Part shown: piece by piece, positions 1 through 64,000 of the stretch | How the letters are laid out: the number at the start of each line of letters is the position of its first letter | Numbering within the stretch: position 1 is the stretch's first letter | NCBI RefSeq assembly: GCF_003052265.1 | Contig: NZ_QANS01000002.1 | Span: 1 to 64,000, forward strand | DNA length: 64,000 nucleotides | Origin: Stenotrophobium rhamnosiphilum | Lineage (GTDB): Bacteria; Pseudomonadota; Gammaproteobacteria; Nevskiales; Nevskiaceae | Reading direction: 5' to 3' | Notes under the pieces: generated by a model | What the model saw: only the letters and a program-made list of their open reading frames with translations | Database searches by the model: none | Told to the model about the DNA's origin: nothing | Made by a program: the position numbers and the translations under genes

Positions 1-244
1 GCGTGGCGCGGAATTTGTCGGACAGATCATTGCGCTGCTCAGAAATCGAGTCGACGCGCTTCTGCGATTCGGCAGACGCCACCATCCAACGATTGCTCTC
101 TGCGGAGACATCAGAGACCTTGGCAGCGTGGGCTGGCATTACTGAAAGCAACGATGCAGTTACGCATCCTGCTACTAATAAATGCCGCAGGCTGAGTGTT
201 GTTGGAATATGAAGCGCAACAGTCAGGGATTGGGTTAATTTCAT
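1..244 (-). CDS. DUF3450 family protein, N-terminal part (runs off window)
   Basis: The first 81 codons are in the window and the rest lies beyond base 1. The product starts MKLTQSLTVALH and has a hydrophobic segment ending in PAHAA, a typical signal peptide cleavage site, so it is exported. The mature start, with SQKRVDSISEQ and a DLSDKFR segment, matches the heptad-like beginning of DUF3450 proteins. In gammaproteobacteria that family is usually encoded beside exbB, exbD and tonB genes. It would therefore fit as the first gene of a TonB energising cluster serving the three receptors in this window, which is inference. The ATG is preceded by AAGGTG at good spacing. Confidence 0.7.
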   Translation of the reverse strand, partial: MKLTQSLTVALHIPTTLSLRHLLVAGCVTASLLSVMPAHAAKVSDVSAESNRWMVASAESQKRVDSISEQRNDLSDKFRAT

Positions 245-319
245 TTAATTCACCTTGAGACAAAGGCCGTGATGATTTCTAGCGTCGGCGGATACTAAGT
301 AACGGCGGCTGCAATACGG

Positions 320-338
320 CCCCCCCCATTTGGGAGGG
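320..338. repeat. C-rich/G-rich intergenic hairpin (family member 1)
   Basis: A run of eight C followed by ATTTGGGAGGG forms a short imperfect hairpin. Similar CCCTCCC...GGGAGGG hairpins occur in intergenic spaces at 20550, 20659, 22545, 26139 and 43290. This copy lies upstream of the DUF3450 gene. Confidence 0.4.
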
Positions 339-380
339 CACCAGAAAAACCTGTGTAAACCTTGGGTTAGACATACAGAC

Positions 381-398
381 ACTGACCGGAAGGTCAGT
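381..398. promoter_or_regulatory. TetR-type operator candidate (ACTGACC-N4-GGTCAGT)
   Basis: A perfect 7-bp inverted repeat, ACTGACC and GGTCAGT separated by GGAA, lies 137 bases upstream of the DUF3450 start. The TGACC/GGTCA half sites resemble operators bound by many TetR-family repressors. No TetR gene is present in the window, so the regulator would be elsewhere. The repeat is followed by TTTTTAA on the plus strand, so a terminator role is an alternative. Confidence 0.4.
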
Positions 399-543
399 TT
401 TTAACCGGGTCAAATTCATGTGTGTTAAGCCGATTCAATGCTCGCGACTAGCTCGAAAGCTTCGCGCTCACCAAAGCGACCGTGCGTCAAAGCGTTCGAG
501 CCCTTTGAATAGGAAAGATTGCCATCAACTGCTGCAAGCATAT

Positions 544-1839
544 TCATTGCTGCGACACCGGACGATAGTCGGCACCAACACCATTGTCACGAATGATTTC
601 CTTATAAGCCGGAACGGCCGCAGTTGGAATGCGCTTGAGTGTCGGATCCTTGAGCACATTCACCGTATAGAGACCGAAGCGCGGCGTGTAACTGCCCCAC
701 TCAAAATTATCAGTGAGTGACCAAACCATATAACCGATCACATTGACGCCATCAGCGCGAGCTCGCTGCGTCCAGTAAACGGTATCGCGCAGCGCATCTT
801 CACGCTTCACGCCGTCTGGGCGTGGCTTCCCGTCTTGCGTGCCCATACCGATTTCAGCGATGAGGATGGGCTTAGTCGGATACTTTTTTTGCAGGTGCTT
901 GAGCGCACGGTATAAACCAGCGGGCTCAGGTGGCCAGAGCCAATTCGCTTGTTGAGTAAGACCCTTCAAGCCCTCGATCAAATCGGAGAAGTAATAGTCG
1001 ACGGCGATCACATCACACTTGTCCACGATGCGATCCAGAAATACCCAATCGCTAAACCGGTTCATGGATGAACCGCCATAACGGTCTCCCGTCCAGGCAA
1101 TGTTTGAGGTCACCATCGCTGTGGCATCAAGCTGATGGATCAAGTCGTAGACCTTGCCATGCGCAATCACCAAGTTGTCGCGTACACGACCCGTCTCACT
1201 CAAGCTCAATTTATGCAGCGCTGCCTGTCCACCGATATACCCAATCGCTTCATTGAAAGTGATCCACATATGGACATCCTTGTGGTATCGCTTCGCGATC
1301 AACTCGGCATACGCCACGAAAGCCTCGCCTGTTTTCGGATTGGTCCACCCACCTTGATCGGATGCCCAACCCGGATAGTCAAAATGATCCAACGTAACGA
1401 GTGGAGCAATACCCGCTTGCTTCAGCGACAGAATCAAATCGTCGTAGTACGCGAGTTCCGCTTCGTCGATCTGCCCTTGCTTAGGTTCGACTCGCGCCCA
1501 GTTAATACCGACGCGATACGTGTTCACTCCCAAATCACGGGCGAGTGCTACGTCTTCACGATAGCGATGACGAAAATCGACAGAATTGCCGTAGCGATCT
1601 TGTTTTTTATCCGTGACGTTTAAACGACTCCACTCACTGTCGAGTTGACCACCCTCGGCCTGAAAAGCAGACGTCGACACACCCCACATGAAGTTGGTGG
1701 GCAAGCTCTGCGCTGCTGTAACTGGAATTGCGGCTGGTCCTTGCAGGCACCACGCAAGCCACACTAGCAACGCAATCGTCAGGGCAAGCAGAATCTTTCG
1801 CGACGTACGCATTTTGGATAGATAGGCATTAATCGACAT
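544..1839 (-). CDS. Membrane-anchored GH1 beta-glycosidase
   Basis: Glycoside hydrolase family 1 enzyme of 431 residues, expected to cleave beta-linked glycosides by the retaining mechanism. An N-terminal hydrophobic helix (about residues 14-33 of this start) suggests anchoring in the inner membrane with the barrel in the periplasm. Family landmarks seen are NFMWGVSTSAFQAEGG, the acid/base motif TFNE (Glu about 197), and the C-terminal SLTDNFEWGSY followed by RFGLY. The nucleophile region reads IAEIGMG (Glu about 329) where most GH1 proteins have TENG. It lies 4 bases after the TonB receptor, so the two are probably cotranscribed. ATG at 1839 is chosen over a TTG at 1854 that overlaps the receptor stop; ATG at 1812 is also possible. 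A close paralogue is at 53192. Confidence 0.9.
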   Translation of the reverse strand: MSINAYLSKMRTSRKILLALTIALLVWLAWCLQGPAAIPVTAAQSLPTNFMWGVSTSAFQAEGGQLDSEWSRLNVTDKKQDRYGNSVDFRHRYREDVALARDLGVNTYRVGINWARVEPKQGQIDEAELAYYDDLILSLKQAGIAPLVTLDHFDYPGWASDQGGWTNPKTGEAFVAYAELIAKRYHKDVHMWITFNEAIGYIGGQAALHKLSLSETGRVRDNLVIAHGKVYDLIHQLDATAMVTSNIAWTGDRYGGSSMNRFSDWVFLDRIVDKCDVIAVDYYFSDLIEGLKGLTQQANWLWPPEPAGLYRALKHLQKKYPTKPILIAEIGMGTQDGKPRPDGVKREDALRDTVYWTQRARADGVNVIGYMVWSLTDNFEWGSYTPRFGLYTVNVLKDPTLKRIPTAAVPAYKEIIRDNGVGADYRPVSQQ

Positions 1840-1843
1840 GGCA

Positions 1844-4396
1844 TTACTGACCAAATCGACCCATCAGTCTCAACGTCACAGCGCGAGGCTGAATGTAATA
1901 AGTCTCAACCGCTGTAGTGATTGGAGTTACAGCAGAAGTAAATTGATTGGTGGTGCCGCGCTCGTTGGTGATGTTATTCACGTTGAGCGAAACCTCAGGC
2001 AGCCATGGGACGTTCGGGTTTGCCAAGCTGAGCTGCGCATCCCACTGGCGATAGCCGAAAATTGGAATATGTTGCGGAAGATTGGTGACTGCACGACCCA
2101 AATAGGTATGCGTTGCTGAAGCGCCAACTCGCCAATCTGACAGCGCGGTGAAATACGACAAGGTCGTCGCTGTTTGCCATTTTGGGGACAAAGGCCAGGC
2201 ACTACCCGGTGCAACCTGAGTGCCGTTGGAAGTAGTGAATTCCTCAGTCGTCGTCGTCTTCGTGTAGCCTGCAGCGACGCTCAGTTTGAGTCCTTCAATT
2301 GGCGGCAGATATTCGAATGTTGCTTCAGCGCCGACACTCTTCACACCACCAACGTTATCGATATAAACCGTGAGGCCAGAGGCATCGCCTTCAACCGTTT
2401 GCGGCTCTTTCCATTTTTCGAGGAAGCCAGTGAAATCGAAGCGCAGCGTGTTATCAAACCATTGCGTACGAATACCGCCTTCATAATTCCAGATCGTGTC
2501 GGACTTGAACAAGATCGGTGCTGGCGTTTGCGATACCGGTGTCGACAGGCCCGCCTGCAAGCCACCAACACGGAAGCCCTTTGAAACTGCGACATATCCA
2601 AGAATGTCGTCCGTGGCATGCCAAACCAACGACGCCTTCGGATTGAAGCCACGCTCTTTCACCTCTCCCTCAAGGAGGTGCTCCGGGTTTTGATAGAAAG
2701 CGAGAATGACTAAGCCACCCTGACGATTGGTACCACCCGAAGTAGTCTTGTACAAACGACCGCCAATGCTGGCCTCAAAATCTTCGAGGAAGGTGTAGGT
2801 CACATCTCCAAACAACGCTAGCTCTTTAACTTCGACCTTAATATCTTCAGCCGCGAGTCGTGGGTCTCCGCTTGCTGAGAACAAATCGCCGAGGCCGGGT
2901 ATCACGCCATTCAGAATCGGAATCAACGGCGTAATCGGGAGAGACAGACCACCCAGAGGAATATTCAATATCTGCGCGATGTCCTGCTTAAAGAATGAAG
3001 CACCGCCAATCCAACGCCATGCAGAGTCCGACCCGGCTGGTGAGCTCAGGCGCAATTCCTGCGTGTAGGTTTTGGAAGCCGATATATATTCTTGGGCAGC
3101 AATTGGGATTGGCGACTGCGGCACAAATCTCGCTGTGGCATCAAAGAAATTGTGGCCATCTTTTGTAACGTAAGCGCTTTCAGAAATCAGATCGGCCCAA
3201 TCGAAAGAGTAACGCAGCGACAAGTTGGCTAGATCGTATGAAGTGTTGTTGTAACTCAAGCGCGGACGATTATTAGTCTTGAGGTCACCGTCGGTATTGT
3301 CAGCAAGACCCGGCTCGTTTCTTTTAGTTTCTTGTTGGGCATAAGTAAATGCCACTGCAGAATTGTCAGAGGGATGCCAATCGAGCATCGCGCGAATTCC
3401 ATTCTGATCGAGATTGTTGGCGTCTTTAATCCCTAGCTTCTGATTATCAATATAGCCAGGTGATTCGCGTTTGAAACCCATCACGCGGATAGCTGCCGTT
3501 TCACCTAGAGGAGCATTGACCGCAGCACCATAACTGGGAGCCTGCGAACCATCGCTGATGCGGGTGTACTGCCCAAAATATTTCACTTGGAAAACGCCCA
3601 ATTGAGGCGCCGTCGGAACATAACGCACAGCGCCGTTGAGCGCAGAAGCTCCGAACAAGGTTCCTTGTGGCCCTTTCAGAACTTCGACACTCGCCATATC
3701 AAAAGGGTTTGGATCCAACGCAACAAACGGCACATAGGCGTCAGTGAATGACACGTTACCAAAAAGGATGCCGGTGGTTGAGCTGGTAGCAATATCCGAT
3801 GCAATACCGCGGATCGTAATGCGCGGCGGGCTATCACCTGTCGAAGTGATGTTGACGCCGGGAACCAGCTTGATGAAGTCCTCAGCACTTTGCGCGCCGC
3901 TGCGTTCAAGGTCTTCACCTGAAAGTGCGGTAATGCTTGCGGGAATATCACGCAGGTACAGTGCCTGCTTGGTGGCTGTAACCACAATTTCTTCTAGAGA
4001 AGCTGAAGACTTTCTTACGCCATTCGCAGCGACTGAGCCCTTTGCAGGGAGATCAACCGGAATAGTAGCCAATGTTTCTGGCTGTGTTTCTGACTGCGCT
4101 GCCGGCTCAGCAGTCGGAGCCGCTGCATCGTTGTTTGTTGCTACTGGCGCTGACTCTGCAGTTGGAGCTGTTGTCGCATCAGGGGGCGACTCTGGCGCTG
4201 ACAGGAGTTGATCGAGTTCCAAAAAATCAGCGCTATTGTCCTTCTGAGTAGACGGTTGCGAACTGTTAGCAGCTGCGTCGTCAGCGATGGCGACTGACGA
4301 TGCAAATTGCATGGTGACGGCCAGCACGATGCTCACGCTCTTTCTTGAAAAGAGTTCGTCCTTAAACATTTTCATACGCACAGGAAATCGATGCAT
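1844..4396 (-). CDS. TonB-dependent receptor
   Basis: Outer-membrane TonB-gated channel of 850 residues, expected to import a large or scarce substrate. A signal peptide ends near residue 38 (SVAIADD). Then comes an Ala/Pro/Thr-rich extension of about 95 residues before the TonB box EEIVVTA (about 135-141), the plug (RDIPASITALSGEDLE, VEVLKGPQGTLFGAS) and the 22-strand barrel region. The extension contains a LDQLL motif and a TIPVDLP segment shared with the receptor at 22654, its closest paralogue here. The start has a strong GGAG site (GGAGTGAGAG). Linkage to the GH1 gene suggests a glycoside or glycoconjugate as ligand, which is inference. The C-terminus ends GRFGQ, two residues past the usual terminal aromatic residue. 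Confidence 0.93.
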   Translation of the reverse strand: MHRFPVRMKMFKDELFSRKSVSIVLAVTMQFASSVAIADDAAANSSQPSTQKDNSADFLELDQLLSAPESPPDATTAPTAESAPVATNNDAAAPTAEPAAQSETQPETLATIPVDLPAKGSVAANGVRKSSASLEEIVVTATKQALYLRDIPASITALSGEDLERSGAQSAEDFIKLVPGVNITSTGDSPPRITIRGIASDIATSSTTGILFGNVSFTDAYVPFVALDPNPFDMASVEVLKGPQGTLFGASALNGAVRYVPTAPQLGVFQVKYFGQYTRISDGSQAPSYGAAVNAPLGETAAIRVMGFKRESPGYIDNQKLGIKDANNLDQNGIRAMLDWHPSDNSAVAFTYAQQETKRNEPGLADNTDGDLKTNNRPRLSYNNTSYDLANLSLRYSFDWADLISESAYVTKDGHNFFDATARFVPQSPIPIAAQEYISASKTYTQELRLSSPAGSDSAWRWIGGASFFKQDIAQILNIPLGGLSLPITPLIPILNGVIPGLGDLFSASGDPRLAAEDIKVEVKELALFGDVTYTFLEDFEASIGGRLYKTTSGGTNRQGGLVILAFYQNPEHLLEGEVKERGFNPKASLVWHATDDILGYVAVSKGFRVGGLQAGLSTPVSQTPAPILFKSDTIWNYEGGIRTQWFDNTLRFDFTGFLEKWKEPQTVEGDASGLTVYIDNVGGVKSVGAEATFEYLPPIEGLKLSVAAGYTKTTTTEEFTTSNGTQVAPGSAWPLSPKWQTATTLSYFTALSDWRVGASATHTYLGRAVTNLPQHIPIFGYRQWDAQLSLANPNVPWLPEVSLNVNNITNERGTTNQFTSAVTPITTAVETYYIQPRAVTLRLMGRFGQ

Positions 4397-4493
4397 CTCT
4401 CACTCCGTTAACGCTTATGTAATCACTCAATTCTTGATTGAGTGTCGTCGCCATACCATCAGCGATCTGTTGTGGAATGAGCATAAACTATTA

Positions 4494-4507
4494 TGAAATG
4501 CATTTCA
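4494..4507. promoter_or_regulatory. Perfect 14-bp palindrome TGAAATGCATTTCA
   Basis: This exact palindrome lies about 100 bases upstream of the TonB receptor start. Its outer TGAAA/TTTCA arms equal those of LacI-family operators, although the centre is GC rather than the usual CG. The LacI-type regulator at 6754 is the nearest candidate to bind it. Confidence 0.5.
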
Positions 4508-4695
4508 AAGTTTGCTAATTAGCGGATCAGATCAGCGGCTTTACGGCAAAGCGCCAGCATCACTATTTGAGCTTATAAATTCACGTTTTTTGGCATTTTT
4601 ACCTACGCAACATGGACTTATAGCTACTTTCTCGACGTTATAATTTTTGATGCACTGCACAACACAATCAGCTCATCCTCCAATTTGCTTTTCTG

Positions 4696-4709
4696 TGAAA
4701 TCGTTTTCA
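4696..4709. promoter_or_regulatory. LacI-family operator candidate TGAAATCGTTTTCA
   Basis: The site fits the LacI-family pattern TGAAA-N-CG-N-TTTCA exactly, with the central CG. It lies 36 bases upstream of the esterase ATG at 4745, a position suited to repression. The regulator gene at 6754 is two genes downstream on the same strand. Confidence 0.6.
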
Positions 4710-4744
4710 TAATCGTTTCAAGAATAGGAGAGGGGAATATAAAT

Positions 4745-5692
4745 ATGAGTCTGCCATCAGGTTATGGATGGAAGCTGCGTTTGGCGTTTAACGCCGCCAT
4801 TTTGATGAGAAAGCTTGGGCTTTATCCAAACTATGACGCAGTCGCGAAGTGGCCTGCTGCCAAACGTAAAGCGCTAAAGCCAGCAAACTGGGCAACGTTT
4901 CCTCCGCCGGCATCAGTAAAGATGAATCGCGAGACGATTGCCAGCCGCGGTGGGCCAATGGAAGTGAAGTGGTTCCGCACAAAACCTGATCAGGCACCAT
5001 CGATTCTATTTATTCACGGTGGCGGCTGGGTCGTCGGTGGCTTGGATTCGCTAGATTATCTGTGCAGCAATCTTTGCGACCGTCTTGGCGTCGCTGTTGT
5101 TGCCGTGGACTATCGACTAGCACCCGATCATAAATTTCCCTCTGGACTAGAGGATTGCTATGACGCTCTGAAATGGGTCGCTGCACAAGCACCGGGCCCC
5201 GTCACTGTCATCGGCGATAGCGCTGGCGGCAACCTCAGCGCTGCGCTTTGCATACTTGCGCGCGACAGCGGCGGACCTGCCATTGCACACCAGACGCTGA
5301 TCTATCCGGCCTTGGACTTGATGATGGAATCACAATCACTGATCACCAATGCAGATGGCCTCGCTTCACGTGATGATTTGGCGATGGTGGCTGGATTTTA
5401 CCTAGGCGATCATGATCCTCGCGATCCTCTGGTTTCGCCTATTCATGCAAAGAATCTTCGCGATCTCCCACCCGCATTCATCGTCACGGCAGATTGCGAT
5501 CTGCTGCGCGATGATGGCCCGCGTTACGCCGAGTGTCTGCGCGCCGCTGGCGTACGAGTCCGTTACGAAAATTATCCAAACATGCCACACGCATTCTTGT
5601 CGCAGCCAAAGCTGTGCCCGGGTGCCGCTGGTGCACTGACCGACATCATCGAAGAGATGCGACCACATCTTCAGTCGCAGGTCATTTCATGA
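4745..5692 (+). CDS. HSL-family alpha/beta-hydrolase (esterase)
   Basis: Serine esterase of the hormone-sensitive-lipase group, 315 residues, without a signal peptide. It shows the oxyanion motif HGGGW (91-95), the nucleophile elbow GDSAGGN (Ser about 159), the acid motif DCDLLRDDG (Asp about 252) and the catalytic His in MPHAF (about 282). Such enzymes cleave esters of short to medium acids or bulky alcohols. The ATG at 4745 follows AGGAGAGGGG and is preferred to an upstream in-frame TTG at 4685 that would cover the operator at 4696. It overlaps the next esterase by 4 bases (ATGA), so the two are translationally coupled. Confidence 0.92.
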   Translation: MSLPSGYGWKLRLAFNAAILMRKLGLYPNYDAVAKWPAAKRKALKPANWATFPPPASVKMNRETIASRGGPMEVKWFRTKPDQAPSILFIHGGGWVVGGLDSLDYLCSNLCDRLGVAVVAVDYRLAPDHKFPSGLEDCYDALKWVAAQAPGPVTVIGDSAGGNLSAALCILARDSGGPAIAHQTLIYPALDLMMESQSLITNADGLASRDDLAMVAGFYLGDHDPRDPLVSPIHAKNLRDLPPAFIVTADCDLLRDDGPRYAECLRAAGVRVRYENYPNMPHAFLSQPKLCPGAAGALTDIIEEMRPHLQSQVIS

Positions 5693-6660
5693 GCGATAAA
5701 AAAACGCTGAAAGGATTTCGCCTACGAGCGCTGTTCGGATTCACCAAATTGTTAGCGAAATTTGGAATCGTCGGCAACGTCGGACAAGTCACGTCTCAAC
5801 CGATTGAAAAGCGCAAGGCCAACAAGGCCGCCGGATGGACAACCTTCCCTCTGCCCGCAGATGTCACGATGACTTATGACACCATCACGGCGCGTTCTGG
5901 CCCAATGGTGATCAAGAAATATCTGCCACCTAAACTCAATCCAGATTGCCCACGCGCGTTGTTCTTGCACGGCGGCGGCTGGATCACCGGCGGCGTCGAC
6001 ACGCTTGATCATCTCTGCGCGAATCTCAGCCGTACGGCGCAATGTCTTGTTGTCTCGGCGGACTATCGACTCGCCCCAGAGACGCCCTTCCCCGGCGCAC
6101 TCGAAGATTGTTGTGACGCCCTCAACTGGATTGCCACTGACACTACATTGAGCCCTGCGCTTGCCAATGGCGTGGTCGTGGTTGGCGAAAGCGCCGGCGC
6201 AAATCTGGCCGCTGCACTGTGTGTTCTCAATGAACGTAGAGGCGGGCCTGCAATCCGTCACCAGACGCTGATCTATCCCGCAGTAGACGCAACACTCAAC
6301 TACGCCTCAATGGATGAACTCGGAACGCCGGGATTCGACCGAATGGCCATCTCAGCCTTGATCGAACTTTATCGCGGTACGACTCCAGCGACTGACCCGT
6401 TGATATCGCCACTCTTTGCAGAGAACCACGCGAAGCTACCCCCTGCGCTAATCATCACAGCCGATCTTGATCCCGCACGTGACGACGGTGAGCGCTACGC
6501 CCGCACCCTTGCAGACGCGGGCGTCTTCACTAAATACGTCAACTATGAAGGCATGCCCCACGGCTTCTTCTTCACCCCACGCATCTGTTCTGCAGCGGCA
6601 GAAGGTGTGGCGGAAATCAGCGCCACGATCGTAGCGCTATCTAAGAACAAGCGTCCCTAG
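5689..6660 (+). CDS. HSL-family alpha/beta-hydrolase (esterase)
   Basis: Second HSL-group esterase, 323 residues, a paralogue of its upstream neighbour. Motifs are HGGGW, the nucleophile elbow GESAGAN (Glu in place of Asp before Ser), DLDPARDDG and the His in MPHGFF. The N-terminal helix region (RLRALFGFTKLLAKFGIV) resembles the cap helices of the group. The ATG overlaps the previous stop codon (ATGA). A longer reading frame begins at 5533 inside the upstream gene but has no ribosome site. The tandem copies may differ in substrate range, which is inference. Confidence 0.92.
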   Translation: MSDKKTLKGFRLRALFGFTKLLAKFGIVGNVGQVTSQPIEKRKANKAAGWTTFPLPADVTMTYDTITARSGPMVIKKYLPPKLNPDCPRALFLHGGGWITGGVDTLDHLCANLSRTAQCLVVSADYRLAPETPFPGALEDCCDALNWIATDTTLSPALANGVVVVGESAGANLAAALCVLNERRGGPAIRHQTLIYPAVDATLNYASMDELGTPGFDRMAISALIELYRGTTPATDPLISPLFAENHAKLPPALIITADLDPARDDGERYARTLADAGVFTKYVNYEGMPHGFFFTPRICSAAAEGVAEISATIVALSKNKRP

Positions 6661-6753
6661 CACTCATGAAACGCATGGACGTCGTGAGAAGCCGCAGAAA
6701 ACCTATAGAATTCCGCCCAAATATTTGCGTGCATCACTGGCAGGTTTAGCAAG

Positions 6754-7776
6754 ATGAAAACGAAAACACGAGCCAAGAACATGGGAGACATCGCGGTATT
6801 AGCGAATGTCTCCAAACCAACCGTGTCTCGCGCATTGCGAGACAGCCCGCTCGTGACCGCTGAAACCAAAGCGCTCGTACTTGAAATTGCACGCAAGCAC
6901 GGCTACGCAGTCAATCGCAATGCTCAAAAGCTGCGCGACAAACGCACTAATACAATCGCTGTCGTTGCTGACTTCAAGTCATTTCCAGGCAGCCGCCTCG
7001 CCGATCCTTTCAGCTTCGAACTTCTGGCCGACGTTGCTCAAGCACTCTCCTTGCGCAGTCAGGATTTATTGCTGTGCGCGCCCGCCGAAGAAAGCCACGA
7101 AACCTATCAAACACTTCTGGCTTCAAGACACGCTGACGGCATCATATTTTTAGGCCAAGGCCAACGTGATCCGATGTTGCGGCAGCTAGCCAAAACCGAT
7201 GCTGCGTTCGTGGTCTGGGGCGCGGTGGCACAAGATCAACCGTATTGTGCAGTTGGCGGCGCCAACGTTCGCGGTGGCGAACTGGTCGGCGCTCGTTTCG
7301 CTGAAAGCAAACGTCGCAGAGCCGTGTTCATCGGCGGTAGCGATGAGCACTTGGAAATGAAACAGCGTCGACTCGGCTTTGAGAAAGCGTTGCTCGCAAA
7401 GCAACCGTCAGCAAGCGTTGGACACATTGTTGTTTCAAATTTCTCCTACGAGTCAGCGCTCGCCGCGATGGTGGCTTACCTCGATGGCAAAAATAAGAAC
7501 GAATACCCAGACGCCATCTTTGCAGCCAGCGACACGATTGCGATGGCCGTATACAAAGCACTGCGTGATCGCGGCCTCAGCGTTCCCAAGGATGTTTCAG
7601 TGATTGGTTACAACGATAACCCTCATGCGGCTTGGTGCAGCCCGTCGTTGACGACCATTCGTCAGGACACTCGCCAAGCAGGTTCGCTGTTAGTCGAACA
7701 GCTGATGATGATGCTGGAAGGCCGCAAGCCGCAGTCCATCATGATTCCGGCCGAACTGATCGTCCGAGAGTCTTAG
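6754..7776 (+). CDS. LacI-family transcriptional regulator
   Basis: Repressor-type regulator of 340 residues. The N-terminal helix-turn-helix reads MGDIAVLANVSKPTVSRALR with the hinge GYAVNRNAQKLR, followed by a periplasmic-binding-like effector domain (from about residue 60, NTIAVVADF). Near the C-terminus SVIGYNDNPHAAWCSPSLTTIRQD is the usual LacI/GalR pattern. It probably responds to a sugar or sugar derivative. Operator-like sites lie upstream of the receptor/esterase pair (4494, 4696) and of the GH37 gene (7825), so both divisions of the locus may be its targets. That assignment is inference. Confidence 0.93.
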   Translation: MKTKTRAKNMGDIAVLANVSKPTVSRALRDSPLVTAETKALVLEIARKHGYAVNRNAQKLRDKRTNTIAVVADFKSFPGSRLADPFSFELLADVAQALSLRSQDLLLCAPAEESHETYQTLLASRHADGIIFLGQGQRDPMLRQLAKTDAAFVVWGAVAQDQPYCAVGGANVRGGELVGARFAESKRRRAVFIGGSDEHLEMKQRRLGFEKALLAKQPSASVGHIVVSNFSYESALAAMVAYLDGKNKNEYPDAIFAASDTIAMAVYKALRDRGLSVPKDVSVIGYNDNPHAAWCSPSLTTIRQDTRQAGSLLVEQLMMMLEGRKPQSIMIPAELIVRES

Positions 7777-7824
7777 CGGAAACACCCTAAATAATTTTCA
7801 TCCTAAAATCTTATGCATTCGAAA

Positions 7825-7838
7825 TGATATCGATTGCA
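7825..7838. promoter_or_regulatory. LacI-family operator candidate TGATATCGATTGCA
   Basis: TG and CA ends, a central CG and partial dyad symmetry fit the general LacI-family operator. The site sits between the LacI gene and the GH37 gene, 135 bases before the TTG start, as expected for control of the trehalase-transporter operon. Confidence 0.4.
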
Positions 7839-7972
7839 TCTTAAGGCTTTCCCAGATAACAAGCAGAATCAACGACCTATTCCGATGCCCAACTTTAGTC
7901 ACCCAATGCCAGAAATTTTGGCCGCAATTAAAAGCGAGATGCAGAACGCATCGTCGCCAGAAAGGCACGCGC

Positions 7973-9745
7973 TTGGACGCTGATTTCGAATTTGAATGGA
8001 GCCTCTCGGATCCACGCGTCTTAGGCAACGACGGCAGAGCCGAGATCATGAGCCGCAGCGCTGTTGCACGCGCGCGATTGGGGCGCACGCGCTATCCGGA
8101 CATTCCCTCTGTTGATCAGCTTCATCTGGCTGAGGCTGCACCTGCCCCGCTGCGTCCGCAGCTAAAGCCATCGCCTGGACTTGCCAGCCCTTTGATTGAA
8201 GAAGCGCGCAAGCTCAATGTGCATCCAGATTTTAAATATCTGTCGGATCTTCAACTCAAAAACACGCATCAGGATCACGAATACTGGAAACAGGAGTTCG
8301 CTCGCGTTTCAGCCGGCAATAATCTCGAAGAACGACGCGCTGTTCTTAAAAAATATATTGAATGCGCTTATGAACCAGAACCTGTGTTTGCCCCTGCAGA
8401 CACTGAACTGGTCAAACCTAAGTGGACGCTGACGCATCCAAACTCATCGACGCGGGATGCCTTCGCATACATCGAGAGTCACTGGGGCCTGCTCGTAAAA
8501 TCCAGCGTCTCTGAAAGTGGCGGATCACTGATTCAGAACCAGTATCCGTTCCTGATTCCAGCTGGACGCTTCCGTGAGTCTTATTACTGGGATACCTGCT
8601 TCGGCGTTGATGGTCTACTCGCGAGTGGCCGCTGTGAGCTTGCTCGTATGCAAGCCGACAATCTTCTGGAGAATATCCGCCGCTTTGGATTTATTCCCAA
8701 TGGAAGCCGCGACTATTACCTGAGTCGCTCACAGGTTCCCTTGTCAGCCAGCATGATCAGGAAGATTGTTGAAGCGAGTCATCTCGAGTATTCCAATAGC
8801 AACGACACCGCTGGCTCGTCACGACTTCTGCGTTGGGTGCGTGAACGTGCAGTACCGTTGTTGGAGCGCGAATTCCTCGATTTCTGGTCTGACTCAACGA
8901 CCCGCTTTGATGCCGCCACTGGCCTGCATCATCACTGGGACGAACTCAACATCAAGCGACCCGAGCGTTTCTCTGCGGATATCGAAGATCACCTGGGCGC
9001 AAGCTTTCGCGATGTCCGCGCCAGTGCAGAATCCGGATTGGATTTCACAGATATTTGTCGCGGAAAATCTGGCAAAAACGAAAGCTCACAGTTTGCTTCA
9101 GTACTGCTTAACGCAGTGCTTTGCGGATTTATCCGCGATCTTGCATGGCTTGCTGGCTTCGCAAAAATGGAGTCCAAGCAGAAAACATTCTTGGCCTTGC
9201 AGGAACAGCGCTGCACTGCACTGAATAAGTATCTGTGGGATGACGTTGGCGGAGCCTATCGCCACTATCATCTGAAAGACAAAACTCAGAGCGAAGGTCT
9301 GTGCTTTACAACGTATGCACCGCTTTACGCACGCGCCTGCACTCCTGCTCAAGCGGCCCGCGTTGTTGAAGCTGCGCGCGTACTGGAATCCAATGGCGGC
9401 ATTTGTGCATCAACGCTGCGCGAATCATCGCATCAATGGGATGGCCCTAATGGCTGGGCACCTGCACAGATGCTTGCAGTGGAAGGTCTTCTGAACTACG
9501 GCTATGTCGATGATGCTCGTCGCATTGCTGAAAAATGGATTTCAACCTTAAGCGCTGTTCATAGCGATCATCAGCAATTCTTTGAACGTGTGGATGTTGA
9601 TACACGAGCGCTGCCTAGCGAAGGCTACGACAAGTACCCTGTGCAAGAAGGCTTTCTGTGGACCAATGCGAGCTTTGTGTGGATGCTTTCCACCGTCATG
9701 GCAAAGCAATTTGAACCGATAGATCTTGCAGCAGAAAACGGATAA
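7973..9745 (+). CDS. GH37 trehalase-family glycosidase
   Basis: Inverting alpha,alpha-trehalase family member, 590 residues, expected to hydrolyse trehalose or a related disaccharide to glucose. Both family signatures are present: PAGRFRESYYWDT and HQWDGPNGWAP. The acid residues appear in RASAESGLDFTD (usual SGWDFSS) and in EGFLWTN (usual EGFGWTN). No signal peptide is visible, so it is probably cytoplasmic. The start is uncertain. TTG at 7973 has AAAGG seven bases upstream. ATG at 8048 is the first ATG but has a weak site. A 32-codon frame starting ATG at 7885 ends just inside this gene in another frame. The transporter follows 7 bases downstream. Confidence 0.88.
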   Translation: MDADFEFEWSLSDPRVLGNDGRAEIMSRSAVARARLGRTRYPDIPSVDQLHLAEAAPAPLRPQLKPSPGLASPLIEEARKLNVHPDFKYLSDLQLKNTHQDHEYWKQEFARVSAGNNLEERRAVLKKYIECAYEPEPVFAPADTELVKPKWTLTHPNSSTRDAFAYIESHWGLLVKSSVSESGGSLIQNQYPFLIPAGRFRESYYWDTCFGVDGLLASGRCELARMQADNLLENIRRFGFIPNGSRDYYLSRSQVPLSASMIRKIVEASHLEYSNSNDTAGSSRLLRWVRERAVPLLEREFLDFWSDSTTRFDAATGLHHHWDELNIKRPERFSADIEDHLGASFRDVRASAESGLDFTDICRGKSGKNESSQFASVLLNAVLCGFIRDLAWLAGFAKMESKQKTFLALQEQRCTALNKYLWDDVGGAYRHYHLKDKTQSEGLCFTTYAPLYARACTPAQAARVVEAARVLESNGGICASTLRESSHQWDGPNGWAPAQMLAVEGLLNYGYVDDARRIAEKWISTLSAVHSDHQQFFERVDVDTRALPSEGYDKYPVQEGFLWTNASFVWMLSTVMAKQFEPIDLAAENG

Positions 9746-9752
9746 GCACTGA

Positions 9753-11210
9753 GTGAATAATTCCAATACCTCGCTGCGTGACAGCAAATTATCTCTAGGT
9801 CTCAAGCTCGAGTATGGCCTTGGCGCCTCGCTCGATGCGGTCGTGAATACCGCGCTGAACATCTTTCTGCTGTTTTACGCGACGACGGCCTGCGGACTTT
9901 CGCCGGGATTGGCCGGCGGCGCACTCGGCCTTGCTCTGGTCGTAGATGCTATCGCTGAGCCTCTCATTGCTTTGTACTCAGACAACTTTCATTCACGCTG
10001 GGGCCGTCGCCTGCCCTTCATGTTGTTCGCAACCCCGATGGTCATGATTGGCATGGTACTGCTGTTCTCGCTGCCCAATACAGACAATCAACTGCTGCTG
10101 TTTAGTTCACTGTTTGTCAGCGGCGTACTGCTGCGAGTATCACTGTCGATCTTCAATCTGCCTTATCTTGCGGCAGGGGCGGAATTTACCGACGACCAAG
10201 CAGAGCGCGCCAGCATTATTACGCTGCGTTGGGTGATCGGAATGATTGCAGCCTTCGTCACAATTGCAATCGGCTTTAGTGTGTTCTTCAAAATCGAAGG
10301 CAGCATCGCGCATCGCGAACAATACGCACCGTTCGCAATGACCTTGTCAGCCATCATCCTGGTGGCAGCGATCCTGTCGATGCACGCTGTGCGACGCACA
10401 CTTGCGCGGCAACACGTCACTGCTGCGATTCGCGGAAGCTTGTTCTCGACGATTGCTGAAGATATGCGTGAACTAGTCCGCAGCCACAGCTTCTGCATCT
10501 TGTTTGGTGTCGCTTTGCTATTTTCGACAGCCCAAGGCGTCACTCAAACTTTAGGCCTGCACGCCAATACCTTCTTCTGGCACTTGAACACTGAACAGAC
10601 CCAACTCACAACGTTGGCTCTGGGCCTCGGCTTGATTCTGGGCGCACCGTTCGCTGGCCCTGTGATATCAAGACTTGAAAATAAAACCGCAGTCGTCATC
10701 GGTCTGTGCGGCATCATCCTGATGCAGGCTTCGCCTGCAATCTTGAAGCTTGCAGGCATTCTGACACTACAAGGACAAGCTTTGGCCCTGACGATTGCCA
10801 CCGTCAATGTGCTCGGCGGCATGGTGACTACTGTTGCTGCAATCGCGTTGCTAACAATGATTACCAATGCAGCCGACGAACATGAGCATCGCTTTGGCGT
10901 TCGTCGCGAAGGCTCGTACTTTGCGGGCTGGTCATTCGCCTGCAAAGCGGCGAGCGGTCTGGGAACCTTGGTATCAGGTCTTGCGCTACAAGCGATCAAC
11001 TTTCCCGTAGAGCAGAGCAAAGAGTTGGGCGTGAAAATGGTATTGCCAGAATCCACCAGCAACGCTCTAGGATTTTTCTATGGTCCAGGCGCCGCTGTTT
11101 TTACTTTGCTTGCGGCGTTGTTACTCATAGCCTTTCACCTCGACCGTAAAGCTCATGCGGCAATCATGGTGGACCTGCAGGCAAGACGCGCCAAGGCGCT
11201 GGCTGAATAG
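9753..11210 (+). CDS. GPH-family sugar:cation symporter
   Basis: Major-facilitator-type inner-membrane transporter of 485 residues with about 12 hydrophobic helices. The loop 2-3 motif DNFHSRWGRRLPFM is characteristic of the glycoside-pentoside-hexuronide group, whose members bring in glycosides with H+ or Na+. It starts with GTG 7 bases after the GH37 stop, so uptake and hydrolysis of the sugar are probably coexpressed. This pairing makes trehalose or a trehalose-like glycoside the first candidate substrate. Confidence 0.9.
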   Translation: MNNSNTSLRDSKLSLGLKLEYGLGASLDAVVNTALNIFLLFYATTACGLSPGLAGGALGLALVVDAIAEPLIALYSDNFHSRWGRRLPFMLFATPMVMIGMVLLFSLPNTDNQLLLFSSLFVSGVLLRVSLSIFNLPYLAAGAEFTDDQAERASIITLRWVIGMIAAFVTIAIGFSVFFKIEGSIAHREQYAPFAMTLSAIILVAAILSMHAVRRTLARQHVTAAIRGSLFSTIAEDMRELVRSHSFCILFGVALLFSTAQGVTQTLGLHANTFFWHLNTEQTQLTTLALGLGLILGAPFAGPVISRLENKTAVVIGLCGIILMQASPAILKLAGILTLQGQALALTIATVNVLGGMVTTVAAIALLTMITNAADEHEHRFGVRREGSYFAGWSFACKAASGLGTLVSGLALQAINFPVEQSKELGVKMVLPESTSNALGFFYGPGAAVFTLLAALLLIAFHLDRKAHAAIMVDLQARRAKALAE

Positions 11211-11223
11211 AGCCACATCACAC

Positions 11224-11308
11224 TTGTCATCCCGAGCACAGCGAGGGATCTTGCTTCTACTTGTTGAGTGAGCAAAGGCAAGATTCCTCACTGCGCTCGG
11301 AATGACAA
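11224..11308. repeat. Long inverted repeat, REP/MITE-like
   Basis: Two 31-base arms (11224-11254 and 11278-11308) match in 27 positions as inverted repeats around a 23-base loop. The arm begins TTGTCATCCCGAGC, a sequence type known as a dispersed palindromic repeat in many bacterial genomes. It fills the gap between converging genes and may end transcription from both sides. Confidence 0.75.
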
Positions 11309-11317
11309 AGACGACTA

Positions 11318-12457
11318 CTAAAGCGTACGCGCGATGAGTTCCTTCATGATCTCGTTAGTGCCGCCATAAATGCGCTGCGCACGGCTATCGATGTACGCAC
11401 GAGCAATCGGATACTCCAGCATGTAGCCATTGCCACCATGTAGCTGCAGACACTCATCAATCACGGTGTCGACCAATTCGCTGCACCAAAGCTTCGCAAT
11501 CGCTGAATCATCTGCACCCAGTTGCTTGTTCAAAAGCAACTCAAGACAACGATCAACATAGACACGCCCGATCACGAGCTGCGCCTTAATGTCGGCCAGC
11601 TTGAATCGGGTGTTCTGATAAGACGCGACAGGCTTACCGAATACCTTGCGGTTCTGCGTGTACTCAATCGTATGCTGCAGCGCAGCTTCACCCGTCGCAA
11701 TCGATGTGATCGCAATGATCAAACGCTCCCAAGCCAGTTCCTGCATCAAGGCAATAAAACCTGAACCAGCTTTACCCAGCAGATTTTCTTTAGGGACCCG
11801 TACGTTTTCGAAGAATAGCTCGCAAGTATCCTGCGCCTTCATACCAATTTTCTTCAGTGGCTTGCCCTTGGTGAAACCGGGCGAGTTTGCTTTCACCAGC
11901 AATAGAGAAAGGTCTTTCGAACCTTCGCCGCTGTTGCCGGTACGAACAACCACGACAACGAGATCAGACAAATAGCCGTTCGTAATAAACGTCTTCGAGC
12001 CATTGAGAATGTAGTGATCCCCATCTTCAATAGCCGTTGTTCTGATCGCTTGTAGATCAGAGCCCGTGCCGGGTTCAGTCATTGCGATGGCGCCGACCAA
12101 TTCACCCGTCGCCATACGCGGCAGCCATTGCAGCTTTTGTTGTTCGTTTGCGAAGTTATTAATGTAGTTGGCGACGATGTCGCTGTGCAGCATGAAGCCG
12201 CTGCCGGTTACGCCGGCACGCGCCATTTCTTCGATCATGGCAACGCTGTATAGACGATCAGCGCCTGCACCGCCGTAGGCCTCATCCATTGTCACGCAGA
12301 GGAATCCTAGTTCGCCTGCGCGATTCCAGATGGCACGATCAACGCACTGCTGTTCTTCCCAGCGTTCGTGATGTGGAACCATTTCTTCATCGACGAAACG
12401 TCGGAAGGTACGGCGGAAATCTTCGTGTTCAGGGGTAAATAAGGATCTTGGAATCAT
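11318..12457 (-). CDS. Acyl-CoA dehydrogenase
   Basis: FAD flavoenzyme of 379 residues catalysing alpha,beta-desaturation of an acyl-CoA, the first step of beta-oxidation. Family signatures are GAIAMTEPGTGSDLQ (flavin/substrate loop), the catalytic-base segment LAWERLI, where Glu is placed as in long-chain and isovaleryl-CoA dehydrogenases, and the C-terminal QLHGGNGYMLEYP with RIYGGTNEIMKE. No adjacent electron-transfer genes are seen. It lies downstream of the MalT-like regulator on the same strand, with 77 bases between. It is a paralogue of the enzyme at 35550. Confidence 0.93.
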   Translation of the reverse strand: MIPRSLFTPEHEDFRRTFRRFVDEEMVPHHERWEEQQCVDRAIWNRAGELGFLCVTMDEAYGGAGADRLYSVAMIEEMARAGVTGSGFMLHSDIVANYINNFANEQQKLQWLPRMATGELVGAIAMTEPGTGSDLQAIRTTAIEDGDHYILNGSKTFITNGYLSDLVVVVVRTGNSGEGSKDLSLLLVKANSPGFTKGKPLKKIGMKAQDTCELFFENVRVPKENLLGKAGSGFIALMQELAWERLIIAITSIATGEAALQHTIEYTQNRKVFGKPVASYQNTRFKLADIKAQLVIGRVYVDRCLELLLNKQLGADDSAIAKLWCSELVDTVIDECLQLHGGNGYMLEYPIARAYIDSRAQRIYGGTNEIMKELIARTL

Positions 12458-12534
12458 CGCAGTTTCTCTCTAAGTAACTAGAGTGAAACTCTAGCGATAT
12501 CGAGCTGCCCTTCCCCCTCCCATCTAGGCCAGTA

Positions 12535-15237
12535 TTAGCTGCTTTGAGCGCGCGCTTTTGATAGCGCATCCTCGCGCGAGGTCGCGCCCAGTTTGCTGTA
12601 GATGTTCTTCAGGTGCCATTTCACCGTGCCTGGTGATACGTCGAGGCCACGCGCAATGCTCTTGATGGAGAGCGCTTTGCCAAGAAGATCAAACACTTCT
12701 CGCTCGCGTGTCGACAGAAGTTCAATTTGCCCTTTGTCTACAACTACAGACTTGGGAACAACCTTCGGCCCGCTGATACTGCGTGTCGTCGATTCCAGAT
12801 ACTCAGCAATTGCGGCGTTAGGTTTTTTCGCGCGCAGCAGCTGGATCAATGGCTGTGCATATTCACCGAACTCAGAAAGCGTTCGTAGCATGCCCAATTC
12901 GCATGCAAGCTTAACGGCTTCGTAGCCTGTCTCTATCGCCTCGTCTTCTTTGTTACTGCGTAAAAGAATGAGGGACCGCATCATGCCTAGTCGGGCTATC
13001 CACAGTTGTCGGCGATGATCACGCGCGGCGGCAGCTGCAATATCAATTGCCTCAAGGCATTCATCAGCCTCAGCCTGATCAAAGGCAACGATAGCCCTCG
13101 CCAACAAATTAGCGAAAACTACTTCCCCACGCGAACTGTGTTTTTCATCGCGATAACGCACCGCCAATCCAGCCATTCGTCTTTGCAAATCGACGGTCGC
13201 CGCTACATTGCCTACAAATAATGCAATCCGGAGCTGTTCATACAAACTCCAAGCAACGACACGATCCAACTGCTGGCGATAGCCGTATTCCTCTATTCGC
13301 TTCAAGGTCTCGTTGGCAACTTCGCGTTGACCATCAAGAAACTGGAGACGTGCCCGCACGCGACCTGCGTACAACACACCGTCAGCCGAACCCATCGCTT
13401 CAATAAGGTCACTGTGTTGCGCGAGAATATTGCGCGCTTGCGTCAACTCGCCGGCCTGATAATAGACTTCCAACAAATAACCCAAAAACATACCCGCAGC
13501 ATCAGCACCAAAAGCGGTGGTTCGCAGTGCTTCATTCAAATATGGAGATAGCGATGACACCGCCAAATGCACATTGCCTTCAATCAAATGGCTGTAGCCC
13601 GGAACAACATCGACCAAAGGCTTGGGATAATTGGGCCGTGCTGGAATCTCATGGCGATGGCGTAAACGTGCGACCTCTCTCGCACGTTCAAATTCATCAG
13701 CCTGCACAAACGACATGCTCGCGATATTGAATAGGATCAGTGCATGAAATGGATTTGTCGGTGGTGCCGCACTCAGCATCGGCTCGACAATGGCGATGGA
13801 GGCAGCCGTGTCTTCTACGCGCATCGCGCGATAAGCCTTCAACAGCTGCAGCTCAATACCCAATTCGAGCCGCATCAGGCCCGGGTGGGTTTCGATGTCC
13901 GCCACAGTGCGATCAAACTCTTCGACGCGGCTACATGACAACTGCGCCCACGCCGCACACAACAAAGTATTGAGTCGCGTACGCAGACGTTCACGCGGAA
14001 CCACCTCGCACCACTTCAGGAACTGAAGAAAGTTTGCACCGTTGATCATTCCGCGCGCCGCGCGATCAATTAGCTCAACGACGAAGTCAGGATCGTCCCC
14101 AGCCTGTGCATGACGCATAGCTTCAACGTGCAGATTCTTACCCGCGAACCAATGTCCTGCGAGCTGGTGCAGCTTTCGCCTTGCGCTCTCGTCATAACGC
14201 TCAAGACGGGCATTCAGGAATTGTGCGAACAGTCGGTGAAAGCGATACCAAGGCTCGGGGTCGCTGGTCTCGATTGGAATCAAGAACAGATTTTCAGTTT
14301 CGAACTTATTTAGAAACTCAGCGGAGCGTGGATTGCCGCTCAACACTTCGCATAGCTCGCGATTGAAACGTCGGCAAGCTGAGATACGCGTCAGAAAGTC
14401 CAGCTCTTCTTCCGACAGATGCTCAATGACCGCCTGTTCCAGATAGGCGCTGATCGATTCTTCTTGTGACAGTGAAAGTTTGCCTTGTCGCTCAAACCAC
14501 TCTTGCGGAACTTTCTGTTTGCGTAGAGAGAAGGCCAGTAGCTGTAAACCAGCTGCCCAGCCGTCTGTGATGTCGTGCAGTGTGTGCACTTGTTCTTGCG
14601 TCAATTGAGTCAAGCCCTGCGCAATGACAAATCGGCGTGTCTCTTCTATATCGAAACGTAACTCATCAAAACGCAATTGCGTGATCTGGTCTGCCGCTTG
14701 CAGTTGCCCCAATGCCAAGGGCGGTCGCACACGCGTGCCGAGTACCAAATGCATATTGGGCGGCGCGACAGTCAACCAACGATCAATCAGCTTCAGAACG
14801 CTGAACGAAGAAATATAGTGAAAATCGTCGATGACGAAATAGACTTCATGCGGATGCGCCTGAATGTCATTGACCAATGAAGCAACCAGGGGCTTCCAAG
14901 CCTTGCCGCCTGAGCGCGCATAAAGAGGTAGTGCCTCTTCGTTGATCTTGATTCCAGCTTGGCGAAAGCTTTCGTTGATATAGGCGCCAATATGTACATC
15001 GTCGTCATCAGCACTGACGTTGTACCAAGCGACGGTGGCTCCTTGAAGGAATAATTCTTTGCGCCACTGCGTGAGCAAAGTGGTCTTGCCGCAGCCTGCT
15101 GGACCTACAACCAAAGTCAGCTTGCGTTCGCGCCCTGCCGATAATATTTGAACCAGCGCTTCACGATTGACCGGCGACTGACCAACGCGTGGAGGCGCTA
15201 GCTTGGTGCGGATCAGCGGAAGTTCGCTCTGGCTCAT
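12535..15237 (-). CDS. MalT-like LuxR-family transcriptional activator
   Basis: Large STAND-type ATP-dependent regulator of 900 residues. It shows the N-terminal segment PLIRTKLAPPRV, a Walker A motif GPAGCGKT (45-52), Walker B-like VYFVIDDFHYI, a long helical TPR-like middle region, and a C-terminal LuxR helix-turn-helix (about 840-895: LSTREREVFDLL ... SPGTVKWHLKNIYSKLGA). By analogy with MalT it would oligomerise with ATP and an inducer to activate transcription. Its target is unknown. It sits among acyl-CoA and esterase genes rather than maltose genes. It has a full-length paralogue at 43444. Confidence 0.93.
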   Translation of the reverse strand: MSQSELPLIRTKLAPPRVGQSPVNREALVQILSAGRERKLTLVVGPAGCGKTTLLTQWRKELFLQGATVAWYNVSADDDDVHIGAYINESFRQAGIKINEEALPLYARSGGKAWKPLVASLVNDIQAHPHEVYFVIDDFHYISSFSVLKLIDRWLTVAPPNMHLVLGTRVRPPLALGQLQAADQITQLRFDELRFDIEETRRFVIAQGLTQLTQEQVHTLHDITDGWAAGLQLLAFSLRKQKVPQEWFERQGKLSLSQEESISAYLEQAVIEHLSEEELDFLTRISACRRFNRELCEVLSGNPRSAEFLNKFETENLFLIPIETSDPEPWYRFHRLFAQFLNARLERYDESARRKLHQLAGHWFAGKNLHVEAMRHAQAGDDPDFVVELIDRAARGMINGANFLQFLKWCEVVPRERLRTRLNTLLCAAWAQLSCSRVEEFDRTVADIETHPGLMRLELGIELQLLKAYRAMRVEDTAASIAIVEPMLSAAPPTNPFHALILFNIASMSFVQADEFERAREVARLRHRHEIPARPNYPKPLVDVVPGYSHLIEGNVHLAVSSLSPYLNEALRTTAFGADAAGMFLGYLLEVYYQAGELTQARNILAQHSDLIEAMGSADGVLYAGRVRARLQFLDGQREVANETLKRIEEYGYRQQLDRVVAWSLYEQLRIALFVGNVAATVDLQRRMAGLAVRYRDEKHSSRGEVVFANLLARAIVAFDQAEADECLEAIDIAAAAARDHRRQLWIARLGMMRSLILLRSNKEDEAIETGYEAVKLACELGMLRTLSEFGEYAQPLIQLLRAKKPNAAIAEYLESTTRSISGPKVVPKSVVVDKGQIELLSTREREVFDLLGKALSIKSIARGLDVSPGTVKWHLKNIYSKLGATSREDALSKARAQSS

Positions 15238-15350
15238 GACGGCAGAGAAATCAGTGGAATAAGCGTGTCAGCAGCATACGCCAGATACCGCTTTGCAGCG
15301 TCATACGAAATCCGGCCTTCGCATGTTCCCGAAGACCGGATAAGTCTGAA

Positions 15351-16967
15351 TCAAGGACTCACACACGCGTAACTGCTCTCGACATTCTTATCGCCTTTTC
15401 CGTCCCAGCGTGAGACTTGCGGATAAACACAGAGCTTGCGCGTGAATACAACGTGCGCTTGGTCGAGCGGAACGAAGAGCGACTTCAAGGGATTGCTGTA
15501 ATCGTACTTAACGGCAGCAACTGGGCCCGGCACGCGACCGCTTTCGCGCCAAGATTCCAGCGTGATATTGATGTTCTTGGCGGGATCGGTTTCGCCGTTG
15601 GCAATCAACTGTCCGAAAGTATTGGCGCCGGGACCCGCAAAGCAATGCTGCAAGCCGGGCACCATATACAGACGCACAAACTTATCGGCCTCTTCCTTGC
15701 CCATACGTTCACGAACTTTTTCGTAATAGTTGATCGTCACGCCTGGAGGCAATGCCGGGTCATTCCAGCCGTGATACATGATCAGCTTGCCGCCACGCGC
15801 GGCGAAACGCGATAGATCAGGATCTTCAGCATCCAACACTTCATGCAGATGTTTGTGCAACTGCTCACGAGCCACTTCGAGGTCGAATTGCTTGAAGCTC
15901 CAAGACGGATCACCGGAAACCAGATAGCGGTAGTACTCCTCAAAGAAAACAATTTCTTTAGCCTTACCCGGACCGCTGCCCGAGAACCAATTCTCCCAGC
16001 CAAGGTCACCACCCAACTCAGCGCCGGGCATGAAGCCTAGATGCTTGCCATCCATGCCAGAATAAATTGCCTTGAGGCCCTGTATTTGTGGCGCCGTCAG
16101 ACAAGAATCGGTCTCCTTGCCAGCACACAGCAAAACGGTTGGATCAAATTTGCAAGATTGCGGCTCGCCGATCACACCATCTGTGACACCATCAGACGCA
16201 TCGCAAGCCTTCAACGTCGCAGCTGCAATCGCTGAAATCTTATCTTTAGAAATATACGCACCTGGTTTGGCCAATTGCTGTTGCAACCAACCCCAATTCA
16301 ACAATCCACCGCTCGGATTGACCGCAGGCGCGCCAGCCATGATGGCGTCGTAATCTTCGGGATAACGCTGCGCTTCCATCAAGCCTTGGCGACCGCCGTT
16401 CGAGCAACTGCCGAAGTAAGAATACTTTGGCCCTTCGCCGTGATAAGCCTTGATCAGTTGCTTGGCGATAACCGTGGTTTCGTGAATCGCGCGGCTACCG
16501 TAGTCGCGGATTTTTTCAGGATGATTCAGCGCCCAGCGACCATCATCATCTTTGGCTTCATGGCCAGTGTCAGTAGCTGCAACGGCGTAACCCTGTTGCA
16601 GCGTCGCAACCAGGATCATTTTCTGAATGGATCCAGCAAGGCCGCCATTGCCGAGACCTTGGAGTTTTCCATTCCAGTCTTTCGTCGGAATCCACACTTC
16701 AGACTTGATCAGAGAATCTGGTGTAGGCGTCAGTTCAAGTGAAACACGGCAGGACGGCGGAACCTTGAAGAACGGCGAGCCGACAAACATACCGAAGAAG
16801 GAGAATTTCTTGCCGCCGGAAACATTGTCGACTGACGTCACTCGAGCCTTATCGAGTTTGAGGCCGAGCAGACGCTCACAAGGATCATCGGCGGCCTTGC
16901 TTGCACATCCGACGCTGAAGGCTGCGGCAATGATTGCAGTGACGATGCAAGCGAATTTCATCTTCAC
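15351..16967 (-). CDS. Tannase/feruloyl esterase family lipoprotein
   Basis: Secreted serine esterase of 538 residues in the tannase and feruloyl esterase family, which cleaves esters of phenolic acids such as gallate or ferulate. The N-terminal signal ends in FSVGC with Cys about 21, a lipobox, so it is probably a membrane-anchored lipoprotein facing the periplasm or outside. The nucleophile motif is GSCSNGGRQG (Ser about 189). The acid is probably in YHGWNDPALPPG and the His in LQHCFAGPG, with Cys pairs typical of the family. Its export sets it apart from the cytoplasmic esterases here and suggests action on incoming substrate. Confidence 0.88.
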   Translation of the reverse strand: MKMKFACIVTAIIAAAFSVGCASKAADDPCERLLGLKLDKARVTSVDNVSGGKKFSFFGMFVGSPFFKVPPSCRVSLELTPTPDSLIKSEVWIPTKDWNGKLQGLGNGGLAGSIQKMILVATLQQGYAVAATDTGHEAKDDDGRWALNHPEKIRDYGSRAIHETTVIAKQLIKAYHGEGPKYSYFGSCSNGGRQGLMEAQRYPEDYDAIMAGAPAVNPSGGLLNWGWLQQQLAKPGAYISKDKISAIAAATLKACDASDGVTDGVIGEPQSCKFDPTVLLCAGKETDSCLTAPQIQGLKAIYSGMDGKHLGFMPGAELGGDLGWENWFSGSGPGKAKEIVFFEEYYRYLVSGDPSWSFKQFDLEVAREQLHKHLHEVLDAEDPDLSRFAARGGKLIMYHGWNDPALPPGVTINYYEKVRERMGKEEADKFVRLYMVPGLQHCFAGPGANTFGQLIANGETDPAKNINITLESWRESGRVPGPVAAVKYDYSNPLKSLFVPLDQAHVVFTRKLCVYPQVSRWDGKGDKNVESSYACVSP

Positions 16968-17011
16968 GATTTCCCAGCCTCCGATAATTATTTTTATTCA
17001 GAACGGATAAA

Positions 17012-17052
17012 GCCTGCACTGCAATCCCTCAACGAAGCATTGCAATGCAGGC
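17012..17052 (-). terminator. Terminator after the thiolase-MFE operon
   Basis: Arms 17012-17025 and 17039-17052 (GCCTGCACTGCAAT and its inverse, one mismatch in 14) form a strong hairpin 16 bases past the stop of the multifunctional enzyme. It is followed on the minus strand by TTTATCC. Confidence 0.6.
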
Positions 17053-17067
17053 ATCCCGATCTTCTAA

Positions 17068-19278
17068 CTACGCAGCGATTGCTTTCTTGGTGTAGCGATT
17101 CTTGTCGATACCCAATACTGCCGTCAGCTTGTTCGATGCAGCGACATTGCCACCAATCTTGATCTTGCCGCCGAAATACAACTTCTGAATTTCCGGCAGA
17201 GTCGACGTCATGACTTTCTCGATCAATGCGGAATCGAGATCAATAGTCACATCAGGTTTATCAAGCTTACCGGCCTTGCAAGAACCCGCGCCGTCCTTGA
17301 GATCAATGATCCACTGAGAATCAGGACCCTTCAGATTGAACTGAAATGAAGTCTTGGTTTTGGCAGCAAGGTCTGGATGCTCAGCAATGAACGCTGCAAC
17401 AACCGAGAACACATCATCTGGACTTGCTGCGTTGACCTGCTCTGCAGCAACTGCGGCAGAACGTGGCTTGCGCACCAAAGCGTCCTTGAAGAACTCGCCA
17501 ACGCCGCCTTTGATCACCAACTTGCCGCGTTCTTTAACGCTGACTTCAAACAGTACGCGTGTGTCTGATTCTTTCCAGATACGCGTTACCAGCGTATCGC
17601 CAGGGAATACAGTCTCGGCAAAGCGCACGCGGATGCTCTTGAACTTACGAGGATCGCCATCACAGCAAGCTTTGATCAGATGACGGCCGATATAGCCGAA
17701 GCTGCACAGGCCTTGAAGGATCGGCTTGTCGTAGCCAAACGATTTGGCAAACGCAGGGTCCACATGCAAGGGATTGGTGTCACCGGACAAGCGATACAAC
17801 AGCGCCTGACCCGGATCAATACGCTCTTCAATGACGATGTCAGCATCGCGTTCTGGTGGCTTGTTCGCATCGCCGCTTGGACCACGATCACCGCCCCAAC
17901 CGCCGCCGCCACGTACGAAGGCAGTGAACTCGTTATAGGCCAACTCTTCGCCGGTCTCGTCAGTCGTCGAGATTGCCAGCACCGTGACTGCGTGCGGATT
18001 TTTGTCGTAAGCGGCTTTCAGTGTGTAGGTATTCTTAAGTTTGGCGCGGCTTGGCAGCAGCGCTTTGATCTCTGTGTACATCTCACCATGGAGTACGCGA
18101 TCAAAACCAAAGTTAAGACCTGGTAGACCGCCGTTACCGTCATACAAGGCTTGGACGATACCGTTAGCTGGCTGCATTACTGCATAGGTTGGCAGCGCAC
18201 AGAAATTCTCGTTGGCTTCATGGATCAGTGCCAATTCTTTGGCATCAAGTGGGTCAGCGCCCGCGCCGACGCCGAGGGCGTATAGCGACAGGTCACGTTC
18301 GTCATACGAACATTCGCGAACAACACTGGCGCTGCTCGCAGTATCGAGATCAATAAACTGATTGCCACCAAGACTCTTGTGAGCAATGGCTGCGTTGATC
18401 ACGCCAAACGTATCGTTGATGGTGGTGGGATGTTCGGCATCGGTGAAATCGCCAATCTTTTCCCACTTGTTAGCAACGTCTTCAATGCTGATGTTCTTAT
18501 TGGTGCCGAACACGTGACCAAGTGAACGTTCCCAACGCAGCTTCGAGAAGTAGCTCGCGCCAACTTCAAACAGGCCAGAAGTTTCCTGACAGCTTTCGTG
18601 GCACAACCAGCCAACCAATGGGCTGACGGATTCTGGCTTCAATGCCGCAATCATTTCTGGCGGCATGATCGTTTCAGTCAAACGCGAGCCAGCAATTGGC
18701 GCGATGGTGTTGACGTGAATGTTCTTGCTGCGACCTTCAATCGCTAGCGTGCTAGCAAGGCCGTAAATGCCCAGCTTGGCAGCGGAGTAATTGGCCTGAC
18801 CAAAGTTGCCGTAGATGCCTGCGCCCGAGGTGGTGAACAACACGCGACCGTAACCCTTGTCGCGCATGATCGGCCACGCAGCGTGCGTGACGCTGAACGA
18901 ACCTTTGAGATGGACCTTCTGAATCAGATCCCAATCTTCAGTGGTCATCTTCTGGAAGCTGACATCACGCAGGATGCCCGCGTTGTTAATAACGATATCG
19001 ACTGTGCCGAAAGCATCGAGCGCAGTTTTTACGATCTTGTCGCCATGCTCAACGGAATCATAGTTGGCAACGGCTTCGCCGCCCAGCGCCTTGATCTCGG
19101 CAACAACCTTATCGGCTGCTGACGATGATTGACCACCACCGTGAATGCCGCCGCCCAGATCATTAACCACGACCTTGGCGCCGCGTGCACCAAACATCAG
19201 CGCATGCGAACGTCCGAGACCGTTGCCGGCGCCAGTAACAATGACGACTTTGCCGTCAAAACGAAGTTCTTGAGTCAT
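17068..19278 (-). CDS. MFE-2-type multifunctional beta-oxidation enzyme (SDR + MaoC hydratase + SCP2)
   Basis: A three-domain protein of 736 residues laid out as in peroxisomal MFE-2 (HSD17B4). First is a short-chain dehydrogenase domain (about 1-300) with TGAGNGLGRSHA and the Ser/Tyr/Lys set in TSGAGIYGNFGQANYSAAK. Second is a double-hotdog hydratase 2 (about 310-600) with the active-site pattern SGDTNPLHVDPAFAKSFGY. Third is a C-terminal SCP2 lipid-binding domain (about 625-736). Together they hydrate 2-enoyl-CoA and oxidise the (3R)-hydroxyacyl-CoA. In animals this protein handles branched acids and the sterol side chain. The gene lies 23 bases after the SCP-x-type thiolase, so they form one operon. 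Confidence 0.93.
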   Translation of the reverse strand: MTQELRFDGKVVIVTGAGNGLGRSHALMFGARGAKVVVNDLGGGIHGGGQSSSAADKVVAEIKALGGEAVANYDSVEHGDKIVKTALDAFGTVDIVINNAGILRDVSFQKMTTEDWDLIQKVHLKGSFSVTHAAWPIMRDKGYGRVLFTTSGAGIYGNFGQANYSAAKLGIYGLASTLAIEGRSKNIHVNTIAPIAGSRLTETIMPPEMIAALKPESVSPLVGWLCHESCQETSGLFEVGASYFSKLRWERSLGHVFGTNKNISIEDVANKWEKIGDFTDAEHPTTINDTFGVINAAIAHKSLGGNQFIDLDTASSASVVRECSYDERDLSLYALGVGAGADPLDAKELALIHEANENFCALPTYAVMQPANGIVQALYDGNGGLPGLNFGFDRVLHGEMYTEIKALLPSRAKLKNTYTLKAAYDKNPHAVTVLAISTTDETGEELAYNEFTAFVRGGGGWGGDRGPSGDANKPPERDADIVIEERIDPGQALLYRLSGDTNPLHVDPAFAKSFGYDKPILQGLCSFGYIGRHLIKACCDGDPRKFKSIRVRFAETVFPGDTLVTRIWKESDTRVLFEVSVKERGKLVIKGGVGEFFKDALVRKPRSAAVAAEQVNAASPDDVFSVVAAFIAEHPDLAAKTKTSFQFNLKGPDSQWIIDLKDGAGSCKAGKLDKPDVTIDLDSALIEKVMTSTLPEIQKLYFGGKIKIGGNVAASNKLTAVLGIDKNRYTKKAIAA

Positions 19279-19301
19279 TTAAATTATTCCGTCGTAAATC
19301 T

Positions 19302-20498
19302 TTAAGCGAATGAAGCCTGCTGATACAGCGTGACGACGCAAGCGCCGCCAAGCCCAAGGTTGTGCTGCAAACCAACACGTGCGTTCTCAATCTGGCGAAC
19401 GCCAGCAGCGCCGCGAAGTTGGGTAACGATTTCGGTGCACTGCGCCAGACCGGTAGCGCCGAGCGGGTGGCCCTTGCTGAGCAGACCGCCGGATGGATTA
19501 GTGACGACTTTGCCGCCATAGGTGTTGTCGCCATCGGCAACAAACTTTTCAGCGCCGCCTTCAGGGCAAAGACGCAGCGCTTCATAGCTAAGCACTTCGT
19601 TCTGTGCGAAGCAGTCGTGCAACTCGACCAGATCAACGTCCTGCGGACCGATGCCAGCGATTTCATACACGCGATCAGCTGCAGCGCGTGCCATGTCGGA
19701 GCCGACCAGCTTCATCATGCTGCGATCACCAAAGGTGCTTGGATAATCCGTGGTCATCGCCTGACCAGCGATGCGAACCAGCGAAGACTTACCGTGCTTA
19801 CGCGCGAAGGATTCTGAAACCAACACTGCCGCAGCTGCACCGCAGGTCGGAGGGCAAGCCATCAAGCGCGTCAACTTGGCGTGTGGAAACACAATCGGTG
19901 AAGCCAGAACATCTTCAGCCGTCACGACCTTGCGCAGCAACGCCATCGGATTGTGTTCTGCATGGCGGCTAGCCTTTGCACGAACCTGTGCAAAGATTTC
20001 TGGGCCAACGCCAAACTTGTCCATGTACTCACGACCCGCGCCGCCGAAGTAACGCAGTGCGAGTGGAATTTCTGGGAACGGGTTGATGTCATCACAAAGC
20101 GCATCAAAGCGAGCGAATGGCGAAGGACGATCATCCCAATGGCTCTTCAACGCGCCCGGCTGCATCTGTTCGAAGCCCAGCACGAGGACGCAATCAGCAG
20201 CGCCGCTTTCAATCCATTGGCGCGCCATGAACAGTGCCGACGAACCGGTCGAGCAGTTGTTGTTGGTGTTGAAAACCGGAATGCCGGTCATGCCGACGTG
20301 ATACAGCGCCGCCTGGCCGCAGGTGGAGTCGCCATAGACGTAGCCGACCGATGCCTGCTGAATCTGGTCATAGGTGAGTCCGGCATCCGCGAGGGCCAAC
20401 TGAACCGCGTCAGCGCCCATCAGATCGTAGGACTTGCTCTGTCCTGGTTTGGTGAAAGGGATCATTCCGACCCCGGCGACATATGCAGACTGGCTCAT
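19302..20498 (-). CDS. SCP-x-type thiolase (lipid-transfer/thiolase family)
   Basis: Thiolase of 398 residues, expected to cleave 3-ketoacyl-CoA to a shortened acyl-CoA. The nucleophilic Cys is in NNNCSTGSSALF (about residue 83) and the C-terminal motif is GGLLSKGHPLGATG. The HDCFAQNE segment is typical of the SCP-x thiolase branch, which acts on branched or sterol side-chain 3-ketoacyl-CoAs. It has no fused SCP2 domain, but one is carried by the next gene. The start has a strong AAGGAG site. It is the promoter-proximal gene of the operon. Confidence 0.92.
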   Translation of the reverse strand: MSQSAYVAGVGMIPFTKPGQSKSYDLMGADAVQLALADAGLTYDQIQQASVGYVYGDSTCGQAALYHVGMTGIPVFNTNNNCSTGSSALFMARQWIESGAADCVLVLGFEQMQPGALKSHWDDRPSPFARFDALCDDINPFPEIPLALRYFGGAGREYMDKFGVGPEIFAQVRAKASRHAEHNPMALLRKVVTAEDVLASPIVFPHAKLTRLMACPPTCGAAAAVLVSESFARKHGKSSLVRIAGQAMTTDYPSTFGDRSMMKLVGSDMARAAADRVYEIAGIGPQDVDLVELHDCFAQNEVLSYEALRLCPEGGAEKFVADGDNTYGGKVVTNPSGGLLSKGHPLGATGLAQCTEIVTQLRGAAGVRQIENARVGLQHNLGLGGACVVTLYQQASFA

Positions 20499-20549
20499 CG
20501 ATAACTCCTTGTTGATGAGTGCAGTTTGTCAATTAGCGGTGCTCACCAC

Positions 20550-20568
20550 CCCTCCCCAGGAGGGAGGG
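20550..20568. repeat. C-rich/G-rich intergenic hairpin (family member 2)
   Basis: CCCTCCC (20550-20556) and GGGAGGG (20562-20568) form a perfect 7-bp stem with a 5-base loop in the divergent gap between the thiolase and SemiSWEET genes. Confidence 0.55.
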
Positions 20569-20658
20569 TCAAGGCCAAAAATCGGCGTTACCCGACTTCA
20601 CCCGACTTCTTCCGGCTTTCGTTAGTCAGAATGCTAATTAAGACGTGACGGGTCGCCG

Positions 20659-20676
20659 CCTCCCATCTGGGGAGGG
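20659..20676. repeat. C-rich/G-rich intergenic hairpin (family member 3)
   Basis: CCTCCC and GGGAGG around ATCTG form a second hairpin of the same type about 90 bases from member 2 in the same 256-base gap. No gene is seen in that gap. Confidence 0.5.
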
Positions 20677-20754
20677 TCAGAACTCCGCCACTCCGTGTAT
20701 TTTTAGGCTACCGAAGAACTCTTCACTTTTTAACAATCTCTTGAGCTTCTGCAC

Positions 20755-21033
20755 ATGATCAATGTTGATTTACTGGGCGCGCTTGCTGGCGTCTGCACAA
20801 CAATCGCTTTTGCGCCTCAAGCGTTTCGTGTTTGGAAAACCCGCAGCGTCAGAGACATCTCTTTGACCATGTATGTTTTGTTTTGCAGTGGCCTTGTTAT
20901 GTGGGTGCTCTATGGCGTCCAGCTTCAGGCTTGGCCGATCATTTTGACCAACGCAGTCACGTTGCTATTAGCGGGCAGCGTCTTGGTGATGAAAGTCATG
21001 TTTGAAGTTCCAACCGTGAAAGCCAATGCGTGA
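20755..21033 (+). CDS. SemiSWEET-type sugar transporter (PQ-loop)
   Basis: A 92-residue protein of three transmembrane helices with the PQ-loop motif FAPQAFRVWKTRSVRDIS. Bacterial SemiSWEETs dimerise to form a passive sugar pore in the inner membrane. The helices fall at about 5-23, 38-58 and 62-82. It overlaps the downstream dehydrogenase by 8 bases, which implies coupled translation and a shared role in sugar or polyol handling. Confidence 0.88.
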   Translation: MINVDLLGALAGVCTTIAFAPQAFRVWKTRSVRDISLTMYVLFCSGLVMWVLYGVQLQAWPIILTNAVTLLLAGSVLVMKVMFEVPTVKANA

Positions 21034-22534
21034 AGCCATTCCACTCAACACTTCATATCTGTCCGCGATCAGTCTGAAGACGATCGGCGAACACGAGGTA
21101 GAAGTTCCAACTTATTCGCGAACGATTACTCGCAGGATCTGCCATCTGGGCGTTGGCGCGTTTCATCGCTCTCACCAAGCGGTTTATCTACACAAACTAC
21201 TGCAGCGCGGTTTAGCACAAGGCTGGGGAATCTGCGGCATTGGTCTGCGCCCAGAAGATCAGCGCGTGCATCAAGCTCTGCTCCGTCAGGATTACCTGTT
21301 CTCGGTGTGGGAACTAGAAGGCACTAACAAACGCTCCACCGTCATCGGCTCCATCATGGATTACGTCGATGCGAGTACGGACATCAGCGCGGCGTTGGCC
21401 GTACTCAGTGATTCAGAAACCTGCATCGTTTCACTCACGATCACCGAAGCCGGTTACTGTTTGCTTGCGAATGGCGACTTGAACCAGCAACACGAAGACA
21501 TCGTTCACGACTTGGCTCATCTTGATGCGCCTCGTAGTGCGCCCGGATTAATCGTCCGCGCTCTACAAATGCGACGTGATCTCGGCCGTAAGGGATTTAC
21601 GCTGATGTCCTGCGACAACCTGATTGAAAACGGACATCGCCTGCGCGATTCCGTCATCGGGTTTTCAAAGTGTATTGATCCCGAATTGGCGCAGTGGATT
21701 GAGCGCGAAGTCAGCTTTCCCTGTTCAATGGTCGACCGCATTACGCCTGCGCTTGAGCCTGCTCAACGCCAGCAGTTTGAAAATGAATGGGGCGTGAAAG
21801 ACGACGCGCTGATCATGTGCGAAAGCTGGCAGCAGTGGATTCTTGAAGACAAATTTGTCGCTGGACGCCCTGAGTTCGAACAGGTCGGCGTCGTCATTTC
21901 AAAAAACGTTCCTGCCTACGAAGACATGAAAGTTGGATTGCTCAACGGTGGGCACTCCGCTTTGTCGCACATCAGCCTGCTGATGGGATACAGCCAGGTG
22001 CATGAAGCCCTCACGGACTCAAGACTTCGCGCTTGGCTCGTTGGCTACATGCAGGAAGTTTCACAAACACTAGAGCCGATCGCCGGAATCAATTTCTCTG
22101 ATTACCAGACGTCGCTGATTCGGCGCTTCTCAAATCCAGCAATTGCCGATCGACTGACGCGCCTTGCGCAGGACAGCTCTGCAAAATTCCAACAGACCTT
22201 ATTGCCCCCGTTAGTGAAGCGATTGAGTCTTGGTTTGAGCACAACGCACTTGGCCGCAACGATCGCTTTCTGGATTCATTACCTGGGCATGTTGAAGAGT
22301 TCCAATGCGGATCGTGACGCCTATCTGGATCCGCGCAAAGACGAATTGATCAATCTTGCTGCCCATGCCATCGACAGCCAAGATCCAAGCGCTTTCGTCG
22401 CCGCCACACTGCAGCTATCACCCGCGCACGCTGAGCGCTTTAACGCCAACCTTGCTCTACAGCTGCATAGCATCCAGAAAATTGACGTGGAAAAGCATGC
22501 CGTATCCCTAGAGAGCACCGCCCAACAACCCTAG
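21026..22534 (+). CDS. Mannitol dehydrogenase / fructuronate reductase family oxidoreductase
   Basis: NAD(P)-dependent polyol or uronate dehydrogenase of 502 residues. The Rossmann start is HLGVGAFHRSHQAVY. The catalytic set K-V-G-L-L-N-G-G-H near residue 310 keeps the Lys, Asn (+5) and His (+8) spacing of the long-chain mannitol dehydrogenases. It interconverts a ketose with a polyol, or fructuronate with mannonate, and the sequence alone does not decide between them. Its start lies inside the SemiSWEET gene. It could channel sugars released by the GH1, GH37 or AGE enzymes into central metabolism, which is inference. Confidence 0.88.
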   Translation: MREAIPLNTSYLSAISLKTIGEHEVEVPTYSRTITRRICHLGVGAFHRSHQAVYLHKLLQRGLAQGWGICGIGLRPEDQRVHQALLRQDYLFSVWELEGTNKRSTVIGSIMDYVDASTDISAALAVLSDSETCIVSLTITEAGYCLLANGDLNQQHEDIVHDLAHLDAPRSAPGLIVRALQMRRDLGRKGFTLMSCDNLIENGHRLRDSVIGFSKCIDPELAQWIEREVSFPCSMVDRITPALEPAQRQQFENEWGVKDDALIMCESWQQWILEDKFVAGRPEFEQVGVVISKNVPAYEDMKVGLLNGGHSALSHISLLMGYSQVHEALTDSRLRAWLVGYMQEVSQTLEPIAGINFSDYQTSLIRRFSNPAIADRLTRLAQDSSAKFQQTLLPPLVKRLSLGLSTTHLAATIAFWIHYLGMLKSSNADRDAYLDPRKDELINLAAHAIDSQDPSAFVAATLQLSPAHAERFNANLALQLHSIQKIDVEKHAVSLESTAQQP

Positions 22535-22544
22535 TACTACCCCA

Positions 22545-22565
22545 CCCCTCCCGACCCGGGAGGGG
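22545..22565. repeat. C-rich/G-rich intergenic hairpin (family member 4)
   Basis: CCCCTCCCG and CGGGAGGGG form a perfect 9-bp stem with a 3-base loop just after the dehydrogenase stop codon. No T-run follows. It could stop or stabilise the transcript. Confidence 0.6.
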
Positions 22566-22653
22566 GCACCCGATCCCTCCCTTCCTATGATCAATCCTGA
22601 AAAGTAGAAACGCTGCCGAATGGCACACAAGCATCAGCGATCTGGAGAGAGTC

Positions 22654-25185
22654 ATGGAAGGTTGTACGAGTATTTTTAAGTACGTGCGGACCACGCCCTT
22701 GCGCGTGACGCTATCGATGGTATCGACCCTCGCAATCACTTTCGCTTGCCATGCGGCGGATGCGACTCAAGATTCTGGTTCTTCTGCACAGCCTACCGAA
22801 ACCTCGCAACAGTCCGGCGCAGAAGTCAGCGATTCTTTAGATGAACTGCTCGGCGACACCGGCAGCGCCCCTGCTCAGCCATCGCAGGAAAGCTCAGAAC
22901 CAGCTCAAACTCCAACAGCAGAAGCTGCCAATGGTAACGATGCATTGGTGCCCGCTCCAGATGCTGCGACGCTTTCGACGATTCCGGTCAATGTTCCAGA
23001 TGCAAACTCCGTAGCGGATCAGCCGAAGAAGCAATACACCGCGCAAATTGAAGAGATCATCGTCACAGCAACAAAGCGTGAAGAATCTCTGCGTGAAATT
23101 CCACAGAGCATCACCGCCTTCTCTGGCGATGCCCTCGAAAAGTCAGCCATTCAAAGTGCTGACCAAATTGTTCGCATGAGCCCGGGCGTCAACCTGATGG
23201 ACGGTGGCCAACAAGCTGCACATATCACCATCCGCGGCATCTCCTCTGGCCAAGATGCAAACCAAACCACCGGCACCATCTACGGCAACGTATCGCTGAC
23301 CGATCCTTACCTGCAGTTGGTAACACTCGATCCCAATCCATTCGATCTCAAGAGCGTAGAAATTTTGAAAGGCCCACAGGGCACGCTGTTCGGTGCTGGT
23401 GGATTTGGCGGTGCGATTCGTTATGTACCTGCACCACCTGTATTCGGCGTGTGGGAGACCAAGTATTTCGCTGAGTACACCTCCGTCAATGAGAGCGACA
23501 AAGGCGCGCCGATCTTCGGTGCGGCATTGAACGTTCCGATTGGCACCGATGACACCGTAGCCATGCGATTGGTCGGTATTCAACGCCGCGATCCGGGCTA
23601 TTACGACGACACCAGTCGCAATCTGAAAGACATCAACAAGCTCGAACAAACCGGCCTTCGCGGTGCGCTCGCATGGAAGCCGAACGACGCTTGGGATATC
23701 AAGCTGCTGTACATCTATCAGACGATGTCGGCTGACGATTACGGATTTGCGGATAACACTGAAGGTCGCTTGAGCAGAGGCACGACGCCAATCGCAAGCC
23801 CAACAGACAATAAATTCCAGCTCGGTAATTTCAGCGTCAACTACGCCTTTGATTGGGCCACCGTGACTTCTGATACTGCCGTGATCAAGAAATCCGTGAT
23901 CTTCGAAAAAGATCAGACCCGTGTACTCGACCCAGGCAATCTGCTGACCATGCTGGGGATCACTGGCTTACAGATCGATACGGTCAACGAAACGAAAACA
24001 GCCACGCAAGAGTTTCGTTTAACTTCGCCAACTGATTCTGATTCACCATGGAAGTGGGCAACCGGCGTATTCGGCAGCACAGAGGACTATCACGCCGTCA
24101 TCGTGGTACCAGCCACCGGCCCACTATTGCCGATTAGCCTGCCACCACTCACCGATGCGATCTTGACGCCAGATGGAAGAATTATTCTTGGCACGCTCAA
24201 CGTCGACGCCAAAGTTCAGGAACTCGCGCTGTTTGGAGAATTGACACGTCAATTAGGTGATAACTGGTCACTGAGCCTAGGCGCCCGCGCTTATCGCACC
24301 AGCTCAGGCGGCACAGTCAACAATGTTGGCATCGCCTTTACTGGCGTTGATCCAACCAATGGAACCGTTGTCGAAAAAGGCGTCAGCCCGAAGGTATCGC
24401 TCACGTGGAAGTCCACTGAAGACATCATGAGCTACGCCACCGTCTCACGCGGATATCGCGTTGGCGGTGTGCAACCCGGCATCGTCACCATCGTCGCAGC
24501 AGGCGATGCGCCAAAGTTTTTCAAATCAGATTCATTGATGAACTATGAGGTGGGCCTGCGTACAACCTGGCTTGAAAACACACTGCACGCAGATCTTGCG
24601 GCGTACTACCTCGACTGGAGCAATCCGCAGACTCGCGTGTTTAGCTCTAAAGATGGTTTGAGCAATTACTTCACCAACGTCGGCAAAGTCGCAGGCAAAG
24701 GTATTGAAGGATCGATTGAGTGGTTGCCACCAATTGAAGGCGTTGCACTGACATTCGGAGCGTCTTACAACAAAACGGTCACCAGTGTTCCGTTCAAGTT
24801 GAGCGATTCAGAAACCGTACCAACCGGCACACCATTTCCACAGTCTCCAACATGGCAGACCGCAACCACTCTTGCCTATGCACCTGACGTTGGTGATTGG
24901 AAGCCAAGCATTGCACTCACGCATACCTACCTCAGCAAGGCAATCAACGATCTGTCCACCAAGCTTTCGATCTTTGGTTATCAGCAATTCGATTTAAATC
25001 TGAGCCTGATCAATCCAACGCTTGCATGGTTGCCGAGTATTTCGGTGATTGGCACCAACATCCTAGACGAGCGCGGCATCACCTATAGAAATGGTTCTGC
25101 GGCTGGCAGCGCGACCGCAAATTTTGTCGACACCGTTTATACCCGTCCTCGCGCTATCACTGTACGCATCAGCGGCAAGTTCTGA
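22654..25185 (+). CDS. TonB-dependent receptor
   Basis: Outer-membrane TonB-gated receptor of 843 residues, closest in this window to the receptor at 1844. The signal segment ends near residue 35 (ACHAADA). A low-complexity extension of about 95 residues follows, with SLDELLG (about 61-67) and TIPVNVP (about 109-115). The TonB box is EEIIVTA (133-139). The plug carries REIPQSITAFSGDAL and VEILKGPQGTLFGAGG, and the barrel ends in ITVRISGKF with terminal Phe. The start follows CTGGAGAGAGTC. The hydrolase 34 bases downstream is probably in the same operon. Confidence 0.93.
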   Translation: MEGCTSIFKYVRTTPLRVTLSMVSTLAITFACHAADATQDSGSSAQPTETSQQSGAEVSDSLDELLGDTGSAPAQPSQESSEPAQTPTAEAANGNDALVPAPDAATLSTIPVNVPDANSVADQPKKQYTAQIEEIIVTATKREESLREIPQSITAFSGDALEKSAIQSADQIVRMSPGVNLMDGGQQAAHITIRGISSGQDANQTTGTIYGNVSLTDPYLQLVTLDPNPFDLKSVEILKGPQGTLFGAGGFGGAIRYVPAPPVFGVWETKYFAEYTSVNESDKGAPIFGAALNVPIGTDDTVAMRLVGIQRRDPGYYDDTSRNLKDINKLEQTGLRGALAWKPNDAWDIKLLYIYQTMSADDYGFADNTEGRLSRGTTPIASPTDNKFQLGNFSVNYAFDWATVTSDTAVIKKSVIFEKDQTRVLDPGNLLTMLGITGLQIDTVNETKTATQEFRLTSPTDSDSPWKWATGVFGSTEDYHAVIVVPATGPLLPISLPPLTDAILTPDGRIILGTLNVDAKVQELALFGELTRQLGDNWSLSLGARAYRTSSGGTVNNVGIAFTGVDPTNGTVVEKGVSPKVSLTWKSTEDIMSYATVSRGYRVGGVQPGIVTIVAAGDAPKFFKSDSLMNYEVGLRTTWLENTLHADLAAYYLDWSNPQTRVFSSKDGLSNYFTNVGKVAGKGIEGSIEWLPPIEGVALTFGASYNKTVTSVPFKLSDSETVPTGTPFPQSPTWQTATTLAYAPDVGDWKPSIALTHTYLSKAINDLSTKLSIFGYQQFDLNLSLINPTLAWLPSISVIGTNILDERGITYRNGSAAGSATANFVDTVYTRPRAITVRISGKF

Positions 25186-25218
25186 AGATTTGCACCGCCA
25201 AATTAACAAGGTGAAACA

Positions 25219-26049
25219 TTGAACAGAAAATTGAGTCAGGCTGCAGAATGGTATGAAGGCGGCGAAGGCAGCACGCTGGTGCTGGTACATGGCTTCAGTG
25301 CGTCATGGCGCTTCTGGAAACCATTGCTGCCACTTCTGGAAAAGCACCATCGCGTGATTGCGCTGACTTTGCCTGGCCATGTTGGCGGCGTATCGCTGAA
25401 GAAGCGCGCAAGTCCTTTAAGCATTGCAGAAGCTCTCGCTGAACAGCTTCGCGAACGCGGCATCACGCAGGCGCATTTTGTGGGTCAATCACTCGGCGGC
25501 TGGATGGTCTTCGAAATGGCGCGCTTGGGGCTTGCTCGTTCTTCAATGGGTATTTGCTCGGCCGGTGCTTTCAAAACCCGCGATGACGTCGTTAAGTTCA
25601 TGCGCGATGGACAAGCCGCACTCAAGTTCCTGCCCTACGCAGTCCCCATACTCAAATTTATGTCGCGCTTCTCATTTCTGCGCAGAATTGCACTCGCTCG
25701 CGAGATGAAGCATGGCGACCGAATGTCTGCGACCGATGCATTGAAACATTTTGACAACCTTTCGCGCCTAGCTATCGCCAAAGAATTTCTTGATGAAAAA
25801 CTACTTCCAATCCAGCCTCTACCGGCCGACAACAAAGTGCCTCTGCGCGTGCTCTGGGGCGCTGACGACACGATCCTGCCTTTTGAGAGATTCGGCCAGC
25901 CTTTGCTCGACACACTGAAATTGCCGTCTTGCGTCATGGTCGATCACTGGCCTCACACACCGATGTTTGATGATCCTCAACGTGTTGCCAAAGAAATACT
26001 CGAATTCACACGCGAAGTTGAAAGCAAGGAAATCAGCGTAGCGAGTTAA
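25219..26049 (+). CDS. Alpha/beta-hydrolase
   Basis: Alpha/beta-hydrolase fold enzyme of 276 residues. It shows the oxyanion region LVHGFSASWRFWKP, nucleophile elbow GQSLGGWM (Ser about 93), acid in LWGADDTILPFE and His in HWPHTPMFDDP. Two paralogues lie at 27210 and 39730, and all three share the start WYEGG or VYEGG. The proper start is TTG at 25219 after AAGGTG; no ATG occurs before the conserved region, and the paralogues begin at the same point. No signal peptide is seen. The substrate is unknown; C-C bond or ester hydrolysis are both possible for this fold. A terminator follows. Confidence 0.88.
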   Translation: MNRKLSQAAEWYEGGEGSTLVLVHGFSASWRFWKPLLPLLEKHHRVIALTLPGHVGGVSLKKRASPLSIAEALAEQLRERGITQAHFVGQSLGGWMVFEMARLGLARSSMGICSAGAFKTRDDVVKFMRDGQAALKFLPYAVPILKFMSRFSFLRRIALAREMKHGDRMSATDALKHFDNLSRLAIAKEFLDEKLLPIQPLPADNKVPLRVLWGADDTILPFERFGQPLLDTLKLPSCVMVDHWPHTPMFDDPQRVAKEILEFTREVESKEISVAS

Positions 26050-26098
26050 ATCCCTCGCACGGGTACCGTCTCCTCGATCCTTAATCAGGATCTTTTTC

Positions 26099-26125
26099 AA
26101 GCCGCCGATTGGCGGCTTCTTTTTT
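26099..26125 (+). terminator. Rho-independent terminator
   Basis: AAGCCGCC and GGCGGCTT form a perfect 8-bp stem with a GATT loop, followed by CTTTTTTT. It ends the receptor-hydrolase transcript. Confidence 0.9.
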
Positions 26126-26138
26126 AGCAGTCACTCCA

Positions 26139-26155
26139 CCCCTCTTTGAGAGGGG
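26139..26155. repeat. C-rich/G-rich intergenic hairpin (family member 5)
   Basis: CCCCTCT and AGAGGGG form a perfect 7-bp stem with a 3-base loop immediately after the terminator and before the next hydrolase. Confidence 0.5.
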
Positions 26156-26215
26156 CAGCAAGTAGCCGTGAACTAGATACTGTTAGCTCATCGAAATGGC
26201 CGCACATAAAGACCA

Positions 26216-27199
26216 ATGACCAATAACATTAAGAAACCGAATGTCGGCACAAAGACTAACTTTGGTTGGCGACTAGACCTGATGTTTGGTCTTGTGGATT
26301 TCTTCACACGTATCGGCGTCATTCCGCCTATCGCGCAAGTGACACGCTGGCCGATGAAGAAGCGCCAAGCCATGACGCTCGGAGGACCATTGATTCACCC
26401 TCCACTGCCTTCTCGCGTGAAGATCACCGAAGAGACGATTTCGCCTCTAAACGCAGACCCATTCTCCGTTCGGATATTTACGCCAGATGTGGTGGACGCT
26501 TCGCGCCCAACAGTGCTGTTTGTGCACGGTGGCGGTTGGATCGCTGGCGGAATGACTTCCTCCGATTATCTTTGCAGCAATGTAGCTGACGGCGTGGACG
26601 CGCGAGTCATCTCGGTTGAGTATCGACTGGCGCCAGAGTTTCCATTTCCTGCGGGTCTTGAAGACAGCTATGCAGCCTTATGCTGGATTGCACAGAACAA
26701 CTCATCAGCAAGCGGAATCGCAGTGATGGGCGATAGCGCTGGCGGAAACCTCGCCGCTGCCTTATGCCTTCTGAGCAAGCAACGCGGCGGGCCGCGCATC
26801 GTTCATCAGACGCTGATCTATCCAGTTCTTGATGCAACGTTGCAGTCAGACTCCATGAATAGCTATACGGGCGGCGGTCTCAAGCGCCATGAACTCGTCG
26901 GCATGGTCGCGCACTATCTACAAGGAAATGAGTCGCCCGAAAATCCATTGGTCTCACCCTTGTTAGCGCCGGATGTATCGGGTTTACCGCCTGCTTTCAT
27001 CTTGACTGCAGATTCAGATCCGCTGCGCGACGAAGGCAAGCTCTACGCTGAGAAATTGTCAGCAGCTGGAATTTCTGTGCGCTATCTCAATGTGCTCAAC
27101 GCGCCGCATGGATTTATATCCCTGCCAAAGCTATGCAAGCCCACCGCTGGCGCAGTGACAGAGATCATTTCTGAACTGCGCGCGATAAAATCTTCCTAG
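26216..27199 (+). CDS. HSL-family alpha/beta-hydrolase (esterase)
   Basis: HSL-group esterase of 327 residues. Motifs are HGGGW, GDSAGGN at the nucleophile, DSDPLRDEG for the acid and His in APHGF. It is close to the tandem esterases at 4745 and 5689, sharing the N-terminal cap segment (GIVPNV/GVIPPIAQV types) and QTLIYPVLDA. ATG at 26216 is used, although the ribosome site is weak. The alpha/beta-hydrolase at 27210 starts 10 bases after the stop, so the pair forms an operon. Confidence 0.92.
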   Translation: MTNNIKKPNVGTKTNFGWRLDLMFGLVDFFTRIGVIPPIAQVTRWPMKKRQAMTLGGPLIHPPLPSRVKITEETISPLNADPFSVRIFTPDVVDASRPTVLFVHGGGWIAGGMTSSDYLCSNVADGVDARVISVEYRLAPEFPFPAGLEDSYAALCWIAQNNSSASGIAVMGDSAGGNLAAALCLLSKQRGGPRIVHQTLIYPVLDATLQSDSMNSYTGGGLKRHELVGMVAHYLQGNESPENPLVSPLLAPDVSGLPPAFILTADSDPLRDEGKLYAEKLSAAGISVRYLNVLNAPHGFISLPKLCKPTAGAVTEIISELRAIKSS

Positions 27200-27209
27200 A
27201 GAATTTCTG

Positions 27210-28046
27210 ATGAATAAACCGATCTCGTCTTATCCCGACGCACTGCCATTCCCTGAAGTCTATGAAGGCGGCGCGGGAACTCCTTTGGTTTTGATCCACG
27301 GCTTTGGTGGCAATTGGCGTATGTGGAAGCCTGTGCTGTCGATCCTAGAGAAGCATCACCGCGTCATCGTCCCGACCTTGCCCGGTCATTCCGGCGGCCT
27401 TCCGCTCACTCAAAAAGTCTCGCCAGGGGCGGTCGCTGATGCGCTCGCAGCACAACTGCGCGCACGCGGATTGGATCAAGCACATGTGGTGGGTCAGTCG
27501 CTGGGCGGTTACATGGCGATTGAAATGGCGCGACGCGGTGTAGCGCGATCAGTGCTTGCCATTTCTTCTGGTGGTGCGTGGAAGGATGATGCGCGTATGG
27601 CTAAAACCATCAAGCAGATTCGCGCAATATTCAAAGTGATGCCTTATCTAAAGGGACCTTTGTCCTTACTGCTAGGCATTAAGGCGCTTCGCAAACTTTT
27701 CCTCAGTGGCGATATGGAGCATGGCAACCGTATGTCTGCCAAAGAAGCTCGCGGCATGGTGCATCACGGATTGAACTGCCCAATCGCACTCGAATTTCTG
27801 AGCGGCGTTCTGCCGCAGGTAGAGTCATTGCCTGCCGACAACAAAACGCCGATCAGCGTCGTCTGGTGCGAGAAGGACAGCGTGCTGCCCTTCGATGAAT
27901 TTGGTCAGCCTTTCCTAGACAGATTCGGTCTAAAAACTCACGGCGTACTCGTTGGCTGCGGTCATCTGCCGATGTACGATGATCCAGAAGCTGTCGCTGC
28001 TACCATCCTCGAAAATATCCGAGATGTTGAAGGCAGGAAGACCTAG
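27210..28046 (+). CDS. Alpha/beta-hydrolase
   Basis: Alpha/beta-hydrolase of 278 residues, paralogous to those at 25219 and 39730. It shows LIHGFGGNWRMWKP, nucleophile elbow GQSLGGYM, acid in WCEKDSVLPFD and His in GCGHLPMYDDP. It lies between an HSL esterase and an MFS transporter on one strand, with gaps of 10 and 14 bases, so the three genes likely make one transcript. The transporter's presence suggests that a substrate or product crosses the inner membrane. Confidence 0.88.
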   Translation: MNKPISSYPDALPFPEVYEGGAGTPLVLIHGFGGNWRMWKPVLSILEKHHRVIVPTLPGHSGGLPLTQKVSPGAVADALAAQLRARGLDQAHVVGQSLGGYMAIEMARRGVARSVLAISSGGAWKDDARMAKTIKQIRAIFKVMPYLKGPLSLLLGIKALRKLFLSGDMEHGNRMSAKEARGMVHHGLNCPIALEFLSGVLPQVESLPADNKTPISVVWCEKDSVLPFDEFGQPFLDRFGLKTHGVLVGCGHLPMYDDPEAVAATILENIRDVEGRKT

Positions 28047-28060
28047 TAGCATTGGTCTCA

Positions 28061-29218
28061 ATGACACAACTCTCTCCAGCGCGTTTGCGCGCTTCGGTTT
28101 TTTATTTCTTCTTTGCCAACGGACTTTGTTCAGCGTCGTGGGCGAGCCGAATTCCTGACATCAAGTTCGCGCTCAGTCTCAGCGACGCGATGTTGGGAAC
28201 GTTGTTGTTAGCCGCGCCGATCGGCCAGCTCCTCTTTGTGCCCGTTGCAGGACAGTTCGTTTCTCATATTGGTTGCCGTCTGACGCTACGCATTACTTTT
28301 CCGCTTATCACGCTTGTGATCTTTCTGATTGGTTGTGCGTCGAGCATTTGGCCATTGGCCGCCTTACTGTTCCTGCTCGGCGTCATCAGCAATCTGATGT
28401 TCATTGCGATGAATACGCAGGCGGTTGGCGTGGAGATGATGTATGGCCGCGCGATCATGTCTTCATTCCATGGTGGTTGGAGCATCGGCGGCTTCACCGG
28501 CGCTGCACTCGGCATGCTGCTGCGCGCGCACGATATTGGCCCAGCGCCGCACTTCCTGATTGTTGCCGTGTTGGTCGCAATCGGCGTGTTTCTGAATGCA
28601 CATGCCCTGATCGCACACGAAGCGCCACGTGCCGAAGACCGGCCGCCATTATTCGGCAAGCTCAATCCAGCCTTGCTGAGTCTGGGTGTTATCGGATTCT
28701 GCGGACTCGCCGCTGAAGGCACGATGTTTGACTGGAGTGGCGTTTACTTCAAACAGATCGTGCAGCCATCAGAAAATCTTGTTTTGCTCGGATACGCTGC
28801 TTTTATGACGTGCATGGCGATTGGTCGTTTTGCTGGCGATCGCCTGACTCAGCGTTACGGTTATCTCAAAACGCTTCAGGCCAGTGGTCTGCTGATCTTC
28901 ACCGGTCTCGCTCTCTCAGCGCTGATGCCCAACATCTACTGTGCAACGCTCGGCTTCATGATCACCGGCTTTGGCGTCAGCACCGTTGTTCCTACGCTCT
29001 TCAGTATCGCCGGCCGTTCCGGTATCGCGAATCCCAGCATGGCCATCGCCACGGTTTCCGGATTGGCATTCTTTGGCTTTCTCGCCGCGCCCCCGCTTAT
29101 CGGCTACATCGCCGAAGCGACCAGTATGCGCATCTCGTTCTTCGTGATTGCCCTGCTTGGACTCAGTATTAGCCTACTCAGCAGCCGTGCCTCGCTGGTG
29201 CGTGAGACTGATAAATAA
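28061..29218 (+). CDS. MFS transporter
   Basis: Major facilitator protein of 385 residues with about 12 transmembrane helices. The start FFFANGLCSASWASRIPDIK and the segment GDRLTQRYGYLKTLQASG resemble the YbjJ-like branch, whose substrates are poorly known. ATG at 28061 is chosen; an in-frame TTG at 28052 would add three residues. It is the last gene of the esterase-hydrolase-transporter group. Confidence 0.83.
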   Translation: MTQLSPARLRASVFYFFFANGLCSASWASRIPDIKFALSLSDAMLGTLLLAAPIGQLLFVPVAGQFVSHIGCRLTLRITFPLITLVIFLIGCASSIWPLAALLFLLGVISNLMFIAMNTQAVGVEMMYGRAIMSSFHGGWSIGGFTGAALGMLLRAHDIGPAPHFLIVAVLVAIGVFLNAHALIAHEAPRAEDRPPLFGKLNPALLSLGVIGFCGLAAEGTMFDWSGVYFKQIVQPSENLVLLGYAAFMTCMAIGRFAGDRLTQRYGYLKTLQASGLLIFTGLALSALMPNIYCATLGFMITGFGVSTVVPTLFSIAGRSGIANPSMAIATVSGLAFFGFLAAPPLIGYIAEATSMRISFFVIALLGLSISLLSSRASLVRETDK

Positions 29219-29326
29219 GGCCAATCTCTAATTCCCTACCCAAAACTGCTTTGTCTTAGTCCTGTCATCAATGCGCCATAAAATTCTCATCTCGCTTAAA
29301 GCGTAAAAACAAAGCAAGGGAATGTC

Positions 29327-31081
29327 ATGGGTGCACCGCGTCGCAGCAAACCTCGTCGCAAGGGGATTACACGTCGTCAATTTTTGATTCGGGCTGGTGC
29401 GGGGGCTGCTGCAATTACCGCTCTGCCAATGCTGCCGGGCTGCGGGCGCAGCGAATCGGTGGTTGGCTCTGATCTGACTGAGAACCCGTTCAAGCATAGC
29501 GTTGCCAGTGGCGACCCGATGGTTGATCGCGTGATCTTGTGGACACGCATTACGGCTCCAGTGAACGCGCCTGTGCCGGTGAACTATATCGTTACGTCTG
29601 ATCCTGAGCTGAAGCACGTCGTCTCAAGTGGTCTTACGCAGGCTACGGCTGAGCACGATTACACCGTTAAGGTGGATGCCACCGGGTTGCAGCCGTTTAC
29701 GACTTATTACTATCAGTTCTCTGTCGGCCCATTCACCTCGCCGATTGGTCGTACACGCACCCTGCCTACGGGCTCGCCGGAGCGACTGCGCTTTGGCGTC
29801 GTGGTATGCGCCAGTTACGCGCATGGACTGTTCAATGCTTATCGCCGAGTGGCTGAACGAGCCGATCTCGATTTCGTTCTGCATTTGGGCGATTACATTT
29901 ACGAATACAGCAGCGGCGAAGATGGCCATGAGGTCTATGGTGACTTCCGAGCTTATGAGCCAGCACATGAAATTCTGACGCTACAGGATTACCGCACCCG
30001 TCACGCGCAGTACAAGCGTGATGTCGATTTGCAGGAACTGCATCGCCAACATCCGATGATCAACATCTGGGATGACCATGAGTTTGCTGACAACGCCTAT
30101 AAAGATGGCGCGGTGAATCATGGCGAGAAAGGATTTGATGAAGGCGCATGGAGTGTTCGCGTCGCCAATGCGTTGAAGGCGTATTACGAATGGATGCCAA
30201 CGCGCGAGCCGCATGACAAGGCCAATCCACAACGCGACAACCGCAGCCTAAAGTTCGGTGATCTGGCCGAATTGATCTTGCTGGAAGAACGCGTTGGTGC
30301 GCGTGACAAGCAATTGGCTGGCAATGTGCCACCGGAACTCGTCACGGAACTGTTGCCGCCATTGGCGACTTTGCTCCCGATAACACCGTTCACTCAGAGC
30401 GGTGCTTACACCGATCCTAAGCGCACCATGCTTGGCGACGATGGCGAGGCTTGGCTGATTGATCGTCTGCGCACCTCTGGATCGCAATGGAAGTTGCTAG
30501 GCCAAGGCGTGATGTTTGCACAGCTCAAGGTCGTAGGATTGCCCAATGCCCTCGGCGCATCAATCTATCTGAATAGCGACCAGTGGGATGGCTACGCGCC
30601 GGCACGTGATCGCATATTTAATGCGCTTAAGGGCGATGCCACCAACAGCAAGATCGACAACGTCGTCGTGCTCACTGGTGACATTCATTGCTCATGGGGC
30701 TGCGATCTCACGCCTGATCCGAATAATCCGCTTGATGCGGCTGGCGGTTACAACTCAATCAATGGCAATGGCTCATTGGCGGTTGAATACGTTTGCACCT
30801 CCGTGACTTCGCCGGGCTTGGATGCACTAGCCCCGATTCAAGATGTGCTGCGCGTAAGCAATCCACACATCAAATATGTCGACCTAGCGAAAAAAGGCTA
30901 CATGGTGATGGATGTAACGCCAGAGCGAGTGCTGGGTGAATGGTGGTATATCGACACCATCAGCGCGCCAAGCAACACACAAAGTTTTGGCACAGCGTTT
31001 CAGGTCGCGCCTGGTAGCAATCACTTAGTCGCCGCAAGTCAAAGCACGCCGAAAGACAATGCACCGCCGTTGGCGGGTTAA
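29327..31081 (+). CDS. phoD: PhoD-family alkaline phosphatase/phosphodiesterase, Tat-exported
   Basis: Secreted metallophosphatase of 584 residues. The N-terminus carries a twin-arginine signal (TRRQFLIRAGAGAAA) followed by a possible lipobox LPGCG. Family landmarks are SVASGDPMVDRVILWTR, metal-binding HLGDYIYEY and NIWDDHEFADN, and VLTGDIHCSW. PhoD enzymes release phosphate from phosphodiesters and monoesters using Ca and Fe. A good AGGGA site precedes the ATG. No Pho-box was recognised by eye in the 108-base upstream gap. It may free phosphate from phospholipid or nucleotide debris. Confidence 0.92.
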   Translation: MGAPRRSKPRRKGITRRQFLIRAGAGAAAITALPMLPGCGRSESVVGSDLTENPFKHSVASGDPMVDRVILWTRITAPVNAPVPVNYIVTSDPELKHVVSSGLTQATAEHDYTVKVDATGLQPFTTYYYQFSVGPFTSPIGRTRTLPTGSPERLRFGVVVCASYAHGLFNAYRRVAERADLDFVLHLGDYIYEYSSGEDGHEVYGDFRAYEPAHEILTLQDYRTRHAQYKRDVDLQELHRQHPMINIWDDHEFADNAYKDGAVNHGEKGFDEGAWSVRVANALKAYYEWMPTREPHDKANPQRDNRSLKFGDLAELILLEERVGARDKQLAGNVPPELVTELLPPLATLLPITPFTQSGAYTDPKRTMLGDDGEAWLIDRLRTSGSQWKLLGQGVMFAQLKVVGLPNALGASIYLNSDQWDGYAPARDRIFNALKGDATNSKIDNVVVLTGDIHCSWGCDLTPDPNNPLDAAGGYNSINGNGSLAVEYVCTSVTSPGLDALAPIQDVLRVSNPHIKYVDLAKKGYMVMDVTPERVLGEWWYIDTISAPSNTQSFGTAFQVAPGSNHLVAASQSTPKDNAPPLAG

Positions 31082-31103
31082 TCAGTAATCTGGGGAGTCA
31101 CGA

Positions 31104-31544
31104 ATGAACAACCCAACTCAAGCACATCAAATTGTTGATCTTGATTTTTTGATCAACAAACTACGCTACGCAGGACGCTCTGAAATTTCTCCAGAGCGGT
31201 TCGGACATGCTTTTGACTATGATCTTTTCGCGCTAGAGCGATTAGCGCATGTTGATCAACTCCACATTAAAGATTGGCGGATGTCTCCCCCGCTTCAAAA
31301 CTTTATGGAAAACGCGTTAAAAGTGATGGGCTCAGCCGCGCTTTTACTAACCGACATGGACGAGGCTAAAACCTGGTTCAAGCACTATCGCTTTGCGGAG
31401 TTCGGCGACAAAACTCCTGAACAGCTGGTGTCCGATGGGCAGCATGCTGTTCTATTCAAGAAATTATCTGTGAGTGCGCCAAGCAATCGTCAGAGATTTA
31501 TTGAACAGACCAATCCTCAGGCAACGGCCACAGCTCATCCGTAA
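31104..31544 (+). CDS. DUF2384 (MbcA/ParS/Xre-antitoxin C-terminal) domain protein, no toxin partner
   Basis: A 146-residue protein whose second half fits the DUF2384 fold found in Xre/MbcA/ParS antitoxins: a hydrophobic helix ALLLTDMDEAKTWF, then FGDKTPEQLVSDGQHAVLFKKL. The N-terminal half (RSEISPERFGHAFDYDLFALERLAHV) could hold a helix-turn-helix-like segment. These proteins usually pair with a RES or related toxin. Neither neighbour is one: PhoD is upstream and a DUF155 gene converges downstream. It may be an orphan antitoxin or a regulator. The start is preceded by GGGGAG. Confidence 0.75.
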   Translation: MNNPTQAHQIVDLDFLINKLRYAGRSEISPERFGHAFDYDLFALERLAHVDQLHIKDWRMSPPLQNFMENALKVMGSAALLLTDMDEAKTWFKHYRFAEFGDKTPEQLVSDGQHAVLFKKLSVSAPSNRQRFIEQTNPQATATAHP

Positions 31545-31552
31545 ACCTTAGA

Positions 31553-31584
31553 GTTCTGGCTTAGTAACGAATTAAAGCCAGAAC
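31553..31584. terminator. Hairpin between converging genes
   Basis: GTTCTGGCTT (31553-31562) and AAGCCAGAAC (31575-31584) form a perfect 10-bp stem. It overlaps the stop codon and last codons of the DUF155 gene. T-runs are absent, so termination in both directions is likely but not certain. Confidence 0.5.
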
Positions 31585-32688
31585 AATCTCAACGGCGATC
31601 AGAACAACGATCGTGATCTCCAGCAGTTGAGCGCGAGTGGCTGACGATTCGTCATAGAGCGCGGTATAGGTATCGCGAACGATAGAGAGCTTTCGATCAA
31701 CCGCGCTGCTCACATTTGGCACACGAAACAGCTCAATAGCCGCGCTGTAGATTCGCGCCAGATACACATCTTCAGTCACCTGCAGCGCGTTATCGACCTT
31801 CTCGGTAAGCTCTGTCACCTCGGCAACCAAGGTGTATAGCCGTCTGGCCAAACTCGCAAAACGCCCAGGCGCAGCGAGATAAGCGGCACGGCGAGTTTCC
31901 TCGACGAGGTCGTACATTCTCGGCAGTTCATCGTCCAACAATTCGTCGTAATAGCGCATTTCCAGCAGCTGCGCGTTGGCTACTTCGAGAATATCTGCAA
32001 CGTCTGAATCTCCGCGCGGTTCATAGATCAGCGCTCGATCCCAGGTTAATACGACAAGATCATCTTCATAATATGAGAACTTGTGGCGCATCAAATCACG
32101 TCGTGCGCCTTCAGACAGTGGGCGTTTGTCGCCTGAGAGCAGTGGAACCAGATCAATTCGATTCAGCAGTTCTGTCGCCGTAATCGGCTCATTCCACTGA
32201 TGCACAACCGCCAGAACATAATCTTCTTGCAGCTTGGACTGACTGGGCTTGAGCAACGCTGGCATTAGCATTTTGACCAGTGGATCAAGAATGTTGGCCC
32301 ATAAGTCTGTGCTCGACGAATAACCAATGGCCTGATCGATGCCTTCCAGCTTTCTGGAATATTCAGTCCACTCACAGTCTGTGACTGCGGTGCGAACTGA
32401 AATGCAAATCACCCCAAAGTCGTACAGGCGAGCGGTGACCGTCGCCATTTCGAAACCTTGCTGCGAAGGCACCTGAACAGCATCCAGCGTTAGAACGACC
32501 GGCGGCACACCAAATGAAATGGCTTTAACTGGCGCCGCGCTCAATCGACGACGACTGCTAGAGGTTGGCGAGCGCAACGACCACAGCGCTTCCGCTTTTT
32601 CCAGATCAATGGCGTAGGCCACATCGAATAAACGCTGCGCAATAATCGATCCGGAGCAAACAACGAGTTCAGTTTTTTGTTCGGTCAT
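31561..32688 (-). CDS. RMD1/DUF155 (YagE-like) family protein
   Basis: A 375-residue protein of the RMD1/YagE family, conserved from bacteria to fungal mitochondria, with no firm biochemical role. Seen are the strand-rich N-terminal half (VTARLYDFGVICISVR), the helical signature LEVANAQLLEMRYYDELLDDELPRM, and a single C-terminal membrane helix (LLEITIVVLIAVEIVLALI). It is probably an inner-membrane protein facing the cytoplasm. ATG at 32688 with AAGG six bases upstream is preferred to a TTG at 32712. Confidence 0.8.
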   Translation of the reverse strand: MTEQKTELVVCSGSIIAQRLFDVAYAIDLEKAEALWSLRSPTSSSRRRLSAAPVKAISFGVPPVVLTLDAVQVPSQQGFEMATVTARLYDFGVICISVRTAVTDCEWTEYSRKLEGIDQAIGYSSSTDLWANILDPLVKMLMPALLKPSQSKLQEDYVLAVVHQWNEPITATELLNRIDLVPLLSGDKRPLSEGARRDLMRHKFSYYEDDLVVLTWDRALIYEPRGDSDVADILEVANAQLLEMRYYDELLDDELPRMYDLVEETRRAAYLAAPGRFASLARRLYTLVAEVTELTEKVDNALQVTEDVYLARIYSAAIELFRVPNVSSAVDRKLSIVRDTYTALYDESSATRAQLLEITIVVLIAVEIVLALIRY

Positions 32689-33035
32689 GCGGGGCCTTAA
32701 GTGTTGTAACAAAGTTAAGGCGCGAACAAATACTCACGGCAAGCTTGTACATTTCTAAGCGAAATGTCGCCTGTAACATGAGCAATACTGCCAGTCGAAT
32801 GTGACAGTGGCAATGTCATCGGTGAAAGTTTGTTCAAACTCGTGAACCGTACTGATTCAATTTAAGTTCTTGGCACTTATGCACAAGTTTAGAACAACGA
32901 TACGCAGTGTCTCTGTGAATTTCTTGTGTCGAAAATGCGACGGTCTGACTGAGGGAATGAATAAAAAAGAGCCAGAGCAATTATTCCGCTCCAGCTCTTA
33001 TTCACGACTTAATGAAGCCGATAGTCTGTGCCAGC
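32689..33035. other. Intergenic region upstream of the DUF155 gene
   Basis: No convincing gene is seen in these 347 bases. They hold the terminator of the AhpD-like gene at 32963 and the promoter of the DUF155 gene. A TGTGACA at 32800 resembles half of an ECF41 promoter but lacks the partner CGTC. Confidence 0.5.
32963..32999 (-). terminator. Rho-independent terminator after the AhpD-like gene
   Basis: On the minus strand AAGAGCTGGAGC and GCTCTGGCTCTT form a 12-base stem with a small internal mismatch, followed by TTTTTTAT. It is 37 bases past the stop at 33036. Confidence 0.8.
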
Positions 33036-33539
33036 TTAGTTAAGACCAGCTTTGTCCAAACCAAAAGCCTTGTCGTAAATGCCCGGCGTGGTGCGAAACG
33101 CGACATTGAGGCGATTCCAGGCATTGATCGTAGCAACGCGGAAAGTCAGCGTTGAGAGTTCCTTGTCGTTGAACTGCGCGCTGACCTCAGCATAGAGCTC
33201 ATCAGTGACACCGTTTGGGGCGATGCGAGTCAGTGCATCGGTCCATGCGAACGCTGCGCGCTCCTTCGCGGTAAACAATGGTGACTCACGCCAGATGGCG
33301 ACGTGGTGCAAGCGCAGCTCGCGCTCGCCATGCAGCTTGGCTTCTTTAACATGCATGTCGACGCAGAAAGCGCAGCCGTTCAACTGTGAAGCGAGGATAT
33401 CCACCAATAGAGACAGCCCACGGTCAATGTGGCCGCTGTTGGCGATGCCCATGCCGATGTCGACAAGCTTCTTCATCAGTTCGGGCGACTGTTGCTGATA
33501 GTTCAAACGAGATGGGGCGTTGCTGTTAGTCATGTTCAA
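33036..33539 (-). CDS. AhpD-like carboxymuconolactone decarboxylase family protein (ECF41 target)
   Basis: A 167-residue member of the CMD/AhpD superfamily. The redox motif CAFCVDMHVKEA has the CxxC-x3-H form of AhpD-like peroxidase reductants. The fold is all-helical and the protein is probably cytoplasmic. Genes of this type are the standard neighbours of ECF41 sigma factors. The one here has an exact ECF41-type promoter in front (33606-33632) and the sigma gene directly upstream, so it is very likely that sigma factor's regulon member. An oxidative-stress role is family-based inference. Confidence 0.9.
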   Translation of the reverse strand: MNMTNSNAPSRLNYQQQSPELMKKLVDIGMGIANSGHIDRGLSLLVDILASQLNGCAFCVDMHVKEAKLHGERELRLHHVAIWRESPLFTAKERAAFAWTDALTRIAPNGVTDELYAEVSAQFNDKELSTLTFRVATINAWNRLNVAFRTTPGIYDKAFGLDKAGLN

Positions 33540-33605
33540 TTTCCATTAGCGAATCGTAAGGGGGCGATACTCATGTGACGCATTGCATTGGATCGTCATG
33601 GTTAA

Positions 33606-33632
33606 GACGATCCAGCCCCGCGCTTTGTGACA
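33606..33632 (-). promoter_or_regulatory. ECF41 sigma promoter of the AhpD-like gene
   Basis: On the minus strand TGTCACA (33632-33626) and CGTC (33609-33606) are separated by exactly 16 bases, the published ECF41 consensus. The -10 lies 67 bases before the ATG at 33539. Confidence 0.85.
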
Positions 33633-33652
33633 TCGATCGTGGAAAGATTTTG

Positions 33653-34585
33653 TTAGCGACCGAGTGAGGCCAATACGCCTTGCAGTTTGTCGGGATTGCG
33701 CTGGATGTAGAGCCCCGCGATTCGGCCAGATTCAGTCGCCGAGAACGCCATGGCGATGGTCTGCACCAACTTGCCAGTTGCGTCATCGACAATCAGACAG
33801 CCTGGCATGCCATTCACGCGTGCAGGCTCCATGCGCCAAGCGCTGCTGGCGGGCAGCTTGCAGAAACCAATGAACGTTTTGGCGACGACCAAGCCGCCGT
33901 GCAGCGGACGAGATATTGCAGTCGCCTTGCCGCCGCCGTCCGCCAGCATCACCGCGTCTTCGGTCAGCACTTTGGCTAGTGCATCTACGTCAAAATTTTT
34001 GACCGCTTCGCTAAAAGCGCTAAATAGACGCTCACGCTCTTCTTCTTGCACTTCTTGGCGCGCGTAGTCCGCTTTTACGTGGTTACGTGCGCGACTCGCG
34101 AGCTGACGACAGGCATCTGGACTCTTATCCAGTCGGCGTGCGACTTCGCCAAAGTCCAAATCAAATACTTCATGCAATAAAAAAGCCGCACGTTCCAAAG
34201 GCGAAAGACGCTCCAGCGCGAGCATGAATGCCACTGATACATCCTGTGCAAACTCTGCCTGCGATTCCGGATCAGGCGCCCAGTCCGCATCATCATTCAA
34301 CAGCGGCTCTGGCAACCACACACCGAAGTACTGCTCACGCTTCACCGCAGCCGAGCCTAATAAGTCCAGACAGAGATTGGTCACCATGCGCGAGAGATAC
34401 GCGCCGGCATGCTCCACCGTGCTTTCATCCACCTTGGCCCAACGCAGCCAAGCCTCCTGCACGATGTCTTCCGCCTCAGCCCGCGAGCCGAGCATGCGGT
34501 AAGCCAGCGCACGCAAGCTGCTCGCATGATCGCGGTCATAGCGCTGGGCGCGTTCAGAAAGGGTCATCACGTTTGCTGGAGTCAT
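33653..34585 (-). CDS. ECF41-group RNA polymerase sigma factor with SnoaL-like C-terminal domain
   Basis: Extracytoplasmic-function sigma factor of 310 residues: sigma region 2 (YRMLGSRAEAEDIVQEAWLR), region 4 (ERLSPLERAAFLLHEVFD with a helix-turn-helix) and a fused NTF2/SnoaL-like domain of about 120 residues. The ECF41 hallmarks DGGGK and NPDKL are present in that domain, which in studied members replaces an anti-sigma factor and tunes activity. ATG at 34585 is chosen. An in-frame ATG at 34684 would place the autoregulatory promoter (34619-34645) inside the coding region. The exact promoter in front implies positive autoregulation. Confidence 0.95.
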   Translation of the reverse strand: MTPANVMTLSERAQRYDRDHASSLRALAYRMLGSRAEAEDIVQEAWLRWAKVDESTVEHAGAYLSRMVTNLCLDLLGSAAVKREQYFGVWLPEPLLNDDADWAPDPESQAEFAQDVSVAFMLALERLSPLERAAFLLHEVFDLDFGEVARRLDKSPDACRQLASRARNHVKADYARQEVQEEERERLFSAFSEAVKNFDVDALAKVLTEDAVMLADGGGKATAISRPLHGGLVVAKTFIGFCKLPASSAWRMEPARVNGMPGCLIVDDATGKLVQTIAMAFSATESGRIAGLYIQRNPDKLQGVLASLGR

Positions 34586-34618
34586 TCGGGGGCCTAAGTG
34601 GATCACATACCCGACATA

Positions 34619-34645
34619 GACGAAATAGCTCGCCCAAATGTGACA
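34619..34645 (-). promoter_or_regulatory. ECF41 sigma autoregulatory promoter
   Basis: On the minus strand TGTCACA (34645-34639) and CGTC (34622-34619) are separated by exactly 16 bases, identical to the arrangement before the AhpD-like gene. The -10 lies 34 bases before the sigma gene ATG. Confidence 0.85.
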
Positions 34646-34712
34646 TGCCAACGAAATAAGGGGCGAGGCAATGATCGAAATCATCGCCCCGCCCCTTCAT
34701 TTCACACCATGC

Positions 34713-35546
34713 CTAGCCGTAAAGCTTGCGGCGGTTATCCAGCGCTGCGCGCATGCCTTGCTCTTTGACGAGTTTGAAGAAAGCGATGTACGCCGGGCTT
34801 TGGTGAAAGATCGCATCAAGCTCCGCACCGCTTTGCCACGATGCGAACATGCCCATGTTTTCGTAAAAGCGATTGGTTGCGCTCTTAAGAATGGCCAGAT
34901 GGTTTGATGGCGTTTTGGCAACATCTAACGCCAATTCGCGAGTCTGCTGATCGAGCGCTTCGCGTGGTGAAACTTGATTGACCAAGCCCAATCTTTCGGC
35001 TTCGACAGCGCCAATGAGCTTTGCGGTGTACAACAGCTCGCGCGTCTTACGCATGCCGATCAGCATTGGCCACATGAATACCGTGGGCGGAATACCAAGA
35101 TCGCGACCAGCAGGATGACCGAATTGTGCGTCTTCGCCAGCAACCACCATGTCGCAGATCGCTAATAGCTCGCCGCCACCCGATAAACACAGGCCTTGAA
35201 CCTGCGCGATGATCGGCTTTGGAAACTTCCACAGCTGAACCCAATGATCGACCAGACCGAGGATGTCCTGACGATCACGATCAAGATCGACCTTGCCGTC
35301 GTAGTTAGCTGGGTACTGGCTGATCAGCCATTCGGATTCGTTAAGGTCATAGCCGACGGTGAAAGCTTTGCCACTAGCTTTGATCACGACCACTGAAACT
35401 TCTGGGTCGTAGGCCACTTCTGCAAACAGCGCACGCAATTCGGCCAACAACGTGGCGGATAGCGCGTTGAGTTTTTCGGGTCGATTCAGCGTGACCGTCA
35501 GAATTTTATCGGCGCGCTCTGTCAGCAGCGTTTTATAAGTCGTCAT
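34713..35546 (-). CDS. Enoyl-CoA hydratase/isomerase (crotonase) family protein
   Basis: Crotonase-fold protein of 277 residues. Oxyanion segments are seen at KAFTVGYDLNE and LSGGGELLAICDM. The first catalytic Glu (as in GGGxEL) is kept in SGGGELLA. The second, usually in a PE-x2-LG pattern, is absent: the stretch reads GHPAGRDLGIPP. It may therefore be an isomerase, hydrolase or other crotonase rather than a standard hydratase. It lies 3 bases after the acyl-CoA dehydrogenase gene, so the pair is an operon acting on one pathway. Confidence 0.88.
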   Translation of the reverse strand: MTTYKTLLTERADKILTVTLNRPEKLNALSATLLAELRALFAEVAYDPEVSVVVIKASGKAFTVGYDLNESEWLISQYPANYDGKVDLDRDRQDILGLVDHWVQLWKFPKPIIAQVQGLCLSGGGELLAICDMVVAGEDAQFGHPAGRDLGIPPTVFMWPMLIGMRKTRELLYTAKLIGAVEAERLGLVNQVSPREALDQQTRELALDVAKTPSNHLAILKSATNRFYENMGMFASWQSGAELDAIFHQSPAYIAFFKLVKEQGMRAALDNRRKLYG

Positions 35547-35549
35547 TTT

Positions 35550-36719
35550 TTAGTGCCGGTCGAAGAAGCTTTGGTAGTTGCTCTTGAGCAAATCGCGTCC
35601 GATGATCAGCTTCATCACTTCTGACGAACCTGCTGCAATACGGTTGATGCGTGCCTCGGTGAACAAGCGACTGATCGGATACTCATCCATGTAGCCAGCG
35701 CCACCGTGCAACTGAAGGCACTCGTCAACAACGCGACCCTGTAGCTCACTGGAAACCAGCTTGGCTTTCGCTGCCTTATTGCTATTGAGCCTGCCAGCGT
35801 TGTGTTCAACAACGCAGTGATCAAGATAAAGTTGAACAACGTCGAGTTCAGCTTCTAACGCAGCGAGCTTGAACTGCGTGTTTTGCAGATCAGCAAGACG
35901 TTTTCCGAATAGCTCACGCTGCATCACGAAATCGCGGGTTTCTTCAAATGCTTTCCAAGCGCCAGCAAGATTCTGCGCAGTTGAAACCAAGCGCTCTTCA
36001 GCAAGACATTCCGTCAGATAGCGGAAACCTTCTCCGACTACGCCCAGCAAATTCTCTTTTGGCACGCGTACGTCGCTGAAGAACAGCTCGGCAGTGTCCT
36101 GCGCCTGCATGCCGATCTTCTTTAGCTTGCGACCACGCGTGAAACCCGCCATGCCGCGCTCGACAATGAACAAGCTGATCTGATGGGAGCGTCCGGAAGC
36201 ATCGCCGGTTTTGGCGGCGACAACCACCAAGTCGGCATTGATGCCGTTGGAGATATAAGTCTTGCTGCCGTTCAGCAGAAAGTGATCGCCTTGATCGACT
36301 GCATTGGTTCGCATGCCTGCCAAATCGCTACCGGCCTGCGGCTCGGTCATTGCGATGGCGAGAATCGCTTCGCCGCTTGCGCAGCGTGGCAGCCAACGCA
36401 TTTTTTGTTCTTCGGTGGCGAATCGGTCGATATACCCACCGGCTACGCGCGAATGCAGCGTGGCGTACCAGTCGGAGGTCATGGTGCGTGCAGATTCTTC
36501 GATGATGATCTGGCTGTAGCGGAAATCACGCTCGCCAGAACCACCATGGCGCTCGTCTGGCCAGATCATTAAATAGCCTTGCTCACCAGCGCGACGGAAT
36601 ACTTCCCGATCAACGACGCCGACTTCACGCCAGGCATCCATATGCGGCGCTACTTCATTTTCGAGGAAGGTACGAAACGCTGAACGGAACTCGCGTTGTT
36701 CCGCTGTAAATTCACGCAT
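35550..36719 (-). CDS. Acyl-CoA dehydrogenase
   Basis: FAD-dependent acyl-CoA dehydrogenase of 389 residues. Signatures are LAIAMTEPQAGSDLAG, the base region CLAEERLVS with Glu placed as in isovaleryl/long-chain enzymes, and QLHGGAGYMDEYPISRLF with AAGSSEVMK at the C-terminus. It is paralogous to the enzyme at 11318. It is the first gene of a two-gene operon with the crotonase, forming alpha,beta-unsaturated acyl-CoA for it. The substrate chain type is not decided by the sequence. Confidence 0.93.
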   Translation of the reverse strand: MREFTAEQREFRSAFRTFLENEVAPHMDAWREVGVVDREVFRRAGEQGYLMIWPDERHGGSGERDFRYSQIIIEESARTMTSDWYATLHSRVAGGYIDRFATEEQKMRWLPRCASGEAILAIAMTEPQAGSDLAGMRTNAVDQGDHFLLNGSKTYISNGINADLVVVAAKTGDASGRSHQISLFIVERGMAGFTRGRKLKKIGMQAQDTAELFFSDVRVPKENLLGVVGEGFRYLTECLAEERLVSTAQNLAGAWKAFEETRDFVMQRELFGKRLADLQNTQFKLAALEAELDVVQLYLDHCVVEHNAGRLNSNKAAKAKLVSSELQGRVVDECLQLHGGAGYMDEYPISRLFTEARINRIAAGSSEVMKLIIGRDLLKSNYQSFFDRH

Positions 36720-36834
36720 ACAAAATCGCCTGGTCGCAATGAGGATTAACTCATTGAAGCCTATGGCTGATTCGGAGGGAACACCTCACGCATTTGCGGT
36801 ATGGCGGTTCTCGGTCGCAGGGAAATCAATACGG

Positions 36835-37083
36835 CTAGTAATTTCGCGGCAATTCAATTCGATGTGTTAGTTCTTCATCGATATATTCACCGTGATTGAA
36901 CATCACTTTGGCAAAGAGTCTGATCGCGCGAATCAAGGTAATAACGGAGAAGACAATAGAGAGCGTCGTGATCCAGCGTTCTTGACTTAAAAACGCCAGC
37001 GCTACAAATATCAGGTAATAAAAAAGGTAAGCCATCGCCTGTGGCAAAGCACGCTCATGAGGCACAGCCATACGGTTTTTCAT
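36835..37083 (-). CDS. Small membrane protein, function unknown
   Basis: An 82-residue protein with two predicted membrane helices (AMAYLFYYLIFVALAFL and WITTLSIVFSVITLIRAI) and a charged C-terminal tail ending LPRNY. ATG at 37083 has a GGAG site (CCGGAGATTACG) and is preferred to an upstream start at 37128. I do not recognise the family. It stands alone between the acyl-CoA dehydrogenase and diguanylate cyclase genes. Confidence 0.65.
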   Translation of the reverse strand: MKNRMAVPHERALPQAMAYLFYYLIFVALAFLSQERWITTLSIVFSVITLIRAIRLFAKVMFNHGEYIDEELTHRIELPRNY

Positions 37084-37259
37084 CGTAATCTCCGGCGGTT
37101 GAAGACTTGCAGAGAATCCTGTGGGCAAATGACCTTAGCCCTCGCGTTGGCGAATCGCGACGAAATAATCGCTCGAACTGTTGTGAGAATTAGCCTACTT
37201 TTTAAGCGTATGAAATCCCAGAAAATTTAAAACTGTCACTTGCGAATGAGGACAGTTTC

Positions 37260-38540
37260 TTAGCTAAGTTCAGAAACAACCAGTTGGTTACGCCCTGCAC
37301 CTTTGGCGTTGTAGAGATTGATATCCGCCAACTGATACGCCTTGGAAAGAGCCGATTCAGCCGGAAGTAAAACGGCGCCAACACTGATGGTGACGAAACC
37401 GACTTTGCTCTTAACGTGTTCCAGTCCTAGTGCCTGAACTGCTTGCACCATCGCATCGAGGTGGGAACGTGCGCCCTCGGCCGTGCAGTCGTAAAGGAAC
37501 AAAGCAAATTCCTCACCACCAATACGCGCAGCAAAATCGCCGGGGCGTCTTGCACAATCGTTGAGCAGGAGCCCCACTTTAATTAAAACGGCGTCGCCAT
37601 AAGGATGTCCGTAATAATCATTAACCTGCTTGAAGTGATCGAGATCGATCAGCGCCAAAACAGACGACTTTCCATACCTGCGGCCAAGACGCATTTGTTG
37701 TTCGTAGTGTGTTTCGAACGCGCTTCTGTTTGATAGACCTGTCAGCGAATCTTGATTGGCTGAAATTTCTAAAAGGATATTTGCAGCCCAAGCGCGTCTG
37801 ACATTGATTCGGTTAAACGCCGAGGCAACCCATACCAGTGTCAGCACAATGAATTCATTAATCCAAACGCTGACATCACGCTGAGCATTGAACTCACTGA
37901 AGTAAGCATCAGTGAACCAGATGATTGCGAAGTAGCCGATGAAGAGCGTTGTTCTGCGCCGGAACGTCAAACCGATCAGCGCGAAGGCGGTAATCGCCAC
38001 CGAAGCCGTGATGGTCGGCACGATATAAATGCCAAGAGTCGTGGCATGCAATCGCAGAATCTCGATGACAGCCACTTCGGCACAGATCGCCAACAGAAGA
38101 CTGGCCTCCGCTAACTCAGAAGCGACAAAATAAAATTGAAGGAATGTCGCGATAGCAAAAGCTGGAACGATGACGCCAAAGCACAGCCATAGCTCAAGTG
38201 ACTTCGCACCATCCGGAATAGTGACCAGCCAATAACTCAGCAAGGGTTCCAAGGCAAAACAAATCATCGTCAAAGCAGCAACGGTTAGACGCTGTGCTCT
38301 GTTTTGCTGACGTTGCTCTTGCTGAAATCGCTGCTCAAGCTTCTTTGGAAAATAGAAGCGAGTCGCGCCTGATTTTGCGATTTCTTGTAACTGACCAACT
38401 TCTTCTGGCGCTAGTCCAAAACTTGTCGTCGTCGATTCAGGCTGTGCCAATTGAAGTTGGTCGACCATCCACTTGCCGGTGGCAGTATCCCAAGAAGATT
38501 TTTCTGCTTCTTTGAATGTGGACTGGTCGTTATCGTTCAT
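37260..38540 (-). CDS. Membrane-bound diguanylate cyclase (GGDEF)
   Basis: A 426-residue c-di-GMP synthase. An N-terminal cytoplasmic stretch of about 90 residues is followed by six hydrophobic helices (about 100-255), a membrane sensor of undefined type, and a GGDEF domain (about 265-426) opening DSLTGLSNRSAFE. The active site is GGEEF. The inhibitory site RPGD lies five residues before it, so product inhibition is expected. It likely links a membrane or environmental cue to surface attachment. No EAL domain is present. Confidence 0.92.
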   Translation of the reverse strand: MNDNDQSTFKEAEKSSWDTATGKWMVDQLQLAQPESTTTSFGLAPEEVGQLQEIAKSGATRFYFPKKLEQRFQQEQRQQNRAQRLTVAALTMICFALEPLLSYWLVTIPDGAKSLELWLCFGVIVPAFAIATFLQFYFVASELAEASLLLAICAEVAVIEILRLHATTLGIYIVPTITASVAITAFALIGLTFRRRTTLFIGYFAIIWFTDAYFSEFNAQRDVSVWINEFIVLTLVWVASAFNRINVRRAWAANILLEISANQDSLTGLSNRSAFETHYEQQMRLGRRYGKSSVLALIDLDHFKQVNDYYGHPYGDAVLIKVGLLLNDCARRPGDFAARIGGEEFALFLYDCTAEGARSHLDAMVQAVQALGLEHVKSKVGFVTISVGAVLLPAESALSKAYQLADINLYNAKGAGRNQLVVSELS

Positions 38541-38669
38541 TTCAAGCTTGGAAGATCTTTCCGCAACACTGATTTAGAAACGTAATGGTTCGAAGTCTTA
38601 CCACGGCCGCGAGGCATTGCAAATGGCCTGCTGCGGCCATTATAAGGCCTATTAAGACTTCATTAATCC

Positions 38670-39578
38670 TTAATAATTGTGGGTCCGGAGCCATTCAGCG
38701 ATCTCGTTCAGCGCTGTAATGCATTCCAGACTCAGGCCATTACTGGACAGAAAGCCATGCTCAGCGCCCGGATAGGTCGTCTGCTTCGCGGCGACGCCAT
38801 TGTCTGCAAGCTTCTGGGCGTAGGCGATGCCTTCATCACGCAATACATCGCGCTCAGCCGTAATCACCAGTGCGGGTGGAAGGCCTTTGAGATCACTACA
38901 GGTCAGCGGCGTCGCCAGATCGTTCTGATATCGATGGCCTTTCGGCACGGTGTCTTTACCAAGATACGTCTCCCACAGCCACTTCACACCCTTAGCTGAG
39001 AGTCCTTTGTCATTTGCGAATTCGACAAAAGATGCCGTGTTTGCCGAATAGTGATCGGTAACCGGATAGATCAGGACCTGCCCTTTGATCAGGCCGGGGA
39101 ACTGCGTTCTGGCCTTGATTGCAACCACTGCGGCAAGATTTCCGCCTGCACTATCGCCGCACACCACGAGACGTTTGATATCGGCGTTGAGCTCTGCGCC
39201 ATGCGTGCGCACCCAATCCAAAGCTTCGAAACAATCATTCGGCGCACAAGGAAATAGAAACTCCGGCGCAAGCCGATAGTCCACCGACACCACAATGTGC
39301 TGACTTCTGGCGCAAAGCTCACGACACGTTGGATCATGAGTATGAAGATCGCAGCCAATCCAGCCGCCACCGTGATAGAAAACCATCACAGGGAAAGGGC
39401 CGCTGCCGTCCGGCGTATAGATGCGTAAGCCAATATCACCGTTCTTCACTGCGATGCGACGATCGCTTACGGTTATCGCATTCACAGAATGTCCGCGCCA
39501 TTTCCAGCGTATTTGCCAGCGCACGGATTGGCGTATCAGATCCCGAAAAAACTGGAATTGCAGAAGATAAAACATCAT
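38670..39578 (-). CDS. HSL-family alpha/beta-hydrolase (esterase)
   Basis: HSL-group esterase of 302 residues. Motifs are YHGGGW, GDSAGGN at the nucleophile, ERDVLRDEG for the acid and His in AEHGF. It is less close to the trio at 4745, 5689 and 26216 than they are to each other. The aromatic-rich start MMFYLLQFQFFRDL could touch the membrane but is not a clear signal peptide. It is divergently arranged with the alpha/beta-hydrolase at 39730 over a 151-base gap. Confidence 0.9.
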   Translation of the reverse strand: MMFYLLQFQFFRDLIRQSVRWQIRWKWRGHSVNAITVSDRRIAVKNGDIGLRIYTPDGSGPFPVMVFYHGGGWIGCDLHTHDPTCRELCARSQHIVVSVDYRLAPEFLFPCAPNDCFEALDWVRTHGAELNADIKRLVVCGDSAGGNLAAVVAIKARTQFPGLIKGQVLIYPVTDHYSANTASFVEFANDKGLSAKGVKWLWETYLGKDTVPKGHRYQNDLATPLTCSDLKGLPPALVITAERDVLRDEGIAYAQKLADNGVAAKQTTYPGAEHGFLSSNGLSLECITALNEIAEWLRTHNY

Positions 39579-39729
39579 TGACGTCCGTCCACCGGGATTT
39601 GCACCGCTTAATAGGGTAATCGTACGGCCGTCGTAAATCCCCTCCCTATTCGGCAGGTATGTGAAAGAGCGCCTAGCTGTAGATTCACGCTGACAACGTC
39701 ACGACTTTTCGCCACGCAAAGAGAGCCCT

Positions 39730-40548
39730 ATGAGCACTGACCCAAATCGAACCCCCGAATGGTATGAAGGCGGATCAGGCAGCACCTTGGTGCTCTTGCA
39801 TGGCTTCAGCGCCACATGGCGTCAATGGAAACCCCTGCTGCCATTACTTGAACGGCATCATCGCGTGCTGATTCCCACCCTGCCCGGTCACACTGGTGGC
39901 ATCTCTCTGAACAAGCCTGCGAGTCCGGTCAGTATCTCTGAAGCTTTCGCAGTACAACTTAAAGCGCGCGGCATTACTCAGGCGCACTTTGTTGGCAATT
40001 CACTCGGCGGTTGGATGGTGTTTGAAATGGCGCGCTATGGCTTGGCTCGCTCAGCGCTCGGTCTTTCGCCTGCTGGCGCTTGGCGCGACGAAGCCGAGAA
40101 GGTCGCGTTTATCAGCGGCGCACGCGCATCGTTCAAACTCTTGCCGTATGTGAAGCCCCTGCTGAAATTGGCGTTTAGCTCGACCGCTCTACGCAAACGC
40201 CTGCTGGCCGCAGGCATGGAACATGGTGAGCGCATCTCTGCCGCTGAAGCGCGCGATTCACTCGATCGTCTTCCAACGGTGAAGATCTCGAACGAATACA
40301 TGAATGATCACTTGCGTCCGATGGAGCCCTTGCCAGCGGATTGCAAAGTGCCGCTGCGTGTTGTTTGGGCTGAAAAGGACACCGTGTTGCCGTTCGAACA
40401 ATGGGGCCAACCTCTGCTCGATTTACTCGGACTAAAGACGCATGTCGTGCTTCCAGGCTGCGGACACAATCCGGTTTATGACGATCCAGAAGGTGTCGCT
40501 GCCGCGATTCTTGAATTCACTCGCATGGTGGAAAGCGGCGAGGCATAA
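39730..40548 (+). CDS. Alpha/beta-hydrolase
   Basis: Alpha/beta-hydrolase of 272 residues, the closest paralogue of the one at 25219 (shared EWYEGG, HGFSATWRQWKPLLPLLE). Nucleophile elbow is GNSLGGWM, acid in WAEKDTVLPFE and His in GCGHNPVYDDP. No signal peptide is seen. It converges on the CoA-transferase gene with a 26-base gap. The substrate is unknown. Confidence 0.9.
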   Translation: MSTDPNRTPEWYEGGSGSTLVLLHGFSATWRQWKPLLPLLERHHRVLIPTLPGHTGGISLNKPASPVSISEAFAVQLKARGITQAHFVGNSLGGWMVFEMARYGLARSALGLSPAGAWRDEAEKVAFISGARASFKLLPYVKPLLKLAFSSTALRKRLLAAGMEHGERISAAEARDSLDRLPTVKISNEYMNDHLRPMEPLPADCKVPLRVVWAEKDTVLPFEQWGQPLLDLLGLKTHVVLPGCGHNPVYDDPEGVAAAILEFTRMVESGEA

Positions 40549-40574
40549 AGCGTTATCGACGTAGCGACTGCGAT

Positions 40575-41618
<1,044 letters not shown>

Positions 41619-41660
41619 TTAACTGATCTCTTCCTTGAATCTGTTTAGGTCCAACATCGA

Positions 41661-43217
41661 TTAGCCGACTTTGCGTTCCTGCTCTTTCCAGTAGTGCTCG
41701 CGCAATACGGTCTTGAGAACTTTTCCAGCGCCGGACAAAGGCAGCGCATCTTTAATTTCGATGCTGCGCGGGCATTTGTATGTCGCAATTAGATCACGAC
41801 AATGATTGCGAATCTCTTCACATGTCGGCGGCTCTACGCCTGCAGCACAGACAATCACCGCGTGAACCGCTTCGCCCCACTGAGCATTGGGGATGCCAAT
41901 CACCGCGCAGGATGCGACCGCGGGATGTTGCGCCACTGCATTTTCCACTTCAGCCGAATACACATTCTCGCCACCGCTGACGATCATGTCTTTTACGCGA
42001 TCGACGACGAAGATAAATCCGTCGTCGTCCATATAAGCGCCGTCACCGGTCAGCAACCAGCCATCACGCAGCGCTGCGGCGGTTTGATCTGGCTTGCCCC
42101 AATAGCCTTGCATCACACCGGGACCGCGAGCAGAGATTTCACCAACCGTTCCGCGAGGCACTTCATTTCCTTCAGGATCAACAATACGCACTTCAACACT
42201 GAACGCAGGCTGCCCGGCCGAGCGTATTTTCTTGCCGTCACGAACGTGATGTTCTGAACCCAAAAAGCTGATCACCGGCGACATTTCGGTCAAGCCATAG
42301 GCCTGTGTAAATTTGGTTTCTGGCAGGCCATCCATTGCGCGGTACAACAGCGCCTCGCTGATCGGTGAAGCGCCGTAAATAATTTGAGTGAGCGACTTCA
42401 TCGAAGGCGGATCAAACTTCGGATGGTCGACCAACATCTGAATCATCGTCGGCACCATCAGTGTCACGGTAACTTTTTCTTTTGGAATAACGTCAACGAC
42501 AAGATTCGGATCGAAGCCCGGGATGGCGACATGAGTGCCGCCTCTCAACGTCAGCGCCAAAATGAAAGCGCCATCGGCCAGATGAAACATCGGCGCTGAA
42601 TGCAGACCCACAGATTCAAACGGCGCAACCATTTCTGCGATCGTGACCGTGCTGCTCCACAGGCTGGAATGCGTCAGCATCACACCCTTTGGAAATCCGG
42701 TGGTGCCGCCGGTGTAGAAGATGCCAGCAAGGTCTTCATTCGAGCGCAGCGCATCGGCCATCGGCGCGCAGTCGAGAATGAGCTGCTCATAAATATGCAT
42801 CCCGGCGGGCGCTTCACGGTCGCCAGCATAAATCAGAGTACGCAGAGAGTCGGAGCGCTTGGCAAGATCGTCCACCATCGGTGCAAACGTGTCGTCTACA
42901 ACCAAAACACTGGTCTTGGAATCATCGAGCGAATAGGCAATCTCGCGCGGGCTCCAACGGGTGTTGCACGGATTGATCACCGCGCCCGTCCACCAGACGG
43001 CGTAATACAGCTCGATATAGCGATCAGAATTCTGTGCAAGAACGCCAACGCGGTCGCCCGGCATCACGCCAACCTGTCGCAGACCCGCAGCTAAACGCGC
43101 CACGCGATCAACAAATTCCGCATAAGTCCGGCGACGGCCGCCATAAATAGTGGCCGTGCGCGACGGATAGAGCGCTTTCGCGCGGTGTAATGCCTGTGTG
43201 AGATAGGTGCTTGCCAT
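41661..43217 (-). CDS. Acyl-CoA ligase (AMP-forming)
   Basis: ANL-superfamily ligase of 518 residues, activating a carboxylic acid to its CoA thioester through an acyl-AMP. Motifs are the phosphate loop YTGGTTGFPKGVML, QAYGLTEMSP, TGDGAYMDDDGF, the hinge region VDRVKDMIVSGGENVYSAEVE and the C-terminal catalytic Lys in SGAGKVLK. The acid specificity cannot be read off. It is the first gene of the ligase-racemase operon and is divergent from the MalT-like regulator at 43444, a plausible controller. Confidence 0.93.
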   Translation of the reverse strand: MASTYLTQALHRAKALYPSRTATIYGGRRRTYAEFVDRVARLAAGLRQVGVMPGDRVGVLAQNSDRYIELYYAVWWTGAVINPCNTRWSPREIAYSLDDSKTSVLVVDDTFAPMVDDLAKRSDSLRTLIYAGDREAPAGMHIYEQLILDCAPMADALRSNEDLAGIFYTGGTTGFPKGVMLTHSSLWSSTVTIAEMVAPFESVGLHSAPMFHLADGAFILALTLRGGTHVAIPGFDPNLVVDVIPKEKVTVTLMVPTMIQMLVDHPKFDPPSMKSLTQIIYGASPISEALLYRAMDGLPETKFTQAYGLTEMSPVISFLGSEHHVRDGKKIRSAGQPAFSVEVRIVDPEGNEVPRGTVGEISARGPGVMQGYWGKPDQTAAALRDGWLLTGDGAYMDDDGFIFVVDRVKDMIVSGGENVYSAEVENAVAQHPAVASCAVIGIPNAQWGEAVHAVIVCAAGVEPPTCEEIRNHCRDLIATYKCPRSIEIKDALPLSGAGKVLKTVLREHYWKEQERKVG

Positions 43218-43289
43218 GTCGATCCCTAGGGTCTCTTTTAATTCTGATGTGATTGCGAGCGAGATTACATGCGGGTTCTCGCCAAGCGT

Positions 43290-43308
43290 CCCCCCCCGAG
43301 GAGAGGGG
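43290..43308. repeat. C-rich/G-rich intergenic hairpin (family member 6)
   Basis: A run of eight C followed by GAGGAGAGGGG forms an imperfect hairpin upstream of the ligase start, similar to the copies at 320 and 22545. Confidence 0.4.
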
Positions 43309-43401
43309 TCTGCGCGACAAGGTCCGGTCCTTACCCTGAATAGGCGGTATTCTCAGACTATATAAGGGCTCGTTATAAGGGCCAAAACAGCCCTAAGGAG
43401 A

Positions 43402-43420
43402 TGCGCGTTTCATACGCGCA
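43402..43420. promoter_or_regulatory. Inverted repeat before the MalT-like gene
   Basis: TGCGCG and CGCGCA separated by TTTCATA lie 24 bases before the regulator ATG. A second pairing, GGGC with GCCC, lies just upstream near 43378-43393. They may form a 5' leader structure or an autoregulator site. Confidence 0.35.
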
Positions 43421-43443
43421 GAGCGAAAGGAACAGCTCTTCAG

Positions 43444-46161
43444 ATGACCCCCGGTGAAATGCCACTGATCCGTACCAAGCTCGCGCCCCCGCGCGTCAGC
43501 AGTGCGCCTGTCAATCGCGATAGCTTGCTAGAACAACTCAATGGCGCACGCGACCGCAAACTTACGCTGTTGCTGGCACCGGGTGGCTGTGGAAAGACGA
43601 CACTATTGACCCAATGGCGTCGGTCGCTGCTTCTACAAGGCGTGAATGTCGCTTGGTACAACGCGGGTGTGGACGACAACGAACTCTACTTTGGCTCTTA
43701 CATCGTAGAAAGCCTTGAGCAAGCTGGTCTTGTCATCGACAAGGAAGCGCTGCACGTTTATCTGCGCTCCAACGGCAAAGCTTGGCTGCCGCTGGTTGCC
43801 TCGTTGATCAACGATATTCACGATCATGAGAAAACGGTCTACATGGTGATCGATGATCTGCATCACCTGTTTTCTTTTGGCGCGCTGAAGTTCATCGATT
43901 ATTGGCTCTCACTGGCTCCGGCGAATTTTCATCTGGTGCTGAGCTCACGCAACAGACCTTCTCTAAAAATCACGCGACTTCAGGCTGATGACGAAGTTCT
44001 GGAACTAACTTTCCCAGAATTACGCTTTACTCAGACTGAAACACACAATTTTCTGCAGTCCCAGAAACTCCCCGGCCTGACATCCACGCAAGAAAAAGCC
44101 TTGCATAAGATGACAGACGGCTGGCCAGCAGGCCTGCAAATACTGGCGTTCACCTTACGCAAACAGAAAAACACTGCTCAATTCTTTGACCTCCAGTCGA
44201 ATCGCTCGCTATCTAAAGTCGACGCTCTGGAAAAGTACATGGAAACCGCCATCGTCGAGCAGCTGACCGACGACGAGTTTAATTTTCTGGTTCGCATCTC
44301 AGCATGCAGGCGATTCAATCGCGCACTCGCAGAGAAATTGACCGGCAATCCGAGGGCCGCTGAATACTTGGCACGCTTCGAAAATGAAAATCTTTTCTTG
44401 GCTCAGATCGAAACATTAGACGCGGAGCCTTGGTATCGCTTCCATCGACTATTTTCGGAGTTTCTGAATAAGCGACTTAGTCGCCTCGACGAGGCCGAGC
44501 TTCGCAAGATTCACAACACCGCAAGCCATTGGTTCGCGGAAAACGGGCTTCATATCGAAGCGATTCGCCATGCCACTGACGCTGGCGATACAGATTACGT
44601 AGTGCAATTAATCGATAGCACCGCACGGCGCATGGTGAACAGCGCCAACTTCATTCAGCTACTGAAACGTTGTGATGCGGTTCCACGAGAGAGCCTACGC
44701 AGCCGTCTAAATGTTTGCCTGTGCGCAGCGTGGGCACAAATCCTTTGTAACCGCCAAGAAGACTTCGAAAACAGCATGGCGGATATTGCACAACATCCAG
44801 ATCACCGTCTGCCCAAAGTAGAAATGGAAGTGCAGCTATTACGCGCATGCAACTATTTCATGGTGAAAGACGATACAGCGGCATGCTTGAGCATCGTCGA
44901 GCCGATGATTATCGAAAAGCCGTCGGTCAATGCATTTAATTCTCTGCTGCTCCGTAACATCGTCAGCATGAGTTTGGTTTATGCCAACAAATTTGAAGAA
45001 GCACGAGAGGTCGCCCGACTTCGTTATCAGATTGAAACTCAAGAACGGCCTGATTATCCGCGACCACTGATCGATATCGTTGTAGGACTCAGCCATCTCA
45101 TTCAAGGCAATATCAGTCTCGCAACAGCCTCGCTACAAACCTATATCGTCGATGCGCTGGAACGAACCACGTACGGCGTAGATGCTGCTGGTTTGTTTTC
45201 TGGATATCTGCTCGAAGCACTTTATCAATCAGGAGACATCAATCAAGCACGTGAGTTTCTCGATCGCTACCTCGATTTGATTGATGCTGTCGGGACCACT
45301 GACGGCCAGCTGTTTGCTTATCGCGTTAAAGCACGCATCCAGTATTTGGATGGAAACGCGAAAGGCGCGCAAGAAACTTTGTTGCGTTTAGAAGAGATCG
45401 GCTACCAGAAGCGTTTAGACCGCATCGTGGCTTGGAGCCTTTACGACCAGATTCTATTGGCGATACGCGAAGCCAGAACCGCCTCGATTAATGACTTGCT
45501 GACCCAGCTTGATCGCTTGGGTGAAAAGTATCGCGATGCACGCAATTGTGCGTGGAGCGAGATTCGCATGGCTGCTGTAATCGCGCGCGCCATGACTGCT
45601 TTCTCATCGCAAGATTCAACGGCGGCTCTCGCTGCAATAGATGCGGCCGCTCGGATCACGCAAGAGAATAGACGCCTTTTGCAATCCACAAAACTGGGTT
45701 TCATGCGTGCGATCACGTTGCTAAAAAGTGGCGCGTCCAACGAAGCCATTGAATTAGGCCAGCAGGTACTCAGTACAGCAGCCGAAGCAGGAATGATGCG
45801 CGTACTACCAGATCTTGGCGTCATTGCACTGCCGCTAACAAAACAACTCATCAGTATCGCAACAGATTCCAAATCTCAGGCCCTGCTTCTCGCGGCAAAG
45901 AATGAGTTAGAACCGGCGATTGATGTCGCAATGCAGCCAGAGAACGCTCCGACTCATTCCCCGTCAGAGCGGCTCTCGCCGAGGGAGTTGGAAGTACTCG
46001 CCTTGGTCGCGAAAGCCTTGTCGAGCAAGAGCATTGCACGCGCCTTGAACATGTCGGTAGGCACCGTGAAATGGCACCTGAAGAATATTTTTGGAAAGCT
46101 TCACGCCGTGTCTCGCGAGGATGCCCTGGCTAGAGCGCGAAAGCTGGGCATGATTGCTTAG
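43444..46161 (+). CDS. MalT-like LuxR-family transcriptional activator
   Basis: A 905-residue paralogue of the regulator at 12535, with the same start PLIRTKLAPPRV. It has Walker A APGGCGKT (45-52), YMVIDDLHHLF as Walker B-like segment, a long helical repeat region and a C-terminal LuxR helix-turn-helix (about 842-905: LSPRELEVLALV ... VGTVKWHLKNIFGKLHA). Divergence from the ligase-racemase operon suggests control of acid activation, which is inference. A stand-alone HTH protein follows at 46417. Confidence 0.93.
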   Translation: MTPGEMPLIRTKLAPPRVSSAPVNRDSLLEQLNGARDRKLTLLLAPGGCGKTTLLTQWRRSLLLQGVNVAWYNAGVDDNELYFGSYIVESLEQAGLVIDKEALHVYLRSNGKAWLPLVASLINDIHDHEKTVYMVIDDLHHLFSFGALKFIDYWLSLAPANFHLVLSSRNRPSLKITRLQADDEVLELTFPELRFTQTETHNFLQSQKLPGLTSTQEKALHKMTDGWPAGLQILAFTLRKQKNTAQFFDLQSNRSLSKVDALEKYMETAIVEQLTDDEFNFLVRISACRRFNRALAEKLTGNPRAAEYLARFENENLFLAQIETLDAEPWYRFHRLFSEFLNKRLSRLDEAELRKIHNTASHWFAENGLHIEAIRHATDAGDTDYVVQLIDSTARRMVNSANFIQLLKRCDAVPRESLRSRLNVCLCAAWAQILCNRQEDFENSMADIAQHPDHRLPKVEMEVQLLRACNYFMVKDDTAACLSIVEPMIIEKPSVNAFNSLLLRNIVSMSLVYANKFEEAREVARLRYQIETQERPDYPRPLIDIVVGLSHLIQGNISLATASLQTYIVDALERTTYGVDAAGLFSGYLLEALYQSGDINQAREFLDRYLDLIDAVGTTDGQLFAYRVKARIQYLDGNAKGAQETLLRLEEIGYQKRLDRIVAWSLYDQILLAIREARTASINDLLTQLDRLGEKYRDARNCAWSEIRMAAVIARAMTAFSSQDSTAALAAIDAAARITQENRRLLQSTKLGFMRAITLLKSGASNEAIELGQQVLSTAAEAGMMRVLPDLGVIALPLTKQLISIATDSKSQALLLAAKNELEPAIDVAMQPENAPTHSPSERLSPRELEVLALVAKALSSKSIARALNMSVGTVKWHLKNIFGKLHAVSREDALARARKLGMIA

Positions 46162-46416
46162 TCCCAGCTTCCTGTTGCCACATTAATTATTAAAACAGCG
46201 CGACGATCGCCTCGCCTGCAATCTTGGTTTCTGCAATATCCCAATCGCAGAGCTGACCTCACCGTGTGTCCCCTCTGTGACAGCGAACATCTCAAGACCA
46301 AGACACACTCATCGCAGCAGGTCGATTGTTAAGCAGACCAATAATGACGTCGACACGTTAAATAAGTGGCTGGACCAATAATATTCAATTTGATGTTGAT
46401 TTCACGCGAGCCTTTC

Positions 46417-46740
46417 ATGCAAACCTCTACGCAAAATCATATGAGTACAACCATTCAGCATAGCTCTTTCGTTGTTTCTGCGCCGGAGATATCGCCGCTT
46501 GCTCAGGCCCTTCCCCTTTCAACAGACGTCGCTTTGTTCACTGCGTCGTTAACACCACGTGAAACAGAAATCTTGGAGCTGCAAGGGAAAGGCTTCTCAC
46601 TGAAAGGCGCTGCACGTGGACTAGGAATTTCTCCTGGCACAGTGAAATGGCACGTGAAGAATATCTACTGGAAGCTCGGTGCCAGCTCTCGCGAAGACGC
46701 CTTATCGAAGGCACGAGAGTGGCAATTAATTCAGTCTTGA
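46417..46740 (+). CDS. Stand-alone LuxR-type HTH protein
   Basis: A 107-residue protein made of a short unordered N-terminus and one LuxR/GerE helix-turn-helix (about 46-107: LTPRETEILELQGKGFSLKGAARGLGISPGT). Its recognition part KWHVKNIYWKLGASSREDALSKA is nearly the same as the C-terminal end of the MalT-like protein at 12535. It has no receiver or sensor domain. It may bind the same DNA as the large regulators and modulate or compete with them. ATG at 46417 is chosen among 46366 (GTG), 46417 and 46441. Confidence 0.8.
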   Translation: MQTSTQNHMSTTIQHSSFVVSAPEISPLAQALPLSTDVALFTASLTPRETEILELQGKGFSLKGAARGLGISPGTVKWHVKNIYWKLGASSREDALSKAREWQLIQS

Positions 46741-46764
46741 TACGACATCAAGAGCATTCAGCGA

Positions 46765-47544
46765 TTAACGGCCAATAAACTTGGCGTCTCTGCGCTCCAT
46801 GAATGATCGGACGCCTTCCATCGCATCTTCGCTATTCATGACGGGGATCAGGTCTTTAAATAGAAGCTTGGTCGCTTCTTCTTCGCCTTCCAGTGCAGCC
46901 AGTCGCGTGGACTTGAGTACGGCTTGCACGCCTAAGGGCGCGGCCTTGGCGATGCTCTCCGCAAGCTCCATGGCCTTGAGTAACTGGGCTCCTGCTGGCA
47001 CGACTTCTTGCACCAAACCTAATCGATAAGATTCAGCGGCACTCCAAGGCTCGCCCGTCAAAAGATAGCGATGTGCATTGGACCAGCCCATCTGCTGAGG
47101 CAAACGCAGCGTTGCGCCGCCACAGGGGTAAATGCCGCGCTTCACTTCCAGCATTGCAAACTTGGTGTCATCAGCCGCAACACGAATATCGGTGGTGAGC
47201 ATCAGCTCAACGCCCCAAGTAAAACAGTTTCCTTGCAAGGCGATGATGAGTGGCTTGCGGCAGCGACGACCTTGCAACGCGAAAGGATCAATCGAATCGT
47301 TGTCGAGCGGAAAGCCATTACCTTTAGCAAAAATAGGTGCCCACTTATCCAGCTCGATGCCGGATGTGAAGTGCTTGCCCTCGGCGTGAATCACACCGAC
47401 GCGAAGATTTTGATCGCCATCCAACTGCGCTAGTGCCTTCCCGATATCGCTGTACATCTCCGGCGATAAGGCATTGTGCTTTTCTGGACGGTTTACGCGA
47501 ATCTTTAAAATGTGCCCTTCAGTCGTTACTTCAATGTGGCTCAT
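46765..47544 (-). CDS. Enoyl-CoA hydratase (crotonase) family protein
   Basis: Crotonase-fold protein of 259 residues. Oxyanion segments are KHFTSGIELDKW and GNCFTWGVELML. Both usual acid positions are filled: Glu in WGVEL and Glu in LEVKRGIYPCGGAT. A hydratase or isomerase role is therefore likelier than for the crotonase at 34713. ATG at 47544 has GGAGC six bases upstream; a longer frame to 47613 would run into the SGNH gene. It lies 34 bases downstream of that gene on the same strand. Confidence 0.9.
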   Translation of the reverse strand: MSHIEVTTEGHILKIRVNRPEKHNALSPEMYSDIGKALAQLDGDQNLRVGVIHAEGKHFTSGIELDKWAPIFAKGNGFPLDNDSIDPFALQGRRCRKPLIIALQGNCFTWGVELMLTTDIRVAADDTKFAMLEVKRGIYPCGGATLRLPQQMGWSNAHRYLLTGEPWSAAESYRLGLVQEVVPAGAQLLKAMELAESIAKAAPLGVQAVLKSTRLAALEGEEEATKLLFKDLIPVMNSEDAMEGVRSFMERRDAKFIGR

Positions 47545-47578
47545 CGATTGCTCCGAATCTTTGGATTTTCTAAATAGC

Positions 47579-48187
47579 TTAAGCAGCGAGCACAAGCGGC
47601 TCGATTGCATCACGCCAGATTTTGTAGCCAGGGCCCATCAAGTGCAGCTTGTCGTTCGTCACTTCTTTTCTGATAGCACCCGTGCCGTCATCGAAAAGAG
47701 GAAATAGATCGATCAGTTCAATCCTGCGTTGTTTAGCAATCTCGGCATAGAGCGCATTGAGTGCCTTCACTCGTGCGGTGAATTTATTCGCGCGAGGCAA
47801 AACAGTCTGCAAATATATTTTGCAGTCAGGAAGTGCGCGGACCAACTCATCAACGAGCTGGGCAACATTCGCGGCAATTTCTTCGATCTTGATTTTGGTG
47901 GCCAGATCGTTAGTTCCAATCAGAATGAAAATTTTATGAGGCTTGATGCTGACGATTGGGCCCAATCGTTCCAACAGGTGACCCGAGCGCTCGCCACTGA
48001 TACCGAAATTACGCGTGGCAATTGACGGAAACATCAGATCCCAACGGCCGATGTGGGTAATGCTGTCCCCTAGAAAGAGCACTCCCCCACTCCCCGGAAC
48101 AGCCGCGGACTCCAGTCCGGTACGAAACTGCGCCCACATCGGCTGCATAACGAGACGCTCAAGCAAAACGGCTATCGGGTTTCTCAT
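47579..48187 (-). CDS. SGNH/GDSL hydrolase
   Basis: A 202-residue lipase/acyl-esterase of the SGNH fold: block I FLGDSITHIGRW with the catalytic Ser, block II Gly in FGISGERSGHL, block III IGTNDL with Asn, and block V DKLHLMGPGY with Asp and His. These enzymes remove acyl or acetyl groups from lipids and sugars. The N-terminus (NPIAVLLERLVMQPM) is not a classic signal peptide. It shares a strand with the crotonase at 46765 and may be cotranscribed. Confidence 0.9.
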   Translation of the reverse strand: MRNPIAVLLERLVMQPMWAQFRTGLESAAVPGSGGVLFLGDSITHIGRWDLMFPSIATRNFGISGERSGHLLERLGPIVSIKPHKIFILIGTNDLATKIKIEEIAANVAQLVDELVRALPDCKIYLQTVLPRANKFTARVKALNALYAEIAKQRRIELIDLFPLFDDGTGAIRKEVTNDKLHLMGPGYKIWRDAIEPLVLAA

Positions 48188-48324
48188 GACAATTCCTTGA
48201 TTCTTATAAAGATATAAGTAAATGGACTACCGTTACTTTTTCTCAACGGTGAGGCGAATTAATGTCAATTGTTGCGGCGCAACATTTGGAGTCAAATAGC
48301 TTCCGTCACAACAGGAGTAATGCC

Positions 48325-48549
48325 ATGGATCCGCTTTCAATCACCATTGAGATTTTCGTTGCAACCGTCACTGGCGCCATCTTTGGCGGTATGACTGTCC
48401 TCGTTATCCTGGATGGCATTACCGACCATAAGGCCCTGAAGTTTGATGTCGTCCGCCGCCCAGTGGTTAACGCCACCGTGCAAAAGATCCAGCCTCAGAC
48501 TGCGGCTCAACAGGCCAGCAATATAGAAACGATTCCTAAAGCCGCTTAA
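48325..48549 (+). CDS. Small single-helix membrane protein, function unknown
   Basis: A 74-residue protein with one membrane helix (SITIEIFVATVTGAIFGGMTVLVIL) and a Lys/Gln-rich tail. ATG at 48325 has AGGAG eight bases upstream, better than the frame start at 48262. I do not recognise the family. Confidence 0.65.
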   Translation: MDPLSITIEIFVATVTGAIFGGMTVLVILDGITDHKALKFDVVRRPVVNATVQKIQPQTAAQQASNIETIPKAA

Positions 48550-48585
48550 AGGGCTTTAAAGTTTCGTCGAATTCTTAATCAACAC

Positions 48586-48611
48586 CCGGCTAGGTTTATA
48601 CACCTAGTCGG
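48586..48611. terminator. Hairpin after the small membrane protein gene
   Basis: CCGGCTAGGT and ACCTAGTCGG pair with one G-T around a 6-base loop, 37 bases after the stop. No T-run follows, so the role as terminator is tentative. Confidence 0.45.
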
Positions 48612-48712
48612 CGGGCATCCTTACACTGAGCTCACTTCGTGAGTCTCTTCCCATCATAGCGACAGAAGCACGTATCACCTTCTGCAAGCTCAATGGCTCG
48701 TGAAAATAATTT

Positions 48713-48913
48713 TCACGCATTACCACGACAATTTTCAGCATCTGCCAGCAAGCCGCTCAGGCGCTGCTGCCGTCCTGCTCTTATTACCTGCACTCTTTCC
48801 AAGACCGGCGCCACTTCGACAATAGGATACGATGTGGCTTCAACGGCATTGGCATCAGTGAAGCGAATGTACTTTGACTCGAAATTGCCTGCTGTCACAA
48901 CAGAGACAGACAC
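48713..48913 (-). CDS. Possible small hypothetical protein
   Basis: A 66-codon frame with a GTG start preceded by GGAAGG. The product (SVVTAGNFESKYIRFTDANAVEATS...) has an ordinary amino-acid balance, unlike the opposite-strand frame, which is Arg/Cys/Ala-rich. No family is recognised and the gene is short, so it may be spurious. Confidence 0.35.
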   Translation of the reverse strand: MSVSVVTAGNFESKYIRFTDANAVEATSYPIVEVAPVLERVQVIRAGRQQRLSGLLADAENCRGNA

Positions 48914-49008
48914 AAGCGCCTTCCGCGCTCATGCGCGCAACGCCGCCTGATTAATTTTGAGTAGTGTTTAATATACGCAATGAAGTCCGCCGCCACGCCA
49001 ATAGTCCT

Positions 49009-49797
49009 ATGACCTCACATCCGGAGAAGTCCGATTCTGGTACGCCATCACCGGTGATACTTGGCCTCATCCGTGGATGGAAGTGGTTTGCTTATGTGCC
49101 TGCTGAGGCACAGGAATGGCTCGCTGCGCGTGCGACCATCAAACAAATCCAGAAAGGTAAGGCCGTCTTTTATGCAGGTGATGCCGCAACGAATATTTAT
49201 GGCGTTGTCAGTGGCGTTTTCAGAATATTTCTAGCCACATCAAAGGGCGATGAAATCACCCTTGAAGAAGTCGTTGCAGGCGGTTGGTTTCCTCATGTTG
49301 TTCCCGCTGAGCGACCTACATATCTCGTCAACTGCGTTTGCCAAGAAGACGCCACCGTTGCGGTTATATCGCTGTCAGTGATGGAAGAATTTTCTCAGCG
49401 TTGGCCAACCTACTATCGCGGTCTGTATACGGAGTTCACCAGCCGTGCAGCCGTCATTGGCGGCCGCATTGAGCTACTGAGCCTTCACAATCTCAATGTC
49501 CGCTTAGCCGTATATTTACTTCGCATGATTCGGCTGCGTGGAAAACAAGAAGCCGATGGCTCTGTGTGGTTGGCCGCCATTGATAGCCAATCGGAAGTGG
49601 GTTCGCGTGTGGGCGGCACTCGTCAAAGAGTGAACAGCATCATCAAGGCATGGGCTCGACGTGGCTTGATTGATCCACACAAAGATGGCTTTAGAATTTT
49701 GGATATCAACGGCCTGACCGCAGAAGCCAAAAAGACAGGCTTTGATCTCGAAGCCTATCTCGCCGGCTGGCATGGCGGTTGGCAAGGCAAAAAGTAA
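49009..49797 (+). CDS. Crp/Fnr-family transcriptional regulator
   Basis: A 262-residue cyclic-nucleotide-binding-fold regulator. The beta-barrel sensor (about 30-140) carries KGKAVFYAGDAATNIYGVVSGVFRIFL and EITLEEVVAGGWF. The C-terminal winged HTH (about 190-235) has SEVGSRVGGTRQRVNSIIKAWARRGLI. There is no Cys cluster for an Fe-S centre of the FNR type. The ligand is unknown. ATG at 49009 is preferred to GTG at 48964. It precedes the type-B carboxylesterase by 100 bases and may regulate it. Confidence 0.88.
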   Translation: MTSHPEKSDSGTPSPVILGLIRGWKWFAYVPAEAQEWLAARATIKQIQKGKAVFYAGDAATNIYGVVSGVFRIFLATSKGDEITLEEVVAGGWFPHVVPAERPTYLVNCVCQEDATVAVISLSVMEEFSQRWPTYYRGLYTEFTSRAAVIGGRIELLSLHNLNVRLAVYLLRMIRLRGKQEADGSVWLAAIDSQSEVGSRVGGTRQRVNSIIKAWARRGLIDPHKDGFRILDINGLTAEAKKTGFDLEAYLAGWHGGWQGKK

Positions 49798-49897
49798 TTT
49801 CAGTTAGTCCTCTAGTCGCATATGTGACAGCCATCTCCGCTCCGCAGTCCTACCATGGACTCGGCTCAATTCGAGCCCGCATAAGCAACTAACAAAA

Positions 49898-51451
49898 ATG
49901 GCCATAGTCCAGACTACGAATGGAAATGTTCGCGGCGCCGCAGAAGGCGAGCTCTTCTCATTCAAAGGTATTCCATACGCCGAGCCCATTACAGGCCGAG
50001 CAAGATGGTTACCGCCGCAGCCACGTCGTCCGTGGCCGGGTGTTCTGGATGCACAAAGTTATGGTCCGCCCTGCCCGCAATTCACTGGGACCGTGAACCG
50101 AACCGTACTTTTTCCAAAAGCGCGACGTCAGTATCTCAGCGCACTCAACGGCCCGAGTACAAAGCCTGAAAGTGACGACAGCCTACTGTTGAATGTGTGG
50201 TCACCAACGCTCGATCGCGATGCGAAACTTCCGGTGATGGTGTTCATCCATGGTGGCGGCTTTGCATCGGGCGCGGCCAATGAGCTTTATGACGCTTCAC
50301 CATTTGCGAAGAAAGGTGTCGTCGCTGTCGTCATTCAGTATCGACTCGGACCACAAGGATTCCTGCATGGACAGGGATTGTTCGAAGGCGATTTCTGCGG
50401 AAACAACCGCGGATTCCTCGATCAGATCTGCGCGCTGAAGTGGGTGCAGGAAAATATTGCCCAGTTTGGTGGCGATCCCTCACTCGTCACCATTTTTGGC
50501 GAATCGGCTGGCGCGTTCAGCGTCTTCCCGCTCATGGCCAGCCCATTGGCAAAAGGTCTTTTCCGTCGTGCGATACCGATGGGTGGCATGGCGCAAACCT
50601 GCGCGCCTGCAGAAAACTATCAGGCTATGACCAAGAACGTTCTGCAAGAGATGGGCGTTGCGCCCGGCGATGAAGCAGCGTTGCTGGCACTCGACAAAGC
50701 GCAGCAGATGAAACTGCATACGCTCGTGTCAAAGCATGTCTTCGGAAAAGGCGATCCTGATCGTTATGGCCTGCTCAGCCGAACGAAAGTCGGTTTTGTT
50801 GGCGCTGCAACGGGAACCGATTTTCTCCCTGTTGCACCGCTCGCAAGCTACAGCAACGGCACACCGAATGATGTCGACCTGATGCTCGGCACCTGCGCGG
50901 ATGATGGCCAGTTGTTCTCGCTGGTTCTGCCATTGCCACAAGCATGGTCAGCCAGACTGTTCATGAATCAGTTGCGCGGCCTCATCCCTAACAACGACAT
51001 TTCTGCCGTGATCAAGCACTACCGTTCGCAAATGCCAGGACGCAGTAATGGCGATGTGATGAAGCAAATTAATACCGACGCGTTCTATCGCATGCCAACC
51101 ATTGCAGCCGCAGAAGCGCATGCAGCAGGCCACCCCGGCCGCACTTACCTGTACGAGTTGGATTATCAGTCAGCCATTGATGGACTCGGCGCCATCCATG
51201 GCATCGATGTGATTCTTCTGTTTGGCGATAGCCATGCAAAGACCTTGTTGCATCAAGATGCAGAAACAGAAGCCCTGCGCGACCAAATGCGCAACGCTTG
51301 GGTCAGCTTTGCAAAGACCGGAAAACCAAAAGCCGAGGGCATGCCAGAATGGAAACCGTTCGATAAAGCAGAACGCGCAGTTATGGTGTTCGATAGAAAA
51401 ACAAAATTAATGACGAACAGAGACGAGAACCTGCGTAAATACTGGACGTAG
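49898..51451 (+). CDS. Type-B carboxylesterase
   Basis: Carboxylesterase of 517 residues, cytoplasmic by lack of a signal peptide. Features are FKGIPYAEP near the N-terminus, the oxyanion HGGGFASG, the nucleophile elbow FGESAGAFSV and the His in GAIHGIDV. The catalytic acid, usually Glu in a D/N-EG pattern, appears as Asp in CADDGQLF. The family takes bulky ester substrates. The HSL esterase at 51482 follows after 30 bases, so both likely share a transcript. Confidence 0.91.
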   Translation: MAIVQTTNGNVRGAAEGELFSFKGIPYAEPITGRARWLPPQPRRPWPGVLDAQSYGPPCPQFTGTVNRTVLFPKARRQYLSALNGPSTKPESDDSLLLNVWSPTLDRDAKLPVMVFIHGGGFASGAANELYDASPFAKKGVVAVVIQYRLGPQGFLHGQGLFEGDFCGNNRGFLDQICALKWVQENIAQFGGDPSLVTIFGESAGAFSVFPLMASPLAKGLFRRAIPMGGMAQTCAPAENYQAMTKNVLQEMGVAPGDEAALLALDKAQQMKLHTLVSKHVFGKGDPDRYGLLSRTKVGFVGAATGTDFLPVAPLASYSNGTPNDVDLMLGTCADDGQLFSLVLPLPQAWSARLFMNQLRGLIPNNDISAVIKHYRSQMPGRSNGDVMKQINTDAFYRMPTIAAAEAHAAGHPGRTYLYELDYQSAIDGLGAIHGIDVILLFGDSHAKTLLHQDAETEALRDQMRNAWVSFAKTGKPKAEGMPEWKPFDKAERAVMVFDRKTKLMTNRDENLRKYWT

Positions 51452-51481
51452 TAAAACAAACGATAAGCTTGGGGGCACAGC

Positions 51482-52441
51482 ATGGCTGTACTAGAAGACA
51501 TTACGTCGCGTCTGGATTCTGAGCTTGTGCCCTTGTTCAGCGCCACGCCCCGACCCACGGGCGCGCCAGATATTGCAGCCGGACGCAAGCGACTCAGAGA
51601 CATCTGTGCACTGCTTTTGATGAGAATTCCCAAGGGAGATGATGTCCTGATTGAGGACATCACCATTCCGGGCGCTGCTGATGCGCCTGCAATTCCACTC
51701 AGAATATTCAAGCCCGCCGAACGCAAATCAGACAAGGTCTTACTGTGGATGCATGGCGGCGGCTTCTTTGCTGGCCATCATGAAGATGAAGGTATCGTTG
51801 CGATTCAATGGGTCAGATTAACCGGTTGCACCATCGTATCTGTCGGATATCGCATGGCACCGGAACATCAGCACCCAGCTGCAGTGAATGATTGCTACGC
51901 AGCGCTGCAATGGGTTGCATCAGGCGATGCCCTGCTCGGCTTTGTGCCATCGAAGATCGCAATTGGCGGCATTAGTGCTGGTGGCTGTCTCGCTGCTGCT
52001 ACTGCGCTTAAAGCACGAGATGAAGGCGGCCCACAACCCTGCTTTCAATTGCTGCTGATTCCTGCACTTGATGATCGCAATGAAACGTCATCATTCCTCG
52101 AATTCATGGACACACGCACATGGAATCGCAATGCAGGATTGGCTGCATGGAAAATGTACTTGGGCCCCACTGTGGTTGAAGCGACATTGCCGTATGCAGC
52201 GCCAGCCCGTGCATCGAGCCTCAGCGACTTGCCACCCTGTTATATGGAAGTTGCCGAGATTGACCCGCTGCGAGATGAAGCCATCAGTTATGCAACGCGC
52301 TTAATGCAGGCAGGAGTAAAGACCGAACTGCATGTGTATCCCGGGGCTTATCATGGGTCCACGTTCTTTCAGCCCCAAGCAAGGGTCAGTCAGCGTGCGC
52401 TTTCCGACGCGACCAAAGCCTTGCAAGCGGCGCTTTCTTGA
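51482..52441 (+). CDS. HSL-family alpha/beta-hydrolase (esterase)
   Basis: HSL-group esterase of 319 residues. Motifs are MHGGGFFAG, the nucleophile elbow GGISAGG (Ile where Asp/Glu is common), EIDPLRDEA for the acid and His in GAYHGS. It is the most divergent HSL copy of the window, lacking the N-terminal cap helices of the 4745 type. It sits between the type-B carboxylesterase and the DUF6134 gene, which begins 15 bases after the stop. Confidence 0.9.
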   Translation: MAVLEDITSRLDSELVPLFSATPRPTGAPDIAAGRKRLRDICALLLMRIPKGDDVLIEDITIPGAADAPAIPLRIFKPAERKSDKVLLWMHGGGFFAGHHEDEGIVAIQWVRLTGCTIVSVGYRMAPEHQHPAAVNDCYAALQWVASGDALLGFVPSKIAIGGISAGGCLAAATALKARDEGGPQPCFQLLLIPALDDRNETSSFLEFMDTRTWNRNAGLAAWKMYLGPTVVEATLPYAAPARASSLSDLPPCYMEVAEIDPLRDEAISYATRLMQAGVKTELHVYPGAYHGSTFFQPQARVSQRALSDATKALQAALS

Positions 52442-52455
52442 GGAGTCTGATTTGC

Positions 52456-53145
52456 ATGAACTTCATTCAACGATCGCTTTTAGTATTTCTCGTCATTAGC
52501 TTTTCAGCTGCAGTTCAAGCCGAAACGCCATCTTGGACGCCAAAGGCCGGCTCACAGCTTTCTTTTAGCCTGCGCTCAAAGGGCAATACCGTCGGCACGC
52601 TCGTGTTTGATTTCACGCAGTCGGGCGACCGCATCGTAGAGCGCAGAGTCGAGCATCTGGAATTGTCACGCTTGCTGGTCAACGCCGTTCTGGATCAAAC
52701 ATCCGAAAGTGTCTGGCGCGGCAAGACGCTGGAATCCTATGCATCCAGCACAATCTTGAAATCGTCTCTGAAGAATTCGACGGCCGCACTCAAGGTCACC
52801 AAGCAAGCGAACGGAAAACTGCTTGCCGTAGATCAAGAATCAACGACAGAACTTCCTGCAGAGGCATGGCCGTTAACGCTGTGGAGTCGAGATTTCATTT
52901 CACATCCACAGTTGTTTGATTTAACCCGTGGACACGCCATCACACTGAGTAGTGTTTCCAAAGGCCCGGAAGCCCTGACCGTCGATGGCGCGGCTCAAAC
53001 CTGCGAGCGCGTTGAGGTCAAGGTATTTCAGGACGGTAAGGATGCTAAAGCGGTTGTTTGGTTCGACACCGCTGGAAGGCTTTGCGCAATGCAGCTTCCA
53101 TCCGCATTGGGCACCGTCGATTACGTTCGCACATCGTCAAAGTAA
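52456..53145 (+). CDS. Secreted DUF6134-like protein
   Basis: A 229-residue protein with a clear signal peptide (FIQRSLLVFLVISFSAAVQAE). The mature part is beta-rich and reads GSQLSFSLRSKGNTVGTLVFDF and FDTAGRLCAMQLPS, which fits the DUF6134/DUF3108-like group of periplasmic proteins with lipocalin-like strands. The function is unknown. Binding of a hydrophobic ligand near the esterases would suit the place, but that is speculation. ATG at 52456 is used. It lies 46 bases before the GH1 gene. Confidence 0.7.
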   Translation: MNFIQRSLLVFLVISFSAAVQAETPSWTPKAGSQLSFSLRSKGNTVGTLVFDFTQSGDRIVERRVEHLELSRLLVNAVLDQTSESVWRGKTLESYASSTILKSSLKNSTAALKVTKQANGKLLAVDQESTTELPAEAWPLTLWSRDFISHPQLFDLTRGHAITLSSVSKGPEALTVDGAAQTCERVEVKVFQDGKDAKAVVWFDTAGRLCAMQLPSALGTVDYVRTSSK

Positions 53146-53191
53146 AAGCTGTTCATTCTAACAATTCATATAAAAGTACAGGCGAGACTAG

Positions 53192-54442
53192 GTGTATAAA
53201 TTTCTCAAGATTCTAGGTGTGATTTTAGTAGCGCTGATTTTGCTGATCGTGTGGGCCATGCAACCTCCTGCAAAGGTCGCTGTTACCCCTACAGCCAGCA
53301 TGCCAGCAGATTTTATATGGGGCGTATCCTCTTCCGGATTCCAGAGTGAAGGCGGCAAGATCGCTTCTAACTGGGACGTGCACAAAGTTCCTGAGCACGC
53401 GTATGGCACATCTGTCGACTTTCGTCATCGCTATCGTGAAGACGTTGGACTCGCCAAACAGCTGGGCGCGAATACTTACCGTATCGGCATTAACTGGGCG
53501 CGAGTTGAGCCAGAGAAGGGAAAGTTTGATGCCAAGGAAATGGCTTATTACGACGATTTGATTCTGGCTTTGAAGGAAGCAGGCATTGCCCCTCTAATTA
53601 CACTTGATCACTTCATTTATCCGAAGTGGGTATCCGATCAAGGTGCATGGAACAATCCAGAAACCACCACCGAGTTTGTCGCCTACTCCCGCATGATTGC
53701 TGAGCGTTACAGCAAAGACGTCAATCTGTGGATCACCTTTAACGAAGCTGCGTTTTACTTAGCCAGCGAGAAAAGCTCGCGCAATCTGACCATCAAACAA
53801 ACGCTGAACGCACGAGACAATATCGTCAGTGCTCACCGTCAGGTTTATGACGTCATTCATCAGATCAACAGCAAGGCGATCGTGACTTCGAACATCGTCT
53901 GGATGGGCGATCACTTCGGCAGCACCTTCTTGCGGTGGTTCACCAACTGGCTGTTCCTCGACCATATCGAAGATAAATGCGATGTCATCGCTATCGACTA
54001 TTACGCAGCTGATTTGGGCAAGTTGCTTAAATTCGGCAAGCACTGGATGTGGCCTAGCGAACCTCCTGGCATCTATCGCGCTTTGAAGATATTGAAGAAG
54101 CAGTATCCAGATAAACCATTGCTGATTGCTGAAATCGGCATGTCGACAGAGAACGGAAAACCACGCGCGGATGGCCTTACACGCGAAGATGTTCTGCGTG
54201 ACACCGTCTACTGGACGCAGCGTGCGAAAGCAGATGGCGTCAACATCATTGGCTACATGGTTTGGTCGCTCACCGACAATTACGAGTGGGGCAGTTACAC
54301 TCCTCGCTTCGGCCTCTATACCGTGAATGTGTTGACCGACCCTACTCTCGCTCGCATTCCTACCGCTGCTGTTCCGGCATATCAGGAAATCATCCGCAAC
54401 CATGGTGTCGCCACTGGCTATCTGCCGGTGTTGCCACAATGA
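53192..54442 (+). CDS. Membrane-anchored GH1 beta-glycosidase
   Basis: GH1 enzyme of 416 residues, paralogue of the one at 544. A hydrophobic N-terminal helix (about 5-23) anchors it, with the barrel probably periplasmic. Motifs are DFIWGVSSSGFQSEGG, TFNE (Glu about 185), and SLTDNYEWGSYTPRFGLY at the end. The nucleophile region is again IAEIGMS (Glu about 314) instead of TENG. The start is GTG at 53192 after AGGCGAG. Its stop overlaps the ATG of the FHS transporter, so glycoside cleavage and sugar uptake are coupled. Confidence 0.91.
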   Translation: MYKFLKILGVILVALILLIVWAMQPPAKVAVTPTASMPADFIWGVSSSGFQSEGGKIASNWDVHKVPEHAYGTSVDFRHRYREDVGLAKQLGANTYRIGINWARVEPEKGKFDAKEMAYYDDLILALKEAGIAPLITLDHFIYPKWVSDQGAWNNPETTTEFVAYSRMIAERYSKDVNLWITFNEAAFYLASEKSSRNLTIKQTLNARDNIVSAHRQVYDVIHQINSKAIVTSNIVWMGDHFGSTFLRWFTNWLFLDHIEDKCDVIAIDYYAADLGKLLKFGKHWMWPSEPPGIYRALKILKKQYPDKPLLIAEIGMSTENGKPRADGLTREDVLRDTVYWTQRAKADGVNIIGYMVWSLTDNYEWGSYTPRFGLYTVNVLTDPTLARIPTAAVPAYQEIIRNHGVATGYLPVLPQ

Positions 54443-55716
54443 ACCTTGGCGGCGCAGGAGCTGGCGAGAATCTAGAACCTGTAAGCGCAGAAGATCAGCG
54501 CAAGCAGCAACGCATTCTGCCTCTCGTGTTTTTGATGTTTTTAACCTGGGGCTTCTGCACAGTTCTGGTTGACACACTGATCCCCAAGCTCAAAGCAGTT
54601 TTTTCCTTGAGCTATGTTGAGGTGATGTTGACGCAGTTCTGCTTCTTTCTTGCCTACTTCGTTGTCTCGCTGCCAGCAGGCTGGTTGCTAGGTCGCTTGG
54701 GCTATCTGCGTAGCATCATGGTCGGCTTGCTGATCATGGCGGTTGGTTGCATGTTGTTTACGCCAGCTGCAGCCATGGGAATTTATCCTGCATTCTTGGC
54801 TGCGTTATTCATCCTTGCTTCAGGCATTACGATCATTCAGGTTGCCGCAAATCCTCTTGCTGCAATTCTGGGTGATCCTGCACGTTCACACTCACGGCTG
54901 ACGCTAGCGCAGGGTTTCAACTCTGTCGGCACGATGCTGGCACCGCTTTTTGGTTCCGCACTCATTCTCGCCAGCGGCCTCGTCATTCCTGACTTGAGCA
55001 AGATGGATGCCGAAACCTTAAGCGCATTCCGGATACATGAAGCATCCGTGTTCCAACTGCCCTTCACGCTCATCACCGGCGTTCTGGTTGCGCTGGCATT
55101 GTTGTGTTGGTTTCTGCGTCGTGCGCCGGTGCCTGTTGCGGCGCCTGCGGTAGGCGGCTCGTACGGACGCGTGCTCAAACACCCGCGCCTGTCACTCGGC
55201 GCGATATCGATTTTTCTCTACGTGGGTGCCGAAGTTGCAATTGGCAGCGCGATGATCAATTTCATGATGTTGGAATCCAACATCGACGCGCACAAAGCTG
55301 GAAACATGGTGGCCATTTACTGGGGCTTGGCAATGGTCGGCCGTTTCATTGGCGCTCAATTATTGCGCCATATGCACGCAGCCAGCCTTTTATGCGCCTG
55401 CGCGGCAGCAGCGGCGTTGATGGCCAGTGGTTCTACCTTGCTCGGCGGCACGCAAGCCATTGCCATGATCTTGGGCATCGGCTTATTCAACTCTGTGATG
55501 TTCCCCAACATCTTCTCGCTCGCCATCGAAAATCTAGGCAAAGACGCTGCCAGCGGCTCGGGTGTTCTATGCCTTGCTATCGTCGGTGGCGCAGTTGTGC
55601 CGATGATCTTTGGTTACGTCGCGGATCAAGCTGGATTGATCTATGCCTATTACGTACCTGCCGCATGCTATGCATGGATCGCAGCGTATGGCTTTATGGT
55701 TCGCAAAGGACTTTAG
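54439..55716 (+). CDS. FHS-family sugar transporter (FucP/GluP-like MFS)
   Basis: Inner-membrane MFS symporter of 425 residues with about 12 helices. FLMFLTWGFCTVLVDTLIPKLK and AGWLLGRLGYL mark the fucose-glucose-galactose (FHS) branch, which imports free monosaccharides with protons. ATG at 54439 overlaps the GH1 stop (ATGA); longer frames to 54262 are internal to GH1. Presumably it takes up the sugar released by the GH1 enzyme. Confidence 0.9.
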   Translation: MNLGGAGAGENLEPVSAEDQRKQQRILPLVFLMFLTWGFCTVLVDTLIPKLKAVFSLSYVEVMLTQFCFFLAYFVVSLPAGWLLGRLGYLRSIMVGLLIMAVGCMLFTPAAAMGIYPAFLAALFILASGITIIQVAANPLAAILGDPARSHSRLTLAQGFNSVGTMLAPLFGSALILASGLVIPDLSKMDAETLSAFRIHEASVFQLPFTLITGVLVALALLCWFLRRAPVPVAAPAVGGSYGRVLKHPRLSLGAISIFLYVGAEVAIGSAMINFMMLESNIDAHKAGNMVAIYWGLAMVGRFIGAQLLRHMHAASLLCACAAAAALMASGSTLLGGTQAIAMILGIGLFNSVMFPNIFSLAIENLGKDAASGSGVLCLAIVGGAVVPMIFGYVADQAGLIYAYYVPAACYAWIAAYGFMVRKGL

Positions 55717-55726
55717 AGGGAAATCC

Positions 55727-55753
55727 GTAGGAGCGCCTAAACGGCGCTCCTAC
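55727..55753. repeat. REP-like hairpin between converging transporter genes
   Basis: GTAGGAGCGCC (55727-55737) and GGCGCTCCTAC (55743-55753) are perfect 11-bp inverted repeats. GTAGGAGCG palindromes are common REP elements in gammaproteobacteria. It likely also ends both converging transcripts. Confidence 0.75.
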
Positions 55754-55763
55754 AAAGGTTTCA

Positions 55764-57185
55764 CTAGTTCGCTTCCCGCTCTTTCAAATCACGCAGAATC
55801 TTCTCGTGCGACGCGCGAGTAATCGGATAAAAGCTCAGCGCCACGATGGCGATGAAGCACATGCTGCCGACGCCAATCACATAGATCCAACCCAACTGTT
55901 GAATGATATGCGGATCAACGGAGGCGACCGTTGCCTTCTCCGGGAACTTGATGAAAGACAGGATCGCGCTTGAGAGAAAGATGCCCATGCCTGAAACCAT
56001 TTTGGTGATCATCACCATGGTTGAAAACATCAGGCCTTCCATATGCTTTCCGGTTTTCAGCAGGAAGTGATCTGCAACGTCTGCGCCCATGGAGCCCGCA
56101 AGGATCAATGCTGCCAGAACGCACATCACCAACAAGATTTCCTGCACAACCAACAGGCTCACGAGTTCTGAGTTATCTGTCGGCATCATGCCCAAAAGCC
56201 CCAGAGTCACAGGCAAGGTGATTGCGATCAAAGCAATGCCATAGAGCGCGACGACTGTTTCTTTCTTGCCGAATCTCTTCGACAGATGAACAACCAGCAG
56301 CGCTAAGAACAGACCCCAAACCGCAGCACTGACAATCACGGCGATATTGGCAGCAGACAATTGCCAAAAATACGTGCGGATGTAGACGCCCAAGGTATTC
56401 GCCAGACCAGCGCCGACAGAGAAGAAAAAGGTGCACAGCAGCACGCTGGAGAAAGTGCGATCCAACAGGATCGTCTTCATACCGGCCCACAAGCCTGCAA
56501 AGGTCGCGCGCTCAGTGCCTTGATGGGCCTTCAGCGTCGGGATTCGATGATGCGTGCCCCACGATGAGATCAACACAGAAAGCAACATCACGACCGCCGC
56601 AATCGCACCGTAGATGGGATATCCAGTGGCATTGAGCTGACCCACAGGTTGATCAGCCGTGGGCACCAGAATGTAGTGCAGCGCAAACACGGGCATTGCG
56701 ATCATGCCCACCGCAAGAAAGACCGAGCGATACGTAGAAATACTGGTGCGCTCGTCATAGTTGCTGGTGAACTCAGCCATCAGCGCACTGGATGGAATCT
56801 CGTAGAACGAAATCGCGATGCGCACCGTGATCGACATCAGCAAGAGATAAACAAACTGAATCTCATGGCTGGCGCTTGGCGGTGACCACAAAAGGAAATA
56901 TGCGATAGCGAGCGGTATCGCAGAGGCATACATGAACGGATGTCTGCGGCCCCAGCGCGAGCGCAGATGATCTGAGTAGTTACCTATCAAGGGATCGGCG
57001 ACCGCATCGACCATCATTGCGATCATGATGGCAGCGCCGACCCAAGCGGCAGGCATGCCGACAACCTGGTTGTAATACAGCAGCAAGAAGGTATTGAAGC
57101 CCTGCTCCTTGATGCCGAAAGCAACCGAACCTAAACCGTAGGATAGCTTGGTCCTCGCGGGTAATTTTTCTGTTGAGATCGTCAT
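55764..57185 (-). CDS. GPH-family sugar:cation symporter
   Basis: A 473-residue MFS transporter with about 12 helices, paralogous to the one at 9753. The group motif reads SDHLRSRWGRRHPFM. The ATG at 57185 is preferred to an in-frame TTG at 57203. It is divergent from the AGE epimerase across a 244-base region containing an 18-bp dyad, so the transporter and epimerase are probably co-regulated for one sugar or glycoside. Confidence 0.9.
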   Translation of the reverse strand: MTISTEKLPARTKLSYGLGSVAFGIKEQGFNTFLLLYYNQVVGMPAAWVGAAIMIAMMVDAVADPLIGNYSDHLRSRWGRRHPFMYASAIPLAIAYFLLWSPPSASHEIQFVYLLLMSITVRIAISFYEIPSSALMAEFTSNYDERTSISTYRSVFLAVGMIAMPVFALHYILVPTADQPVGQLNATGYPIYGAIAAVVMLLSVLISSWGTHHRIPTLKAHQGTERATFAGLWAGMKTILLDRTFSSVLLCTFFFSVGAGLANTLGVYIRTYFWQLSAANIAVIVSAAVWGLFLALLVVHLSKRFGKKETVVALYGIALIAITLPVTLGLLGMMPTDNSELVSLLVVQEILLVMCVLAALILAGSMGADVADHFLLKTGKHMEGLMFSTMVMITKMVSGMGIFLSSAILSFIKFPEKATVASVDPHIIQQLGWIYVIGVGSMCFIAIVALSFYPITRASHEKILRDLKEREAN

Positions 57186-57287
57186 GGTCTCGCTTATCTC
57201 CAATATCGCCTGAGGCTGCCATGATCTGTAGTCATGTGCGTTTTTCTAATAGTCGCAAGGCATCTTAGGCTTTAGCCTCTGTCTGAT

Positions 57288-57305
57288 CTGTCAAACGCGT
57301 GACAG
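57288..57305. promoter_or_regulatory. Operator candidate CTGTCA-N6-TGACAG
   Basis: A perfect 6-bp inverted repeat with 6-base spacer (AACGCG) in the divergent promoter region between the GPH transporter and AGE epimerase. The spacing suits a dimeric repressor such as a GntR- or LacI-type protein. The regulator is not identified. Confidence 0.45.
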
Positions 57306-57429
57306 TGCATACTCTGTGAATGCTCTAGGCGTGAGTCACTGATTTGACAGCACCGAACACTGAGCTGCGACACAATGACTTTTTTGCATTCAAACGCCCC
57401 CGAAAGCCCCTCCCAATCTGGAACGTCCG

Positions 57430-58611
57430 TTGAACGAAAGGCCTGACTTCCGCTCTGCAAGTTTTCTCCTCGACCACATCAAGCACACGATGGCCTTCTA
57501 CCATCCAAACTGCATTGATGAGCGCGGCGGGTTCTATCACTACTACAAGGATGACGGTTCCAAGTACCAGCTGGACTCACGTCATCTGGTGAGCAGCACG
57601 CGATTCATCTTTAACTATTCGATGGCGTTTCAACGCTTCGGCAATCCCGAATATCAGGATGCGGTGCGCCACGGCTTGAAGTTCTTGCGCGAGAAACATC
57701 GCAACGCAGAGACCGGTGGCTATGCCTGGACCTTACAGAACGGACAGCCTGACGATGTCACTAATCACTGCTACGGTCTGGCGTTCGTGTTGCTCGCGTA
57801 CTCCAAAGCTTTTGAAGCAGGTATTCCAGAAGCAAAGGCTTACATGGAAGAAACTTGGGACTTGATGGAAAAGCGTTTCTGGGAATCCGCGTTTAGCCTC
57901 TACGCTGATGAAGCGACTGCAGACTGGATCGTCTCTCCCTACCGCGGCCAGAACGCCAACATGCACACCTGCGAAGCCATGCTGGCGGCTTTCGAAGCAA
58001 CGCATAACAAACGCTATCTGGACCGTGCAGCGCTACTCGCCGACACCATGGTCAATCGACAGGCCACAAAAGCCGATGGCCTCGTATGGGAACACTACGA
58101 TGCGTCGTGGAGTCCAGACTGGGAATACAACAAGGGCGATCGCAGCAACATCTTCAGACCTTGGGGTTATCAACCCGGCCATCAAGTTGAGTGGGCCAAG
58201 CTGTTGTTGATTCTTGATCGTCATCAGCCTGCTGCGTGGCATGTGAAACGCGCAACAGAATTGTTTAATCGCTCTGTTCCGCTTTCATGGGATGAGCAAT
58301 TCGGTGGACTGGTTTACGGCTTCGATCGCGAAGGAAAGTTCTACGACGAAGACAAATACTTCTGGGTCCAAGCTGAAGCACTCGCGACTGCCGCCTTGCT
58401 AGCAGACAAAACTGGCAAGGACGAATACTGGCAGTGGTACGACCGCTTGTGGGATTACAGCTGGAAGCATTTCGTCGATCACGAATATGGCGCTTGGTTC
58501 CGTATCCTCAAGCCCGACAACAGCAAGTACGACGACGAGAAGAGCCCAGCCGGAAAAACCGACTATCACACGATGGGCGCGTGCTATGAGGTTTTGAACG
58601 TCGTTGAATAA
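57430..58611 (+). CDS. N-acylglucosamine 2-epimerase (AGE) superfamily sugar isomerase
   Basis: An (alpha/alpha)6-barrel sugar epimerase or isomerase of 393 residues. Landmarks are GGFYHYYKDDGSK, RGQNANMHTCEAMLAAFEATHN, and QPGHQVEWAKLLL, with catalytic-type His residues in NANMH and PGHQVEW. Family members include mannose isomerase, cellobiose epimerase and N-acylglucosamine epimerase; which activity applies is not clear. The TTG start at 57430 is used because the conserved region begins within 15 residues and no ATG precedes it. It is divergent from the GPH transporter. Confidence 0.88.
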   Translation: MNERPDFRSASFLLDHIKHTMAFYHPNCIDERGGFYHYYKDDGSKYQLDSRHLVSSTRFIFNYSMAFQRFGNPEYQDAVRHGLKFLREKHRNAETGGYAWTLQNGQPDDVTNHCYGLAFVLLAYSKAFEAGIPEAKAYMEETWDLMEKRFWESAFSLYADEATADWIVSPYRGQNANMHTCEAMLAAFEATHNKRYLDRAALLADTMVNRQATKADGLVWEHYDASWSPDWEYNKGDRSNIFRPWGYQPGHQVEWAKLLLILDRHQPAAWHVKRATELFNRSVPLSWDEQFGGLVYGFDREGKFYDEDKYFWVQAEALATAALLADKTGKDEYWQWYDRLWDYSWKHFVDHEYGAWFRILKPDNSKYDDEKSPAGKTDYHTMGACYEVLNVVE

Positions 58612-58621
58612 TCGCGATACG

Positions 58622-58694
58622 TAGGGCGGGAGCATCCCGCCATTCGCGTTTGCCGGTTCATTGCTAAACCCAATGGCGCGATACTCCCGCCCTA
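58622..58694. repeat. Inverted repeat between converging genes
   Basis: Arms 58622-58644 and 58672-58694 (TAGGGCGGGAGCATCCCGCCATT type) match as inverted repeats with two mismatches in 23. The left arm can also fold on itself (GGCGGGA/TCCCGCC). It is REP-like and lies between the converging epimerase and receptor genes. Confidence 0.7.
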
Positions 58695-58701
58695 TGCGCT
58701 A

Positions 58702-61401
58702 TCAATCTACGTTTCCGAAGTTGCAACGCAAGCGCGCGCCGATTAGACGAGGCGAACCCACTGAGCGCGTTTCAAATCCGAGCAAGTTATAGGTACCGCT
58801 GGTGTAGGTCGTGTATTTCTCGCCGAGTACATTGGTGCCAAAAACGACGACGTCTAGCGACGTATTAAAAATATTGTTCCATGCGAGATTGAGGTTCAGC
58901 AGATTGAATGAATCCAGCAGTCCGAAGGGGCCAGAACTAGAGGCGGCCGAGCGTTGCTGACCAATAGCCGAATAGGTAGCGCCGAAATCTACATTGCCTA
59001 ACTTTTCGGGAACCGGCAGGCGCCATGTGAGATTCGTGACATAGGTTTGTTTGGGTGCGTACGGCAGTTCGTCACCGACGTCAGCGATGGGCACTACTGA
59101 GATTTGTGCAATTGGCCCACCTGCCGCACCCACACGGGCAGTTTGATCTTCTTGCTTCAACAACTTTGTATCGAGCAATGAGAATGAAAAGCCTAAGGTC
59201 AAACTTTCAAGTATTTGGAAGTAAGCATCGCCCTCAACTCCCCTAATGCGCGATTTACCAGCGTTAACGATCGTTGTTGTCTGCAGCGAAGTTGGCGATA
59301 CATAACCCAATTGCAGTTGCTGGTTACTGAAATCGTTGGTGAACGCCGCAAGATTGATACGCCCGGGGATCATCCAATCGAATTCCGTCTTCAGGCCGAT
59401 TTCATAGGTATCGACCTTCTCGGGCTTGAACGTATCAATGCCCGGATCAGATGCAAGGATGACACTTCCCTGGCGGTATCCACGCACATACTTCCCATAC
59501 ACCATGGTTCCATCAAATGGCTTGTAGTCAACTTCAAGCAAGCCGGTGGGAGCCTTACTGACGGCTTTCGGCGTGGTGATCTGAGTGGTTGGAGCCTGAG
59601 CAAAGCCGAAAGCCCAACCGTAGCGCGTTTTGATGCCATAACCCTCGGTACGGTCCCAGGTGTATCGTAGGCCGCCGGTGACGCTGAACTGCTCGTTGAT
59701 ATGCCAAGTCGCCTGTGAATAAACAGCACGATTGAGATAAGTAGTTTTGTAGTGCTGCACCAGCACGCCGCCCACCACGCCTTCCAGCGGGTCATAACAG
59801 TCAAACTTCTTGATAACACCATCACCCAAGAGGCTCGCCATATTGCAGGAGACTAAACCGGCTGAGTTATTGCCGGAGTAGCCATCAGGCCGACTAGTTT
59901 CGTAGTACACGCCGCCTTGCCATTGCAGTGCATCATCAAAAGACTGGCCTTGCAATTGGAGTTCGCCAACATAGCTAGCCTGACTGGTGACCGGCTCAGT
60001 GGGGTTGAGTACTGAGACGCCTGTCTTGAACTCGCGATTTGAATCGGGATCAAGCGGCAAACCGGCGAGGCTGTATGTGAATTGAGTGCCAAAAATATCG
60101 GTGCCGTTTTTGGTATTGAGATGCGCGTAGGCCAGTATGTTTTTGAGCGTAATGTCTTCAGTGAGATTCCAAGTCAACGTGTTGATCAGGCGCTTCTCTT
60201 TGATCGCCGTCATGGGATCAGGAATCGTACTGACATTGTCATAAAAACCTTTCTTGCCAGCGGCCGCTTGGCGATTTAGCTGAGCCTGACAGGGTTGAGC
60301 TTGTAGAAGTCCAGAGAACAATAGAAATAATTTTACGCCGACAGTATTCGGATTGCAGGCGAACAGCTGACCACTACTCCCTGTGCTATTGGAGTTAATG
60401 TAGGAAGCAACCGTGTAATTATTGACCTCGTCTGCGATATCCCAAACGGAACTAAGTCTTACCGATGTGTAATCAACACTCGCAAGCTTGTCAGTACCAA
60501 TTTTAGTGACGTTATTGATATAACCATCGCGCTTGTTCTTGTCGATCGCGATACGAAACTTGAGTGTTTCGGACACAGGCAGACTGACTGCACCTTGCGT
60601 GCGCATACCGTTTCGCTCACTTCCTGAAACCTCGACGTAGCCCTCAAATTCGTCTTTCGGTTTATTTGGTGTCAGCAATACCGCACCACCCGTCGTGTTG
60701 CGGCCAAAGAGTGTGCCCTGTGGGCCTTTCAACACTTGAACGTTCGCGAGATCAAACAAAGAGCCTGGGCCAGCACCATCGCCAGATGGTTGCGAGCTCT
60801 GTCCGCGTGGCGCTACAACTTCAGCCATGTATGTCGCAACTGATGACGTTGTACGCAATTCTTGAGTGAAGCCGCGAATCGAAAATGTTGCGTTATCTGC
60901 GCCGAAACGCTGGTTAGTGGACATCGACGGCGTATAGGCCGCGAGATCCGAGGCGTTAGTGATGTTTGCGTTCGCAATCTGTTTGGCATCGAGAACCGTG
61001 ATCGACATCGGCACGTCTTGCAAGCTTTGCTCACGACGCTGGGCTGTTACAACAATTTCCTCCAGCATTGACTTGGCGCGTGGCTTTGCAATTGTTGTTG
61101 AGTCAGGATTTTCTTTCTCAGGGACAAAATTTACCGATGGAGATTGTGTGGGCTTCAGAGCGGCAGGAGGCGCAGCCGTATCAATAGCAGGACTACTTGC
61201 ATCAACAGAACCAAGAATTGATGCGAGTTCGTCGACCTGAGTCACAGTATCCTTATTTGTGCTTAAGGATTGATCTGAGGGAGTATCGGCTGACGGAGTT
61301 TGCGAAGCTGCGGATTGCTCAGCTGTTTGCGCAAATATTGTGGCCGTCTGAATCAAGCATCCTACCGTCGCCATTACCGCAACGAATCTGACAAGTTTCA
61401 T
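58702..61401 (-). CDS. TonB-dependent receptor
   Basis: Outer-membrane receptor of 899 residues, more distant from the two at 1844 and 22654. The signal peptide ends near residue 25 (TIFAQ). A Ser/Thr/Ala/Pro-rich extension (about 26-110) includes DELASILG, comparable to the LDELL motif of the others. The TonB box is EEIVVTA (114-120), then QDVPMSITVLDAKQI and VQVLKGPQGTLFGRNTTGG of the plug. The barrel region contains the FNVD-like end CNFGNVD. AGGGGAG precedes the ATG. It neighbours the epimerase and dehydratase, so its ligand may be a sugar- or acyl-containing compound. Confidence 0.93.
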   Translation of the reverse strand: MKLVRFVAVMATVGCLIQTATIFAQTAEQSAASQTPSADTPSDQSLSTNKDTVTQVDELASILGSVDASSPAIDTAAPPAALKPTQSPSVNFVPEKENPDSTTIAKPRAKSMLEEIVVTAQRREQSLQDVPMSITVLDAKQIANANITNASDLAAYTPSMSTNQRFGADNATFSIRGFTQELRTTSSVATYMAEVVAPRGQSSQPSGDGAGPGSLFDLANVQVLKGPQGTLFGRNTTGGAVLLTPNKPKDEFEGYVEVSGSERNGMRTQGAVSLPVSETLKFRIAIDKNKRDGYINNVTKIGTDKLASVDYTSVRLSSVWDIADEVNNYTVASYINSNSTGSSGQLFACNPNTVGVKLFLLFSGLLQAQPCQAQLNRQAAAGKKGFYDNVSTIPDPMTAIKEKRLINTLTWNLTEDITLKNILAYAHLNTKNGTDIFGTQFTYSLAGLPLDPDSNREFKTGVSVLNPTEPVTSQASYVGELQLQGQSFDDALQWQGGVYYETSRPDGYSGNNSAGLVSCNMASLLGDGVIKKFDCYDPLEGVVGGVLVQHYKTTYLNRAVYSQATWHINEQFSVTGGLRYTWDRTEGYGIKTRYGWAFGFAQAPTTQITTPKAVSKAPTGLLEVDYKPFDGTMVYGKYVRGYRQGSVILASDPGIDTFKPEKVDTYEIGLKTEFDWMIPGRINLAAFTNDFSNQQLQLGYVSPTSLQTTTIVNAGKSRIRGVEGDAYFQILESLTLGFSFSLLDTKLLKQEDQTARVGAAGGPIAQISVVPIADVGDELPYAPKQTYVTNLTWRLPVPEKLGNVDFGATYSAIGQQRSAASSSGPFGLLDSFNLLNLNLAWNNIFNTSLDVVVFGTNVLGEKYTTYTSGTYNLLGFETRSVGSPRLIGARLRCNFGNVD

Positions 61402-61580
61402 GTCGCTCCCCTAGCGCTCATTACGGAGCGCTTTTTAGTTATCACTACTCTTCGCCTCGTTTCCGATAGCCAGAGCAGTTGTTGTATTCCGCCTCTCCAA
61501 ACAGTCACTACATCTCTTTATCTTGCGTGCTCATCGCTGTCTTCCTACAGCGGATAGACGCGATGCTTCAGGCGTGATGA

Positions 61581-62747
61581 TTAGCGCTTTGGCAACTGAA
61601 TCTCGGCCTTTGCCGTGGCCATCACAGCGCCGAGTTGATTGCTCATTTTGAAATCGACCTGCACAAATGGATTTCCCTTTTCATCAATTTTTTTGTCGAT
61701 CACGGTAGCCGTCATGATCGTGATGTCGCCAGTGAATGCAGGTCCGCGATAAGCAGCGTTGGAATGCAGAACCATGCCCCACTCACCTGCCCAGCCAGAT
61801 AGGTAGTCGAGAATCCACGCGCCCATCGATGCGCCATAGCCATAGCCGCGTGGCATGCCGATGTAACGCGCCCATTGCGGGAAAAGGTGGCCGCGTGAAG
61901 GACCGATATAAGCCCCATCAGTGAGTTCAGGATTCTCAAGTTCAAGAACAGGATCCTGCTCTTTGCCCGCCATCGGGCCGGTGAACCCAAGTGCTTCAAT
62001 GTCGAGGTCGGTACGACGCACAACGCCGCACCAGATATTGAATAAATACGCGCGCCATTCTGTGGTGAAGCTGGCAATGCTATGTGGGCCGATGACGCGA
62101 GTCGGAAGCGTGTCGCCAATATTGACGTTGTCCCAATAACGCTTGCCATGCCCGAGTTCGTGCATCGACTTGATGTATTCAAACTTACGGGCTTCAAGTT
62201 CTACGATCTGGCTTTCCGTCCACTCCGGATCTTCGGTGCCTGTCAGTGCACCCGCTTCGCGGGCAATATCTGCTCGGTAGCGAATGCTGGTCGAGCGTTG
62301 CTTGGCGATGAAGTCGCCATTCTGGTTGTAGTAATTATTGTCGCCACGCTGAAAACAAGTTGGCCCACCAAACTTGGTTTCCTTAACGACATAATCAAAG
62401 GGAACGCGCTCGTCATGGATCCAGTCGCCGTCATAGATTCTAGGGCCGTAAAACCACCACTCGTCGCCACCAAAGATCAGGTGCGATTCCGGGATTTTTC
62501 CAACGCAGGCAGGCGCAGCACCGTGACCATCATCGCAAGCCACCGCAAAAGATTGCGGAGCAATAAGGCGACCGAAGCGACTTTCGTTAGCGAAACCGTC
62601 GTCGTAATGCAGGCGGTTTGGATATCGCATCGCTTGCGCCCAACGCCGGATATCCATCTTCGCAATCGGATCGCGTGGACGAGATGGGCAAATGGCTTTT
62701 CCCATATGCCGGTCGAGATCGGAGCAATCTAGAATTTTGTCAGTCAT
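61581..62747 (-). CDS. Double-hotdog acyl dehydratase (MaoC-like)
   Basis: A 388-residue protein with an N-terminal FAS1-like dehydratase half (RRWAQAMRYPNRLHYDD ... FGRLIAPQSFAVAC) and a C-terminal MaoC-like half (IASFTTEWRAYLFN ... FTGDITIMTATVIDKK). Such proteins hydrate or dehydrate acyl-CoAs, and related ones act in steroid and aromatic catabolism. The C-terminal half lacks the clear D-x-NPxH pattern seen in MFE-2, so only the N-terminal half may be active. ATG at 62747 is chosen over TTG at 62759. It lies 36 bases after the CMD-like gene. Confidence 0.85.
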   Translation of the reverse strand: MTDKILDCSDLDRHMGKAICPSRPRDPIAKMDIRRWAQAMRYPNRLHYDDGFANESRFGRLIAPQSFAVACDDGHGAAPACVGKIPESHLIFGGDEWWFYGPRIYDGDWIHDERVPFDYVVKETKFGGPTCFQRGDNNYYNQNGDFIAKQRSTSIRYRADIAREAGALTGTEDPEWTESQIVELEARKFEYIKSMHELGHGKRYWDNVNIGDTLPTRVIGPHSIASFTTEWRAYLFNIWCGVVRRTDLDIEALGFTGPMAGKEQDPVLELENPELTDGAYIGPSRGHLFPQWARYIGMPRGYGYGASMGAWILDYLSGWAGEWGMVLHSNAAYRGPAFTGDITIMTATVIDKKIDEKGNPFVQVDFKMSNQLGAVMATAKAEIQLPKR

Positions 62748-62783
62748 GAATGATCTCAATAAATATTAAAGTTGCCGGGTTGA

Positions 62784-63443
62784 TTAAAGACTGTTCCATT
62801 CAGGACCTGCAGAGATCCAATTGCGTTTAACGTAGAGACGTTCGCGTGTTTCTGGATCAAGCGGAGTTACGCCGGACTCAAGCGGCAGACCCATACTGTT
62901 AAGAACCATCGCCAAGGTGGTGTAACAGCCGGCGAGAAACAGAAAATCCATTAGTTGTTGAACATCAAAATGCTGCTGTAACAAAGGCCATGTTTTGTCG
63001 CTGATACGCGTATCGAAATACAGCTCATCGACAGCGCGGAGCACGAGACCATCCTGATGCGATACGCCGTCAGCAGATCTAGCAACCTGTGTTAGTTCAA
63101 TGTCCTGATCGGTCAGTCCCGCACGACGCGCGAGGATCAAGTGCTGGGTGTACTCATACTCGGAACAGTTCAGCCAACTAACTCGCAGAATGACAAGCTC
63201 GCGGACTCGAATAGACAGAGAGCTATTGACGGCAACGTGAGCATTAAAAGTTAAGAACGCTTTGGCCAGAGCAGGATGCCGAGCAAATGCGCCGAGAACA
63301 TTTTCTCCACGAGGGTTCTTTTCACCTTCTAGGCGAGATCGAAGAATAAAGTTCAATCCAGCGGGGAATGCACCAAGCGCTGCGATGATCTCCTCGCTCC
63401 AATCATCTGGAGGAATATGCTTGATACGTTCAGTGTCGTTCAT
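62784..63443 (-). CDS. Carboxymuconolactone decarboxylase family protein
   Basis: A 219-residue CMD-superfamily protein. The core helix reads RELVILRVSWLNCSEYEYTQHLILARRAGL, where the CxxC of AhpD-like members is reduced to one Cys, followed by Glu and a His. This single-Cys type is common near catabolic genes and is probably not a peroxidase reductant. It has SnoaL-like and dehydratase neighbours on the same strand, so a shared catabolic operon is likely. The function is not known. Confidence 0.85.
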   Translation of the reverse strand: MNDTERIKHIPPDDWSEEIIAALGAFPAGLNFILRSRLEGEKNPRGENVLGAFARHPALAKAFLTFNAHVAVNSSLSIRVRELVILRVSWLNCSEYEYTQHLILARRAGLTDQDIELTQVARSADGVSHQDGLVLRAVDELYFDTRISDKTWPLLQQHFDVQQLMDFLFLAGCYTTLAMVLNSMGLPLESGVTPLDPETRERLYVKRNWISAGPEWNSL

Positions 63444-63464
63444 GACGAATAGTCGAAAGCGTTA

Positions 63465-63890
63465 TTAAGTTTTCGCTGCCGAAGACTGCATTCTTTCAAC
63501 CATCGGCCATAGCACTTGGTCGGCAAGAATGGTGCAGAAATATTCGTTAACCTGACGAATCAAACCGTTGCGCATGGTGAACACCATGCAATATTGATTA
63601 CAGTAAGCAGTTCCCTCAGACGTAACACCATTGCCCTCGAACTCAACGACTACACGGTCTCCATCTGCAGTGATCGAATGGATGGTTGGGCGCAATCCAG
63701 TCGGCACCAGTATCTTGAGCGCGCCAATCATGCCGACGATATCGTTGTAGTGACGGGTGCCTGCGAACTTGCCAAAGCCCTTGGCCAGCGTGAAAGCTTC
63801 TTTATCTAGACAAGGCGCAGACGCTGCGGAGTCACCGGCACTCATGGCGTTGATGAACGTCAACACAACTTTTTTATTCTGCTCGCTCAT
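63465..63890 (-). CDS. SnoaL-like/NTF2-fold protein
   Basis: A 141-residue cone-shaped NTF2-like domain protein (KKVVLTFINAMSAGD ... DRVVVEFEGNGVTSEGTAYCNQYCMVFTMRNGLIRQVNEYF). This fold holds small hydrophobic ligands and includes ketosteroid isomerases, polyketide cyclases and limonene-epoxide-type hydrolases. It has no sequence proof for any one of these. ATG at 63890 follows GAAGAG; an in-frame ATG at 63986 would add 32 residues, partly hydrophobic. It leads the group with the CMD and dehydratase genes (gaps 21 and 36 bases). Confidence 0.8.
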   Translation of the reverse strand: MSEQNKKVVLTFINAMSAGDSAASAPCLDKEAFTLAKGFGKFAGTRHYNDIVGMIGALKILVPTGLRPTIHSITADGDRVVVEFEGNGVTSEGTAYCNQYCMVFTMRNGLIRQVNEYFCTILADQVLWPMVERMQSSAAKT

Positions 63891-64000
63891 GGATATCTCT
63901 TCAGTTGAAGGAGTGGACGATGATTTCTGCACGCCAAACAGCAGTTGCCAAAGTTTTAGCGGCCAAGCTGCAATTACCGAAAGCATGGACGGTGCATGAG

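Follow-up and report, generated by a model that had tools for sequence, protein, structure and literature searches.

Does the sigma factor gene in this stretch of DNA, together with the CMD/AhpD-like gene beside it, form a small module that is switched on from two promoters of its own, and how far beyond these two genes does its control extend? We scanned the window, by which we mean the whole stretch of 64,000 nucleotides, for the ECF41 promoter TGTCACA-N16-CGTC and compared the counts with those in 100 dinucleotide shuffles.

Two exact promoter copies in the window

Exact matches numbered two, both on the minus strand, one ahead of the sigma gene (P1) and one ahead of its CMD/AhpD-like neighbour (P2), which is where the original prediction had placed them. 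Its reading by eye that the window holds no third copy agrees with this count. The shuffles contained 0.05 exact matches on average and none of the 100 reached two. When up to two mismatches were allowed, 17 matches were found against 18.6 expected and 71 of the 100 shuffles reached 17; this count is at the level of the shuffles, and thus only the exact pair exceeds chance. P2 lies in the gap between the two genes, 20 bases past the sigma stop codon, and P1 lies within the longest reading of the sigma frame, ahead of its conserved part. The features of the locus are collected in Table 1.

Table 1. Features of the ECF41 locus, in positions of the window
Feature	Position	Strand	Description
CMD/AhpD-like protein	33036..33533	(-)	165 aa, ATG 33533
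Weak 5-bp stem TGACG-N13-CGTCA, predicted CMD leader	33576..33598	(-)	about where the relatives' stronger stem-loop sits
P2, ECF41 promoter of the CMD gene, TGTCACA-N16-CGTC	33606..33632	(-)	exact match, TGTCACAAAGCGCGGGGCTGGATCGTC
ECF41 sigma factor	33653..34585	(-)	310 aa from ATG 34585, or 304 aa from ATG 34567
P1, ECF41 promoter of the sigma gene, TGTCACA-N16-CGTC	34619..34645	(-)	exact match, TGTCACATTTGGGCGAGCTATTTCGTC
Crotonase gene	34713-35546	same as sigma gene	upstream of the sigma gene
Acyl-CoA dehydrogenase gene	35550-36719	same as sigma gene	upstream of the sigma gene

The sigma factor gene and its start

The sigma protein scored 317.6 bits with the NCBIfam model NF007214 (SigJ, cut-off 271) and 315 with TIGR02957 (SigX4), just below the cut-off of 323.25, and it was matched by both Pfam Sigma70_r2 and Sigma70_r4_2. 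WLPEP, the motif of the linker between sigma2 and sigma4, stands at residue 90; DGGGK at residue 216 and NPDKL at residue 297 are what we take to be conserved motif strings of the ECF41 C-terminal extension. Of the 98 sigma rows fetched, which include the window's own gene three times, 86 have DGGG[KR] and 96 have NP[DE]KL. SigJ of Mycobacterium tuberculosis (5xe7) was aligned by phmmer with residues 23-303 at E=9.8e-40, most of the extension being covered, although the extension is less similar than sigma2-sigma4. No Pfam SnoaL model was reported for the extension at E<=0.001, and the assignment of a SnoaL-like domain is therefore based on the SigJ alignment and the motifs. The locus thus has sigma2 and sigma4, WLPEP, a C-terminal extension (about 100 residues in ECF41), the promoter and the CMD neighbour that characterize ECF41. 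The family models, the linker motif, the solved SigJ and the conservation in relatives described below all bear out the proposed assignment to ECF41, the pairing with a CMD gene and the presence of both promoters.

The longest reading of the sigma frame extends from 33653 to 34684 on the minus strand. The original prediction had moved the start from 34684 to 34585 on account of the promoter. The first half of this revision stands, since a start at 34684 is ruled out if P1 is used; the choice of 34585 over 34567 is not decided by the promoter, and the relatives point the other way. The reading from ATG 34585 begins MTPANVMTLSERA and that from ATG 34567 begins MTLSERA. Judged by eye, the nearest relatives (L040-L046, L072) start with MTT or MKT..ERA, or nearly so, in alignment with ATG 34567, and in the Roseateles-type rows a Met precedes this position by a few residues. 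From these alignments ATG 34567 appears to fit the relatives better, and 34585 is possible. In this way, reading a promoter consensus off the raw sequence can put right a gene start that is misplaced by about 100 bases.

The CMD gene and the flanking genes

The CMD protein, whose longest frame reading is 33036-33539, scored 64.3 bits with Pfam CMD and 45.9 bits with TIGR00778 (ahpD_dom). It carries NGCAFCVDMH, an instance of CxxCxxxH, which is the AhpD-type active site, and its closest solved relatives are Atu0492 (2gmy) and PA0269 (2o4d). No obvious anti-sigma gene lies beside the sigma gene, the neighbours being the CMD, crotonase and acyl-CoA dehydrogenase genes. Downstream of the CMD gene, on the minus strand, there is an ORF of 383 aa (31561-32712); neither Pfam nor NCBIfam matched this ORF or that at 31104-31544 at E<=0.001.

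Genome-wide extent of the regulon

The 3.96-Mb genome contains three exact copies of TGTCACA-N16-CGTC, and none of the reversed-pattern control. The third copy (G000:C15:568283-568309, L003:1501-1527) starts at the second base of the start codon of a LysR-type ORF (L003:1500-2399; named by eye) and lies wholly within its first ten codons; it is probably a chance match because it falls inside the coding start. A relaxed motif (TGTCACN, a spacer of 15-18 and CGTC, base 7 of the -35 element being left free) gave 20 matches genome-wide against 49 for its reversed control. We rejected a wider regulon in this genome, the relaxed motif being rarer than the control and the sole extra exact site lying inside the LysR-type start; a regulon of the two genes originally proposed is all that is visible in the scan. 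When the sigma protein was compared with its own genome, three matches were obtained at E<=0.001, of which the other two are 27% and 30% identical (E ~1e-8) and cover sigma2-sigma4 only. One ECF41 gene was found in the genome.

Conservation of the promoters in relatives

A scan of contigs yielded 361 stretches that encode a relative, and the best 80, representing 79 distinct loci, were kept. The close set, drawn from these best 80 of 361, consists of the window and 33 loci at >=60% identity (L040-L069, L071-L073), in all 34 rows. Both promoters are exact in 22 rows of this set, P1 only in 2, P2 only in 5 and neither in 5; exact P1 is thus present in 24/34 rows and exact P2 in 27/34, window included, and at least one of the two is absent in 12/34. 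In 29 of the 34 rows, again among the best 80 of 361, a CMD ORF ends no more than 1,200 bases past the sigma stop. Four of the five rows lacking exact promoters (L053, L059, L065 and L071, of Roseateles, Rubrivivax and Mitsuaria) also lack a CMD ORF within this distance and form one clade (100/99), so that promoters and CMD ORF have been lost as a pair; in the fifth, L064, near-matches stand in place of P1 and P2. Among the more distant loci of the best 80 of 361, those with a CMD gene more often have it ahead of the sigma gene.

We consider it very probable that the locus is a one-component ECF41 module, in which a sigma factor controlled by its own extension fires P1, ahead of its own gene, and P2, ahead of the CMD/AhpD-like gene. 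The reading that best survives beside this one, unlikely as we judge it, is that only P2 matters, some other promoter maintaining a low, steady level of the sigma factor and P1 being weak or vestigial. CMD (COE) genes were the only ECF41 targets detectable in the parts of Wecke et al. (PMC3426412) drawn on here, and the support found there for a sigma-gene promoter is therefore in silico only; exact P2 without exact P1 also occurs in 5/34 rows of the close set (best 80 of 361). Against this, the 24 of 34 rows with exact P1 (best 80 of 361) hold it at a near-constant 992-1022 bases ahead of the sigma stop. That the pair belongs to a larger unit including the upstream crotonase and acyl-CoA dehydrogenase genes is highly improbable: these genes are on the same strand and 127 bases separate the crotonase stop from ATG 34585, but no exact ECF41 promoter lies ahead of them and P1 is situated inside that gap. 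It is scarcely credible that the two matches are due to chance and the genes transcribed by a housekeeping sigma factor, for although, by a hand estimate from base composition, 11 fixed bases should be matched by chance about twice in 3.96 Mb, and the third copy looks like such a match, no shuffle had two matches in the window, both sites lie at the sole ECF41 gene found and its CMD neighbour, and both promoters are kept in 22/34 rows, window included (best 80 of 361).

A proposed one-component module compared with known ECF41 systems

In the proposed one-component module, the fused SnoaL-like C-terminal extension would hold the sigma factor in check, by analogy with published systems. A signal, probably a small molecule bound by the extension, would change the shape of the sigma factor, which with RNA polymerase could then fire two promoters of identical core sequence. 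P1 would feed the sigma factor's own gene and create positive feedback, while P2, between the two genes, would drive the CMD/AhpD-like enzyme, both promoters presumably being used in the organism. The position of P2 inside the pair would allow the enzyme to outnumber the sigma factor. The gene identities, both exact promoters and their conservation in relatives were observed here; that ECF41 factors recognise this motif is known from the literature, and autoregulation we infer, on what we regard as sound grounds.

Such an extension has been described as inhibitory through contact with the linker, activation being a conformational change (PMC8999054, in the part drawn on here). In the consulted parts of PMC3426412, 5'RACE located the start sites of two CMD genes, both of which have TGTCACA as the -35 element, the -10 element being CGTC or TGTT; promoters fused to lacZ responded to ECF41 overexpression, and the consensus TGTCACA-N16-CGTC was drawn from 285 sequences. 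The sigma factors of that study, Ecf41Bli/YdfG of Bacillus licheniformis and Ecf41Rsp/RSP_0606 of Rhodobacter sphaeroides, have in common with the window's protein sigma2-sigma4, the C-terminal extension and the WLPEP linker. The ECF41 group as presented there further shares with the window the lack of a recognised anti-sigma gene, the CMD neighbour and TGTCACA-N16-CGTC. The order >ECF> >COE> was found in 53/373 loci, with 14 sigma and 24 COE promoters and 20% having both; the window's arrangement, with this order and the motif at both genes, is thus a minority one in the group (same parts of PMC3426412). RpoE9-SMb20029 of Sinorhizobium meliloti, according to the excerpt of PMC6180224 used, likewise comprises an ECF41 factor, a CMD gene with CxxC and a start site that has the ECF41 -35/-10 motif, and the CMD gene is the single target of RpoE9; unlike in the window, the CMD gene comes first and one start site lies upstream of the pair.

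The locus is an ordinary, well-formed member of the described ECF41 family, whose promoter and CMD pairing were already known. As a clean single-copy pair with both promoters exact, it is useful for testing positive feedback and the ECF41 signal. Dubey et al. in 2020 reportedly named an ECF41 factor as controlling motility in Azospirillum, and a CMD-only regulon may therefore not be universal among ECF41. The term stress module, used in the original prediction, finds no support: in the hands of Wecke et al., neither H2O2, cumene hydroperoxide, t-butyl hydroperoxide nor paraquat made a significant difference, and no reproducible ECF41 phenotype emerged, either with peroxides or from a phenotype array comprising 960 assays (PMC3426412, as far as its text was available to us).

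A candidate stem-loop in CMD leaders

We folded the 45 bases that follow CGTC and compared them with shuffles. The P2 leaders of the close set (27 with exact and 2 with near-match promoters, window included; best 80 of 361) had a mean z of -2.09, with 21/29 below -1. For the P1 leaders (24 exact and 2 near-match; best 80 of 361), the mean z was -0.27 and 4/26 were below -1. The 5' foot of the best stem is at CGTC+11, a few bases past the predicted transcription start, in 10/29 rows (best 80 of 361). The position of the foot has a standard deviation of 5.6 measured from CGTC against 28.5 measured from the sigma stop, the first figure being limited by the confinement of the search to 50 leader bases.

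Covariation was evaluated in a tree-defined clade of 13 rows (alignment A3). There, 82.7% of the cells are paired against 75.7% in shuffles (0/500), five pairs are changed on both sides against 2.0 (3/500) and the covariation score is 0.248 against 0.124 (0/500), while slid controls are at most 48% paired. An alignment of 15 rows (A1), whose leaders were chosen partly by eye for the apical hairpin, gave stronger covariation figures, which are biased upward; the tree-defined A3 is the fairer test and still exceeds the shuffles, less strongly. Among 17 loci from further genomes, 7 repeat known leaders, 5 are without P2 and 5 rows are new; two of the latter (L126 and L138) are one site, hence four distinct new leader sites. 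Three of the four have z below -1 (L134, L136, L140), the L140 leader having the same 11-30 stem, and the fourth, with a non-exact promoter, has z +0.5. The exact P2 of the second sigma gene of L138 provides a fifth new site, with a leader z of -3.33. In the genome concerned (G738:C1:261675-264290), two ECF41 genes that point in the same direction are separated by about 0.8 kb; they share 77% and 61% identity with the window's gene, and the second is followed by this P2 and a CMD ORF.

We tentatively propose, with more doubt than conviction, that in the branch with the window's tandem >ECF> >COE> order the CMD message starts with a stem-loop that covaries in at least one sub-clade, has its foot near CGTC+11 independently of the distance to the sigma stop, and would affect the CMD leader in cis, either stabilising the 5' end or insulating against transcription that continues from P1. 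If real, this stem-loop would be a trait of one ECF41 branch and an extra layer of control. Several broader or different readings were set aside. A single consensus fold for all 29 P2 leaders gave no structure from the poorly aligned A2, an argument against a single element common to all of them. Nor does the hairpin hold as a feature of ECF41 in general at the other 62 loci, where leaders of exact promoters with spacers of 15-17, on both strands and ahead of sigma or other genes, have a mean z of -0.56 with 16/49 below -1. A Rho-independent terminator for the sigma gene is not favoured, most leaders having no U run after the stem by eye (L068 has one), and such a stem would stop P2 transcripts too. 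A compensatory change preserving the stem in the window itself was dropped, alignment A4 being ambiguous there.

The window's own leader fold is not significant (z +0.21 and +0.10), and its minimum-energy fold differs from the 5-bp stem of Table 1. A 9-bp inverted repeat at 33589-33614 (TGGATCGTC, an 8-base loop, GACGATCCA) lies over the -10 element of P2, reaching from -8 to +17 relative to the final base of CGTC; a hairpin could arise from it only in RNA that reads through from P1. At the gathering threshold, Rfam had no match in six loci, the window's junction (L001) included. Our literature search found no description of an ECF41 leader hairpin, which is no proof that it is unreported, and the words hairpin, stem and terminator are absent from Wecke et al. 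2012 (PMC3426412) in the text consulted.

Origin of the sigma factor gene

In the window's family, ECF41 was detected at E<=1e-40 in 16/58 genomes, the window's own included, the others being 44-54% identical; the single same-genus genome had none at this threshold. Across a phylum-wide sample of 398 genomes, the only one with a match at E<=1e-110 was the window's own, and no further close relative was found. In the tree, the gene belongs to a clade of 36 rows (100/100), including three of the window's own gene. The clade is composed mostly of Burkholderiales and Rhodocyclales, with a few others (Rudaea, a Gammaproteobacteria MAG and a Pedobacter MAG), and contains 0/16 rows from other genomes of the window's family. 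That the sigma gene groups with mostly betaproteobacterial sequences and not with the other ECF41 genes of its family suggests horizontal acquisition. Loss elsewhere in the family is a possible explanation of the distribution, but acquisition is simpler. With a GC content of 0.54-0.57, the region around the module does not leave the range of its flanks (0.47-0.57). From the same clade, a contig titled Pedobacter (Bacteroidota; L048) carries an ECF41-CMD pair with both promoters, which may reflect mis-binning or transfer.
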